This document shows, in pieces, positions 1-64,000 of a stretch of DNA of 64,000 bases (within the stretch, counting starts at the first letter, position 1; the number at the start of each line of letters is the position of its first letter). Below the pieces are notes generated by a model. That model saw only the letters and a program-made list of their open reading frames with translations, did not search any database and was not told the origin of the DNA. A program made the position numbers and the translations under genes. Origin of the DNA: Branchiostoma floridae (lineage: Eukaryota; Chordata; Leptocardii; Amphioxiformes; Branchiostomatidae); the NCBI RefSeq assembly GCF_000003815.2, contig NC_049992.1:14297847-14361846 (forward strand), given 5' to 3'.

Positions 1-304
1 CGCCTTAAGTCTATTACCTATTCTTGGAACACTGCTCCGGATACCTACACGTCAGCACATATAGAGGAAAGCAAGCTTAACGGTCGCGTCTGTCTCAATA
101 AATCGTTGACTTGAGTGCCGGCTTTGATATCGTTAGCGAAACAATCGTATCGGTTATGACGACAAAGTAAAATGCCGTGATTTTGTAAGCTCTGGTATTA
201 CATCTTTCTAAAATCATAAGGCCCAAAATATTGATGAATACCATCTATCCTACATGGATGTGTATAACAGAGACATGTTTGAGACCACTGTTTTATACGT
301 ACAC
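1..304. other. Intergenic, nothing recognised
   Basis: AT-rich sequence without a long open frame, a repeat I recognise or a convincing splice-site pair. It ends at the first MITE copy. Confidence 0.5.
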
Positions 305-523
305 AACTCCAACTGCACTTAGGGTACCGGTGCGGCACTGCGGGGTTCATTGATAACTCAACGAATTTCAGAGATTATGTGTATTTTGTTGTCTTCTAAG
401 TCATACTTGTACATATTACGCAATATCTAAATTATTAAAGATCGCGAAAATAACAAAATAGAACCGCAGTGAAAGAACCCCACAGTACCGCACCGGTGCC
501 CCAAGTGCAGTGAGAGTCCACCT
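305..523 (+). mobile_element. MITE family 1, copy 1
   Basis: This is a non-coding element of about 220 bp with long terminal inverted repeats. The right arm reads, in reverse complement, AGGTGGACTCTCACTGCACT followed by a GGGGCACCGGTGCGG block, and the left arm carries the matching ACTGCACTTAGGGTACCGG. The middle holds the family core TTTTGTTGTCTTCTAAGTCA and a CAATATCTAAAT block. The outermost left bases are eroded, so no target-site duplication can be read for this copy. The same family recurs at 8070, 12680, 33556, 50953 and 52695. It has no transposase and would need one supplied in trans. Confidence 0.85.
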
Positions 524-540
524 TATGCCTTCTTCTTATA

Positions 541-786
541 CCCCCTTTACACTAGGACGGCGCTCTCACCACGCTATCTCTGCGACCTAAAATTTAAAAC
601 ACACATGTATTGCTCAACGAATTCTATAGCAAAGAAACTCATTTTTTATACTTTGTGTGTTTTGTTGTCTTCTAAGTCACACTTTTACGTTTCGTATGAT
701 ATACCCAGTGTGAAAGCGAAGTTTACACATATCATATTTAGGTCGCAGTGAGAGCGCAGTGCGATCGCCGTCTAGTGGAAAGGGGG
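541..786 (+). mobile_element. MITE family 2, sharing the family 1 core
   Basis: The ends form an inverted repeat different from family 1. The left end starts CCCCCTTTACACTAG and the right end, reverse complemented, starts CCCCCTTTCCACTAG. Both arms continue through GACGGCG and reach TGCGACCTAAA. The interior nevertheless matches family 1: TCAACGAATT, then TTTGTTGTCTTCTAAGTCAC and CTTTTACG. This is the only copy I see in the window and it lies 17 bp after a family 1 copy. It is probably a related non-autonomous DNA transposon with exchanged ends. Confidence 0.75.
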
Positions 787-3700
787 CCTCAGTAGCGGTT
801 AGATATAGCTTCAACTTCAATTGCCATTCTTAAGAGCAAATGCAACTATATATACGCCAGCCAACTGACATTTTGAGAGACTTCCAGTTCGTAATATAGT
901 TGTATCATTGGACGCCAATGCCTTAATGTTAGTATAATACAATGTGGTTACAACTGGCCACACAATGACTACCCACTCACATCCCTAACCCAAATCAAGT
1001 GTCATGGGAGAGGAGCAGTTATGTAACGGTACGGGTGGGATTCCTTCACATATGAAACGGACAGGTTACAGTTCTTTGTCAACCCTTACTTTAATCATTG
1101 GGAAAATGGATTCGTCGTTTGGACGTGATTTCTGAAATTGACTCGGGGAAGGTATACTATTGTGATTCCAGCATTGGTCAATAGGGCGGCTTTTGGTTTA
1201 TAATGATTATCAATAATGAGTAAGGATATCTAACGATTTCTGACCTATAGAATATTAGTAGGAAACATGCGAATCAGATCCCCAAACTTGGTATTTGGCC
1301 TGGAAGGCTAGTTCGTCATCCTTTGTAAAGCAATTAGTTCTATAGAGATAATGTGTTTGTACACAGATTCTTGCACCTTATTTGTGCACTGCAAATGCAG
1401 ACTAGGATGCATTCGTATAAAAAACGTCACCTGGTTTTATATGCTTTTAATACAAAAAGTGAGAACTCATGTACATGTTTGGCCCAACTAATATCATATT
1501 TCATATGATCATGATCCATGCTTTGAACATCGACCAGCAAGGATATAGAAAACAACAACAAATCTACTGAAGATCTGAGCTTAACAAACAAGTATCGGAA
1601 CGAACACATAATAAAATTGAAGTAAGTCTGACGAACGTACATAGTGGTTACGGATGTTGGAATAGAAAATAAAGGGCACGCCACTGATCTGTATTCCACA
1701 ACAATACATTCCCGCCGCCAGCTTGTGCAGATTCTTCTCGTGTATATGGGATTTGTTTGGCCCTTCAGCTTCTTATTAGTGAGGGCCGGGGTTGGCAGGG
1801 AGCAAATTCTGTGCCGCTGAAGATAACAAGAAGGGCTATTCACCACCACGCAGCAATGAGCGGCAAAAATATCAGCACACGGACAGAATCCTAAACAACT
1901 TCACCCTGTCTGTAATTGCGACATCAAAGACGTAATTGGTTTTGCTGGAATTGTAGGATCAGCCGATGTCAATGATGTTGTGTGAATAAGACGTGTATGC
2001 CAAATGTATAACAATTTCATATTTTATAAGAAATGCACTTAGATATTGACATTGATAGGATGAAAATCCAGGAGCGTACAAGACTCTTTGAACGTTCGTG
2101 ATTGAAATGAAATATCCCTTCAAATGGGTTACATAATCGGTTGGACTTCTTCATAAGTTTTCAGAGGCTGCAACACTTTTTATAAGCATAACAGTAAATC
2201 CTATTACATGTGAATTCAACGTACAGAATGCCATTTGAGCATAGTTTATTACTAACCTGAAATCACGAAGTCCTTTATATCTAACATAGCAATTTTTCAG
2301 ACGGTAATCGTAATCCACGAAGAAGGTTAAATATATGTATGATGTATACACGCTGTGCTTTACCTGATTGTGGACTGCTATCACCAATCTGACCTATTTA
2401 CTCAATGTTGTATGAAAACTGTTTGTCTATGAAAATAATCAAAGTGCTTCGGACATCACCGCTGAAAGGCGTACGTCGTCTTTTCCAGAATATGTCGTTT
2501 AGAAGTTGCCATATATTTCATTGATATGAAATAGTTTTCTGATGATGTTTGATGATCTTCATTATGTTGCGTCACGTTTTATTAGGCTTTAACTTTGTGT
2601 TGTTCTTTAAATTCATCATTTACAATGTACAGAAAATGGTGACTGGTTTCATAGCATGGTCTTTTGTGCCAGTGATATGTATGAAATTTGGACATTACCC
2701 GATGAGCGACGTGGTATTTACTTTGACTATGTATTTTAGTGTGCGGTAATCGATCAACAGAACATGCCTGAAGTTGATGATTATAAAGTAAAAACAGACA
2801 TCCTATATGTCCCTGTTAACGGAATTGACTTCAACTTGTTAAATTAGAGAAATTGCACTATAACTTAGACTTAACGGGCATACAAAATGATACAACATAA
2901 ACCATACCTGCATTCTAGTTTTGATGGACCAAGTACTTTTGAGAAAACTCACGACTTTTTTTTACGTCTGTTTCATGTAATTCCGTGCTTTCCATAAGCA
3001 TAGTCATAGAGAATAGAGACGACTTCCATGTTTATGGAGATGTTAGCTAGGGATTTACTGTGGTTATGTTATGTTGTATCGCTGAAAAAGATGACATTCT
3101 GTTTTTACGACGTCTAAACCTGAAATACTGTTTCTGGCAGTGATGCATGTTCCATACAGTTTAGATAAAGACTTATACTGCATGATATAGTTTGGAAAAG
3201 AGATAGTCTTTCTATGATTCATGTATATTACGTCCATGAGGGCTATACATTGTTACTGCTTGGAGAAGCACTATTGTACAGCAGAGATTATGCCGCATCC
3301 CATCCATAGACTGTAACGCAGTAGCTATGGAGTTTTATGCCACCATTTGTGCAGAATTAGGTGATAAGGCCCGGTGAAATAGCCGTTGTAACCGTCCATT
3401 CATGTTACAACTTTTTCTGATATGTATTCCTCACACAGTGAAGACGTGGTGTAAATCCGTCTGATCTTTAGATATGGTATTGAATTTTGTAACTACACGT
3501 AGCCCAATGAAGTTATTAAACTGAATACAGGTAATATCTATGCATAAATTTGGCTATAGGCCAGAATAGGATATTGTTCACATTTTTCGACAAAGTTGTG
3601 TTTTTTTAGTTTTTTTTCCGTAATTTCACCTGAATTTTTAATCAATTCAAAATCAGTATTGCAATTCCTTATTTTTTTTCAATTTTCACGGTTTTCGCGG

Positions 3701-6700
3701 TGATGACTGTAACGTGAACTTATCATTACTGGTGACAAATAATAGAACAGACTTCAAACGCACCTGCCGCCACCGTGAACATTTAGTTCCGGGAACAAGT
3801 GAAATTTTCTCAGACCGTGACTGTTTGATACCGAGAAGACAAAGTGAATTACAGTACGTCTGGATTCGATATGTAAGTTTATAATTGCTACAGTGACAAC
3901 ATATTTCAACAGGCAGTATTTCCACAAACTACTCAAGCATCAAGTTAGCAGTTCACACATCTGAACGAAATATCGCCAAGTTTCACTAGAACAGCATCAG
4001 ACTTCAAACATAACAGGACGCTCTCTTCATACAGTGCTCATTCGATTGACCCTTTTCCTACCCCCGGGCTCGTGACATTTACTGCCTCCGCCTGTCCAGC
4101 ACAGATAAAGCCCCGTAGATACCAATGCGTCAACTCGCAGGGTGGGCAATGCATATCTGGCACACCACCAAGTTAGGTCTTAAAAATAAAGAGACAAAAA
4201 CAACAGCAGCAGACACCGGCCGCTTACACCGTAGCTGGAGAGCCATATTTATCTTTTCCGTCGACGGTAGAGCCGTGCACCTACTGCGGTATATGTCCGT
4301 GTATACGAGTCGGAGCACAGTCTCAAAAATATTCATTTGTCAAATCAATATCTGTTCGTATTTCAAGACAACCTGCTCTATCCTCAACACAATTCGATAC
4401 GCATCACCATCTTAAGAGGTTTAGCCAATTTTGGAGAGGACCAATTAGGATTCATGCATTAACATTTATTTGAGCCGACACAGGTGCAAATATCTCATTA
4501 TAAAGGTAAAAAAGCAAATGTACGTTAGGTGCATCAAAAGGAGCCTTGAAGGGATTATGTTATTACGTTGCCGAGCTAATTCCGCAGCAGCACAACGAAG
4601 TTGTGGTGTGATAAAGAAGTCTTTCTCGCCGTTATGGATAGGGGTTTCTAAAGGGAACAGCCATCGATGGCAGATCAGGCCCCAGGCACTCAAACATTTC
4701 AACTTCGGGTCGCGACCTTTCACATTTGAAGTATGAAGGAGCTGCCGGCTACACCGGCCAAAATCATCTTCTATCTCGATCATAATGAAAGAGTTGCGCA
4801 GACATACATCCCTGGCATTCCTGGAGCCATCTTTGATCTCTAGAAAGAAGATAAAAGGAGGAGCACTCTGACGAAAACACAAATCTTCTACCATTAAAGT
4901 ACTGAGTGGTACGGTCACTAATGCTCCCGCTGTAAGTTTCAACTCAGGCAGCTCTTATAACAGATATTCTATGTAATATCTTGTCCATGTACCTCTATTC
5001 ATTGCAGTCATCGAATTCTGCAACCTGTACTTTTGCGTTATGCACTGCTATGGCTTCTTCTGCTCATCGTCAAGTGGACAGCGTTACCTTATAGTTACTC
5101 TGTCTTTTGAATATCTATTCCTTAAATACAGTTGTTGCCTATGTTTTACCGTATCATACACATGTCTTAACAGAAAGTTACAATCATCCGGTCCACATAT
5201 TGTCCTGATCCTTTTGGATCAATTGTAATGTAATATAATTTTGATTGACATCTGGCTAGCTGGTAAGCATAACAGTAAATGCCACAACATAAATGCGCTA
5301 ACATGTTTCCTAATATGCTTTTCCATGAAAATATTACGAGTATAAGAGCGTACCATATGCAAACATTACAGAATCCCCTTAACTCCATAATATGTTTTAT
5401 ACATTGACATTTTGGCAATGATGTATCACTTGCGTTTATGTACATAATCCTTACCCGAATTCGATAAATGGTTCCCACTCTCCCTGATATTTAATTGAGA
5501 ATAATGGATGGGATGCTCCCGTATTGATCTGTGACAGACGTCTAACATGGGTGTAACGAGTATATAACGGGAGGGACATTTGCATATTTGTCCATGAAAC
5601 TGGTACAAAATCCACCTGTATTGGATCCATGGAATTCTAAGATGGCGGCCCGGTTAAAGAACTGATATTTTGTGAAGGCGAAGTTTGCAACTACATATAC
5701 GACGGTGATCAAATGTGGTCGAATATATCTGGACGAGTGTTTTCGTGGACAAAAATGTCAATTAAGCCATGGGATCGGATAGATATCAAAACATTTATCA
5801 CATGTATTTTGGATAAGCTGTATCATTTTCGTCATCCTATTTGATCCGTGGCAATGACGTTATGAGGATGTGTAGGGCTGTTAACAAGCAGCATATCATC
5901 CCAATATCTAGACTCTAATGAACGTGGCCTATCAGTCTCCATCAGTCTGATCCTCACATTAGCAAAATGGGTAATTAGCAAAAACACCAAATTTTTACCA
6001 TTCACAATTCAACTCTTAGTTGACAAATCCAAACAGCTTAACTCAAACAAGGATTTTGCAAAGTTATATACATGTGATTTATTTTGTATTGTTTGTTTTG
6101 TAGTTCATGAGGAGAAGAGAGAAGGAAGTGAAGCCTGATATTCCTCATGCCTTGTAGCGAGCTACTATGCTAGTGACTCGCCATTGGCATACACAACTCG
6201 GCTAACGGATAGTTGTGCTGATTTAATTTACCTACAGCACTGCGCTACAATGAAGCAACAAGGGGAGAGGGCAGTGTCCTTCGGTCCGTTTTCATCATAT
6301 CAGTTCATTACTAACACAGTGCATTTACAGAAAATTACTTTAACTTGAGCGATGTGTGCATTTCCTTTAATATAGAAATATTAATGTAGGAGAGTGTGAT
6401 GAGGCGGGGTATACATGGCTTATGGCTGGCTGAAATTTACATAGAAGTTTTTGCATTTTTCTGCCTCCAAGCCACACAGATAACTATCCCGGATGAGGCT
6501 CTAGTCTCTCCATCTTCCCTTCCAGTGACTTCCTCCAGGCTATGTTCTTTAATAAATCGGAGCAAGACCATTAGGGGATTCCTTATTGGCGACATTTGAA
6601 TGCCGATGAATTCCAAATGTTTCGTGCCGGAGGATCCATATATCTCTCCTTACGGCCGTCCTAGGGAGAGCTCTCGGGCTTGGTGAGAATTTTTCACCGG

Positions 6701-8066
6701 GACTCCTGCTGTCAGGGTACGGTCCCCCGGGCACAACTACAGTGCTAACACTGCATCTGCCCGCCTCTCTATCTCCAGCAGATGCATGATAGGGGATCTA
6801 AATTCCGATTTGATATTAATGCAGTCCAACGTAAACGTATCCATCTAGATAACATGAATTACACCGGATCTCGGTCTTGTCGAGGCGGAGCGTCTAGCCG
6901 GCTATCCGGGTCTCCAGGTGACCAACCGCCTGCTCGATTTTTCAACCAATCATTTCAAAATCAACGACGGGCAAGACGAGAATGTTAACTTTGGGGTACA
7001 ATGACGTCACCATTTGCAAGGCAGAATAAACCAGTAGTAGCCTTTCGTACGTCGCACTTAGCAATTATTAAGAAGAGAGAAAAAACATTAAATGTAGCAG
7101 TTAACAATAGTGTACGATGTATTCTACAGAAATACGTGATGTTTTAGTTTATTTCTCACCTAGTTTTGTTTAAAATTACTGTATAAGTTTAGTTTTTCCT
7201 TTTTATCCATTAGACCAATTTTGTGGTCCTTTGTGCATTAAGCTCACGGGTATGGACATGCAATAAAGATTATTATTATTGCTGTTTTATACAAGCTCAA
7301 CACTTTCAGCAGCTAGCTGTGGTGAACATCCCCCCCCCCCCCTCAAACAAAAAACACAGGAAAGACATGATATCTAACCTTGTATTCGATAAAATTACAA
7401 GTATCTATTTTCTGGCAAAGGACTAGAGTCTATCTGCTTTTTTTTTGTAAAACGAATCCTTTTTCTCATGGTAGGGAAAACTTAAAAAGCTCACTACCAA
7501 GCATCGGTATCTTCTAGTAGTAACGGTTCTACAATCTGGGAACCTATTAAAGATTCAAACAAGAAATCAAACTAGGATTTTCCCATGCAAATACGTGCAT
7601 GTGTACAGACAAAACAATTTTAGATAATGAAATAAAATCCCAATTTGTATAACTTGATGTAGACATTTTAAACTACACATGATAAAAATAGTATATGTTG
7701 GGCGTCAAGAATACCCTACTGACTAAAAGAATGGGTGGACTGGATGATGTTTGAAGCGTCTCTCTCGACGACGCATTCGGGAAATCATATATTGGTCTTC
7801 ATTTACTGCATGCATAGTGTGATTGCCTGGTCAAGCATCGGGAGCTGCGGCTTGACTATGTGGACAATTTGATTTTGTAATGAATAGACTACTAACAAAT
7901 TGGCACAAATTTGCACAGAGAATGGTAGGAATGAGTCTTGACAGATAGCCTGACCGGTCGATGATTACAGTGGTTCTGTCATAAGCAACAGACGCAACGT
8001 TTACATTTTAAACTATGGAAAAAAAACTCTTCGAGTTGTCGCAACCAGGTTGAGGAAGGACCAACG
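787..8066. other. Intergenic, gene-poor
   Basis: No gene recognised. The longest open frames are 140 codons (1427-1849, minus) and 158 codons (4466-4942, minus). Neither has a recognisable domain, and frames of this size can arise by chance in this much AT-rich DNA. There is a T-rich patch near 3600-3620 and a run of 13 C at 7330-7342. GC rises around 6480-6990, but I could not assign a gene or element there. Confidence 0.45.
7330..7342. repeat. Poly-C tract
   Basis: A run of 13 C residues. Such tracts are length-unstable and the exact count may be unreliable. Confidence 0.8.
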
Positions 8067-8069
8067 TAA

Positions 8070-8301
8070 AGGTGGTATCTCACTGCACTTGGGGTACCGT
8101 TTCGGCACTGCAATGTTCAAATTTCAGAGATGAAGAACAAATATCCTTACGTTTTGTGTATTTTGTTGTCTTCTAAGTCATACTTTTACGCATTACGCAA
8201 TATCTAAAGCATACAAAATCGGCAAAAATAACACAACAGTGCCGCAGTGAGCGAACCCCGCAGTGCCGCATCGGTGCCCCAAGCGCAGTGAGATACCACC
8301 T
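8070..8301 (+). mobile_element. MITE family 1, copy 2, with TAA target duplication
   Basis: A well preserved copy. The left arm begins AGGTGGTATCTCACTGCACT and the right arm ends in its reverse complement. The core TTTTGTTGTCTTCTAAGTCA reads in plus orientation. The element is flanked by TAA at 8067-8069 and TAA at 8302-8304. A 3-bp TWA duplication is the signature of PIF/Harbinger transposons, so this family is tentatively Harbinger-derived. Confidence 0.88.
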
Positions 8302-8304
8302 TAA

Positions 8305-9782
8305 GGTATGAACCATTCCTACAAAGCTAGCCTCAAAACCGTGAGTTATGGAAATGGCTGTCATGCGATGGAATTCTTCTATGTACAGCGGCAGCAGGGT
8401 AGAGTTCAAACAGGGACAGCAACTGTAAGATTACCATACTTACTCCGTACATCACCCGACACATTTCTAAAGGAAGGCCGGCATCCTCCAACAGTTCTGT
8501 TAGTGACCAATGCTAACGTCAAAGAACTCCCATCCCACCGGTGACTGGGATATCTAGATTAATGGTGATAGCTGGTATCACGATGTGGTATACTCAATTT
8601 AGTGCTGTTTCGGGGGACCCAGTGGGCACGGCCATTACAGCGCGTTCTTCTTTCTTCAACGTCAAGCTAGCCAATTGGGACTTCGATAAAATGGCTTGAC
8701 TACAATGTCGTAATAAACATCCCCGGAGATCAAGTGCGTTACTCCGGGCTCAATGGAGAATTGAGCACTTTGCCTGTCATTACCAATAATTCTTTGTGGC
8801 AAAGTTTTCTCTTTCTCATTAAGGGTTGGTATCTCTCAGGGGGGACATGTAGTAGACATAATTCAAAGTCGGGAAGGCGAGAAATGGGGTGTAATGGTCT
8901 ATGCCCTGTACAAAGGAATGCCTTAAATTTAGAGAAGCAAATGTAAAGGAATCATATCGTTAAAGCTTCAGATGCTAGGCGGGATTTCTAAGGGTACATA
9001 ACTGGAATTTGAGCACAAGAAACTCGTAATGAAATAATCGGTATTTCGGCGTAAGGAACAGTTAATAAAGGTTCAATATTTAAGGACAGTTGGTATATTT
9101 TTGACTTTTTGTCGATATTCTATACCTATAGACTGGATATCCAAGAAAGAAATCGAAGCTTAGACAACAATCGAAGCTCTTTACAGCCATTTTGCGACTC
9201 ATAACGGGATTCTGGCATGTGATGAATTGTGGTTAATGACGTAGGGTGATAGAGATGGGAAAATCGGACTGTCATATTTATTTTTCTGAAATGATAAAAG
9301 GGCCAATTATAACAAGCAACAGCTAGGGGCTACGTTGTCCAAAATGGGCTTTATTCGGAGCTAATCTTCACTGTAGCCATATTGTCTGTAAACATCTGAG
9401 TTTTTCCCTCAAGGTTTTAGTCCTAGATTTGTCAGGTATTCCGCACACGTTCGAGACGCTAACATCCTATACTTCGGATTCACATTGTACTCAGCAGGGA
9501 AACCGTTCTTTCCGCATAAGCATTACCGACACAAAGAAAAGAATTGATTGAAAACGCGGGTGGTGTATCGGTCAATATGATTCTCGACTTCTATCAATTT
9601 GATGATAATGGTTGACGTTAACATCGGTGAAATGGACAAAATTGCTGCTCAAAGTTCAATACCATGAACCGAGGAGTAAATTGTGGAAAGTAAGGGAAGG
9701 ATGACTTCATTACAACGGGCTTATGTGATTCCGTATGATAACAAAGATGGCTGACCGGTTGGTAAAGTTTTTTTCTACTTAC
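8305..9782. other. Intergenic or intronic, nothing recognised
   Basis: I see no exon with convincing splice sites. If the candidate gene at 9783-10615 is real, this would be its first long intron or following sequence on the minus strand. Confidence 0.35.
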
Positions 9783-10615
9783 CCGTCGACAAAGGTCCGT
9801 CCAAGAAGGAAGCTTGTCAGAGTCGCTGTGTAAATGCACAGTATCCACGTCGCCATATTTCATGATGGGTGTCTCTTCTTCAGCATCCTGCTCGGTTCTA
9901 CGGTGTTAGAGATGAGGGAAAAGGTGGGCAAACGGACCATGGCTCCTTCTCCCGCCGTACAATCATCTTCAGTGTCCTGTGGGATGAATGAAGAGGGTAC
10001 TGATGCTGCATTGCAGTAAATACATAGACCTAATGACGCATTTTATAACCGACAGGACGGAGCAGCGGCACTCGCTATTGCAACATTATCAGTGCCTCCT
10101 GCCGAAATGATGTATTATTTATCAGGTACTGTACTTCAGACAGAGAAGTGCGCCAGGTAATCTAGAAAGACAAAATTCCTGGATTTCTACCTTAGAAGAT
10201 TTAAACAAAGGCGGAATCTCTGTCTTGGCCATTTACAGTTCATGGTGGCTAGAGGCCGGCAATCAGTGCCTCTGTTCGCTAAACCCTTATACTGCAGTAT
10301 TTATACCGGATCGATTAGAACTAGTCTGGTACACGCCAGACAATTTAAAAATGTCGGTACAATCGAAGTCCAACAGCCATCTGTTACACGTATTGTAAGC
10401 TTCTCTTAGGCACCTTTGCAGGTAATTAGAACACTACAATGTACATCAGCCCCCGAGAGTAGCCGCCTGCTCGTCTCGTTCTTCCGTCGCGTTCCTATCC
10501 AGGAGGCGCGCACTACTCTCTCACCGACTTGCACCTTCATCCACAGCTTACCTGAGCCGTCAGGTCCCTCGAAAGTTGGAGTTTGACCCGTTAACTCCTG
10601 TGCGATTTCTTCCAT
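9783..10615 (-). pseudogene. Candidate 5' exons of an unidentified gene, frameshifted
   Basis: Two minus-strand exons fit together. Exon 1 starts at the ATG ending at 10615 and reads MEEIAQELTGQTPTFEGPDGS, then stops at 10552 in a strong donor (CAG then GTAAGC) after one extra base. Exon 2 (10005-9783) follows an acceptor ATGCAG, and its first two bases complete the codon to Ala. It reads SVPSSFIPQDTEDDC, later MVRLPTFSLISNTVE, then, one frame over, EQDAEEETPIMKYGDVDTVH and LPSWTDLCRR, ending in a GTAAGT donor. The change of frame near 9893-9897 looks like one missing base; with it restored the exon would end in phase 0. The product would begin with an acidic, soluble stretch. I do not recognise the family and found no further exons, so this may be a decayed gene, a sequencing error, or chance. 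A GC-richer stretch upstream (10690-10875) could hold the promoter. Confidence 0.35.
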
Positions 10616-12676
10616 CTAGTGATCCGTAAGTCGTCCGTCATCAGTGTGGGACTAGCGTTCACGAGGATGAGGCATTAGTACCCGCGCTTTATCTGCTGAC
10701 TGACTGAGTAACGCTGCTTGTCCTGGAAGAGTCCACTCCGAACACAACGGTGCACAGCTCGATCCACGCCGCACTATCAAATGGACAGGAACTGCATGGG
10801 CAAGCGGAATCGAAATTAATGTTCAGGCTGCGTTCGCCGGCGAACCAGGGGCAAAGATGGTGCCGCCTAAACATTCAAGGGCGGGCGCACGCGTGTTTTA
10901 TAAGCGGAGCACCGAATTAGATAGTAATTGGACGTCTCAGAACTGGCACACGGTTAAAGGTGAAACCCCCATTACGCTCGGGAAGGCTCACCCGTCACCA
11001 GGGGTTCCGCTTTTGTTTGTCATTGACCCCTCTAACCTCCTGCCTATAGCCATTACTACCTAGTCTTAGGTACGGTATTAGGAACCGTAAAAGGAAGAAA
11101 TTACGGCATCCTATGGCTTAATAGCCACCGTCACTTGAGTAAATGCTAATGACCGCCCTGACATGAAGCAATTACCAAATAATGGTACGACTCAATGACT
11201 CTTATGCCTTTGCTCAAATTTCCATGCAATGGGTTCACTATTGTGGTATTGTTATGGCAACTCAATGTAATAACTACTGATAAAGGCGTTTGATTGTGAG
11301 ACTCCCTTTGTCAATTAATTGGATCATGCCGGATGCGGTCTTTCATCTTTGAATGGGGACGGTCTAGCTATTTACGTATTGTACACTTTTACGTGCTACA
11401 GTATTCCATAGGGGGAGCCAAGTCCAATAATGCTCATCCTTTGCTTATAACGTATACCATTGCCTTAAGCCAGTTTTATTAGTTCAAGCTACTATATTAC
11501 CTTATCCGACCCGCTCCAGGAATACAGCAATCACATGACAAAGCAATTGAAAATAGTAAGAGATTGCCGGACAATTTAGCACGTACATAGCCGCGGCTAC
11601 ACGACGCACATATCTCTGGAGCACGGTGGAGTGAAAATCATCGATAAAGTAATTGTTGTTTATTAAATCAGCAGTTGCTGTCATGCCTGCTTCATGTCAT
11701 TGTCAGATCTGGAGAAAGCGCCTCTTTCAAAGATTTAACGATATTTTTCAGCCTCCAGTAGACAAAGTCACGAAATACTCAAAGGTCTTACCGGAAGATG
11801 AAGTAATCTTAACGTACTAATTTCTCAACATATCTGACGTCTTATTGTCCCCTGCTGTCATAATCGTCTCAAGACGTTTACAGATTCTTTCTTTCAAAGG
11901 TTAAAAAGATTTCATCGGCTTACTGGGGATTTTCGGTATGTAGCTCGAGATATGTACAACTATCATGGTTCACAAGGGAATGCATAAAAAAGTTCACCTG
12001 AAATTAAGGCCATTTTGGAATCATAATGTCCTTTTGACATATTGTGATTCATGTCAAGGGCCTTTCCTATATTTGGACGACAGATGGCACATAATCGGCA
12101 GGATTTTCAAGGCGTGTCTTACAGCATATCCCCTATCTACCTTTTTAATGAGGTACTTTGGGTTGATCTTTTAACCAAGATAAAGTGGTTGGGTCCGAAT
12201 ACAGTAATACCTTAATGTACTACGATTTTACAATGACCGGAATTCGGAACCAAAATGTAATGAAGATTTTGTCCTTTCAAATTGACACTTTATAGACACT
12301 TATTTGGAATGGTATTATCTAAAAATGAAATGATCAATATTGCTATGAAATTTATTCACCAAATTAATAGAAGGTTAGCGTTTATATTATTCATCCGCTA
12401 GAAGTGCGATGTCTGTTTAAGCTTCTACGCTGATCCCTGGAACATGGAATGGAATCCTATAATCTTTTGTTTGTAGCGACAATGGTTTTGAACTCAATAT
12501 GTTCTAATGCATTTGTAGGTTTCATCATATAACATTTTAGCGATATAAGGAAGCACTGGACTGTAGAAAAATGCACCACGAGAAACATTGATTCTTTCAT
12601 AAAGTATAAAGGAAAACAATGTAAAGTAGATGGAGAGGTTTCATGGGTTTCAAGATCGCTACATTAACGATGTAGG
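10616..12676. other. Intergenic, possible promoter region then AT-rich DNA
   Basis: The first 250 bp are GC- and CpG-richer than the surroundings, which would suit a promoter or 5' UTR for the minus-strand exon at 10615. The rest has no gene or repeat that I can name. Confidence 0.3.
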
Positions 12677-12679
12677 TAA

Positions 12680-12900
12680 AGGTGGGCTCTCACTGCACTT
12701 GGGGCACTGGTGCGGCACTGTTTTGTTATTTTCGCGATTTCTAATAATTTAGACATTATGTAATACGTAAAAGTATGATCTAGAAGACGACAAAATACAA
12801 AAAACGGAAGAAAATTACTTCTTTATCTCTGAAATTTGTTAAGTCATCTGCGAAGCCCACAGTGCCACACCGGTGCCCCAAGTGTAGTGAGAGTCCACCT
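12680..12900 (-). mobile_element. MITE family 1, copy 3, inverted, TAA target duplication
   Basis: The ends read AGGTGGGCTCTCACTGCACT and, reverse complemented, AGGTGGACTCTCACTACACT. The core is in the opposite orientation to the copies at 8070 and 52695. It is flanked by TAA at 12677-12679 and 12901-12903, the same 3-bp duplication seen in those two copies. Confidence 0.87.
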
Positions 12901-12903
12901 TAA

Positions 12904-15900
12904 CGCACCCAGCATCCGGGATATCTGACAACGTTGTATCATCCGGGGTATAAGTGAGGATGGATCTGGAATCTCTGAAAGAGGTTATCACAGTTCGCAT
13001 AGTTCTAGCGTAATGTTAGGGACTTGTGTTGCGTGTCATATTTATATATACTTAATTTATTCCTAATGAATATAGAACAAAGTGATCTGATGGGCATTCC
13101 ATGACTGATTACCACCACCTATTAGACCTAGCGAGAAATACATTCAGCAAATTAAGACTAAATTGGCTCACAAATGACTAGAAGATTTGTCATTTGTGCA
13201 TGAACATATCTGATGCGATGTGTCTTCTCCTGAAGTGCCACAGGGTCCTGCAGATATGAATAGCAAATGTAAGACCTGGACTCGCTCAGTCGGTGAATCA
13301 TTTATTTTAGGCATACATGGTCCAAAAGCTGTCACGGTCTGCCTCTGTGTGTCAAACACTTTCCTAGTTAAAGATAGGACTATGGTCTGATTTACATACA
13401 TTATTATCTACGGTCACATCGTAATAAGCCTGTCAGGTCTCTGATTTCCCAGTAGCGAGTCGCCTTATTTGTGTTATCTGAGTATATACACATGGGAACA
13501 CCAGGAAGTTAAAGGTTCTACCCGCCGGTCTTCCATGACATTTACATGAGATGTGCTTACCAGTTTATCTTTTTATCTATGTAGAACATGCTATGATGAT
13601 ACGCAGTTATTTTTTTCATTCCTCTTGTGTTCACTTATTCCATTACTTTTGTCAGAATTATGACAAAAATAATGGTATTTACATTGCATTGCATAGTGAA
13701 TAGGATAAGCTGCTTTCCCTGACATAATGTGGTATCCATGTTAATATGGGTATATGCTTGCATGTAAAGTTATCAACATCAACTTGACATCGTTGAAATT
13801 TTGATTCATACTGATCTCTAATATACTTAACGTTTTCAGATGTGCAAATCCTCTTCGCCTCTGAAAACACATAACACAACGAGAACCAACCTGGCATCAA
13901 CCGGGGGCGATATATATCGACTTAAGGCAAAATTTGACCAACTGCTGACGTCACACGCGCGGAAAGTCACGTGTCCATTGATATGGAGTCAGACTGCTGA
14001 AGAAACAGTGCAGGTGAAAAGAAAAGTCTCAAGTTATTCGAATTGGGAAAAAATTATCTCTTAATAACATAACACCTTATTTGAGATAAAGTTGTATTGC
14101 TACGTAACGTTTTCAGCTGAGGTTCAAATTGACTGGAATAAATTTGATGCACTCAGTTATAGAGTAGTTTGAACTTTTTTTATGGTAATTGCATTGCCTA
14201 ACAACATGGTCATTTTCAAAGTCCGTAGCACATTTCATGAGGCATTTCCGACAGGAAGGTTGGTATGGGATACCTTCAAAGCGATCAATGGAGTTACGCA
14301 ACGATAACATGAAGGACTGGTCTGATATGTTGTCGGAAGAACAGTGACTTCTTATCAAGTTTGATAGGCGCACCGTCCCATCAGAAACCACTGCACTCAG
14401 ATTAACATAGAAATTAAAAGCACCTCGCGACATTTTGGGATGTGCCAATACACCTAATCCTCCGGGGCAGGCTTAATGAAATTCTTATCATCCTTTTGTG
14501 TGCGGGATCATGACCACCTCCCGGCCGGACGGCCAGGCACGTCTCCCGCATACAGTTTTTAATTGGTAACGATTCCATTGCATTGGTTCCGGGTGTCTGT
14601 GATCACATCTTTATACATAAACCGAGGGCCATAATCAGGGTGGCTTAGGGTTATCCGTGCCTGTAATTATACAGGACTCACGTAATGAAGTGATTTTGAG
14701 CCAGGAATGCCCCGTGTCGCTCAGGGTTGGCCATGGGTCCATATCGCACTCTTGCAGTTGAATGTAGCGGCATGCGTGGGGAAATGACTGATAAAGAAGC
14801 CATTCGCTCTGCAAGGCTTCTTAATTCTTGTCTTGCATTTCTGCGCACAATGAATACAACATTGTGCAAAGCGGATATGGGGGTGGGTGACTGCCAAAGC
14901 CTTGCAATATGAAAAAGAAATTGTGATCAAGTCTACTGACTTCTAACTTGCGGCGCGCTCAATATAAGTATCAATGGTGACTAGGCAGTAAAAAAAAGTC
15001 TAGAGGTTTTGTCCACGTCCACAAACGAACAGCCATCAACATCTCTTCTTAGGTGACTTTGGTAGCACTCAAGCAGAAATGAAGTTGAGGGAATAGCTAC
15101 CACCAAGATGGCATGCCGAGACATATTTACACATGAAGATGAAGTTTGGTCATTCATAATGTATGAATACTTTGATGCTATTCCAAAATGTAGTGGGAAA
15201 TTCTCCATGAGAAGTTATACAGAAAGATGGCTAGAGTTTGTTAGGGTTAAATTGATAGTATTTCTCAACCCAATAATTTACACAAGAAAGAGAGCTATGA
15301 CCAAGTGCCAAACAGACTGTAAACGTTTCGGTTACGTGGTAGATAAAGGAACGAAGTATAGACAAAGTAGGGCAAAAGTGAATAGAAACAAGGTCCTCGA
15401 CTTTGAAGAGATCATTTGACATTATATAGCAGTCGACGCATGATAATAGCTATCTATTGCCCATGGTGTAACTGTACCCCTTACTTTCTATACTACTTAA
15501 CAAAATAGAAAAGTATTATGCGAAGCTGACATGGGATTGTCGTTTTTTGTTGGCGTTAATATGTTGATAACAAGCAAAAGATAACGTAGCACTGCCAAGT
15601 ATCATTATCTAGAGCTGTGGGACTGAACAGGGTCCCCCGCCGTGTGTGCCACCGTAACAGTATTATCAGTTCCGCTCTGTACACGTCATTACTAATGCTT
15701 CATACCGGGACGTGTGCATGGCAATTAATACCTATTCTCCCGTAATCTGGGCTATGATCGACTTGGCAGCTTTTGATGGGCCACATTTTACACAAATTGC
15801 TGTAAAGAAGCTTGCTGTAGCTCACTAGGTGATGAACTATTGCCTTTGTAAAACAATGCTGTGCCGTGTAAATGTCATGTAAAGTTCACGCAGCAATGTT

Positions 15901-17346
15901 TACAATGCCAATGTTCCGGGTAATTGATTTAATGCCCTGTTATTTACGAAAGGAAGCATGTTTGCACGTTTTCTTCATTGGCGCTACATTATTGCCCACA
16001 TGTGCAATAAAAAGGGACAGCTGTAAAATGCCCATCATGGCATCAAACACACTGATCATAAAGAACTCAAGTCTGCTTTCACATATTCGCAACTATCTGT
16101 TGTCATGCATAAAAGCCTGGAGGCTAACTTGAGGAAAACTGTGTGGGAGTCTCGCTAGTCTATAATGCGGGCCTGTTAATTTGTCATTTAATATCAGTAT
16201 TAGTAATAAAGATTGGAGCACGCAACTAATATTGAGTTACTCAATACCCAAAGGAATAGAAGAGCATGTCAACACATAACTCATATCTCTCTCAACAAAG
16301 TTACTTAATTCATACTCCCACACACTTAGCCTGGAGCTGTTGAACCTAGGTACGAATTGCTGGCGTGAACTATTGACTTCGGAATGACCAAACATCTAAG
16401 TCTGCCCCTTCACTCAAGTTGAGGAGAAAAATATCATTTGAATGGGCTCTCTGTTTTAAAAGACCTCTTAACGCGCGAAGACTGCGTCACGGCAGCATTG
16501 CCAACAATCTCACTCATTTATCAGAGACGAAAGTTGTATATAGTAGGGTATGATCGATAGCGTGGACCCTCGTGCTTGACTTCTGTAGCTGCGAAGCCAT
16601 CTAGTGTTGCTTTGAAGATTGCTTGAAGATGACAGTGAGTACAGAAGAGCCCTCTTATTTGTGCTGGGGTTGAACGTTATCGATTGCGGTCTCGTTGCAT
16701 CAACAACGTATCCCCACGCAACTCGGCTATTTACATTCCTCGAGTAAAACGCCTGTAGCAAGTTGGAGGAAACCAGGGGTGCCCTACTAATTAATTAGAG
16801 TTTGCAACTCATAGACGGGTTGATTCGTGACTGCCTTCCGTCTGAGCATTGGGAACGAAAAAATACACATATTGGATCAAAGGAAAACGGAAGCCGCTGC
16901 AAAACAAATACTGTCTGTACATTTAGAAGATATTTTCATTAGTTGTACAAGCATATCTATGACCTTATGTTAATGATCAACCTGTTTGAGTTTATTGCGT
17001 TTGTGATACCCTTTAGCTCATTGAGCTAATCTTCCCGGGCTCATTAAAAACACACACAGTATATACATTGCACAAGTAGATGGACAGATATCATACACTC
17101 AAAACAGATACAGATACATATATGTACATAAAGTCAAGAAGTCATGAGGTCAGAGGCTTATATACAATGAATCCATTATGATCTGTAGAAATTGGCTATC
17201 ATCTTCTGTTGTTAACAATAGCAAAACGTGTTATATTTAAAAACTGGTATGCTGGCTGAAGTAAAACAGGAAACCTGTACAGAAGCTTCCAAGCTGAACT
17301 GCTCTACTGTCCAACCATAACAGTAGGCAAAAAATGGCAACTGTTC
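12904..17346. other. Intergenic, gene-poor
   Basis: No gene recognised. Open frames of 111 codons (14113-14448, minus) and 103 codons (15108-15419, plus) are discussed separately or rejected. The stretch ends in an assembly gap. Confidence 0.4.
15108..15419 (+). CDS. Doubtful small ORF, 103 residues
   Basis: The frame opens in a good initiation context (ACCAAGATGG). It encodes MACRDIFTHEDEVWSFIMYE, then a basic C-terminal half rich in Lys and Arg, and ends in TGA. I recognise no domain, signal peptide or membrane segment. The charge pattern is more protein-like than most chance frames here, but no splice sites or neighbours support it. It could be chance or a fragment of a mobile element. 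Confidence 0.15.
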   Translation: MACRDIFTHEDEVWSFIMYEYFDAIPKCSGKFSMRSYTERWLEFVRVKLIVFLNPIIYTRKRAMTKCQTDCKRFGYVVDKGTKYRQSRAKVNRNKVLDFEEII

Positions 17347-18097
17347 NNNNNNNNNNNNNNNNNNNNNNNNNNNNNNNNNNNNNNNNNNNNNNNNNNNNNN
17401 NNNNNNNNNNNNNNNNNNNNNNNNNNNNNNNNNNNNNNNNNNNNNNNNNNNNNNNNNNNNNNNNNNNNNNNNNNNNNNNNNNNNNNNNNNNNNNNNNNNN
17501 NNNNNNNNNNNNNNNNNNNNNNNNNNNNNNNNNNNNNNNNNNNNNNNNNNNNNNNNNNNNNNNNNNNNNNNNNNNNNNNNNNNNNNNNNNNNNNNNNNNN
17601 NNNNNNNNNNNNNNNNNNNNNNNNNNNNNNNNNNNNNNNNNNNNNNNNNNNNNNNNNNNNNNNNNNNNNNNNNNNNNNNNNNNNNNNNNNNNNNNNNNNN
17701 NNNNNNNNNNNNNNNNNNNNNNNNNNNNNNNNNNNNNNNNNNNNNNNNNNNNNNNNNNNNNNNNNNNNNNNNNNNNNNNNNNNNNNNNNNNNNNNNNNNN
17801 NNNNNNNNNNNNNNNNNNNNNNNNNNNNNNNNNNNNNNNNNNNNNNNNNNNNNNNNNNNNNNNNNNNNNNNNNNNNNNNNNNNNNNNNNNNNNNNNNNNN
17901 NNNNNNNNNNNNNNNNNNNNNNNNNNNNNNNNNNNNNNNNNNNNNNNNNNNNNNNNNNNNNNNNNNNNNNNNNNNNNNNNNNNNNNNNNNNNNNNNNNNN
18001 NNNNNNNNNNNNNNNNNNNNNNNNNNNNNNNNNNNNNNNNNNNNNNNNNNNNNNNNNNNNNNNNNNNNNNNNNNNNNNNNNNNNNNNNNNNNNNNNN
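17347..18097. other. Assembly gap (751 N)
   Basis: A run of unknown bases. Open frames that run through it on both strands are artefacts of reading N as coding. Confidence 1.
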
Positions 18098-20398
18098 AAC
18101 AGAAACATCCCCTCAGCTCAGCACTATCAAGAAACCTACCAGTGAGTTGTTGCGAAAGCCCGGGCGCCCATGGATGGTTTTAATGCCAACAAAACGCCCT
18201 GAAAACTTGGTTTGGAGTGCATGGATGCCAACATTGCTTCCATGCTTCACCGACCACCATACTACAGGCTTTATTGAGTATTGTCTGTTGATCTTATTTT
18301 AGACATATATAGAACCAATGATGCCGCCACCTTTTAACATTCGAAAGGTTGCCTCAACATTGATTTGTTTTTATATCAAATTGGACCTTCACCTTCTGAT
18401 AACAGACACGGAAGAACGGAATAAAACTGCTACTTGGGTGGAGACATTACATGCAGTACTGTGTGTAGGCTATATCAATGTTACTTACATGTAGATTGTA
18501 TCAGAAACATGCGCAGTCTTCAACAAATTACAAGAACAGTACTATTTGTTTAAATAATGAGGTAGAACTCACACGAGACTCACTCTACCCACGAAGCAAA
18601 TTTCTTGACCGAAACTTTCACATGAGTGCAAGTTTTAGGAAGTGAACTTCTTTTCTTGAGGTTGCTTTGTTGTATCCATGGACAAAAGCGGTGTTGTTTG
18701 TTGAATAGAAGCTGATACAGGTGGCTGATAGTCATGACCTCTACTAATAGGAAGATAATGTGTCAAAAGGAAGCCATTGATATTGATATACGACTAATGA
18801 CCTGTTGAGATACACCAAAAGCTTCATCTAAATAGAGGCATTTTCATCTTTGACACCCCCTTTTATCTAAACCTTGAATAAAGTATCTTCTTCTGGACGC
18901 CCTTGCCCCTGCTTACTGAAGTACTTAGCCACACAAAAGTTGACCGAAGCCCTTAGGTCAAATTTCATCTGTGGTGATAAATTGAGTGTGCCGAACGCAT
19001 TGACTTTTCTTTAGTAGCTTCTCTCTTCTGCCATGACACTTAACTCTGGTTACGCTGTCTAATACGACCTGGCAGTATCAAAGGCGAAAGCAAATTCATT
19101 AAATTCGCATTCTTTTTATTGGGAATCAATACAGAGGTTCAAATCAAATCATTCCAAGCTCATGTTTAAGCGAAGTTATTGTGAAGGCTGCTGACAGATG
19201 GAATCTAGTCAGTGGTATTGAAGTTGTTATGGGTTTTACACGTCCACTGTGATTGTCACTTGATCATAAAGCAGGCAATCTAGCTATGCGTTACTTTGTG
19301 AGTAGATGTGACGTGTGATAAGGTCAAATGAAGTGTATACAACAATGCAGTTCACTACTGTATTCGTCACAGAGCCATAACGTGCAGAGGAGTTTCATTG
19401 TCATTCTTGCTTTGCTGTAGACAAAGAGTAATAGCTGATAAAAAGTCTACTTGGTGGTATCTCACTGGTTGGTGGCTTCGCTGCCTTCTAAATTGAATTT
19501 GTGTTACTCTTTGCTTTATAAGGGGAATAAAATGCAAAAGGCACAAGTATGAATAAAAAGAAGAAAGCACATAAGATCTTTCCAATCGCCGTCAACCTAC
19601 AGCACTTCTTTAACTGTTTCGAAATGATTCACGTATACCGGAATGTACTATATCTAGTTTAGTCGCGGAATCCATGTTAACTATTCGAAATATACTCGTA
19701 GTCTATTTGTCATCGTCAACATCTTCATCAACCATTTAAACATCTAGAATTAGACTAAAACAAGCTCATTGTAATGCACTGTATTGCACCCGCCCCTTCC
19801 ATATTTCCCTCTTCTTTATTGCATTTGGCTGCCATGCCACTTCCAGCACAGGCAGAATGAATAATGATTGATTTGTCAGTATTATGGGTTAATCCTCAGA
19901 TATATTCTTCCGTTTCACGTTTGATTGAGAAAGAGGACAGATATGCAGTTCATGTCAGATAGATTGAGGCATTTCTCGTACCAAGCCAAAATGGTACGAG
20001 CACGTGGTAGGGCTTAATGTGTCACAGGGGAGAAATGAGAGACTCTTTTGGATCTGCGAATGTCTTTCTGGGTTATTTCCTTCATATTGAAACCTGTTCA
20101 AGGGATCGTCATTATTGTGGATGGTCAGGAAGCGTGGTCGGACGTGGGCAGCCTCAGATGACATGGATCATCTGGCTCATACAGGGGAAAATGAAGATAG
20201 ATTGTCTATCATGGTGTCATGATGCATGTATCTCAGTAATCTGTGTTAAAATAAGATTGAGATTTCAACATTAATGTCTTATACTGACCAATTCTATACT
20301 TACCCGTGTTGTTTTTTTTGACACCCTGACAAACATACAAAACCAATACATTTGCCATATTCTTATCCTAAGAAATCTGTAGATCACGAATCATCGGA
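18098..20398. other. Intergenic, nothing recognised
   Basis: No gene recognised. At 19453-19468 the sequence GGTGGTATCTCACTG matches the tip of MITE family 1, but no second arm or core follows. Confidence 0.4.
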
Positions 20399-20522
20399 AC
20401 TGTCCGAGCAAATTAAGCAAAAACCATCAAGAAATTCATGGTAACACCTCTGCTTTTCACACTGTCCGAGCAAATTAAGCAAGAACCATCAAGAAATTCA
20501 TGGTAACACCTCTGCTTTGCAC
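20399..20522. repeat. 62-bp tandem duplication, two copies
   Basis: A unit beginning ACTGTCCGAGCAAATTAAGC is repeated head to tail at 20399-20460 and 20461-20522, with about two differences. The near identity implies a recent duplication. Confidence 0.92.
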
Positions 20523-22960
20523 ACTCGGCACCAGTGACCCTCGGGCGTACTTCCTCAGCTGGCACATGCCTAATGGCCACAAGCCCTTGTGGCTAACTGT
20601 TCACGACAGCGACACGTTTTGCGGCCACCACTGCAGTTGCCACCTGGCGACGGTATCCCTCAGATATCTGCGGATGAACATGGCGGGCGCCTGGTGGTCT
20701 AGCATGCTAAGTACGCCAAATTCTAATATTCCACATGTTAAGCTCCTGGCACCACCACCATCCATTACACAAAGCCTAGTGCAAAATATAAAGGTTACAG
20801 CGCTAATGTTTCTCCTTCTGCAAGGCCACAGAGTGAATGCCATTTGAGCATCGGAAAATCGTCTAATACCCAGAGTTATAAAACCGGATCCATGGTCCAT
20901 CGCTATCTTAACCTTACGACGATGAGCATTTTGGACCTTTGCAGTGCATTAATGCAATAAATCTTTTAACGTGGGTTCTATCTGCATGTACCTGTTTTAG
21001 TAGCTATTTCTAACTAGAAGCTTTCGTCAAGACTACTATCAAAGATTATCCAAGGAAAGATGGAAAAGGCTATAAATCTGTTAAGGCTGTAAATACATTT
21101 CGTGCGGTGTTTTTAGCACTCTTTCCTCACGCCCAACTTCAGTAGCGTGTTGTTCACTCCCCTTGGGCCGTACCTACTAACTGAGTAATGGATGTCCTGC
21201 TGGGATGATACAGGAGGTCATGGTTGCTCGGGAGGCTGAATGGGGACGGATGTACTTCCATACTCAGCTTGACACACATCACGACAAATGATGTGGTACA
21301 AAATGGCATCGTTAGAGTCGATAGATGGTTCTTTATTATCTCATGGGATGGAGGATGGTTCTGAATTATCTCTTGGGATGGACGAAAAGTTGTTTTATAT
21401 AAAAATATGATACAAAGCAAAACGTGATGACGTCATTGCGATGGTTATCATTTGTTATCGTAAGCCTATTCATTTTCGTTCGCTTTTATTTTTTAGAAAG
21501 AGATACAAAATGATTTATGTCTCAAGTCTACAGTACATACATGCTTCATGGAAATATCAGATCCAAGTATTCTGACTTGTTTAGAAGCACATACTAGTCC
21601 CCAATCTTGCTTAGTATTCTTGTTGCATAAAATCATCCACAACATTGACACAAACATGGCCCTTTTAACAGATCATGACCCAATGTACACGAAACAGTGG
21701 GACCTAATGGCGGAATAAATGCGGAATGTATTAAAGGTATCTCTTCCAGTCCTCACATGCGGCCAGAAGGTCCGCGCGCGGGTTGCGCCCTCTGACCCCA
21801 TCCAGGGTAGGGTCTCTCCACAACATAACCTGCTACATGCGGTAATGGACAGCAGGGAACCCGGTGATATGCTGTTATTGCTAACACATAACTCAAGGTG
21901 AAACCATTATCGTGCTTTTTACAATGACCCCCACTTTTACTACTATCCTAAAAACTCAAGATAAAGCTATTTTCATGTTTTCAGAGACAGAGAGCTCACT
22001 CCATGCCACTTACACTATTAAGTTAATTTCGTTCATGATATCGATGTTTCAAAGAAATATCCCAGTGTGTAAATCTTCTTACAAACTACTTTTCGGCCGT
22101 ACGACCTTGTGCACTCCGTCAACAGTGCACCACCTTTATGTGTTCTGGCCGTTGACCTTTTGACATGTCCTTTCGTCCTCCAAGGCCCGGGACGGTAAAT
22201 CATTCGGGCAGACTTTAACGTGACCCCGTGTACACCCGCAGGCGGACACTTAGTGAGAAAGTCGCGGACGCTTTGATTTTGCCGCATATTGACGACTTAA
22301 GGAATAAGGTTCTTTGCGTAAGAAATGACAAGGAGTTTGTTCAATCATATGTGGACCTCAACGTACCGATATGTGATGTATACAAAGCGTAATAAAGCCG
22401 TGTTAAGTGCTTGGTAAATTACAATGATATTAACAGAGATGTCCAGTTTAAATGATATCCTTTTTTTGTCTTTTGACGTATATTTGGCAATTTAATTCTA
22501 AGCTTCAGTGACATTTGGCTGTGAGTATATGCTAAGTCATTTCCCGATGGTATTGTAGATATGCTCAGCGCTATAGAGATGTATCGGTCTCCAAATGCCA
22601 AGTTTGAAGCGGACTCATGCGAATAAAGCACGGAGCTATAGTTTGAATATCGATGATGTATTTGAAGAGACTTTTCAAAAGCCCTCCGCCAGAGATAATG
22701 CCGAGACGTAATGGTTACCTGACGTTCCCATTACGACATGATCTTCGATTTTCATCGTTAATGTGCTGATTGATATTCAAGATAGATGTTCTTCAGCCTT
22801 CACCTTCAGACGATGGCATTGATGATGTCTACTGATGATGAAAATGACATGGTCCCATTTGGTGCAATTACGAGTTGAGCTGATTCGGACTAAAACAACT
22901 GAAGCAAGAGTAAGGAATAGAGACGAGAGCCTTCAAAGTCAATGGAGGCCTCTTCAAGAC
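20523..22960. other. Intergenic, no gene recognised
   Basis: Overlapping open frames of 99-115 codons at 20500-20900 on both strands carry no known domain. A short direct repeat (GATGGTTCT...TCTTGGGATGGA type) lies at about 21324-21385. At 22190-22276 a short plus-strand stretch reads IIRADFNVTPCTPAGG, which resembles the endonuclease DFN motif of LINEs but is too short to call. Confidence 0.35.
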
Positions 22961-23442
22961 ATACAGTTCGTCGATAGCCAGAATTAACAACATCGCATCA
23001 AACCTCTAACGTACGTGTCTATAGGAGACTACCAAAGTGTCTTTTCTATGTTTCATGTATAGTTTGTCGGTAGCCAGAATGAACAACATCGCGCATCGCA
23101 TCAAAAGTCTAACCTACGTTCCAATAGAAGACTACCAAAATGTCTATTCTATGTTTCATGTATAGTTCGTCGATAGCCAGAATTAATAACATTGCATAAA
23201 AACTGTAACCTACGTTTCTATAGGAGACTACCAAAATGTCTATTCTATGTTTCATGTATAGTTCGTCGATAACCTGAATTAACAACATCGCATCAAAACT
23301 CTAACCTACGTTTCTATAGAAGACTACCAAAATGTCTATTCTATGTTCCATGTATAGTTGTTCGATAGCCAGAATTAACAACATCGCATCAAAACTGTAA
23401 CCTACGTTTCTATAGGAAACTTCCAAAATGTCTATTCTATGT
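22961..23442. repeat. Minisatellite, about 97-bp unit, five copies
   Basis: Units start at about 22961, 23059, 23159, 23258 and 23353 with GTTCGTCGATAGCCAGAATT. They continue through a block reading CAACATCGCATCAAAA and end TGTCTATTCTATGTTTCATG. Copies differ by a few percent. The array stops abruptly at 23442. There are no unique spacers between units, so it is a satellite and not a CRISPR array. Confidence 0.93.
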
Positions 23443-24610
23443 GGCGAATAACTATCAGTTCAATTAATCCAGCTGTGAAAAAACTCCCGATCCCAGAAAT
23501 TAGGGAGCAATGAATATCTATGATAGGTTCTTATCGGATAATAAAGATCCGCTGAAACGTACAGTGTCAATGGCTTACCTTAAGATTGGGGACGAGAATG
23601 GCACCTGAGGCCCGGTAGTAAAGGAACTCCGCAGGTCTTGGTAGATTTATATCGTTATATAGTCTTTCTGTTCAGTGAATCCACCGTGGCATGGATGTAC
23701 AGAGGATATATCTCAGTCTGTAGTGGGATATCAGCGTCACCATCATCATCAGGCGTTATAGGAAAAGTAATATAATCAAGACGCCTTATGATTGCTACCT
23801 CCGTGAAGCACAGTCATAAAAGGTCTGCGATAAGCCGCTTTCAACTGCATCTCTAACGACCTGGAAACGGTATTTGGAACGGTCTGTGTGGCGTCATTTC
23901 TATGACCTTGAGTTCTAGCTTCAATCAAGAAAGAAATCCTCTCAATTGTCACCCTTTGAATGTTGGGGCATACAGCAAAACAAACTTGCGATTGTGAGTT
24001 TCATCGGGACCAAATAGCCAAACAAAAAGAAAAGGAAATAGAAAGAAACAGTGGCCTCATCAGTTATGAGAAGAAATGGTGACAGAACTAACAGAGATAA
24101 GAGGTATAAGATGTGTTTCACAACATTTTGTTGCCAGCTATATTTGTTCATGAAATTTGCCCTTTTACTAACAGAGGGTATATGTGAACTTATTTTACTG
24201 CTAAATCTCAAGTTGTCAAGCTGAATGATGATACACAATATGAAAATTAAAGTCAGCTGTTCACTGTTGTTGCATTTCAGAATGTCTTTTCTCAGGGTGA
24301 TGTTAAATTTGGTGGTTCAAAAATATGTCATGAGTAATGTTGCTTTCTTCCGGATCAGGTTAACCACTTTCTGAATGTTCGCAACAACATCACAGGAACA
24401 TGATGTATGCTTTATTACAATGCATCAACTTTAGTCAGCCCATGTTGAACTCAATATTCGCGCACTTTGTCACACTTTATAGATATGTATAATCGATATG
24501 ACCTAAATTTTGATATAGACAATCAATTTGTCTTGATTTGTCTTGATAAACATACATTTCGAAATAGTTACGTATATTGCGTACACAATGTATAAATGCA
24601 GAAATCTTTT
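23443..24610. other. Intergenic, nothing recognised
   Basis: AT-rich sequence between two satellite arrays. A 98-codon minus-strand frame at 23942-24238 has no recognisable features. Confidence 0.4.
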
Positions 24611-24852
24611 CGCCATATTGCTTCAACAGCCATAAAAGAAAGATTTAAGAATCATAAATTCAATATCCAGTACATCACAAGGAAGCAAATCGTATCGCAA
24701 TATTGCTTTAACAATCAGAAAAGAAAGCTTTAAGAATCATTAATTTGATATCCAGTACACGACAAAAGCAAGTCGTATCGCAATATTGCTTTAACAATCA
24801 GAAAAGAAGGCTTTAAGAATCATGAATTCAATATACAGTACATTAAAAAAGC
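24611..24852. repeat. Minisatellite, about 82-86-bp unit, three copies
   Basis: Three units start near 24611, 24697 and 24779 with CGCAATATTGCTTTAACA (CGCCATATTGCTTCAACA in the first). Each continues with an AAGAAAGCTTTAAGAATCAT-like block and ATATCCAGTACA. The sequence is unrelated to the 97-bp array 1.2 kb upstream. Confidence 0.88.
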
Positions 24853-25375
24853 AAAACAAAAGGTGCAAAGCAACATCGTGGTCAGAATACTCAACGAAGT
24901 AAACCGGTGCTTCGGTACCCGATCATTGTGATACACTAATCTTTCAAATGGTATTATCAGTCACTTGAATCATTCTGCCGTTGATTGCGTGGTGATAAAT
25001 ACAATGCAAAGCTCACGAATTACAGCTATGTAATGTAGAAGCTCGCCAATGTCATTGTCAACGGGTCAGGAGCTGCTCGTTTGAGGGGGACCTCGGGAGT
25101 GGCTGACTGCTGAGGCATATCCCAGATGATTGTCTATATTGAAAGGTCTTCCGGAGACAGTGATTTGCCACCTGCCGCTGACGGTTTGCCATCCCCTAAC
25201 AGCGGATCTGAATGAGCAGGCGTCACTTATGGATTACCGGATAATAGAAACCGTGGGGAGCGACGTCACCAGGTTGGCGGTGCGTTTCTTAAGCGAGACT
25301 AAAAGAGTTTGTTTTTTATAGCTTCCTGAAATAACCGCGAGTTACAGGTAGGACAGAGTGATCATATGAAGGATT

Positions 25376-25435
25376 CTCTCTCTCTTTTCTCTCTCTCTCT
25401 CTCTCTCTCTCTAATATATATATATATATATATAT

Positions 25436-25478
<43 letters not shown>

Positions 25479-25548
25479 GTATATATATATATATATATAT
25501 ATATCCCTCTCTCTCTCTCTCTCTCTCTGTCTCTCTGTGTGTGTTTGA
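25376..25548. repeat. Compound (CT)n/(TA)n microsatellite
   Basis: Alternating blocks of CT repeat, TA repeat, CT repeat, TA repeat and CT repeat, ending in a short GT tract. A CCCC step separates TA from CT blocks twice, which suggests that the unit TA-block plus CCCC plus CT-block was itself duplicated. Confidence 0.97.
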
Positions 25549-26087
25549 CCTAAATGGTATTATGAATACTAAGGTCAAAGTCTTTTGTGGTCTTCGTGGC
25601 AGCTTCCCTTGGTACTGCAGCAGAACTGCCATTTTTGTATCTTTTGTTTCTTACTACTAGTATATGTACATTCAGCTGCACGATGACAGAATCATATTGA
25701 GTTACCGTTTACGGTTCTCATATTAGTGGCCAAAACCCTGGGTGGTTGCTCCAATCTCTATCTTCGGGATGCAAGGATTCACTGCTTACGTTGGCCATCT
25801 CCCTTATGTCAAATATTCTAAGTAAAAGGATAAGGATTTATATAAGACATAAACGTTGGTAATGCTCAGTGCTTGCATCATTTGTCGACATGAATAAACA
25901 TGCGTCTTCAGTCTTTCTAGCAGTAGCACCCATGCTTACTTCATAAACTGTTGCCATGGTTGCGATGGATACCGTTTGACATTAGGGTGGAATAGAATGG
26001 CTAGGTCGATACGGATGTTAGGTGAACCTGCCATATACAAGTGTAAACCAACATCATCCTAATGTATCCCCAGCGTGGGCCTGATTG

Positions 26088-26091
<4 letters not shown>
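25549..26091. other. Intergenic, nothing recognised
   Basis: Sequence between two microsatellites with no gene or element that I can name. Confidence 0.4.

Positions 26092-26178
<87 letters not shown>
26092..26178. repeat. (AT)n microsatellite
   Basis: About 43 uninterrupted AT dinucleotides. The tract can form a cruciform and its length is likely to vary between alleles and assemblies. Confidence 0.98.
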
Positions 26179-26179
<1 letters not shown>

Positions 26180-27721
26180 CGTGCAAATAATAACAGTATA
26201 CATGTATGGCGATACTTGCCAACCAAATACGGTACTCATTTGCCAATCTGCCATAGAGGGTGGAAAATTATATGGTATATTGTGTTCGCCCTACAAGTAT
26301 TTTACATCGCCGACGCATTCAACTGTCAGGTTTCAAGGTCATATCGCTAAAAGCAGATGGAGTTGTTTTCTTTATAACTCCTATTAATCAGTATCATAAA
26401 CCTATGCGTGAATTCTGACGAAGACTCCAGTAACTTACACTGCTACAAAAAAGCAACAAATATTATAGTTTCATCGAAAGGTAGCCTGTACCGTTGGCCG
26501 TTCCTCCCAACCATTATCATTAAAAAGTCTGCAAGACAGCATTCCTATGCATTGAGCTACACTGTTGATGAAATCGTGACTCTCAGTACCGAAATGTTGA
26601 CGCCGCTTTCTCTTATCCATCATCTCCCAGTGACAGTTTCTGATGAATCTGAGCCAGCATGTGCAGACGATATTCCTCTCACGACTTGGCGGAACTCTCA
26701 GTCTTGAGCTGTTTTCATACATGCCGAGCAACGTTATTAAACAGGAGGTAGACATGTCAAACCTCGGAGTATGAAATCACTCGGGTCGTTAACGACCACT
26801 TTAGAATGTTGACGAGTTCGTCACGGTTCTGATTTACCTGCTCTGGCCGTGAGCGTGGCCTTCTTTCAAAACTAAAGGTTACAGCTTTCTTTCTCAACGG
26901 CTTGGGAGAGAAATAATCTAGTCTTACATTCTGAAGGTCGATGTCAGTTCTCCGTAACGCTGCCAAGACAAACGTGTTGAAATGTTAAGCCTTTATTCCA
27001 CTTGACGTCGATCTCGCTGTGACCTGGCTTCGCTTGTATTTGTGTAACTATTGACTTTATAATTTGGATGTCATGCAAAATGAGAATGAATGACTGAAAA
27101 GAAGTGGAATGGGGGGGGGGGCAGAATTGCCTCTAAGGTGATGGAAAGCATTGGTCTGTAGCTGTGTCTTCAATCGAAATGGTGCTTTTAACTCAAACCT
27201 TTACTGCAGTGATTCTACAATGTGTTTTATTACTGCGCAGAATCAATTAAGTCATATAGTATTCGGCTAATGCTGCCTGCTACAACCTTTACCTCAATGA
27301 TGACAAATACATATGTCTGATATCCCACAGTTTTATGTTTTGGCAATAGCAGTGGATTGTAACTCTTGATATTTAGTATCAACAACTACATAATTGCCCC
27401 TCCCCTGTCGGCAAAACAGCCATTACGTGAACCAAAAGTGCATTATTGTCAGTCCTCCTGCTAAGAAAATGGTTTATGATATAATGTGTTAATTTTTCAT
27501 TGACTTTTGCGATACAAGTCACCTTGTGTCATTTACATTATTTTACCTTACCACCAGGGTAATGAAATTACATCATTGCAACGTTAGTCTACTATCCTAG
27601 AAGAATTTGCTAACGTGCCTGTTAAACTGCACCTCTTCCAATTTACAAAACGTGTACAAAGCTTAGGAATTTCTATCTATTCGCATCCATCAACAGTACA
27701 GGTAATTACTTATGACATCGT
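26179..27721. other. Intergenic, with an 11-G tract
   Basis: No gene recognised. A run of 11 G lies at 27111-27121. Frames of 94-99 codons at 26408-26755 on both strands are mutual shadows without known domains. Confidence 0.4.
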
Positions 27722-27848
27722 ATTGGCGTAACGATTAGAATGTTCGGACCAGAACCCAGAGGTACTGGGTTTGAATCCCCCGACTTGTTCCCCATGTCGT
27801 GCCCTTGGGAAAGACCCTTTACACGACTTTCCTTACTCCTCCCAGATG
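27722..27848 (+). mobile_element. tRNA-derived SINE, copy 1
   Basis: The 5' part resembles a tRNA gene: TTGGCGTAACGATTAGAA fits a degenerate box A, and GGGTTTGAATCCC about 30 bp later fits box B (consensus GGTTCGANTCC). The 3' part, GTCGTGCCCTTGGGAAAGAC then ACACGACTTTCCTTACTCC, is shared with copies near 46581 and 59775. Three copies with the same head and tail support a SINE rather than a tRNA gene; the head does not fold into an obvious cloverleaf. Confidence 0.75.
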
Positions 27849-27984
27849 TTCATGCCTCCGTTTCCAAACACCGTGCCCTAAACTCAATGGATAACAACCT
27901 ACTACCCCATACGGCTTCATATAAAGGCTATGGGACTAACAGTAACCTTTTACTAGTTTCATATATGGATTCTTGAGGAGCTCC

Positions 27985-28207
27985 GAGGTTCACCAGCCTC
28001 CACCAGGCTTCGTGGATCGGTGGTCTAATTGTAGAAATTGGACAAGTAGAGTTTATAGTACGATAGGGAAGTTAGCCGGCCAGAAGAGTACGTTTCATCA
28101 CCACGAAGCCTGTGCGGGGTCGCTATGTTCTTTGAAGTCCACTCGTGGTGAGGATAATGATTCTACCGATCCACGGAGCCTGGTAGAGGCTAGAGGTTCA
28201 CCTCACC
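27985..28207. mobile_element. Unclassified element with about 35-bp inverted ends
   Basis: The left end reads GAGGTTCACCAGCCTCCACC then AGGCTTCGTGGATCGGT. The right end, reverse complemented, reads AACCTCTAGCCTCTACC then AGGCTCCGTGGATCGGT. The interior of about 150 bp is non-coding. I could not read a clean target-site duplication. It lies 137 bp after a SINE. It is probably a MITE of a third family. Confidence 0.6.
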
Positions 28208-31200
28208 TTTCAATTAAAGCCCGTTCTTTTATCTGACTTCGTGTTCCTGTAATCTCCCATCGGAAGTTGCGGGTTGACGTATGCACCCATTAGGACATGA
28301 TCACAGGAAGGAAACTAATCATTAAGATGAATCCATATTGCGGCTAATTACGCCGCATTAATGAACTAATTTTGTTTAATTGATCTATGGTAATCTGCAT
28401 GTTCTCATCATCTGAACCTAATAAAACAGCATGTTTGAAATTAAGCGCACTGAAAATAGGTATAATCAAGGATTCTGTTTAAGGTTAACTTCGAACGGCA
28501 AAATAAACAGTTTTGCTTCGCATCTGATCATGAGTGAGAGAAAAAAGTTGAACTGTGCCAAAAATAGCTCAAGAGACCTATGTCATTGGGACGGTGGACC
28601 GTTTTGCCCTGGTCGCATCCTTTATTACCTGCCTCTTGCATGAACACATCATTATCATTACATTTACAGCACCCATCTTCCGTAATATTGCCATTTATAG
28701 TCTATATGGATAGCCTGCCATTACAATATTTTCCACCTTATCAACTCCGATGCTTCATGCTTATGCACGGCTGCTATTAAAAAACTTCTACTCATTAATC
28801 CATTATAAGATAAAATTTTTGTATAGACGACATATACGTACCTAACGTTAATGCATGTGAACACATTACAGTGCAAACTTTACAAAGCATTGGCATTTAT
28901 AGAGCACTCGTGCCGTGCGGCCACAAACATATCTTCCCCGGTCGTTCTGGTGACAAGGACAATCCATTAAGTCTCAGTTGTCATACAACTCTGCGCGTCC
29001 CTTATTGATTCGTACACCAGGCTAAGAAGTTATTTATGGTTATTCTTCCGTTCATCGGAGTACTTGTACGGGACCCCATGCCGCCTCTACTTACATTTCC
29101 TTCGATTTAAATGTCAAGCGGAACACCTGGAGGATTGCTGCCTCCTCTCGCCGACCGCCATCTGGCGTCCCAACAAATCACCTCGCGTGGGGTCCGATGC
29201 CGTGAGAAAGAAGCATATGTACGTGATGTGCTACTCAACAAGCAGGGAGTCTTACACTTGTGTACTATACTAAATGTGGATCTGAATGAAGACAAAGTCA
29301 AAAGTCTTTCCAACCTAACTAGCAAAATACTAAAAAAAGGCTTGTCATAGCTTCATGAAGTTATTCATCAGATGTGTCGTGTTGAATGGTGTGTCGACTT
29401 CTCATCACAATATAAGTGTTTTTCTACTAATTGTTGAACCTACGCCATCATAGAATTAATTATATAAGTGGCCAATCACAGTCTGGAAACAATAACGCAT
29501 GTTACAACAAAGCATAAAAGATTGTTCAGTGGCTATTTTAAGTAATAAAATTATGTATCCAGCATGATTCTTTGATCAAACACAACAGGGCAGAAATTTA
29601 AATTCTCTCTGTGTTAGCGTCAAACTGAAACGTCGGGTCTTTTCATACTCTCCAGATTAAATAGTAGATCTAGAATTAAGTAATCTTGGCAGGAATGGAA
29701 ACTGGCTTACGCTACGCACCAATTCTGAGATGATTTTCAATCTGTACAAACCGTAGTTTCTCAAAAATAGGATTGTCAGCAGGAACACAAAGATTTGGGT
29801 GATCGGATGCAGTTACAAGTGTGATCCATTTTGGTCTCAACAAATATCTTGCTCCGTATGCACCATATAAAAGAAAAACTCGACTCAAAATGGTGTATGT
29901 ATCCCTACTTGATAATAAGCCTGTCAGGTAAAACAGACGAAATTGCACAGACTGGGAGAGGATACATTACGAAGTCACAGGTTGAATCTAGCATTCAAAA
30001 ATGAGTAAATGTAATGTTAGTTCAGATAATTTGTCCACACTACGGTAACCAACAGCGAGAAAAGTTTCGTTGTGGAAAATGACTGCGATATACGAAGTAT
30101 CTACGATCTATGGCGTCCTTTAACATCCGTGGAGTATTTCATTTTGCCTTCAGTTACAAGAGCAATGGCGCCATTGCCAAAAGCATTGCTGTTATCTATA
30201 TGTAAATTTCATTAACCGAGTACCAAAGCAGAGTAACTCGCTGCTGTGAAATTAGTGCAATCTGTCATATTTTGACTGCTGGTCTTATTATTTCTTTTTA
30301 TCTTTACATATTCTCATATCAATTTGGGCATGTTCGAGATTGTTCCTCTACACGTTTATGATATTCTATTAATTAATGTCGTTCGGGAATAAATCAAGAA
30401 AATGCCCGGGGGTGATTATCTCTGTGGATTTCTACCCATTTTCTATGCACATATTCTTCATAAATTGTAAACATTGCAACCGAATAAACAATAAGGAATT
30501 TTATAACAACACAAGTTTTTCATTCATCCCAATAAAGGGGTGTGTTACGCCGAAGGGCGGTTATACCGGCTATATAGATATAGATGCAGATACAGAATTG
30601 TTTTATTTGAAAATTAGAAACCGTGTGGTTAATTATCAGTAATATGGCCGTGTGCATTGGGGACTTAAGAGCAATTAACAACTTTAAAAAAAGGTTTATT
30701 CAATGTTTTCAACGAAAAACTGTCAAGCCTTAGATAGGACAAGTTATTATTTTCTTTGTCGTGACAGAAATGCATCATCCTGGATTGAGGCTTCAAAGTA
30801 CATGTTATACTTTATGTATCAGGCCAGCAATAAAACTCATTAGACGGATGGCGCCATAGACTTCCTGCAACTTATGATCCACTGCACACCGAGTCACGTG
30901 TGGTATCTACATAACGTGACGTCACAGAAGCAGTGGATTCCTCATTCATTGACAAAGATTGCAGCTGTTCAGTTCAACTTTTCTACAGTGTTTTATACAA
31001 ACTCAGATGAACTTTCATCATTACCCACAAAGCAGTGGGAATGGAATATCACTTATAACCACATCATACTTTTGTTTGCACATGTGCCAATCATGACTAT
31101 AAAGGTGTCCATCTTTGGCTATACTCCACCAATTCACCAACAGAGCTCGTATAGTAATGTTTCCGGAATCCGATTACCGTGGTCAGAATCGGTTTTTCCG

Positions 31201-33555
31201 GTATACTGTACGACGTTTCCGTCTGACGTCAACAACCATTCCTCCTAATATCGGAATCGTCTTCCCACAGTCATGATGGAGATTGATTGATGGTAGTAGA
31301 CAGTACTAAACATACTAACTTAAGACCTCAAATACCTTTCAGTCCTCTTAATCCCTTTACTTCATGCGGCATTATCATCTTTTCCGTATCAGTAACGGAG
31401 TGCTGCGACTTCTGACACGATCATTTCCATTGTTTCCCCGTACCCTACCAAATAAGCACATAATTAAGAAAAGGAATTTGATGCTCAGAAACAAAAATAC
31501 ATACAGTACTTAGTCATAGCTTAACTCAATGTATCATAGGAAGATATACATGTCAGATTAACAAACAAAGGCAACGCATTAGCAACGGCAGACGGTTTGG
31601 GCAGATAACGGTATTATGATCACGAAAATTGATGAAGGACTCAATTATGCGATTAGAATCGCATGATCCTCTAAAACACAACACTCGATAAATCATACCT
31701 CGTGGAAGCATTAGTCAAGTCGTTGCTGCTCTACTTGGGAAAAGACGTTGTCTCAAGTATGCAGTTATTGGGATGACGTTTCTTGATAAATGCCTCTGTA
31801 ACTTATAGAATGACGTAAAATACGTAAGATCCCTAGATTGAAACTATATTTATAGCGTACAAACTGATGAAAAGGTCAGCCATTCTTTACATACTATAGA
31901 GTTTTGATTGCTTTGTGACTGGAAAGAGGAGAAAGTCATAAAACGTCCTCTAGGAGCATTGCACATGCACAGGACTTAATCAAATGTATCAACTTGCTTA
32001 TATCACTCTCATTTCCTATATTTGCTCATAAACTCACAAATGAAATGCACGTAATAACAACACCTGGCTGTCAAAACATGACGAATCACTTCTGTCTTAT
32101 TTGACGTAACGGTTGTACATTTCTGTCACCAATTATGTATAACGAACGTAATAAAAAGCCAAGACGTACGACTTATCTATGCTATCATAGTTTAATAGTG
32201 TAGCGTTTAGCAGATACGGCATTTCATCGTGCCGCTACAACTATTGTGACGTGTAGCATAAAAACTGTCTTCACAAAATGTGTTTAAACTTTACTAAGTA
32301 TGTCTGTGTGCTGGAAAACCATGAAGTTGCATAGTGATTAGACTTGTCACTTCAGTTTATTAACGATTACGTAGGACATCATATAAAAAGTACATTGGAC
32401 AAAGATGCACATGTGGAAAGTACTGTCAGCGCCTTAGAATGACTTGCACCGAAAGTGATTACAAATCCCACCTTTGCCTATCTGAAATATTTTATCTAGT
32501 CTTGACTGAAATGTCATACCAGTTGTGATATGCTACAACAGATTGACGTGCTTTAGCATAAGATGATTATATTTTTCCGTTTGAAATTCAAAGCAGGCGA
32601 GCTTTTATAGGCTACATGTAATTGATATAACACACGTCGACATTACGTATTGTCTTTAGATTAAAGCTGAAGAGAATTATGAATATCTTTCAATACAAAC
32701 ACTATTTCAGACTTGTCCGATGCGACAGACAGCTTTCAAAATTTCGTTCTGAACATGTTATCTAATTTATTTGCTTTTGTTCTGTCTCATTGATTTCTAA
32801 CCTTTTTGTTCCGCCATTCCTCTCCAATATCTGTCTGAAACACAGTAACGCATTATTTCAGGCCAACTCCTTCGGAACGAATGGATCAAGCAACGTAAGC
32901 AGACGCAGGAATTCAGAAAACTGACCGCAGAAACGCAACGCACCAAAAAGTCTGGTCTTCAAGTGGGTAGATTGTAAGATATAAATCTCTATGCCGCCAA
33001 GTGGATTATATACACTGGTAGAAGGGCTTGCTGATTGCGTACGATGATATATAACTCCTGTCATCTGGGATCATGTAGCTTTGCTTAAGCGGAAGCTGTT
33101 TCCTCATCTAGTGAAAACTCTGCGCCAAGAATAAGTGACAAATCCACAACATACGACAAGTGCCAATTTACAAATCCAATTTTCTAATCATATTCAGGGA
33201 TGGTTTCTGTACCACTTTGCAAATTAATCAGTCCATTGGGATCCCTGTGACATCAACAGTGTTTGCACTGGTCATTTTTCATCATTTTCCCTTTACCGAA
33301 CTAGTTTGGCGCACCATTGCATAATCCACCCATACTTACAGTAAACGTGCATCGCACACGCAATATCGGTTGATAAATCTACAAATGATATGTCTTGGAG
33401 ATAAAGATTCGGAAGACTGTGCAGTATTTTTGCTTTCAAATCGCAACGACCAGTTTCCCAATCCGTTTCCGTTTAAGACACGATGAACATGATATCTTCC
33501 TCTCCATCTATAGATCGCCTGGCTCTGTTGGCCGCCCATACTCTCAGGGAACAGC
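28208..33555. other. Intergenic, gene-poor
   Basis: No gene recognised in 5.3 kb. Two open frames are somewhat protein-like: 29111-29350 plus (EKEAYVRDVLLNKQGVLHLC and following) and 30874-31248 plus (124 codons). Neither has a known domain or splice sites that I would defend. Confidence 0.4.
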
Positions 33556-33796
33556 TTATAGTGCACTTGGGGCACCGGTGCGGCACTGCTGGGTTTGTTC
33601 ACTAGCTGCGGCACTGTTGTGTTGTTTTCGCTGATTTTTCTATAATTCAGATATTGCGTAAAAGTATGACTTAGAAGACATCAGAATACACCAAACGTAA
33701 GAACATTCGTTCACCTTCTCTGATATTTGTTGAGTAATTTGTCGAACCCCGCAGTGCCGCATTGGTACCCCAATTGCATGTGACATACCACCTTTA
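33556..33796 (-). mobile_element. MITE family 1, copy 4, inverted, eroded ends
   Basis: The left arm GTGCACTTGGGGCACCGGTG and the right arm CGAACCCCGCAGTGCCGCAT match the family inverted repeats. The core (TATGACTTAGAAGACATCAG) is in minus orientation. The outer 15 bp of the left end are lost and the right end is mutated, so no target duplication can be read. Confidence 0.82.
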
Positions 33797-34565
33797 GTGC
33801 CAACCGTCGTCACAACCAGCACTAACGTCATTCCTTGTGTAAAAGTACCCCCATGCTAAGTTCGTGACGGCAAACGCGTGTATATAGTTGGCATGTACAC
33901 CAGAGAATATCGGAAGGGTGACTTTGCCTCACCATCAAAAACTGTCTTTCAAGTTGAATTGGAAATGCTCTCTAATAAGTTCTTCGTCTTCCTCATCGAC
34001 CAGAAATGGTGCGCGTAATCATATCATAGGCACTACATCAAAGCTTGGATACAGCTAAATAAATAAATTGTAGGCTCATGAATCACTCTTTCCAATTCAA
34101 ATTTCGTTCGCCCTACGTCGTTTCCAGCATGTTTATTTAGGAATCTTTCATGCTACCGCAATTAAGCTAAGCAAATATCTTTTTACGAATGATTTTTCTG
34201 ATAGTATGTACTTTTCCCCGATGATTTTTAGATATCTTCTGCAATATCAATAACCTGATTTTGTCAACGTTTTCATTTCAGTTGAGTGCAATACTGCGTT
34301 TGTTTTCCACGAAATGTCGATGCATTTGGCTCCAGTGATAGTGGTGGGAGATAACGAGCAGAACATGCATTGAATGACTGAAATAAATGAATGATCAGAA
34401 TTTTGACGAAATTCCTACACAGTTGACTCCAGGGATCGCCATGATACACCGTTACACACGTAGCTAATGCCATAATGTACAGGCTGTCGAGGAGTTCCCT
34501 ACCAACGCATCCTTGGCAATAGGCCTGCCTTTATCCCTCAGTGGAGAACTCCACTAGACAATGAA

Positions 34566-34910
34566 GTAAGTGCAGTATATGATCCCGTACGTCCTGTGGG
34601 GGGTTACAGGCGAGATGCACAATCAACGTGTTCCAAGGTAATAGAACATTTGGACCATCGGGATTCAACGCACTTATCCGACCAGCTAATGCTGTTGTCC
34701 AACCCGTCAGATACAGTAGGCGCGGAAAGCCACACTCACAACGTAGGATGCTGCTTAGATTCTACAATAAATTCGTCGTATTGCCGCAATGGTAGCGAGT
34801 CAAATGTTGAAGAAAGTACTAGTGAATGTTCAAGTTTCATAAACAAATATATATTCTCAAGTCATCAATGGCAAACCTGTTGTTATTGGTATTTTGGGCA
34901 TAGAACGTAA
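34566..34910 (+). CDS. Doubtful open frame, unidentified
   Basis: An open frame of at least 104 codons, rich in Ser, Cys, Asn and acidic residues (for example NGSESNVEESTSECSSFINK), ending YWYFGHRT and a stop. Open sequence continues upstream of the first Met, so it could be an internal or last exon. I recognise no family. The composition is hydrophilic with no membrane segment. Confidence 0.15.
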   Translation, partial: VSAVYDPVRPVGGYRRDAQSTCSKVIEHLDHRDSTHLSDQLMLLSNPSDTVGAESHTHNVGCCLDSTINSSYCRNGSESNVEESTSECSSFINKYIFSSHQWQTCCYWYFGHRT

Positions 34911-35089
34911 CGTAACTAGACAGAGATGTCACAATTAGACTTGCTAGTAATTTAAGGATTTTCAATGTTTTCATATTAGAACTTCTGATCAGTACATATA
35001 ACAGTAACCATCACTATGTACCGAATATGTAAATCTAGAATTCTTTTGCATAAGCTTAAAATATTTCATGGTTATATGAAATCGCCGAA

Positions 35090-35330
35090 TTAGCTTATGA
35101 ATATGCTCCTAAGGGTGTTACGGAATAGTTGATGTTGAGTAAGGGATGGAGAACTGTCCGTGGCCAGTTTTATCCGACCAGATCTTGCGTACGGCGAGCT
35201 AGGGTTCACGCTGGACTTGGCTAAATCAATCTTCATGCCCAAAGCCATCAATAACAGCACCGTGACACCATCGGACGCAACTTTAAAGTCACAGAACAGC
35301 ACATAACACAGAGAGTTAGCGAAACTCGGG
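35090..35330 (-). CDS. Doubtful exon-like frame, unidentified
   Basis: On the minus strand an open frame runs through LSIPSFANSLCYVLFCDF, KVASDGVTVLLLMALGMK and IDLAKSSVNPSSPYARSG to a stop at 35090. The open stretch begins after a possible acceptor (CACAG) near 35330. The alternation of hydrophobic and polar residues is more protein-like than typical noise here, but I cannot name a family and no partner exon is clear. Confidence 0.18.
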
Positions 35331-35846
35331 ATGGATAATCTGTGCTACGGAATCCCTACCTCTGCTCATGTAACGTTAATCTGTAAAAAAAACTGATTCG
35401 ATGATATAGATGGTAGTTAGTTTCATAACAAAAGAAAAGTTGGCTGGAATATTCGAACAATGTCATTTATCAATCACTGACAAAATTTACCTATTAGACA
35501 ACCATATTCATGATGTCAGGATTATTGTAACCATCAAGTAGAAAGTTTATGTATAGCTTATAAAAGCTGATTATGACATGCGTATCCTTGTGTGATATAG
35601 TCCTTGTGGAATAACACTTTTATAGTCTATGGGATAGCACGTTTATGTTTAGAATTAATCAAGCAATTTATTGACCAACAGGAGATGCTCTACGTTCCCT
35701 TTATGGCCAATATATGACTCTTCAGAATAAGTTATGCGCTGTTGTCCTCTTTCTGTCTCTGATGTCTTTATTTACAGCCTACCTCTGATGGAGCTCTACA
35801 AAACATGGTTGCACCGCCCAGATAAGCCTCTGGCATTTTTGTCACT

Positions 35847-36080
35847 ATGCCGCTTCTGAGGAAACCAAGCGCCAAGCCTGGTAATGCAAAGTCATCCGTC
35901 TACGATGCAGTAGCATTAGGCATCTGCCCACCTGTCACATCCAGTACGGTCCTTGAAGATGACGTGTATCATGAGTGCTTTGTTTATGGTGTTACGAAGC
36001 ATATTCCATATCTTGACCTCGACATTGCAACGTCAGAACGCCAAACGTTATCCCGCAACGTATTTCATTGGGCAATCTAA
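35847..36080 (+). CDS. Doubtful open frame, unidentified
   Basis: A 77-codon frame starting MPLLRKPSAKPGNAKSSVYD, continuing TSSTVLEDDVYHECFVYGVT and ending in a stop at 36080. It has no signal peptide, membrane segment or known motif. It may be chance. Confidence 0.13.
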   Translation: MPLLRKPSAKPGNAKSSVYDAVALGICPPVTSSTVLEDDVYHECFVYGVTKHIPYLDLDIATSERQTLSRNVFHWAI

Positions 36081-37345
36081 TCATAGGTATTATGTATTTG
36101 CTCTGGCTACATGAACAACTTTAGTTTGATTCCTACATGTTTATTCCTCTGTATTGAAGTGAAGACACGCCAGTGCGGTCTGGTTGAAGATCTGCACGAC
36201 AAACTTAAACAGATTTGGGGCCTTTTTAGATTATTTGGCCTGGTTCGTTTGTATGTACATGTATATAGATGCTGAGAAGAAGCTGAATTGCTAATGATTG
36301 AAAGCAAAGCAAAAACTTATTTTCGTTAAATGTCTGTGGTATTTGTATATGGGAATTGATGCCCCTACCACTGCACACACCACGCAGCATCCATAGACCA
36401 CAGCTTTTACAAAAAGATGAGTTTGCTCAAGTTGATGCAGATATTATCGTTTAACTTATATGTATGTTTCACTATGTCATGACGTAGTGATGCTTTCTGG
36501 GCATGTACGTGGCTTACGTTAACAGAAGAACCATCGTACTAATCATGTAGAATATTTCAAAGTATTTAAAGTTATAAGTGCACTTAGATCCCTGCACTTA
36601 AAAAGTTTGACTCCATGTGATAGGCTAAATCCTGGCCGACCTTCCCATTTGTTTCGAAATACTGTAGGATTTTCTGGGACAGAAGGTTATAGAAATGGGT
36701 TTTTCTATCAAAGTACACTGATACATCAATGTCGTACATAGATTCTAAAAGCCAGAAAAATGGACGCAATTTTCCAGCAAGTAAATGTCAGGATAACATA
36801 TTGATGACCTCCTGTAGTCCCTTCATCTTTCTAATCACAAGTACATGATAACCTGGATGCTTTTAAGAATCAAAACTTGAACTTTAATTATTACCTTTTC
36901 ATTATCGAGTGTTACCATGGTTTAAATAGTCTTGATGCAATGAAAGCAATCGTTATAATCAACTGGTCAAAGTCACATCTTAAATTGATCTTCAGATGTA
37001 TCGATGTATGATCTATTGGCATCTATCAACTCTTACTCCTAGGTACCTAATGATTTAGCCCTAAAAAAAGAAGTTTATAATTTTTAAGTGCCATGTGCTC
37101 TAGATTCTAACACTTGTAGTCTGATCAAAAGTACAAAATCGACATGTGACCGGGCATTAGGAAACGGTTTAAAACGGTAATGACTACCGGACTACCTTGT
37201 GTCAACACGAGGTCCGGAACAACACTGACAGCGTACCGCTGGATGACGCATTTTCACTCCCTAGGTTCTACACCTCAAACCAAGGAAAACCATTCCCCAA
37301 CTAGCAGGGGTAGCATGGTAGCCTTCTGGAGAGACTCCACATTAC

Positions 37346-37550
37346 CTTGAGCAGGCCTCATGAGTAATATAAACCCTAAAACCCCCGTTTTCAGACATGC
37401 TCGTGTGTTTCTCTCTTCACCAAGATACCAAAAAGCAAATGGAGAAGGCAGCGGCTCATATTCCTCGGAACTAATCCTCCATTCGACCGTGGCCCCGGGC
37501 GATGACGACTCGGCCTTATCGCGGCGCAACTTTGTGCGTAAAGCGGCCAT
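37346..37550 (-). CDS. Possible first coding exon, unidentified
   Basis: On the minus strand ATG at 37550 sits in a fair context (GAAGAATGG). The frame reads MAALRTKLRRDKAESSSPGA, TVEWRISSEEYEPLPSPFAF and so on to LMRPAQ. There it meets a good donor (CAAG then GTAATG) after one extra base. GC and CpG are raised over 37440-37560, as near many animal gene starts. I found no second exon, so this is a weak candidate. Confidence 0.2.
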
Positions 37551-38656
37551 TCTTCACTGGGTTTATTTCCTTTATGCGCCATTCAGCCTTACGACTGAGA
37601 AACCCATGAGGTATAAATCAAGCAAACGATAATGTCAACCTGCAACAGCCCGCGTATTTGTATATGCAGCATCCCATATAACGTCTTCATCGGAGATAGT
37701 ATTTGAAGCAGCATGAAATTTGTAAAACGAAGAGCGCCATTTTTCATTCCGTAATCTCTTCCTTTGTACTCAATGTTTCGGTTTGAACGAATACAAGCGA
37801 GGAATTGGAAAAAAAGACGAAACATGCACGTCATAGTTGTTGTTTTTACCAATAAACATTACGAAGCAAGGATGAACTGTGTACACCAACACAACAAAAA
37901 TACTGATTGCTCTTTCTTTGACCAAGACTGGAGTTGTATACGTTGCCGTTGGGTAAACATTGTGTAGGAAATTACTACTGAACATTTGTTCAGAAATGTT
38001 TGTTTTTGTAGTAGAAATAATAAAATCGCCCCGGGCCGTGACCACAAACAAAAGTTGCCATCGAAATGAAATGAAATGACATAAGATGTTTGCTGGGCAT
38101 CATGTATCCAATATATCAACTACCTCTAGCTATAAGAATGAAAAAAAGACTGTAGATCTGGTCATAAACTGCATTGCCGTATCCCGTGCCTTCCCAGTCC
38201 AAACAAGATCTACATCATTGAATGTTTCCAACGCTAAATATATCAAGCTTTACAAACGCGCATATATATGTAAATATTCAACGTCAAAAGATTTACAGTT
38301 ACATGTATATGTAGTATCACTTTAAACTCTAGGCTAGTCAACAATATATTTTGCAAGTATACATCAAACGTCCATAGCACAGACACATAACATAATTCAA
38401 TAACATTAATGATGAGTTTTCCCTCATATATATGTAGATAATAACCCAAACTGACCAATATTCAGCTAATCAAGTAGAATACGTTGTCTATTGTTATGAG
38501 GATGTAGTGATGACGTCATGGAGACAAAACTATCCTAAGTCCAGGAATATTCATACGGTAGAGTTGGATAAGTTTCGAGAGGTCGGCGTTATATTCTAAC
38601 AGCAGATCTGAAAACCATTTCTCTTAAATCTTTGTACCCTGGATAAAACATTGATA

Positions 38657-38830
38657 CAGTAGAAGCCGCTTAATTGCACGGCCTATTTGCCAGTGAGTTT
38701 CGTGCAATTATCCGGTTGGTGCAATAATGCGAAGTTATTCAGCTGGGCCACACCGGTGAGGGATTTGGGGATTCCGTGCGGTTAACAGAAGTGTGCGTTA
38801 ATCCGATGTGCAATTAACTGGCTTCTACTG
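38657..38830. mobile_element. Tigger/pogo-like MITE with TA duplication
   Basis: The ends read CAGTAGAAGCCGCTTAATTG and, reverse complemented, CAGTAGAAGCCAGTTAATTG. They are flanked by TA at 38655-38656 and 38831-38832. The CAGTAGAA start and the TA target are typical of Tigger (Tc1/mariner superfamily) ends. The interior of about 120 bp is non-coding. Confidence 0.85.
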
Positions 38831-38832
38831 TA

Positions 38833-41519
38833 TAAGGAAATAGCGACCATTTAAAAACGTATTCTGTTGATCTGAGCACGAAGACTCTATATGGCTTCAT
38901 TTTGACACTTGTAGATGAGCACCCCGAACGATGCCCTAAAGTCTGAAATATTTCAACTACTGTACTGTAGCTACGTGTCGACCTGTGGGTAAGAGTGGGG
39001 AATTTGTTCAGTGTATGCATGAAAATGTTCACAACTCAAGCCTCTTATAGGTAAGGAAATATGAACGATTCGTCCCAAAATTTCTGGTGTGTATCTGAAG
39101 GCACAATGTCATTTCGCTACCGCTCCAGGCAGTCACGATGCCAGCTCTTCTTATCTAAATTGCACCGCGCTGCAAGAACAAGATTAAGCGCCTTGCCAAG
39201 AGCATAAACTTTTTCTCGTATGAAACGTTCCGAGCAAAAAGAAGCAACATCTTGTGATACTATCTCGCCATTTTTCATCTGTCACGGCTGTGGCATTGTG
39301 TCTTTCTTAGCCGGTTTCCGCGAGATTGAAGGATTCAAGAAAGCGTTTCTTTAAACTCCGTGTGGCCCACAAAGAAACGGGTCAGCACAGCAACATGTAT
39401 CACTGGAAACTAAAGCTGGATGGCGGCAAAAATAAATACCCTCGTATAGATTGAATGAGCCACATCTTGTGCGTCATCATGCATGTGAGAGATTTTCGAC
39501 ATGCAGCTCGGTTTGATGAATCCGTACAAAGAACGAATATGTACAAATGCATGACGTACAAGGGTAAAAAGAAGTGCGTGTTCACATTGTGAAAAATGTA
39601 ACAGGGTATAGTACGCCAGCATTCAATTCTGATTCTATTGTACTTTCACTTCATAAAGCAGCATTACCCTATGTTTTTCTCTGCATGTCGTTTTGTGAAG
39701 ATTTTCCCGGCTGGCATTGATTCTTATACGGGGAACATTACCTTGTGATTAATGACAACCCAGGTTACGTGGCCTTTGGCTCGGTGAAATCGTCCCAAGG
39801 ATTTTTGCTGACACTACACACTCTTCCAATATCCCCCGCAGCGCAAAGTGCGGATAATTGCATGTCTCATAATGACAGTCGTTTAACAGTGTGCCAGGTT
39901 AACACGACACATTCAAAATGACTACAAAATATGAGCAATTTTCGATCCTTTTCAATTCGTTTCATCTATGATGAATTCCCGTGACGTAAAGTTGGCAACG
40001 TATTCTTTGCTTGGTGTATTTTGCATACAGTGCAATTTACTGGGCCCGGGCTGACTAGTCTTGCTGTCAACTGTTGGCCCGCCGTCCGTACAGCCAGGGC
40101 AAGTAAGAGTTGAACATATCTATTGCACAAGATCTGGGAACGGGCTGCAATTATCTATAGAAGTCACGATATTCGCATTTTTCACAACCACTCGTTATAA
40201 AAGGGCAATAAACAATATTAGTACCTTATTCCTTCCTAGAATTGTAAACGAAATCTCAAGAAACATGCAAAAAAATATTCTAAGGCACTAGCTACCTTTT
40301 ATACTTGCTGTGCGCGCATCATAACACAGAATTTGCAGCTCGCAGAAAGTAATCCAGACATACCTTCACGCAGACGACATCTTCCTGTAGACCAGGCTCG
40401 CTCCTGATGTTATGGTGGGTTCTCGTCAGAGTAGAATCACCTCAGAACAGGATACAAAACCAAGGCCTGCGATGTACCAGGCTCTGTGATTGGTCTGACT
40501 GTTTTCCCCAGTAGAACCTTGTTTCTCACGCCGTTTAGCCTGGCTGCTAGCGTCTGCGGACCGGCTCTGATTAACCTGACTTGCCCGGCTTCCAGACAGA
40601 CTGCGCCTGCTCCAAACTGCGAGAAGGGCAATTTTAGGATCCTTGAAGCTGAAAAATCAATTAGAGTCCACCTGCTGTTTAAGCGCTAAGCGCCTCCCTT
40701 CTTGTTTCATCAAATAGTCCTCAGCAAACTGCCGTGAAGACTTCCTTCTGTCCAGGCTAATCTGTATCCCACCACATGTGTCATCAACCAACCAACCAAG
40801 CGTCAGGAGGTCAACCTGTAGGCAATGGGCTAATTGGAAAAACGTTATTTTTTGTATAATAAAGAAAAATATCAAATAAAATAGCCAGAGATGAGAATAA
40901 GGATAGCACCTTTTTCTATCATGTAGCAATGTATACGTACTATCAAAGTTGGTTCCAGCTTTATTTGCATACTAGAAGTAAGTAGCTCTCTAATTGTCTA
41001 ATTTCCCAGCGCGTTGACGATTGATTCGGGGTGTCGGCAGGTGTAGACGGACAATAATCGTCCGATAATCAAGTTGAGATCCCCGGAGGATCCGGGGTCG
41101 ATACAGCGCCACCCAGGAAATAAATCATCCCAACATGTAGGTGTCTGGCACACTTGACAGGACTACCCGTTCTTCTTGTCGAATTCACACTGTGCACTAT
41201 GCTATGCTGAAATGTCTACAACACGAAAACGAATATTTAAGCAAACATTCCAAAGTACGGAAAAAACGCCTAAAGGCAGGAAAAAATTCAGTTGTCGTAA
41301 AGGTCACTGAACGTAAGATTTGACCTTTCCGCAATCTTTTCATATTCGTTAAGGTGAATTAAATACGTCTTGATGATGATGAAATACGTGTTATGATACT
41401 TTACATGACACTTGATTACACTGTGACCATGTCAACAATTATGTTGGTAGGAAAAAAATTTTTTTTCTGTTCAAATTACTAAAAAAGAAATAAGTTGTTT
41501 GATGTCTGTTTTTTTTATC
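38833..41519. other. Intergenic, no gene recognised
   Basis: The stretch at 40440-40690 has raised GC with open frames on both strands (AGPQTLAARLNGVRNKVLLG on the minus), but no known domain. Two small palindromes lie near 41072-41100. I see no supported gene. Confidence 0.4.
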
Positions 41520-41780
41520 AATTTTATTAGAAACCACACAATAACAAGTCAAAGGTGCATGACACGTCAATGTAGGTTAGACATCCTGTCATCCAGGTAA
41601 TAAGATGCACCAAAAAGTAGTTACTCAAGCAACTGGATATGGTTTTGAAACGGTCAGACGTGTCGGATAGAATCCACTATCCTTCGTCAGTGACACTGAA
41701 GAGATCTGGAAGAAACAGGTTTTTTATACTCTAACTATGAATGAAGACAATTTCAGATGTCCAATAGGAAAGGTGCATGA
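41520..41780 (-). mobile_element. Possible Penelope-like retroelement end
   Basis: On the minus strand this stretch contains a hammerhead-like core at 41690-41661 (listed separately). Penelope-like retroelements are known to carry hammerhead ribozymes in their terminal repeats. No reverse transcriptase or GIY-YIG coding sequence is visible nearby, so at most a terminal fragment remains. The words AGGTGCATGACAC occur twice, near 41552 and 41771, which may mark repeated ends. Confidence 0.35.
41661..41690 (-). ncRNA. Degenerate hammerhead ribozyme core
   Basis: Reading the minus strand, CTGACGA (41690-41684) fits the conserved CUGANGA box. It is followed by a perfect 6-bp hairpin stem, GGATAG (41682-41677) and CTATCC (41670-41665), and then GACA at 41664-41661, where an active ribozyme needs GAAA. 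A 3-bp stem III (ACG with CGT) can be drawn after it, but I could not find a convincing stem I. It is probably an inactive relic. Confidence 0.4.
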
Positions 41781-42198
41781 CACCTGATGCTCATCAAATG
41801 TGTACGTGAAAGCTTCCGTGTCATCAGCACGTATTGTCTCGTTAAACTGTATAAAAATGGCATAGATGAGTGGGCATCTATGGCATATACTTCCCCTTAC
41901 TAGAAACGTTTAGTGACTATAGGAACCTAGTGCATGTATAGTGGTTCGGTCTTGCGGCATTTATTGGACATGTAGAGATACTCAATACAGCAGAGGCAGG
42001 AAACGATCAATGCAGGATTTCGTACCTGAGGTTAAGGAACAGCCTAGATATTGATTCGATTAAAACTCCTCGGTAGTTATTAATCATGACGTTCAGACTG
42101 TGCATTAGCCTTGTCCTTTATATAGAAATACGCTAAACCCTGGGGAAAGTACAAGATTGTTGCGATAGCGAGCAATGTCATAGTATATTCGCGATAGT
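41781..42198. other. Intergenic, nothing recognised
   Basis: No gene or named element is visible. Confidence 0.4.
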
Positions 42199-42400
42199 AG
42201 ATTACTTTGACTATATTGACTTTTACTAACTATAATAGCTCGTTATATGTATATGTATATTTGACGTAATCTATTTTTGTTATTGTTTGTTACCATGGTT
42301 ACTTGCACACTTGATTGTATCATTAATTGTATCATTGTGAATGAAGAATAAAATGTTAAAAAAAAAGATTACTTTGACTTGACTTTGACTTTATTCAGAT
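42199..42400 (+). mobile_element. Short retro-insertion with poly-A tail and 14-bp target duplication
   Basis: AGATTACTTTGACT occurs at 42199-42212 and again at 42366-42379. Between them lie 153 bp ending AATAAAATGTT and a run of nine A. A polyadenylation signal, an A tail and a flanking duplication are the marks of a LINE-mediated insertion, here a 5'-truncated LINE or the 3' end of an mRNA. The target seems to be another element: downstream, on the minus strand, GAATAAA is followed by GTCAAA-type short repeats, as at the 3' tails of some LINEs. Confidence 0.6.
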
Positions 42401-45400
42401 CCACAATTATGCTGAGATCATGGAAGTTTATTGTAGCTACTCTTCTTATTAACAAGCATAACCGTACCAAAACTTAACACACAGGAACACCTAATACAAA
42501 CCATAAAATGTACACATTAAATAACAACATGTTCTACCATATATTCGACAGTTAAAGGCTTTAATCGTACGTGGGAAGACAGGTACTGTGTCTAATAGTA
42601 ATAATAATATCACAAAAACTGAAGAGCGAAAAAAATGCGAAATCTCCTTCTGCAGCAACCTTTACATTTTACGATCCATTGATCAGCGACTTCCTTGTCT
42701 TTTGCCTAAGACAGTCTAATAAAGGCGATAACAATCCAGATACCCTTTGGGAGGTCAGATATCTTGAGATGAAGGTCTACCAAGCCAAGATATGGAGAAG
42801 TGTAAGGTTGCCAGTGATTGCCTAAAGCTTGTATATAACATTCTGAAGCTGGACACCCAATGTTCGTAGGTAACGACATATCAAATCATCATACGAGGTT
42901 CAATAACAGTTATGTGCAAAAGATGATTACGAACCACAAAATTGCCTGAAAAGATTAAACTGAAATTCTAGATGTTAAGATTAATTCTACGATTGAAGAT
43001 CACAATTTCTAAATTGTAATTGAAAAAAAGGAAGTAATAATAATGATACATATGACACATGCATATACAAATTGACATAATTGATAAATACTTGTCAGAA
43101 TGTTGAGGAAAACGTGCATGATGTATTAAATCATAGATAAAGATAAACAAAGTCAATATTTATTGATTTAAAATTCCACGTACTAAATATATCCAAAAGA
43201 TGTTTCAGACAAAAAAGGTTGTGAGTATATCTGTCGTCTTTGCCCAAACTTAAAGTTGTTAGTTAATTAAAATTGACAAGTATACGAATGCGCCTTTTTC
43301 ACACAGCGATAGCATCAAGCCTTAAGCAATACTATGTCTTAAACTTGGAAGAGCCAAAATATTGATTATTTCGTAGTGCACGTTAATGGCAGCCTTAGGA
43401 ATCATGATCATTATGATATTACAGGTACATGTACACTCAGTGACATCTTTCATAGCTATAAAACAATCGACAGGCGCTGTAAATATGAGTCAACTGGTAA
43501 ATTCTACATTATGAACGCACAGCGCAGCAGATTTTTTGCCTTCTCTCTGACCCTGCATACCCTGTTATGAACCCTCACAGCAAATGCGCCCCTGAGTCGA
43601 TTTATAGATGACGCGAACAGGTGTATCAATGTACCCTTTTTAAGGGAGGGTTAATACTGATGTAATGGCAACAAAAAGTGGCCGTACTTGTTTTTTGTTT
43701 TTGTTTTTTTGTTTAAAAAAAATCAAATCATGTAAACAAGAATTGATATGTTACTATACAGGAATCCACAGTCACTTGGTCTTGAAACGTTAAAGCTCTC
43801 CACATACACGGAGGTACTATGGTATTTGTACACCTTTGCTTGCCACCCCACATTATGTAAAACCCACACCTGTTCATAGAATAGTCTTTGGACATGAGCC
43901 GTGGCAATAAGAGTGAGCATGAACTCCATTTGTAAATTGCCAGGTACGGTTGCCACAGGCAACGACCCTGCAGACGTGATTACGTACCTGATGGCCAATT
44001 TTCCGCTCAGATGACCAAGTTAACCGGGGACGTCGGCGCTTACAACCGCCTCCATTCTTACCGAGGTAACTGTGGATCAGGCACTATTAACCTTTCATGG
44101 CTATTACTTCAAATTGTTTTGATAGCCGATAAACATCCTTTACTGGTTTTGTGGCCCATCCTGTCGGGTCAAGGAAATCATTTGTAATGTTATGTCATCA
44201 CAATGCCACCAAATTTGGATGCACGTCCCCAGTATTTAAGCTCCGCTAAGCCCTGTTGTCACCAGAATGCCCGAGCGACATCTCCACGTAATCTGTGCCC
44301 GCCACATGAGGTTAGGAAATGGAGACCTCGCTTTCCGGCTTACAGTTTTCACAGAGGTCTGGAAAGAAGCATCGCACAGATATGAACAACAGCTACCACA
44401 GCAAGCCACGTGACGACTGCAAAGCAGCGTCCGACTTTCTGTGAATTAAACATTAGATATTAACATCGCAACGCACGTCAAGACGTCATGAGGGAGCTAG
44501 CAGTTTTATCACGACTGGCCGAGGGGCAGAAAACTTCAGAATTGATTTTCGTAGGTCGGGTGCGGAGGAAGACCTACAGAAAATTAAATTACGTTTTGAG
44601 GTGTAAGGTCATTGCTGTTCCTTCAAGAAGGAAAGGTGCGTGTTGTTAGAAGGACTGAATCTCTATCATTTGCCTGAATGTTTGGAAATATACATTTTAG
44701 GACTACAATTCTAATATCACAGAAATGATAAAGATGAGGACATATTTGGTGGACCATAGCAGGAATATGAGACTTCTATTTCAAAAGACTCTGAGATCGC
44801 TCTGCTGTTGAGACAGCTATAATGATTTGTATGTAGACGGAACGATCCATGTCAATCCGACTCATAATGAGATCTTGACACTCTGCCAATCCTTAGAACG
44901 CGTCCAATTATCTAAACATGCGCAGAGTAGAGGTTTCCGCCACAGAGGTTTCCGTGACCTTTCCTGTTGGAGGTAGGTTGTTAGCATTTCGTTGGAGCGT
45001 CACAATGTCTAAAACGCATTGGCTCCGAGCAAATGCGCACCCTACCGTAGCCTTAACGTCGAACGCCATACACATACCAATAGGCGTGCATTGAACCTCA
45101 ATACGACTTCATGCCGACTTTTGTCAACAGTTTAATCTTACTTCTGTGTGGGTCTCGGCCGGGGACAAAGTTCTCATTTGTCTCAATAATGAAGACTCGC
45201 TACGGATTCCGACTGATGAAACCAAGGGGGAAATATCCAACACGAATTGGCCCTCACATGTAGTGCCGGTGTTTATGAAGACCGATAGAGGCAATCTACA
45301 TACCTAACACTTGTACAAGGCTCAAATCCCCCAGCAATCCTTCAGTTTTGTCATCATCCCGGTGTCCTTGCCGCAAGGACAACAACTTGAACGGCAAGGA

Positions 45401-46073
45401 GAGACAGATAATGCCGTCCGTAACGACCTCCTGACCTCTGAAATAGAATCCTGGGCATCCAAGTCGTCAGCAGTGACAGTAAATGTCCCGGAAGAAAAAA
45501 AACTTTCCATTTTAATATGGTGCCAAGGGTTCCAACTGCCCTTGCCATGCGTTACGGCCGATGACAAGGTCATGGCTTGCGTTTGTATTTTTTTCACAAA
45601 CTTTTACGTTTGAGCACATAACAATGCATATATATATTCATGCAATCTCAAGACTTAAATGAATGTGATGTGCTACTTACGGACTAGTACCTAATAACGT
45701 GACAGCTTTAGACTTGAGATCATTCAAAACAATAAACTTTGACGTTCTAACAGTGTGATTATTGTCATGTCGTCGAAAAAAAACTGTAATAACGTCGTTC
45801 ATGTCGTTTGGGATGCGTTAAAGTGAACGACCACATACCAAAGCATAGACAGATAAGGACCCAGATTTGTAACACTTAACTATGATGGCACAGATAATGT
45901 GCCACACCTGCAGTATAACTGATGATGTATGAATAAAAAAGTTACAGATTATGTTATGGCAATATGTGGATAGCTCGTACTACGACAATGCAGTTCGTCG
46001 CTGTGAGGCGCTTCTGTGTACCGCATGTGGCACTTTCCAGTAATCAAAAACCGGGTGTCAAATCTAGTGATAT
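42401..46073. other. Intergenic, no gene recognised
   Basis: Frames of about 90-100 codons at 43723-43998 and 45311-45613 have no known domain. T-rich and A-rich runs lie near 43690-43730. Confidence 0.4.
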
Positions 46074-46350
46074 TGTTATTGGGTGGGCCGAGTACCCACT
46101 CTTTGCAGCCAGGGGCTGAATTGCGAGGAGCTTACCATAGACGGGGCTAAATCGCAAGGGTCTGGAGCGAGCTGCTATTCGGCGCCACTCAGGTGACCTC
46201 AATACGACAGTAATTGCCCCAAGTGCGGCCAAGGTACTGTAGGTTTTGAACCACTCACACCACACCATCGCACGTGTGGCGGGTTCTTTAACGTGCCTGG
46301 GGTATGGCTGTCCCCAGACACGGGACCTCCATTTAACGTCCTATCCGAGG
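46074..46350. repeat. Probable dispersed repeat, unclassified
   Basis: This GC-richer stretch includes TTCTTTAACGTGCCTGGGG and, further on, ACGGGACCTCCATTTAACGT followed by CCTATCCGAGGGAC. I recall similar wording as a recurring repeat in marine invertebrate genomes, but that is memory and not a search. It has no coding potential that I can name, and only one copy is in the window. Confidence 0.35.
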
Positions 46351-46580
46351 GACGGGAAATATTTGGTATTCACCTTAACTCTTCACACCACTGATATAAG
46401 CGTACTTGAATTTTTGTACCACCCTTTTAAAAGATACTTCCTTCTTAGTGTTTTTAATTACTACCTTAACCTTGGTGACGTATGTACGCACTTTGCGTAT
46501 ATCGCTATCTATTATTTTTGAAAAGCTATTAACTGTCTCCTAGATACATATAAAATCTGCACATATATAAATCTGGCATT

Positions 46581-46730
46581 GCATGCCGTAACGGTATAGG
46601 GTATTTGGCTGCAAAAGAGCAAGCCCAACTGCAGAGGTCCTGGGTTAGGGTCCCTTGATATGCTCTGACATTATGACCTTGGGAAAGGCACTTGACACGA
46701 AATTCCTCACTTCACTCAGGTGAAGATTAG
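46581..46730 (+). mobile_element. tRNA-derived SINE, copy 2
   Basis: The head GCCGTAACGGTATAGGGTAT and the box-B-like GGTCCTGGGTTAGGGTCC align with the copy at 27722. The tail ACCTTGGGAAAGGCACTTGA then TTCCTCACTTCACTCAGGTG matches both other copies. Box B is mutated, so this copy is probably transcriptionally dead. Confidence 0.7.
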
Positions 46731-47595
46731 CATCTACATAGCATCGGTTAGGAAATTGTCCCTCGCAAAGGAGGCCCCATGTTTGAGTATGGCCACGCAT
46801 CGAGCACTTGAAAGAACCGACCACACTTAACAAAAGGAGCAGGGGTTCTTTCCGATGTGTAATATCAGTCCGGATATGCAGCGTGTACTCTACAATATGG
46901 ACCTGGTGTGTTATGCCATAACGCGTGTTACCGAGTAGGCAATTGCAATGCAAACAAACAAGCACAAAATCTCGAAAATGAAGACAAGTTCCCTCTCCTT
47001 TATAACCCATGAAAGAAAATTTTGCTGTCAGCCTTTGATTTTTACAATGAGGTACTCTAACTGCCTCATGCGTCGCACGACGTGGGAGCTACTAAGTCTA
47101 AGTAAGTAAGTAGTATTCCAGGCACCTAGCGACATATCTCAGAAAAAACACCTTTATGATATGAATAACTTTGAAATTCGAAAAGAGAAAACAAAAGTCA
47201 TAGGTACATTAAAAAGAAACAGGAAAATACCAAAATATCACAACATAGCCCCTGACAAAGAGTTGCTCCATTTTTGTTTAAAAAAATTCTATTTGTCATG
47301 GAATGCTCTGGATATGATGTCTTACGTTCGAGTAATAGATTATTCACACTCCTTTGATAGGTACAACAAATTTCAAAACACTCGACGTCATAAGCAGATT
47401 TGATTATAAGTGACAATCCTCGCAATGCACAAATCATAATGCTTTGTTATTGGGAAAGACACTCCTGGTTGTATCATGATATTACAGAAGTAATACTAAT
47501 AAAATCTTGCAAATATTGCTACCCGTACAAAAGTCATTGATTGAACTTTTTGTTGTGAAAATAAATTTTCTTTTCTTGGAGAACTTTGAAAAGTC
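46731..47595. other. Region downstream of the methyltransferase gene
   Basis: This is the 3' side of the minus-strand methyltransferase gene. I did not find a clear minus-strand AATAAA within 400 bp of the stop codon. Short TAAG repeats lie near 47096-47113. Confidence 0.35.
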
Positions 47596-47786
47596 CTATC
47601 GCAGCACCCTATAAACGAATATCACTGCGTCAATGCCCGGATGATACCCTGGAACAACGTCTCTGGACACCTGTTCCCAGAATCCTTTGTTCTGCAGTTC
47701 CAACATGGCGGCCTCCAGCTTGCCGCCACTGTACGCCTTCACAGTCGTCAGGTAGTTGTTCCTGGTGGTGATACAAACATAGCCAC
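47596..47786 (-). CDS. METTL27: Methyltransferase exon 5 (last)
   Basis: The exon encodes GYVCITTRNNYLTTVKAYSG through FWEQVSRDVV to VIFVYRVLR and the stop TAG. It begins after the acceptor TTGCGCAG. VCITTR is strongly conserved in the family. Confidence 0.87.
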
Positions 47787-50700
47787 CTGCGCAAGATCAC
47801 AAGATAAACAGTTTTAAAGGTCACTGATCCAAGCAGAGGTGTTTACAGTTAGGCCGGGAGACATAAAGAAAACGGTTAAAAATGGAAAGCCCGAAGAAAA
47901 ACCCGGCAAATCAGTCGGAGCCTAACCTCTGCTTGGAAATTACACTGATTCCACTATATTTGTTTAGGTAATATGTATCAATCTTCCATAGACAAACTGT
48001 AAGCAAAATCATCTGCCCTTTTAGACTTTGAGCTTTTATTGTATGGGGGAGTGGGAGGGGCACTGGTTGGCTAGTTTCAAAGTTGGCTAAGGTGAACTAT
48101 AATGCCGGGAAAGGGAGTTTGCCGTGGAAGGGAGTTTTCTTAGAAAGATACATTTGTAGTTTGCCGTGGAAGGAGTTTTGCCCCGCCTCGAAGTCTACGA
48201 AGGAGGTTACTGCGCCATACTTATTCTCTAGCTTTGATCAAAGCCACACGTTCTTCATTTTTACTTCTAAAACATCGTACCTGGCCGGACGAATCGGATT
48301 AAGTCGGGCAGACAATCAGGTTCCATTGCCCCAAGGATAAACCCTCCACAACACGAGACGGCATCGTACGAGTCTGGAAAAAGTAATAGACAGGTTAAGA
48401 CCAAACATATTTTCTAGATGTTTGAGCCCCATTACTACATCAACGCAGTGATTAATATTTCAATGCATTTTTATTCTAACAAAGCCATTAAGAAACGTCT
48501 GTATATTATCATCTATCATTGAGAGAATCTTTAGGAAAAGCAGACTCAGGCCTCCGGTTCTTTAGATATATCGTAATAACAAAGTTCTCTTTTCAATGCA
48601 AAGTGTTCATCAATTGTGAAGTCGTGGCAAAGATGACGCATATGAATGAATGCAAAAAATCAAGGGCGGCGAAGTTAGAACGTTGTACAACATGACCCTA
48701 ACGTACTCTTCTAATCGGTCAATGCAGAAGTAAAAGAGAAAATATGAAAATAAAGACACGAGTAGGTACTTTTTTTTTGCATCAAGGCGTATCATTAAAC
48801 GATTGCATTTACCAACCATTGTCTATGTTTGAAGTGCGATTCGCGCCGACAAAATCGCAGATGTACTTGTTATATCGGTTCTTGGACATGGCGTAGTCCA
48901 GAGAACGTTGGCTAGGATCCAGTCCGTCTATCGAAGTAAACCCAAGTTTTCTCAACTGTGGAAATAATATAAAAACATAAGCAATGTTACCTTTGTGCAG
49001 TGGTTACATGGAGAACCAAAACTAAGCCCCCACCCCGACACACCTACTGTGCAATACAAGTAAGTAGCAGTTCGTTTTAGTTCAGAAAGCTGGCGTTACA
49101 TCTTTGGGACGAAGAGAGCGTACCGAGCTTGACTTCCAAGACCTGACTCCAAGATGTCCCTAGGACTAGGTAGAAGATGGCATCTGAGGCCACACAACGA
49201 TGGAGAAAATATGCGTATACATAAGCAATTTTTCCAAACACACTATGCGTCATGCCAATAGCCAAATTTTACAAGAGAACGGCTTCCAAATTATAAACCT
49301 AGATTCAAATCAACAAATTCCAGAATTTGACGTCATTGACATGCGCTTCCAAAAATTTCTGTTAGGCATTCATGCCAAAGCCTCAAACGATGGTGTCAGG
49401 GGAGAATTGGGAACTTTCCCAGCTATGATTGATGCAGAAATGCAATTTGTTAAATATTGGCATCGTTTAGTTAACTTGCCCGAAGATGCCCTTTCTTCGT
49501 GAGACTTACAATACTGTTTCATTCGGAGAACCATTGATTGGATTGTCCACNNNNNNNNNNNNNNNNNNNNNNNNNNNNNNNNNNNNNNNNNNNNNNNNNN
49601 NNNNNNNNNNNNNNNNNNNNNNNNNNNNNNNNNNNNNNNNNNNNNNNNNNNNNNNNNNNNNNNNNNNNNNNNNNNNNNNNNNNNNNNNNNNNNTTCTAAA
49701 CTCTCCTCTCTTTCTACATTGAACAAGCATTACAAGCAAGAAAATTACATTTCAACCATAAAGAGCCTTGACATTCGTAGGGCAATCACACAACTCAGAA
49801 TTAGCTGTCACAAATTAAATATAGAAACCGGGAGATTAAAAAAATCCCTATCGACCAGAGGGTTTGTCCATTCTGTCCAGAGTTAATTGAAGACGAATAT
49901 CACTTTATGATTGTATGTCCCAAATATTCTGAAATACGCAATTCTCTATACAGAAGGTTGTCATTTTATACACATTTCAATTTATCTCAATGGACCTGAA
50001 GTGCAAATTCAAATACATCATGACATGTGACAATCCCTGCATGGCAGATATAGGAAAATATATCAAAGAAGGTTTGGATATTAGAAACTCCTTAACTGAT
50101 TGTAAAAGCTTCCAATGATTGTAAGAAGCTTATCCCATACTACAACTCCTGTATTAGTTAGTTAAGCTATAGAACTGTAGTTATGTAGATGCCATACTTT
50201 GTACCTCGTACAATTGTTGTGCAATAAAGTTATCTTGTCTTCTGAACTGTGGGGGTTCTTATCCCATGAACTACTTACCTCCTCCGCACAGAGTCCAGTC
50301 CCTGCAGCCACGTCCAAAATACATGAAGATTTTCTGTCCCCCAACCATTTTGCTAAAGCCTCTGCGCATATTCTTGGTCCCTGGTAGTCCCTTTTTGCGG
50401 TTTCCTGACAAAAGGGGAATATCTGTTTAAACCATCGCTGCTGGATGCTGCTGGAGGTTGGGTGAACCGTACAGAAAATTCAGAGAAATAGGTCTAGGTA
50501 CGAACCTGAAACTAGACCTTATTGCCGGTGGAACCTAGTAAATGTACGGTACTCAAAACAATTGTAAATTTCGCCAGAAATGATCTGTTTGGTGAAGTAT
50601 CCAACTCCCACTGACGTTTAAAAAGTCTGTATTCAAATCAAATCAAATCAACAATGCTAAGTTTGACAGTAGAAACTTGGTAAAAATTACTATAAACACT

Positions 50701-51311
50701 ACTCTACTTCATTTGTCATTTTCTTGGGCCGGTAAGACCCAAAACTTGTAGACACCTGTCGATATAATCTGTTCATTGTCTAATCGGTCCAAGATCCGGT
50801 CCCATGATTTAATTTGTCAGGTCCGGTTTTTTCGGAGCGGTCCAACAAGAAAAAACCATCCCTACAGTGAATTCAATCAAGCAAACAACTAAAACATCCG
50901 TAAATCGTATGGTACGCAACACGGATTGAATGGCCATATCTAAATTTTATTCTACTGCGGCACTGTTGCCGATTTTTTTTTTTACAATTTAGATATTGGC
51001 ACAACGTAACAGTAGCCTGACTAAAATCGCGCCCCTAGCGGCCGGTCCTACGATTGCCGCCGCTAAACGTAACAGTATGACTTAGAAGACAACAAAATAC
51101 ACAAATTCGTTCTTTATCTCTTGACTTCGTTGAATAATATTTCGAACCCCGCAGTGCCTCACCGGTGCTCCTAGTGAAGTAATATACCACCATTACGAAC
51201 CTCGTCATATAGCTCGGCAAAGCTGTCATATTGGGCCACCATCTCGTCTTTCGTCATGCCGTCTCTCATCTGACCAAGAGCTGTGTTCTCAAACAGTGGG
51301 AGGCCAGCCAT
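47596..51311 (-). CDS. METTL27: METTL27/WBSCR27-like SAM-dependent methyltransferase, five exons
   Basis: Coding exons in transcript order are 51311-51201, 50404-50279, 48955-48817, 48373-48281 and 47786-47596. They splice to a 219-residue protein with every junction in phase; human METTL27 is about 245 residues. Residues 66-75 (ILDVAAGTGL) form motif I of class I methyltransferases, the glycine-rich loop that binds S-adenosylmethionine. Downstream, LDYAMSKNRYNKYICDFVG, SYDAVSCCGGFILGAM, LIRFVRPGGYVCITTRNNY and the C-terminal FWEQVSRDVVPGYHP follow the order of the METTL27 family. No signal peptide or membrane segment is present, so a soluble protein is expected; its substrate is unknown. The start Met is the first after an acceptor (GCAG at 51323-51320), so a 5' UTR exon must lie further upstream. 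Three introns contain mobile elements. The exon 3 donor (GTTGGT) is weak and was chosen by phase. Confidence 0.85.
47829..47936. mobile_element. Hairpin MITE family 3, copy 1, in methyltransferase intron 4
   Basis: The ends read CCAAGCAGAGGTGTTTACAG and, reverse complemented, CCAAGCAGAGGTTAGGCTCC. Inside, GCCGGG and CCCGGC also pair, and GGAAAGCCCGA matches the copy at 59859. It begins 43 bp upstream of the last exon's acceptor. Confidence 0.75.
48080..48185. repeat. Short local duplication in intron 4
   Basis: The words AGTTTGCCGTGGAAGG and GGAGTTTT occur twice about 50 bp apart. It is a minor, imperfect duplication. Confidence 0.5.
48281..48373 (-). CDS. METTL27: Methyltransferase exon 4
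   Basis: The exon encodes SYDAVSCCGGFILGAMEPDC and then LPDLIRFVRP, after the acceptor TTTTTCCAG. The donor is CCAG then GTACGA. DSYDAV corresponds to the conserved strand 4 motif of the methyltransferase fold. Confidence 0.87.
48817..48955 (-). CDS. METTL27: Methyltransferase exon 3
   Basis: The exon encodes residues 80-125, starting LRKLGFTSIDGLDPSQRSLD, after the acceptor TTTCCACAG. The acidic residues of IDGLDPS lie where class I methyltransferases bind the ribose of SAM. The donor G then GTTGGT gives phase 1, which matches exon 4. Confidence 0.82.
49200..50243 (+). mobile_element. Non-LTR retrotransposon (LINE) 3' remnant in intron 2, antisense
   Basis: A plus-strand frame at 49200-49502 includes FQKFLLGIHAKASNDGVRGE, LGTFPAMID and KYWHRLVN. 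This is typical of the region after the reverse transcriptase domain of LINE ORF2. After a gap, 49694-49999 encodes SLDIRRAITQLRISCHKLNI, ETGRLKKIPIDQRVCPFCPE and LIEDEYHFMIVCPKYSEIR, the C-terminal zinc-knuckle-like motif (C-x2-C then H-x5-C). Stops follow at once, and the element ends near AATAAAGTTATCTTGTCTTC at 50224-50243. It is truncated and inactive. The 143-base gap hides part of it. It lies antisense to the methyltransferase gene. Confidence 0.8.
49551..49693. other. Assembly gap (143 N)
   Basis: A run of unknown bases inside the LINE remnant. The repetitive nature of the element probably caused the gap. Confidence 1.
50279..50404 (-). CDS. METTL27: Methyltransferase exon 2 (SAM-binding loop)
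   Basis: The exon encodes residues 38-79, ETAKRDYQGPRICAEALAKW to GLCAEE, including the SAM-binding glycine loop. It is bounded by a CAG acceptor and a consensus GTAAGT donor, and both ends are phase 0. Confidence 0.88.
50953..51193 (-). mobile_element. MITE family 1, copy 5, beside a splice donor
   Basis: The right arm CGAACCCCGCAGTGCCTCAC then ATATACCACC and the core GTATGACTTAGAAGACAACA identify the family, in minus orientation. The left arm is cut short and starts within TACTGCGGCACTGTTG. A GC-rich insertion of about 63 bp (51015-51077) splits the core and is flanked by two copies of AACGTAACAGTA (51003-51014 and 51066-51077). The element ends within about 7 bp of exon 1 of the methyltransferase gene. 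Confidence 0.8.
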
Positions 51312-51319
51312 GATGTTTC
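51201..51319 (-). CDS. METTL27: Methyltransferase exon 1 (first coding)
   Basis: The exon begins after an AG acceptor at 51320-51322 with eight untranslated bases and then ATG at 51311. It encodes residues 1-37, MAGLPLFENTALGQMRDGMT to SFAELYDE. I placed the donor at GAG then GTTCGT, because this gives phase 0 and joins YDE to ETAKRDYQGPR, as in family members. The alternative donor GTAATG four bases further on breaks the frame. A MITE ends about 7 bp into the intron. Confidence 0.8.
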
Positions 51320-51322
51320 CTG

Positions 51323-52694
51323 CAAGAGATGGTCTCTAATCAGTTACATTTGTATTTTAGAAAATGCTTAGTCACATGCGATGTGAACAAGTGTGGAAGA
51401 CCAGTCGGAACTTTTTCACAGCATCGATAAACAGGATCACTGCGCATCATGCAATATGCATTCTGGATAATTCCAAAGTTCAAGGTAAAAACATCTGAAC
51501 ATTGTTATGTTGATCATTGTTGAGCATGGTCCAAGTAAAGAGCTTTTACCTGGTAAAAGCTCTTTGGTCCAAGGCTGTGTTTTTAAACCTCGAAACGTAT
51601 GCCAACGCCCCCAGGCCAAAGGTCACGGAAAATAGGTCATATACATATAGTACCTATGCTGGGTTGCAGCGGCTTTGTGACCATCAGAACATAAAAAATC
51701 AGTAGTATAACTTTCGATGCAGCTTTCAAACCCTGTTTACAACGACAAGAACTCAGCTTTCTCAAAGTCCTACCAGTTACCTGTGAGATAAAATGAATCT
51801 TAGCTTGTGGTTGTGCTGACACCAGTGTCACGGAGTCGCTTCCCGGCGCGGTCTGTTTGGTAATTACCATATTGTGTTGAAGTTCCGGGTCGAAGTAGAT
51901 GACTTACCGTGATACGTCGACGTCATACACCTCCTTGGTTGCAGACTACAATCATGATACAATTGTGTTCTTTAATTCGCGAACTACGAGGTAGTACAAT
52001 GGAGCAAGCAAATCGCACTGACTTGTTCGTGCAAATATTGGACTGGTCAGCGATGTGCCTGTATACGCTACGTGGCACCAGGTAACACAATAGACACCTA
52101 GCGAAGCACTCGGAAATGACATGCTGCTAACCGCCTGAACATGCATAGCTCTCGCCCACAACCACTCTATGTATGTCCTCACATGCACGTAAGCACAAAA
52201 TCAGGATGGCGTATACGTTTTATAAATATATGGTGACTGATACGAGGCAACAAATATTAAATTGAATGAAGTAATGTTATAAAGAATTGAACGGATGGTC
52301 ACATGATCTCAAGTCACTGAGTACAGGAAAAGAAAAAATGTTCCGTTAGTATTGTTTACTCTTCTGTCGATGCAGAATACATTGACTGATGATGATGATG
52401 TTAAACCTTGTCTTGTTGAGAATCTTTTTGCCAATTAACCCCTTAGCTGGTTACTCAATTAGATCAGTAAAACTGCTGCTTCAGATTTACCTCCCCAATC
52501 AATCGTTGCGGCCTTGCCCGGCGGTACGCCACATTTAAATGAGAAATCCCCGAACCCCAAAAGATACTGGACCAACATACAGGCAACGTATATGTACAAC
52601 CCGTATATCAACGGGCTCAGTAGGATAATGGTTTTAAAAAAACACTGATAAAAGATATGGTATGAGGAGGACACCTGCATCTGCACAACGTTAA
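51323..52694. other. 5' region of the methyltransferase gene
   Basis: A 5' UTR exon and the promoter should lie here or beyond. A minus-strand donor-like site (CACG then GTAAGT) near 51906 could end a non-coding exon. A perfect 14-bp hairpin is at 51537-51565. I cannot place a transcription start. Confidence 0.35.
51537..51565. repeat. Perfect 14-bp inverted repeat
   Basis: AAAGAGCTTTTACC and GGTAAAAGCTCTTT flank a single T. The word GGTCCAA also occurs on both sides. Its function is unknown; it could be the tip of a small foldback element. Confidence 0.8.
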
Positions 52695-52943
52695 AGGTGG
52701 TATCCACTGTACTTAGGCACCGGTGCGGCACTGCGGGGTTCGAAAGATACTCAAGGAATTTCAGAGATAAAGATAGACGAATTTTCTTACGTTTTGTGTT
52801 TTTGCTGTCTTCTAAGTCATACTTTTACGTATTACGCAATATATAAATCAGATAAAAAAATCTGCGACAATAACACAACATTGTCACAGTGAACGAACCC
52901 CGTAGTGCCGCACCAGTGCCCCAGGTGCAGTGAGATACCACCT
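52695..52943 (+). mobile_element. MITE family 1, copy 6, with TAA target duplication
   Basis: A complete copy. The left arm starts AGGTGGTATCCACTG and continues into CACCGGTGCGGCACTGCGGG. The right arm ends CAGTGAGATACCACCT. Flanks are TAA at 52692-52694 and TAA at 52944-52946. The core is in plus orientation. Confidence 0.88.
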
Positions 52944-53029
52944 TAACGGTTCCCTATCGTGTACCACAGATGTCAACAAGTGGAGTGAACGAACGCATAC
53001 TGTCGGCTACTACTGAAGAGTGTTATCGA

Positions 53030-53840
53030 ACATAGATCATAAACACAATTACGTTGCCTCTTTTAGACTGTAAGTCACATATTTGGAGTGTTTAAGGACT
53101 CCTTTTTTCTACTTTAAGAGGGAACATGTTGTATGTTTGCAACCTTTTTCCCAGGCTTACGTTGACGATTTGTATGTATTTCACTCCATTTTGACATTAA
53201 GTATAACAAGGAGAGACGTTTGATAGATATCAATTTAGTGTGCTATAAAAGCACCCACTCATTTTCTTGCTATCTTTAAGTGATCTACATTTTGTTTATA
53301 TACGTAGCCCCTGTATATTTGTATGTATATAGAGTTTGGCTAGGATACTTTTGTTTGTATGTTGAAAAATAAAGTGCATTTAGATCTAATAAGAAGACTC
53401 TAACTGTCTCTTCAGCATTGTTTAGCTGTCAGGTTGAAATGATGAGTTGAGAAAAGGGCATTACAAATGTCTTCACCCATATTGCAGTAGACAAACATTC
53501 ATTGCCCATTCAGTTTTGCCTTCACAATCCAAGACAAACGGACCGATGTTATAAAGAATTTTGTCAATAGTTATCATCTAAAAAATCGATTTGGCCACCC
53601 ATGGGAAAACTGGCTATAGGTAGCCGTCTTGGGCAGGGATTGGGATCTTGCCCGGTCCGCATTCAACCTTGCCATGGCTGCGTTGGACAGGTGGCCGTCT
53701 TGGGAAGGTCGCTAATACTTGCGTTGTTCAGTATACACAATCCATTGCTCAGCAGAAGTTCGTTCAAAGGTCCACAGAAAGGCAGAGATAGTGTCGAAAA
53801 TATTCCAATCAAAATCTTCAAAATAAATTCGGGATCGAGA
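53030..53840. repeat. Upstream duplication, copy A
   Basis: Segments resemble copy B at 54335-54710: ATAGATCATAAACACAATTA against CAGATCATAAACACAATTAT, GAGGGAACATGT against GAGGAAACATGT, and near the end TTCCAATCAAAATCTTCAAA against TTCCGATCAGAATCTTCAAA. Copy A is longer by roughly 430 bp. Confidence 0.65.
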
Positions 53841-53912
53841 AAAAGCGGACGTTATGACCGGGCGACCGGCTTGAAGAGATGACCGCTTGGGCATGTTTGA
53901 CTCGTGCTAAAT

Positions 53913-53967
53913 GTTGGTGCGCCAGGCTGTGTTGGTGCGCCAAAGTGTTGGTGCGCCAGGCTGTGCC
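53913..53967. repeat. Short GC-rich tandem repeat
   Basis: The word TTGGTGCGCCA occurs three times at 16-18-bp spacing. Confidence 0.85.
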
Positions 53968-54334
53968 TGTCGTGTCGCGTGCCACCTTATCATCTGTAAC
54001 CGGGCGAGTAAACACGCGCTGTTTGTTCTTACATTATGGTTGGGCGACACCTGCCGAAAGGGCAGAAGGTCGATAAAGTATGCAGAACCCCCCGTCTCCC
54101 ACCGGTTGATCTGTGCAAGGTCTTTGTTTTCTTTCAGAGTCAGGCTAAAATCCAAATTTTGTCTCAAGAAGTACTAGTTTAACGGTCAGATTCCGCGAGA
54201 AAGCTACTAAGTTGTCCGTTGTCGTTCCGAGATGTGAAGTACCATGGAGCAAACAATTGAAGACCTGTAAGAATTTATATGTTTATATGTGTGAGTCATC
54301 AAACGTTTCGTGCCGACTATGGCTAAGGGGGTTG

Positions 54335-54710
54335 AGTTATCAAACACAGATCATAAACACAATTATATAAGGTGATAACTGTCTGAGTATGCTTTTTTCA
54401 CGTTTTGAGTGCTTAACTGCCCTAATTAGGCCTATGTGAAGAGGAAACATGTGAATGTTGACAGAAATTTCCCAGCTTTGCCGATGATTTGTGTACATCA
54501 CATTCATGACGTTAAGGTCAAGGAATAAGTAATGCTGCGTATCAGAACATACCAGGTTACCACAATGACACCTATCCTGTAGAGGTTTCATCATTACTCA
54601 GATGTGTCGTGAAGAACTCCCTGAAGAAAGATAGCCGCTAATTTCTTTGCTAACATTACATAGGGGAAGATAGTCACGAAAAGATTCCGATCAGAATCTT
54701 CAAAACACTG
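54335..54710. repeat. Upstream duplication, copy B
   Basis: Diverged direct counterpart of the segment at 53030-53840, in the same orientation and order. It lies within 750 bp of the receptor start codon, so it may include promoter or 5' UTR sequence. Confidence 0.65.
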
Positions 54711-55038
54711 TCTGTGCAAACAGTTTAGCCACAATTACGCCGTGGAAGATGAAGTTTTTTGGCGGCATTGGTTGTCTTTGGGTGAGACTTTGCATTCAGG
54801 GAAAAGGGATCTTCCCTAACCGGTACAACGTAACATTCCCTACACAGTAGAGAATGGAACTCCCCTGGTACTACTCAACTTATCTCTTAGTGGTGCCAGG
54901 TAACTCTGAACACCTGCTCTGCCGCGATCTTTCCCAAGATACCACTCGTCCCTACATAAACAGTGACGATGAGTGCACTTTGCAACATTTACTTCACAGA
55001 GCGCTAGGCGCGCCCGAAGGCAAGCTAAAGCCGGCTAA

Positions 55039-55074
55039 ATGTCGTTTCTGGTTAGAAAATGCGCGCTTTTCTAA
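55039..55074 (+). promoter_or_regulatory. Possible upstream ORF overlapping the first receptor AUG
   Basis: An ATG at 55039 opens a frame of 11 codons (MSFLVRKCALF) that ends in TAA at 55074. It overlaps the first in-frame receptor ATG (55059) but ends 14 bases before the second (55089). If both lie in the mRNA, initiation could favour the second Met, which directly starts the signal peptide. Whether the transcript includes 55039 is not shown. Confidence 0.3.
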
Positions 55075-57512
55075 ATCTGACTACGACAATGTACCTTGCG
55101 GCAGTTGTCCTACCGCTCGTCCTAGCCTTCCCGGCGGTTAAAGGCCCTAGGTATAGGGAGGAAGGAGGCCTGTTCAGTGCTAAAGGTATTGTAGATGTAC
55201 AGGATCGCACCATATGGATACGGCAACCGACGTCGGAATACACGCGATTAAACGATGGGGAACAGAGAAGCTGCAAGACGGTGAAGAGAAGCATACATGA
55301 GGTGGATGACGAGATATCCAACCTTTCGTACTGTCTCCCGCATGGCACTTGTGAAGGCCACTGCGGCGAACCCGACCCAAGCAACCTGTACTACCAGTCG
55401 TATTTCAACTGCCGTTGTGACATGGACTGTGAGATTTTCCAGGACTGCTGTCCCGACTACTCCACGGTCTGTGCCCATCACCACGCCGAGGAAGGGTCGG
55501 GCAACTCGGACCCTTCAGCCGCGGACAGACAAGACGAGGCAGGAGGTGCTGAAGGGAGTCCGCCTTTAGAAAATTTCGACTGTGTCAAGATTTCTGGCTA
55601 TTACCAAGACACGTACTGGGTGGTTACGCAATGCCACCCGAGCTGGACGGACGGGGACATACGGAGGCAGTGCGAAGACACCGACAACATGGACTTTCTT
55701 TCCGTGTTTCCCGTCACGGGGGAAGACGGCTTTACGTATAAAAACGCCTTCTGTGCCCAGTGTAACCACATGAAGAACTTCACCTTCTGGAACGTGTATG
55801 CGGGCTGCAGGGAGAGACCACCCGACAGCCGCGACCCTGCGATCCTGCCGTCCTACCTGAACCACTCCTGTCTGGTACGCATACTTCCTGAACGTGCGGA
55901 GAGACCGCTCCGCTTCTGCGAGCCGGACCTGGTCACCTCCTGCCCGCCTGACAGTAACTCAACCATCGCAGAGATCTGCAAATCATACGAGTCTATCGTA
56001 GTAGGTGGGGACTCCAAAGGTCCACTGACTGCATATAAAAACAGACACTGTGCCATTTGTAACGCGGTCCACAATGATGATCTATTCTGTCCGATATGGC
56101 GTCGATATGGCAACGGCTTTTACTGGACTTTAGGCATTGACCAAACTTCCTCAAACCTACAAAATAACCGACGGGTGAGCCTCGGTGAGTCCGGAACGTC
56201 CATGGACATGGACTTTAGCGGCCCCTTAGGGTGGCTACCCGCGGCTTTTTCCGTGCTCATGGACTTCGACCCAGTGCGGGGAGAGAGCTCTTTCACATAC
56301 ACCGATCTCACCAACCCGGCGGCTGACGAAGACGTAGAGATGGTGACGTGCCAGGCTGGCCAGATCTACGACCCCTTCCTGGCCATCTGCAGGTCCGTGT
56401 TTTGCGGCGAGGGCTTCTCGTACGACTTCTGGAACAAGATGTGCGTCTCTAACCAGAACAGTAGTCATGTCTTGCAAACTATACACATAACACTGACCAT
56501 CCAGATTCAGACGTACTCGTCCCTTGTGAACGAAGAACTCGAGCATCAAGTCATCGGAGCCGTAACCGGTCTCTTCAACATCAGTCAAGCAGGACTACAG
56601 TCCATCAATGTGAACATCGACAGTCCTTGGCAGCAGGTTAACACCAGTGCATCTTCGGGCGAAAGAATTCCGCCAGACAGCAATGTCCAAAACGGTCCTG
56701 TAGGAGAATCCTTCTTCAGTATGACGTTTTCCTTAGAAATACCAATAACTGATAATTTTATGAATGGCAACTATAGCTATTTCTTAGACAACCTGTATGC
56801 AAATCTTGAGGACTTTGACTTCTACATTGCCGGCGTTCCAGTCAACGCCATCGACTCCAGGGAAGACGTCGATGTTGACTCATTCCAATGCCGAAACGGA
56901 ACCATACCAAGGGTATACGACTTCATGGACTTCGTTTTCATGACCGACCAAGAAAACAACACCATTCTACATGTCAACTCCACGTGCAAGTCATTTTCCG
57001 AAGACGAGTTCACAGTGTATTCCGTCAGCATGCATGCCTCCAAGTTCGGAGAACTGACGACCCAAATCGCGCAAGTTCTCGTGTGCGTGGACGAGACTTC
57101 CTGCCCTATAGTTCCCCTGAACCAGTCTGAGTACCAGCTTCTCCCGAACAATTCTCTCCTGTATCTTTCCTGTGCCTACGGAGACCATCTTGTGCCTCCA
57201 AGTGACTATTGCATCATCAATGGACACCCGCATGTCGTGTTCTGTGAAAACAGTACTGCGGATTCCGGGGTAGACTACCAACCTGTAGAGGCCCCGACCG
57301 CCATCACAGCAGACAGGGTCGTGACGTTTGTAGCCATGGTGGTGTCTCTCACAACCCTGGCCGCGACTATCGTGACGTACCTCCTCTTCTCGTCCCTCCG
57401 AACTCTCCCAGGACTGACCATTTTGAACCTCTCCACCTCCTTGTTCCTCTCCCAGGTCGTATTCCTGTCGTCTGTAAACAGAGAAAACATCTCCAGCGAC
57501 CTGCTTTGCAAG
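55059..57512 (+). CDS. Receptor exon 1: ectodomain, TM1 and TM2
   Basis: One large exon encodes residues 1-818. The somatomedin-B domain has the pattern C-x3-C-x15-C-x-C-x3-C-x5-CC-x6-C, from Cys98 to Cys138, including FQDCCPDY. Two later segments share a YKN-x2-CA-x-CN pattern (YKNAFCAQCN and YKNRHCAICN), suggesting a repeated cysteine-rich module. Another Cys-rich patch contains FCGEGFSYDFWNKMC. TM1 is at about 753-777 and TM2 at about 786-806. Cys817 is the TM3-top cysteine. The exon ends CTTTGCAAG then GTAAGG, in phase 0. Confidence 0.9.
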
Positions 57513-60500
57513 GTAAGGTACAGACTCCTATCCGTAGGGGCCACATACATACTTAAGTTTTCTTGCCTTTACCCCAAACCGTACTCTATTCAAACATGAA
57601 CATATTTCTTTAAACTGGTAAACTCATGTGTCTGATATTTGCTGTTCCGGACCTATATCAGAAACCTATAATCAATTCCCCCTTTTCTATCGTTCATTAC
57701 GGCATGTACCACTTCCTCATGTTAAACGCTTTACATAAGTAAGTAGTAAGTAATTACCTCATAAATGCCATCAATATGTACAAATGGGTTGTAAAATATT
57801 TTGGGATGAAATCGTTACGCGTCCATTTTTCCTATCTTCTTCTGAAACACTGAATGTATACAATGTCTCACTTCTGTAGGTGACAGGCATGGGCATCCAC
57901 TACCTGTATCTGACGTCTTTCTTCTGGATGAACGTCACTGCCTTCATGGTGTACAAGACCTTTGTGGTGGAGAAAACTATCATCGTTCGCTGCAGGTGAC
58001 TAAGTCTGATACATCATTATCTTAGTCATGATAGCTAACGTTTGTTAATACATTTTTCTTATTTGAGACATATTTCAAATGTATGTCATGTGCATATAGT
58101 GAAAGTTTGTTGTAACTTCTTGCCCCTGTGCTAATAATATGTGCAGGTAACATGAAGGACCACAAACAGTGTATAACTAGAGTTCGGCGACCTCATACCT
58201 CCATGAAAATTTAGAGCTTTCGTAAATTTCATGCAATTGACTAACACATTAACATAATTTATGCATGGTATTGTTCATCATTGACTAACGTACACATGTC
58301 ACAATTATAAAATTCCCATTATTAATCATAAAGCGTTTTTGCAATTTTTACATAAATTATGCAAATAAGTTCCTCATTACCATATTTGGTATCTGTTTAT
58401 ATTCCACCTATCATAGTTAACATGTATTACATTTATTGAAGTCCAGTTATTGAAAACAATGAATTATACAATTTCCTCATTAATTATGCAAATTAAGTCC
58501 CCATTTGCATAAAATGTATATCATTATGAACATCTTTGCCTAAGGTACCCGCATGCCTAATATGATGCCAATCCATCAATCCTTTCTGCAGTTATCGTCT
58601 TTAGAATGTCTTGACAAAAACGGCCCTGCAGTTCCGAAATTAAATGTTAGGGGGCTGAAACCTGCCCCACTTTGTCATGACACTGCAAGCTATCTACCAG
58701 CCAAATGTCAAGACCATATCACATCCAGGACAAGAGATACATTGAAAAAACTGCCATGATATAATATCCTCATTAATTATGCAAATGTACTCCTATTTTG
58801 CATAATTAGTATTTAATCTTGTACAACATTGTCTAAGGTACCTACATACCAAAAATCATGAAAATCCGTTGTTCCCTTCTTGAGTTATCCTCGTCAGAAG
58901 TTTTTGACAAAAATGCCCCTGCTATCCCCAAACTAGACGCTAAGGGGCCCAAACTTACGTAAAATTTTCCTGAGCACAAGAGCTATCTAATGCTTAAAAA
59001 TGTTGACCATAGCATGTTCAGAACACCGAGATGGCAAAACCGGAAGTTGCGCTGCAGTACCAAGGCCACACACCAGGGGGCCCAAAATTGACCTTGACCT
59101 TCGTCTTCCCAACCCCTACCTACATACCAAATATCATCGTAGTCCATCAAGAGGTTCTCAAGTTATGATGACCACAAATATGCGGACACACAGACACACA
59201 CACAAACACACACACACACACACAGACACACTCAAAACTATACCTCCATTTTTTCATGGAGGTAACAATAATGCAAATGTCTTTTCTAGTATGAAAGCTA
59301 ACTCTAGATTATGGGTCTATTGGGTGCAACTTCTTTTCCTAATACAGTGGAAGGCGAATGACCCCACGTTTTCTATCATGTGTGGGTTTTGTGATGTTAG
59401 ACGCCTTAGACGGAGAACTGTTTTTATCACAACATATTTGTATCTTGGCTTTTGTTTGATTTTCATCATCAGTTCTGAAACAAATTGTTTAATCTTATGC
59501 GCTTTCTTCTGTCTTGTTGGTCTTAGGTCAGACCACATGAGGAAGGCGCTTCGCTACATGGTGTACGCGTGGGGATGTCCTCTCATCATCGTCTCTATCT
59601 GCGCAGTGCTGGAGTTTGTGGACGTTGGCCCTCTAAAAGGTAAGCATCTCGCGAATCCATCTTCTCTCCTTTACCAATGTTGCTCCTTCCATTTGCTAGT
59701 TATCGGTTTATCTCTAGTAATATATTGGAAATAAAGGTATTGACTTCTGCATCAAACATTGTTTCATGTGTCGTCGCGTGTAGCATAACTGGACCCGAGT
59801 GCTTGACTCGAGTTTGATACTCGCCTTATACCCGACGTTGTGCCCTTGGAAAGGGCACTCTCTAAGCAGAGTGTAGGCTAATGCTGTTTTTTAACGTTTT
59901 TTAGTCGTTTTTATCGGGCTTTCTATTTTGTGTTTTACCTTGCTGTGTTAGATAAAATAGCAGCAAAATTGAAAGCCCGATAAAAACGACTAAAAAACGT
60001 TAAAAAAAACAACCGGAGTCTAACCTCTGCTTGGAGAGTAACTAACCTTTCTCACTTCACCCAGGTGTAAGAATGGGTAACTAGCGTCTGACGGGGAGGT
60101 AAAAATAGTACATGTACCTTTACCTTCTGTCTGTACTGTACTGTACTGTGTATGTGGCGCTCTTACAATACGTTACTAACTTGAGTGCAGTGCCACATTG
60201 CCCTGGTCTTTCCCAAAGCAAATAAAACAAACATACAAACATTCTTTCTCCTGTAGATGTCGGGTTTGGGTATGGAGGCACGGTGACGTGCTGGATATCA
60301 CAGCTGTATCCCCTCATCTTCGCCTTCTTCGTCCCGCTGGCCATCATCATCGTGGCCAACGCCATTTTGTTCATCATCACCGTCATCTCCATCAACAGGA
60401 CCCGCTCCGTGCAGGTACGTTGTCATGACGACGGTATGTCTTGGTCATGATGTAAACATCACAAGATTTACTTAAAGTCTATTTGTTACTAGCCCTGTAC

Positions 60501-61884
60501 TATTTCAACACACGCTTTTCCTGCACATATGTTGTTGTTGAAAAGTGTTGTCTGTTGTCCTTATGTTCGCTTGCTTTTGCATTTGACTTCAGAAATTTCA
60601 ATAACTTACTAAAACATTAAAACACGTCACGTCACCGAGAACACGCAATTGATACAATGCGATCGGCGAGACACTATTGTAACAGGAGATGCCTAAAGAT
60701 GGTACCCGCCCTAAGATGGCACAGATTTTCACAGTGTTTGCCGCTTGTAACGCGCTGCGCGAAAGGTTCATGAACCATATGTATGCATTTTTATTCAAGT
60801 ATGTTCTTCAGATGAATGTGTCAAAAAGTCATTCATCAAAACTAGACCACTCTCTGCCAACTAGCGATGGATCGCCATGAGTTCGAGTGCGTGAAAAAGC
60901 GTGCCATGATAGGGCACCTTCCGTTAACAAAAATGTATAGTGACAGAAATAACAGATGTAATGGAATTAAACATTGTTCTTTTCCCCATTTTCCAGGGTA
61001 AGAACGCCCGTCAGAACGTCAAAGTGTACGTACGCCTGTCCACGGTGATGGGCTTCACATGGATCTTCGGCTTCTTGGCTGTCGTCGTCAACGCTCGGAT
61101 CATCACAGAAATCCTGTGGTTCCTCTTCATCATCTTCAACTGCCTTCAGGTAACATTTCCGAACACCATGCATCAACTTTTCTATTTGTTTGTTTGCTTG
61201 CCATGTGTGTGCGCGAGTGTAGTCTGCAAACAGGATCTAAGAGAGGGAGAAACGACGTTTTTTTCCTTGTTGGAAAAAACGGATTCTGGACCGATTGGAT
61301 ATATATAATGAACAGATTACACATGTATACCGGCAGGCGTACACGTGTTTGGGGGATTGCCGGTCCAAGAAAATAAAATAAGAGCGAAGTAGAGGAGAGT
61401 TGATAGTCATTTTAACCAAGTTTCTATACTTTCGACACATTTTTACCAAGCTTGAGGTCCGGACCTCTCTTGACCTTGACCGCACCTGTACCTGAATTTT
61501 ATGTACCTGTCTCCACCCCTATTCTATTATATCATTATATTAAGGAGATGTGTTGCTTTGCAGGGTGTCTTTCTCTTCATCGCTTTCGTCTGCAACACGA
61601 GAGTGCTGAACCTGTACAAGAAGAGGCTGGGCCTGAAGCGTAAGGGTGGCCAGTTGGTGAGAGGCATGAGCACCCCGCCATGCAGTCCCATCAAGAAGTC
61701 CCCCACTGAAACCACTTTGGTTCCGTCCACTCCCCCTGTTTCCATCAACACAATCTCCGAGAAATGCATGAAAAAATCGCCGAGTCAGACTTTTCTGATT
61801 CCCCCGTGTTCCTTCGAGTTTGAACCAACACCTCTGTACCCCCCTCCCCAGGAGAACGAAGAAGACATTGTCACCAGGCTTTAA
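55059..61884 (+). CDS. Somatomedin-B seven-transmembrane receptor (class B2/methuselah-like GPCR), six exons
   Basis: Coding exons 55059-57512, 57880-57995, 59527-59639, 60257-60414, 60997-61149 and 61564-61884 splice in phase to 1104 residues. The long N-terminal part is extracellular: a signal peptide (residues 11-29, MYLAAVVLPLVLAFPAVKG), a somatomedin-B domain (Cys 98-138), then cysteine-rich, N-glycosylation-site-rich sequence. Seven membrane helices follow from about residue 753. Family marks include LRTLPGLTILNLS (TM2), HYLYLTSFFWMNVTAF (TM3), the Cys-Trp pair TVTCW in loop 2, GFTWIFGFLAVV (TM6) and FNCLQGVFLFIAFVC (TM7). Such receptors signal from the plasma membrane through G proteins; the ligand is unknown. 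No GPS/GAIN cleavage motif is visible before TM1, so it resembles methuselah-type more than typical adhesion receptors. A stop codon (55053-55055) directly precedes the first Met, which limits the start to 55059 or 55089. Confidence 0.88.
57513..57879 (+). other. Receptor intron 1
   Basis: An intron of 367 bp bounded by GTAAGG and TGTAG. I see no repeat or gene in it. Confidence 0.8.
57880..57995 (+). CDS. Receptor exon 2: TM3
   Basis: Encodes VTGMGIHYLYLTSFFWMNVT and on to EKTIIVRC, i.e. TM3 and the start of intracellular loop 2. The acceptor is CTTCTGTAG and the donor GCAG then GTGACT. It ends after two bases of an Arg codon. Confidence 0.9.
58186..59265. repeat. Composite repeat with inverted tips in receptor intron 2
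   Basis: The element starts near CGGCGACCTCATACCTCCAT then GAAAA and ends near ACCTCCATTTTTTCATGGAG then GTAAC. ACCTCCATGAAAA at the left is thus inverted at the right end. Inside are two diverged direct repeats (about 58470-58760 and 58765-59000). Each includes CTCATTAATTATGCAAAT, a GGTACC-type word, a TTGACAAAAA-GCCCCTGC-type block and a GGGGCTGAAACCTGC-like block; part of a third repeat follows near 59110. A CA-rich microsatellite (59183-59232) lies just inside the right end. It is probably a non-autonomous DNA element, class unknown. Confidence 0.65.
59527..59639 (+). CDS. Receptor exon 3: TM4
   Basis: Encodes SDHMRKALRYMVYAWGCPLI and on to EFVDVGPLK, i.e. TM4. The acceptor is GGTCTTAG, and a GTAAGC donor follows one base of the next codon. 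The upstream sequence stays open for about 170 codons from 59000, but that is intronic. Confidence 0.9.
59775..60115 (+). mobile_element. tRNA-derived SINE, copy 3, split by a hairpin MITE
   Basis: The head GTGTAGCATAACTGGACC, a box-B-like CGAGTTTGATACTCG and the tail ACGTTGTGCCCTTGGAAAGG match the SINE copies at 27722 and 46581. The tail is interrupted at about 59858 and resumes at about 60038 with ACCTTTCTCACTTCACCCAG. The inserted 180 bp is the hairpin MITE listed next. The whole lies in receptor intron 3. Confidence 0.7.
59859..60038. mobile_element. Hairpin MITE family 3, copy 2, inserted in a SINE
   Basis: This is an almost perfect foldback. The arm at 59885-59923 (TTTTTTAACGTTTTTTAGTC then GTTTTTATCGGGCTTTC) is repeated inverted at 59970-60009, with about 46 bp of loop. 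The outer ends ACTCTCTAAGCAGAG and, reverse complemented, ACTCTCCAAGCAGAG continue the inverted repeat. It is related to the element at 47829-47936. Confidence 0.85.
60257..60414 (+). CDS. Receptor exon 4: extracellular loop 2 and TM5
   Basis: Encodes VGFGYGGTVTCWISQLYPLI, then FAFFVPLAIIIVANAILF to RTRSVQ. The Cys of TCW should pair with Cys817. The acceptor is CTCCTGTAG and the donor CAG then GTACGT. Confidence 0.9.
60415..60996 (+). other. Receptor intron 4
   Basis: An intron of 582 bp with no recognised element. A 63-codon frame inside (60689-60880) has no known domain. Confidence 0.7.
60997..61149 (+). CDS. Receptor exon 5: TM6 and part of TM7
   Basis: Encodes GKNARQNVKVYVRLSTVMGF, TWIFGFLAVVVNARIITEIL and WFLFIIFNCLQ. 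The acceptor is TTTTCCAG and the donor CAG then GTAACA. Both ends are phase 0. Confidence 0.9.
61150..61563 (+). other. Receptor intron 5
   Basis: An intron of 414 bp with no recognised element. Confidence 0.7.
61564..61884 (+). CDS. Receptor exon 6: end of TM7 and cytoplasmic tail
   Basis: Encodes GVFLFIAFVCNTRVLNLYKK and then a tail of about 85 residues rich in Ser, Pro and Lys, with SPIKKSP and KKSPSQ as possible phosphorylation sites. It ends EDIVTRL and TAA. The C-terminal TRL resembles a class I PDZ-binding motif (S/T-x-hydrophobic), which is inference. Confidence 0.9.
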   Translation, partial: GVFLFIAFVCNTRVLNLYKKRLGLKRKGGQLVRGMSTPPCSPIKKSPTETTLVPSTPPVSINTISEKCMKKSPSQTFLIPPCSFEFEPTPLYPPPQENEEDIVTRL

Positions 61885-63250
61885 TTATCTAAACAAAGGA
61901 ACGAAACAAAAACGAATTTCTGCGATGACAGTACTGGAGCTCATTTGATAGATGTCATAGATGGTTCTCAATAACACCCTAAAATCCAGTTGATTGGACG
62001 TTTAAGGTATGGCGGCTGAGACACCAGAATTCTCTTCGAGATATGAGGGTGTAGTTTTCAGAATGGCTGGGACCGTGCAATATTGCTTGTGCCTAGCTAT
62101 CTTTATGATGGGCAAACGTAGACCATTATAATGGAGTTTAATATTGAGTTTGATAGAAGACAGGCGCCCAGTACTTGCAGCATTACAACACTGAAGATAT
62201 TCAATGAAAACGGTACTGCGTAGCTAAGGCCTACGTCACATTTCCTTACCGGGGCCCGGCCGGTCAGCTTTCGGGAACGAAAAGTATAAAAAGAAGACAC
62301 CAAACTACACAAGATATAAAGAGAATAGAAATGTGCACTTTTTGTGTATGTTCTAACAAATTCATGGGTATTCTTCGTTTCCACGAACAGTCCGGCCGGA
62401 CCCCGGTTTGAAAATATGACGTTAGCCTAAATGGTGCGTTTAAACGTATGATGGTAAACGTTATTTTCGTCCCATGATAAAAACTAGGTGGGTTGTGTGT
62501 GTTAAACACGCCTGTGTCCTGTGTCCTCATAACGCACGTATCACTTTTCCTGGCGCAGCAACTATGTATCCGGTCGGTACAGACTGCACGGAAGGCAGAC
62601 AGCTGTATACTTGTAGAACCGACATGAGTAAACAATGTTAATGTAGGACAGTTTACATATGATCGATAAAGCACGCAATGTAATGTACACCAAAATCCGT
62701 TTGTAGTTTGTTTATATTAAGTTCTTAAAACCCCACAAATCATGTTACAATGTGCTGTATATCATTGAAACACTTATAAGTTTTATTCTAATCCTAGAGA
62801 GCCGAAATATTTCTTTAAACCTAGAGAATGAAACAAAACAAATATCATTCCCTGATAAAACAAAACATGTTTTTGTTTTTATAATCAAGGACACTCTGGT
62901 ACTTATCTTTCGTGTGCTAGGAATAGTCTACTCCACATTTGTATTCATTGTAAATAAATATGTATATTACAATAAGCTAATTACTACTGGTATTTGCTTT
63001 AGTTTTATAACCAAAGAAGACATGTTAGAGAATGTGTTAAACACGAACAGTTATATAGAGAGAAATATGTATGTTGTCTTTGTTAGTGTCCTGTGGACAG
63101 GACGTTTCTTCGTTGGAAGTGTATTTAGAAGGTCGGCATGTTATTCTTTGTCTTACGTTACATATCGAATGGTCTTGATTTCTGTATCCTTACATACTTA
63201 CTCTTGACCTACCAATGTGAATAATGTGAATAAATGTAAATATTAAATCT
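61885..63250 (+). other. Probable 3' UTR of the receptor and downstream sequence
   Basis: Polyadenylation signals AATAAA occur at 62953-62958 and 63229-63234, so the 3' UTR could be about 1.1 or 1.35 kb long. An open frame of 151 codons at 62752-63207 is AT-rich, has low-complexity Ile/Phe/Lys composition, and is probably chance within the UTR. Confidence 0.4.
63229..63234 (+). terminator. Candidate polyadenylation signal
   Basis: AATAAA followed within about 45 bp by a T- and GT-containing stretch. It is the more distal of two candidates for the receptor transcript; the other is at 62953-62958. Confidence 0.35.
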
Positions 63251-63417
63251 TTCCCATTGTGATATGGCTTCTTTTCATAGCAATACAATATTGTTGTCAG
63301 TTATGCTATGCAGCTATATTTATCCGGTCAGCTCTTTAAACAAATAATTCTAAATTGAATCTTTTTTTTTGCTGATCGTGCAAACGGAAAGACAAGTAGC
63401 TTCATTATGTAGTATGT

Positions 63418-63456
63418 TGAAATCTTTGAAATCTTTCTTTGAAATCTTTATTCATT
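63418..63456 (-). repeat. LINE-type short-repeat tail, minus strand
   Basis: On the minus strand GAATAAAGATTTCAAAGAA is followed by further AAAGATTTC units. Such short tandem repeats after AATAAA are typical of some LINE 3' ends. The element body would lie at higher coordinates, but I cannot recognise coding sequence there. Confidence 0.4.
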
Positions 63457-64000
63457 ATACCACATCGCAGACTTGGTAGTTGGAACAACAAAGTATGAAT
63501 TATGATGGTATTTACATACGGATACACACGTTACAATACACATGTTACAATATCAAACAAATAGCTTGTGGTACAACGGACTTGTGGGAGGCAGCGGACT
63601 TGTCTTCGGTCATAGTCAAAGTGCGCCAACTTCAATATTTACGATGCCGCTGTTAACTATAGTCTTAGTGGTTCTAAAGTAGAATAACCTCTGTCTAGAC
63701 AAGTTGATGAGTGTACTAACGTCTTAGCCGAACCGACAATGTGACTTAGCCAGATGTTACCATAGGTGGCGAGTAGTGCATGGTAGTGCATGTCTGGTGT
63801 GACGCAATCAACGTTAACGTTGAATCAGATAAATCGTCCGCTATCTTGAATTTGGTAAAACGGCGTAACAATAAATTCAGATAGTAGCTTGCCGAGGAAA
63901 AGCTCCACCAACGAAAAGTCGCGTTATGTTTACAAAATGATATCAACGTCACAGGTGTCTTACATTATGTCTAGATCAATTTCTCTGTTTTGTATAAAAT
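63457..64000. other. Intergenic, nothing recognised
   Basis: No gene. It may include the degraded body of the LINE whose tail lies at 63418-63456. Confidence 0.35.

Follow-up and report, generated by a model that had tools for sequence, protein, structure and literature searches.

A putative class B receptor gene of Branchiostoma floridae that carries a somatomedin-B domain but lacks a recognisable GPS or GAIN

Gene structure

The window, a stretch of 64 kb of Branchiostoma floridae DNA, contains a putative receptor gene on the forward strand at 55059–61884, and the features assigned to it are given in Table 1. Splice sites were placed by hand on the sequence and joined six exons into a single frame encoding 1,104 amino acids. 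All five introns begin with GT and end with AG, and their phases are 0, 2, 1, 0 and 0, so that the exons are in-phase, as the original prediction had described them, in the sense that the frame is kept, while the intron phases themselves differ. Exon 1 sits within an open frame of 847 codons (55056–57599), and placing the exon 3 acceptor at TTAG/GT gave an open frame through the gene. The joins are best supported by the 7tm_2 profile, which was matched nearly from end to end over all six exons. The coding sequence has a GC3 of 0.663 and the introns a GC content of 0.365–0.411, the range over the window in 4 kb blocks being 0.324–0.455. On this sequence evidence the structure of six exons was confirmed, and the gene looks intact.

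Table 1. Positions of exons, domains and other segments of the receptor gene
Feature	Position	Strand	Description
Exon 1	55059–57512	+	aa 1–818, entire ectodomain and TM1–TM2; donor AAG/GTAAGG
Exon 2	57880–57995	+	spliced gene model
Exon 3	59527–59639	+	spliced gene model
Exon 4	60257–60414	+	spliced gene model
Exon 5	60997–61149	+	spliced gene model
Exon 6	61564–61884	+	end of TM7, Ser/Thr-Pro-rich tail, stop
Start codon and hydrophobic leader	55059–55130	+	putative signal peptide, aa 1 to ~24; hydropathy peak aa 3–31, cleavage point inferred
Somatomedin_B domain, 8 Cys	55347–55478	+	aa 97–140; Pfam PF01033, E 1.9e-07
Cys module 1	55581–55808	+	aa 175–250, internal repeat; YKNAFCAQCN from aa 227 (55737–55766)
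Cys module 2	55869–56090	+	aa 271–344, internal repeat; YKNRHCAICN from aa 326 (56034–56063)
Short 4-Cys cluster	56349–56444	+	aa 431–462, from Cys map
Possible ferredoxin-like/SEA-like module	56469–56849	+	aa 471–597, beta-alpha-beta-beta-alpha-beta; low-confidence single-sequence model
Juxtamembrane Cys-bearing stretch without recognisable GPS	56901–57314	+	aa 615–752; no GPS/GAIN listed by Pfam
7tm_2 region	57315–61572	+	aa 753–1001, exons 1–6; Pfam PF00002, E 6.5e-29, profile 5–249 of 250

The extracellular region

The predicted protein opens with a hydrophobic leader, in agreement with the signal peptide originally proposed. The somatomedin-B (SMB) domain that follows scored 31.7 bits with its Pfam model against a gathering cutoff of 23.1, and carries the eight expected cysteines at positions 98, 102, 118, 120, 124, 130, 131 and 138. 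When this domain was compared with the sequences of solved structures the matches were weak: the best ENPP chain had an E of 0.019 and vitronectin one of 0.9, and a shorter query gave 0.09 for ENPP and 1.4 for vitronectin. The Cys-rich fold is shared with the domains of vitronectin and ENPP, proteins that are not known to have a 7TM core.

Both of the YKN-x2-CA-x-CN segments noted earlier were found, each inside one copy of an internal repeat. The alignment of the two copies scored 52, compared with a shuffle mean of 25.3 (sd 4.5), and this score was reached in 1 of 2000 plain shuffles and in 3 of 2,000 shuffles with the cysteines held fixed, in a test that was not blind since the module limits were set by hand after the motif had been noticed. 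From the sequence we take the repeat to be real, with copies that have diverged. Elsewhere in the window no further copies were seen, either by tblastn of the protein or when the flanks were searched again. In the segment aa 24–750 the protein has 14 N-x-S/T sequons, and RGD is absent from all 1,104 residues.

The 7TM core and cytoplasmic tail

The 7tm_2 model was matched with 101.4 bits (cutoff 20.6), which places the receptor in class B as the original prediction held. Of the Pfam families listed, Somatomedin_B and 7tm_2 alone passed their cutoffs, with DUF6264, Ocular_alb and RCR falling below theirs, and the occurrence of both in one spliced protein bears out the proposed fusion. A hydropathy scan left TM3 under threshold and merged TM6 and TM7 in one peak. 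When the region was searched against PDB sequences, the best 25 of 40 matches were adhesion receptors, ranging from ADGRE1 (4.9e-20) to ADGRG1 (3.1e-06). CRF receptors came next (at best 4.5e-05), and further down were somatostatin receptor 5, PAC1 and the GHRH receptor; no Methuselah chain was present among the 40. The top scores among the matches listed, which are pairwise scores and not a tree, were 74 bits for ADGRE1 and 72.9 for ADGRL3, with CRFR1 as the best secretin-type receptor at 24.5. By sequence comparison the predicted 7TM region is therefore closest to adhesion GPCRs, nearer than to secretin receptors. The best matched stretch in each of the adhesion entries starts at aa 746–760, near TM1, even in the long entries, which presumably include a GAIN, judging by their length.

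The protein ends in VTRL (61870–61881) after a tail with six S/T-P sites. Class I PDZ ligands follow the rule S/T-x-hydrophobic, and the VTRL end fits such a ligand.

The membrane-proximal region and alternative readings

The Pfam search of the whole spliced protein (maximum E 10, with filters that drop most matches above about 0.1) listed no GPS, GAIN, HRM or Methuselah_N (PF06652) model. By these profiles the receptor falls outside the adhesion GPCRs in the strict sense (a GAIN with a profile-recognisable GPS), the Methuselah receptors of arthropod type and the secretin GPCRs. Just before the 7TM match, aa 601–752 contain neither C-x-C nor Trp, and seven cysteines at positions 611, 643, 676, 682, 705, 718 and 729. 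These results agree with the earlier observation that no GPS is visible, and support the reading of the sequence as that of a receptor with no recognisable GPS/GAIN. Among sponge adhesion receptors, 12 of 40 are given as having no detected GPS in a passage of PMC4302439, whose authors allow for incomplete gene models.

A classical adhesion GPCR, in which GAIN/GPS has diverged past profile recognition and which has kept self-cleavage or the exposure of a tethered agonist, would account for a 7TM nearest to adhesion receptors, and the seven cysteines might be part of a GPS region that has degenerated. We consider this unlikely, as Pfam lists neither model, the C-x-C and Trp are missing, and phmmer with the juxtamembrane piece returned a single row from the PDB sequences, an unrelated hydrolase at E 0.45. 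It is very unlikely that the protein is a secretin-like peptide-hormone receptor whose Cys-rich ectodomain stands in for the hormone-binding domain: the 7TM is of class B and has the weak similarity to CRF receptors given above, but HRM is not listed and CRFR1 scores some 50 bits below the best adhesion 7TM. A pseudogene, or exons of two genes wrongly joined, might be suspected from a gene model drawn on sequence in place of transcripts and from the repeat-rich intron 2, but is scarcely credible for 1,104 codons free of stops and frameshifts with GT-AG at every intron, the GC3 value above, a 7tm_2 profile nearly whole over six exons and one exon carrying both SMB and TM1–TM2.

There is a hint of a ferredoxin-like module within the ectodomain, from a single-sequence model of low confidence. 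When the predicted sub-model of aa 463–614 was compared with known structures, Foldseek gave no match at E 0.001 or better and VIA-align gave mixed alpha/beta matches; no chain titled as SEA or GAIN was among the 50 matches listed by each program, which excludes nothing. The predicted model of the whole exon 1 product (aa 24–818), including the juxtamembrane stretch, had a mean pLDDT of 33.8 and was unusable. It is conceivable, though quite improbable, that in SMB/NvX-type receptors a ferredoxin-like (SEA-like) module replaces the GAIN, lying after the Cys modules and ahead of the juxtamembrane stretch, and that this module responds to force or ligand and governs the 7TM with no GPS cleavage of the adhesion type. 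If so, this would be a second architecture of ectodomain-to-7TM coupling among class B receptors.

Relation to known receptors and proposed function

The fusion was originally thought to be lineage-restricted. A narrow restriction does not stand, because the same combination of SMB and 7TM has been published for amphioxus, a hemichordate, a cnidarian and planarians, while its absence from vertebrates may hold (passages of PMC4768249, PMC3261222 and PMC2246102). In the passages of PMC3261222, which state no GPS status for either cluster, the adhesion-like receptors NvX (Nematostella) and PARF1 (the planarian Schmidtea) are described with a single Somatomedin B and a class B 7TM, and those of PMC4768249 place Somatomedin_B in the ectodomain of class B Mth/Mthl homologs from N. 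vectensis (XP_001628572), B. floridae (XP_002608881) and S. kowalevskii (XP_006821924); the present receptor is likened to both by published description. The latter passages find the Mth ectodomain in arthropods only and report that tunicates and vertebrates have no Mth/Mthl homologs. They report none for Platyhelminthes either, a result that is hard to square with the description of PARF1 as NvX-like. Passages on the amphioxus expansion of adhesion GPCRs (PMC2246102) report Somatomedin B, with Kringle and others; the receptor described here is alike in having Somatomedin B within an adhesion-type GPCR but has no Kringle listed by Pfam.

The receptor seems to be an ordinary representative of a known, little-studied group, most likely of the NvX/PARF1/Methuselah-like kind, a placement by likeness. 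Several animal phyla are reported to have class B receptors that contain somatomedin B, and the passages cited, which do not come from a ligand-directed literature search, name no ligand or mechanism. What is new for this group is a clean gene model, together with a Cys module present as a repeat and a suggested membrane-proximal fold; the gene does not represent a new kind of receptor.

We consider it likely that the gene is protein-coding and specifies a class B adhesion-like GPCR of this group, with SMB and without recognisable GAIN/GPS. The leader would direct the receptor to the cell surface, where the disulfide-rich, sequon-rich ectodomain (SMB, the two Cys modules and the possible ferredoxin-like module) would bind an extracellular protein or peptide partner. 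The 7TM core would relay binding to heterotrimeric G proteins, the receptor would be uncleaved, as originally proposed, and would signal without a GPS-cleaved tethered agonist, and the VTRL end may lead to PDZ scaffolding. A matrix or protease ligand, as hinted at in the original prediction, is a guess. The vitronectin hot spot for PAI-1/uPAR, which we take to be D22, L24, Y27 and Y28, corresponds in Cys register to D121, D123, I126 and F127 of the receptor. One of these four contact positions is kept, giving a weak reason to doubt that the domain would bind ligands in the manner of vitronectin.

The remainder of the window and the introns

A tandem paralogue within the window was rejected after tblastn of the protein, which returned its own exons and six weak pieces (E 0.73 to 7.6); the two of these near 36.4–36.7 kb fall in reading frames interrupted by stops. 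The flanks on either side of the gene, searched again for a paralogue, gave short chance-level matches only, with the lowest E of 0.15 in the small 3' flank. The window has 34 open frames of at least 110 codons, 23 of them outside the gene span and some of these being runs of N. Ten of the 23 were scanned with Pfam and none reached a cutoff, two of them giving sub-threshold rows, CiaD (13.1 against 27 bits) and CAP_C (14.7 against 23.8). The runs of N at 17347–18097 and 49551–49693 are assembly gaps or masked stretches.

Intron 3 holds a near-perfect inverted repeat at 59887–60007, with arms of 44 nt that are 98% complementary and 33 nt between them, which looks like a small foldback or MITE-type element. 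Intron 2 holds, at 58337–58973, a direct repeat of 218 nt whose copies have diverged to 71% identity, with a spacing of 293, and the same intron contains AT-rich repeats bearing ATGCAAAT.
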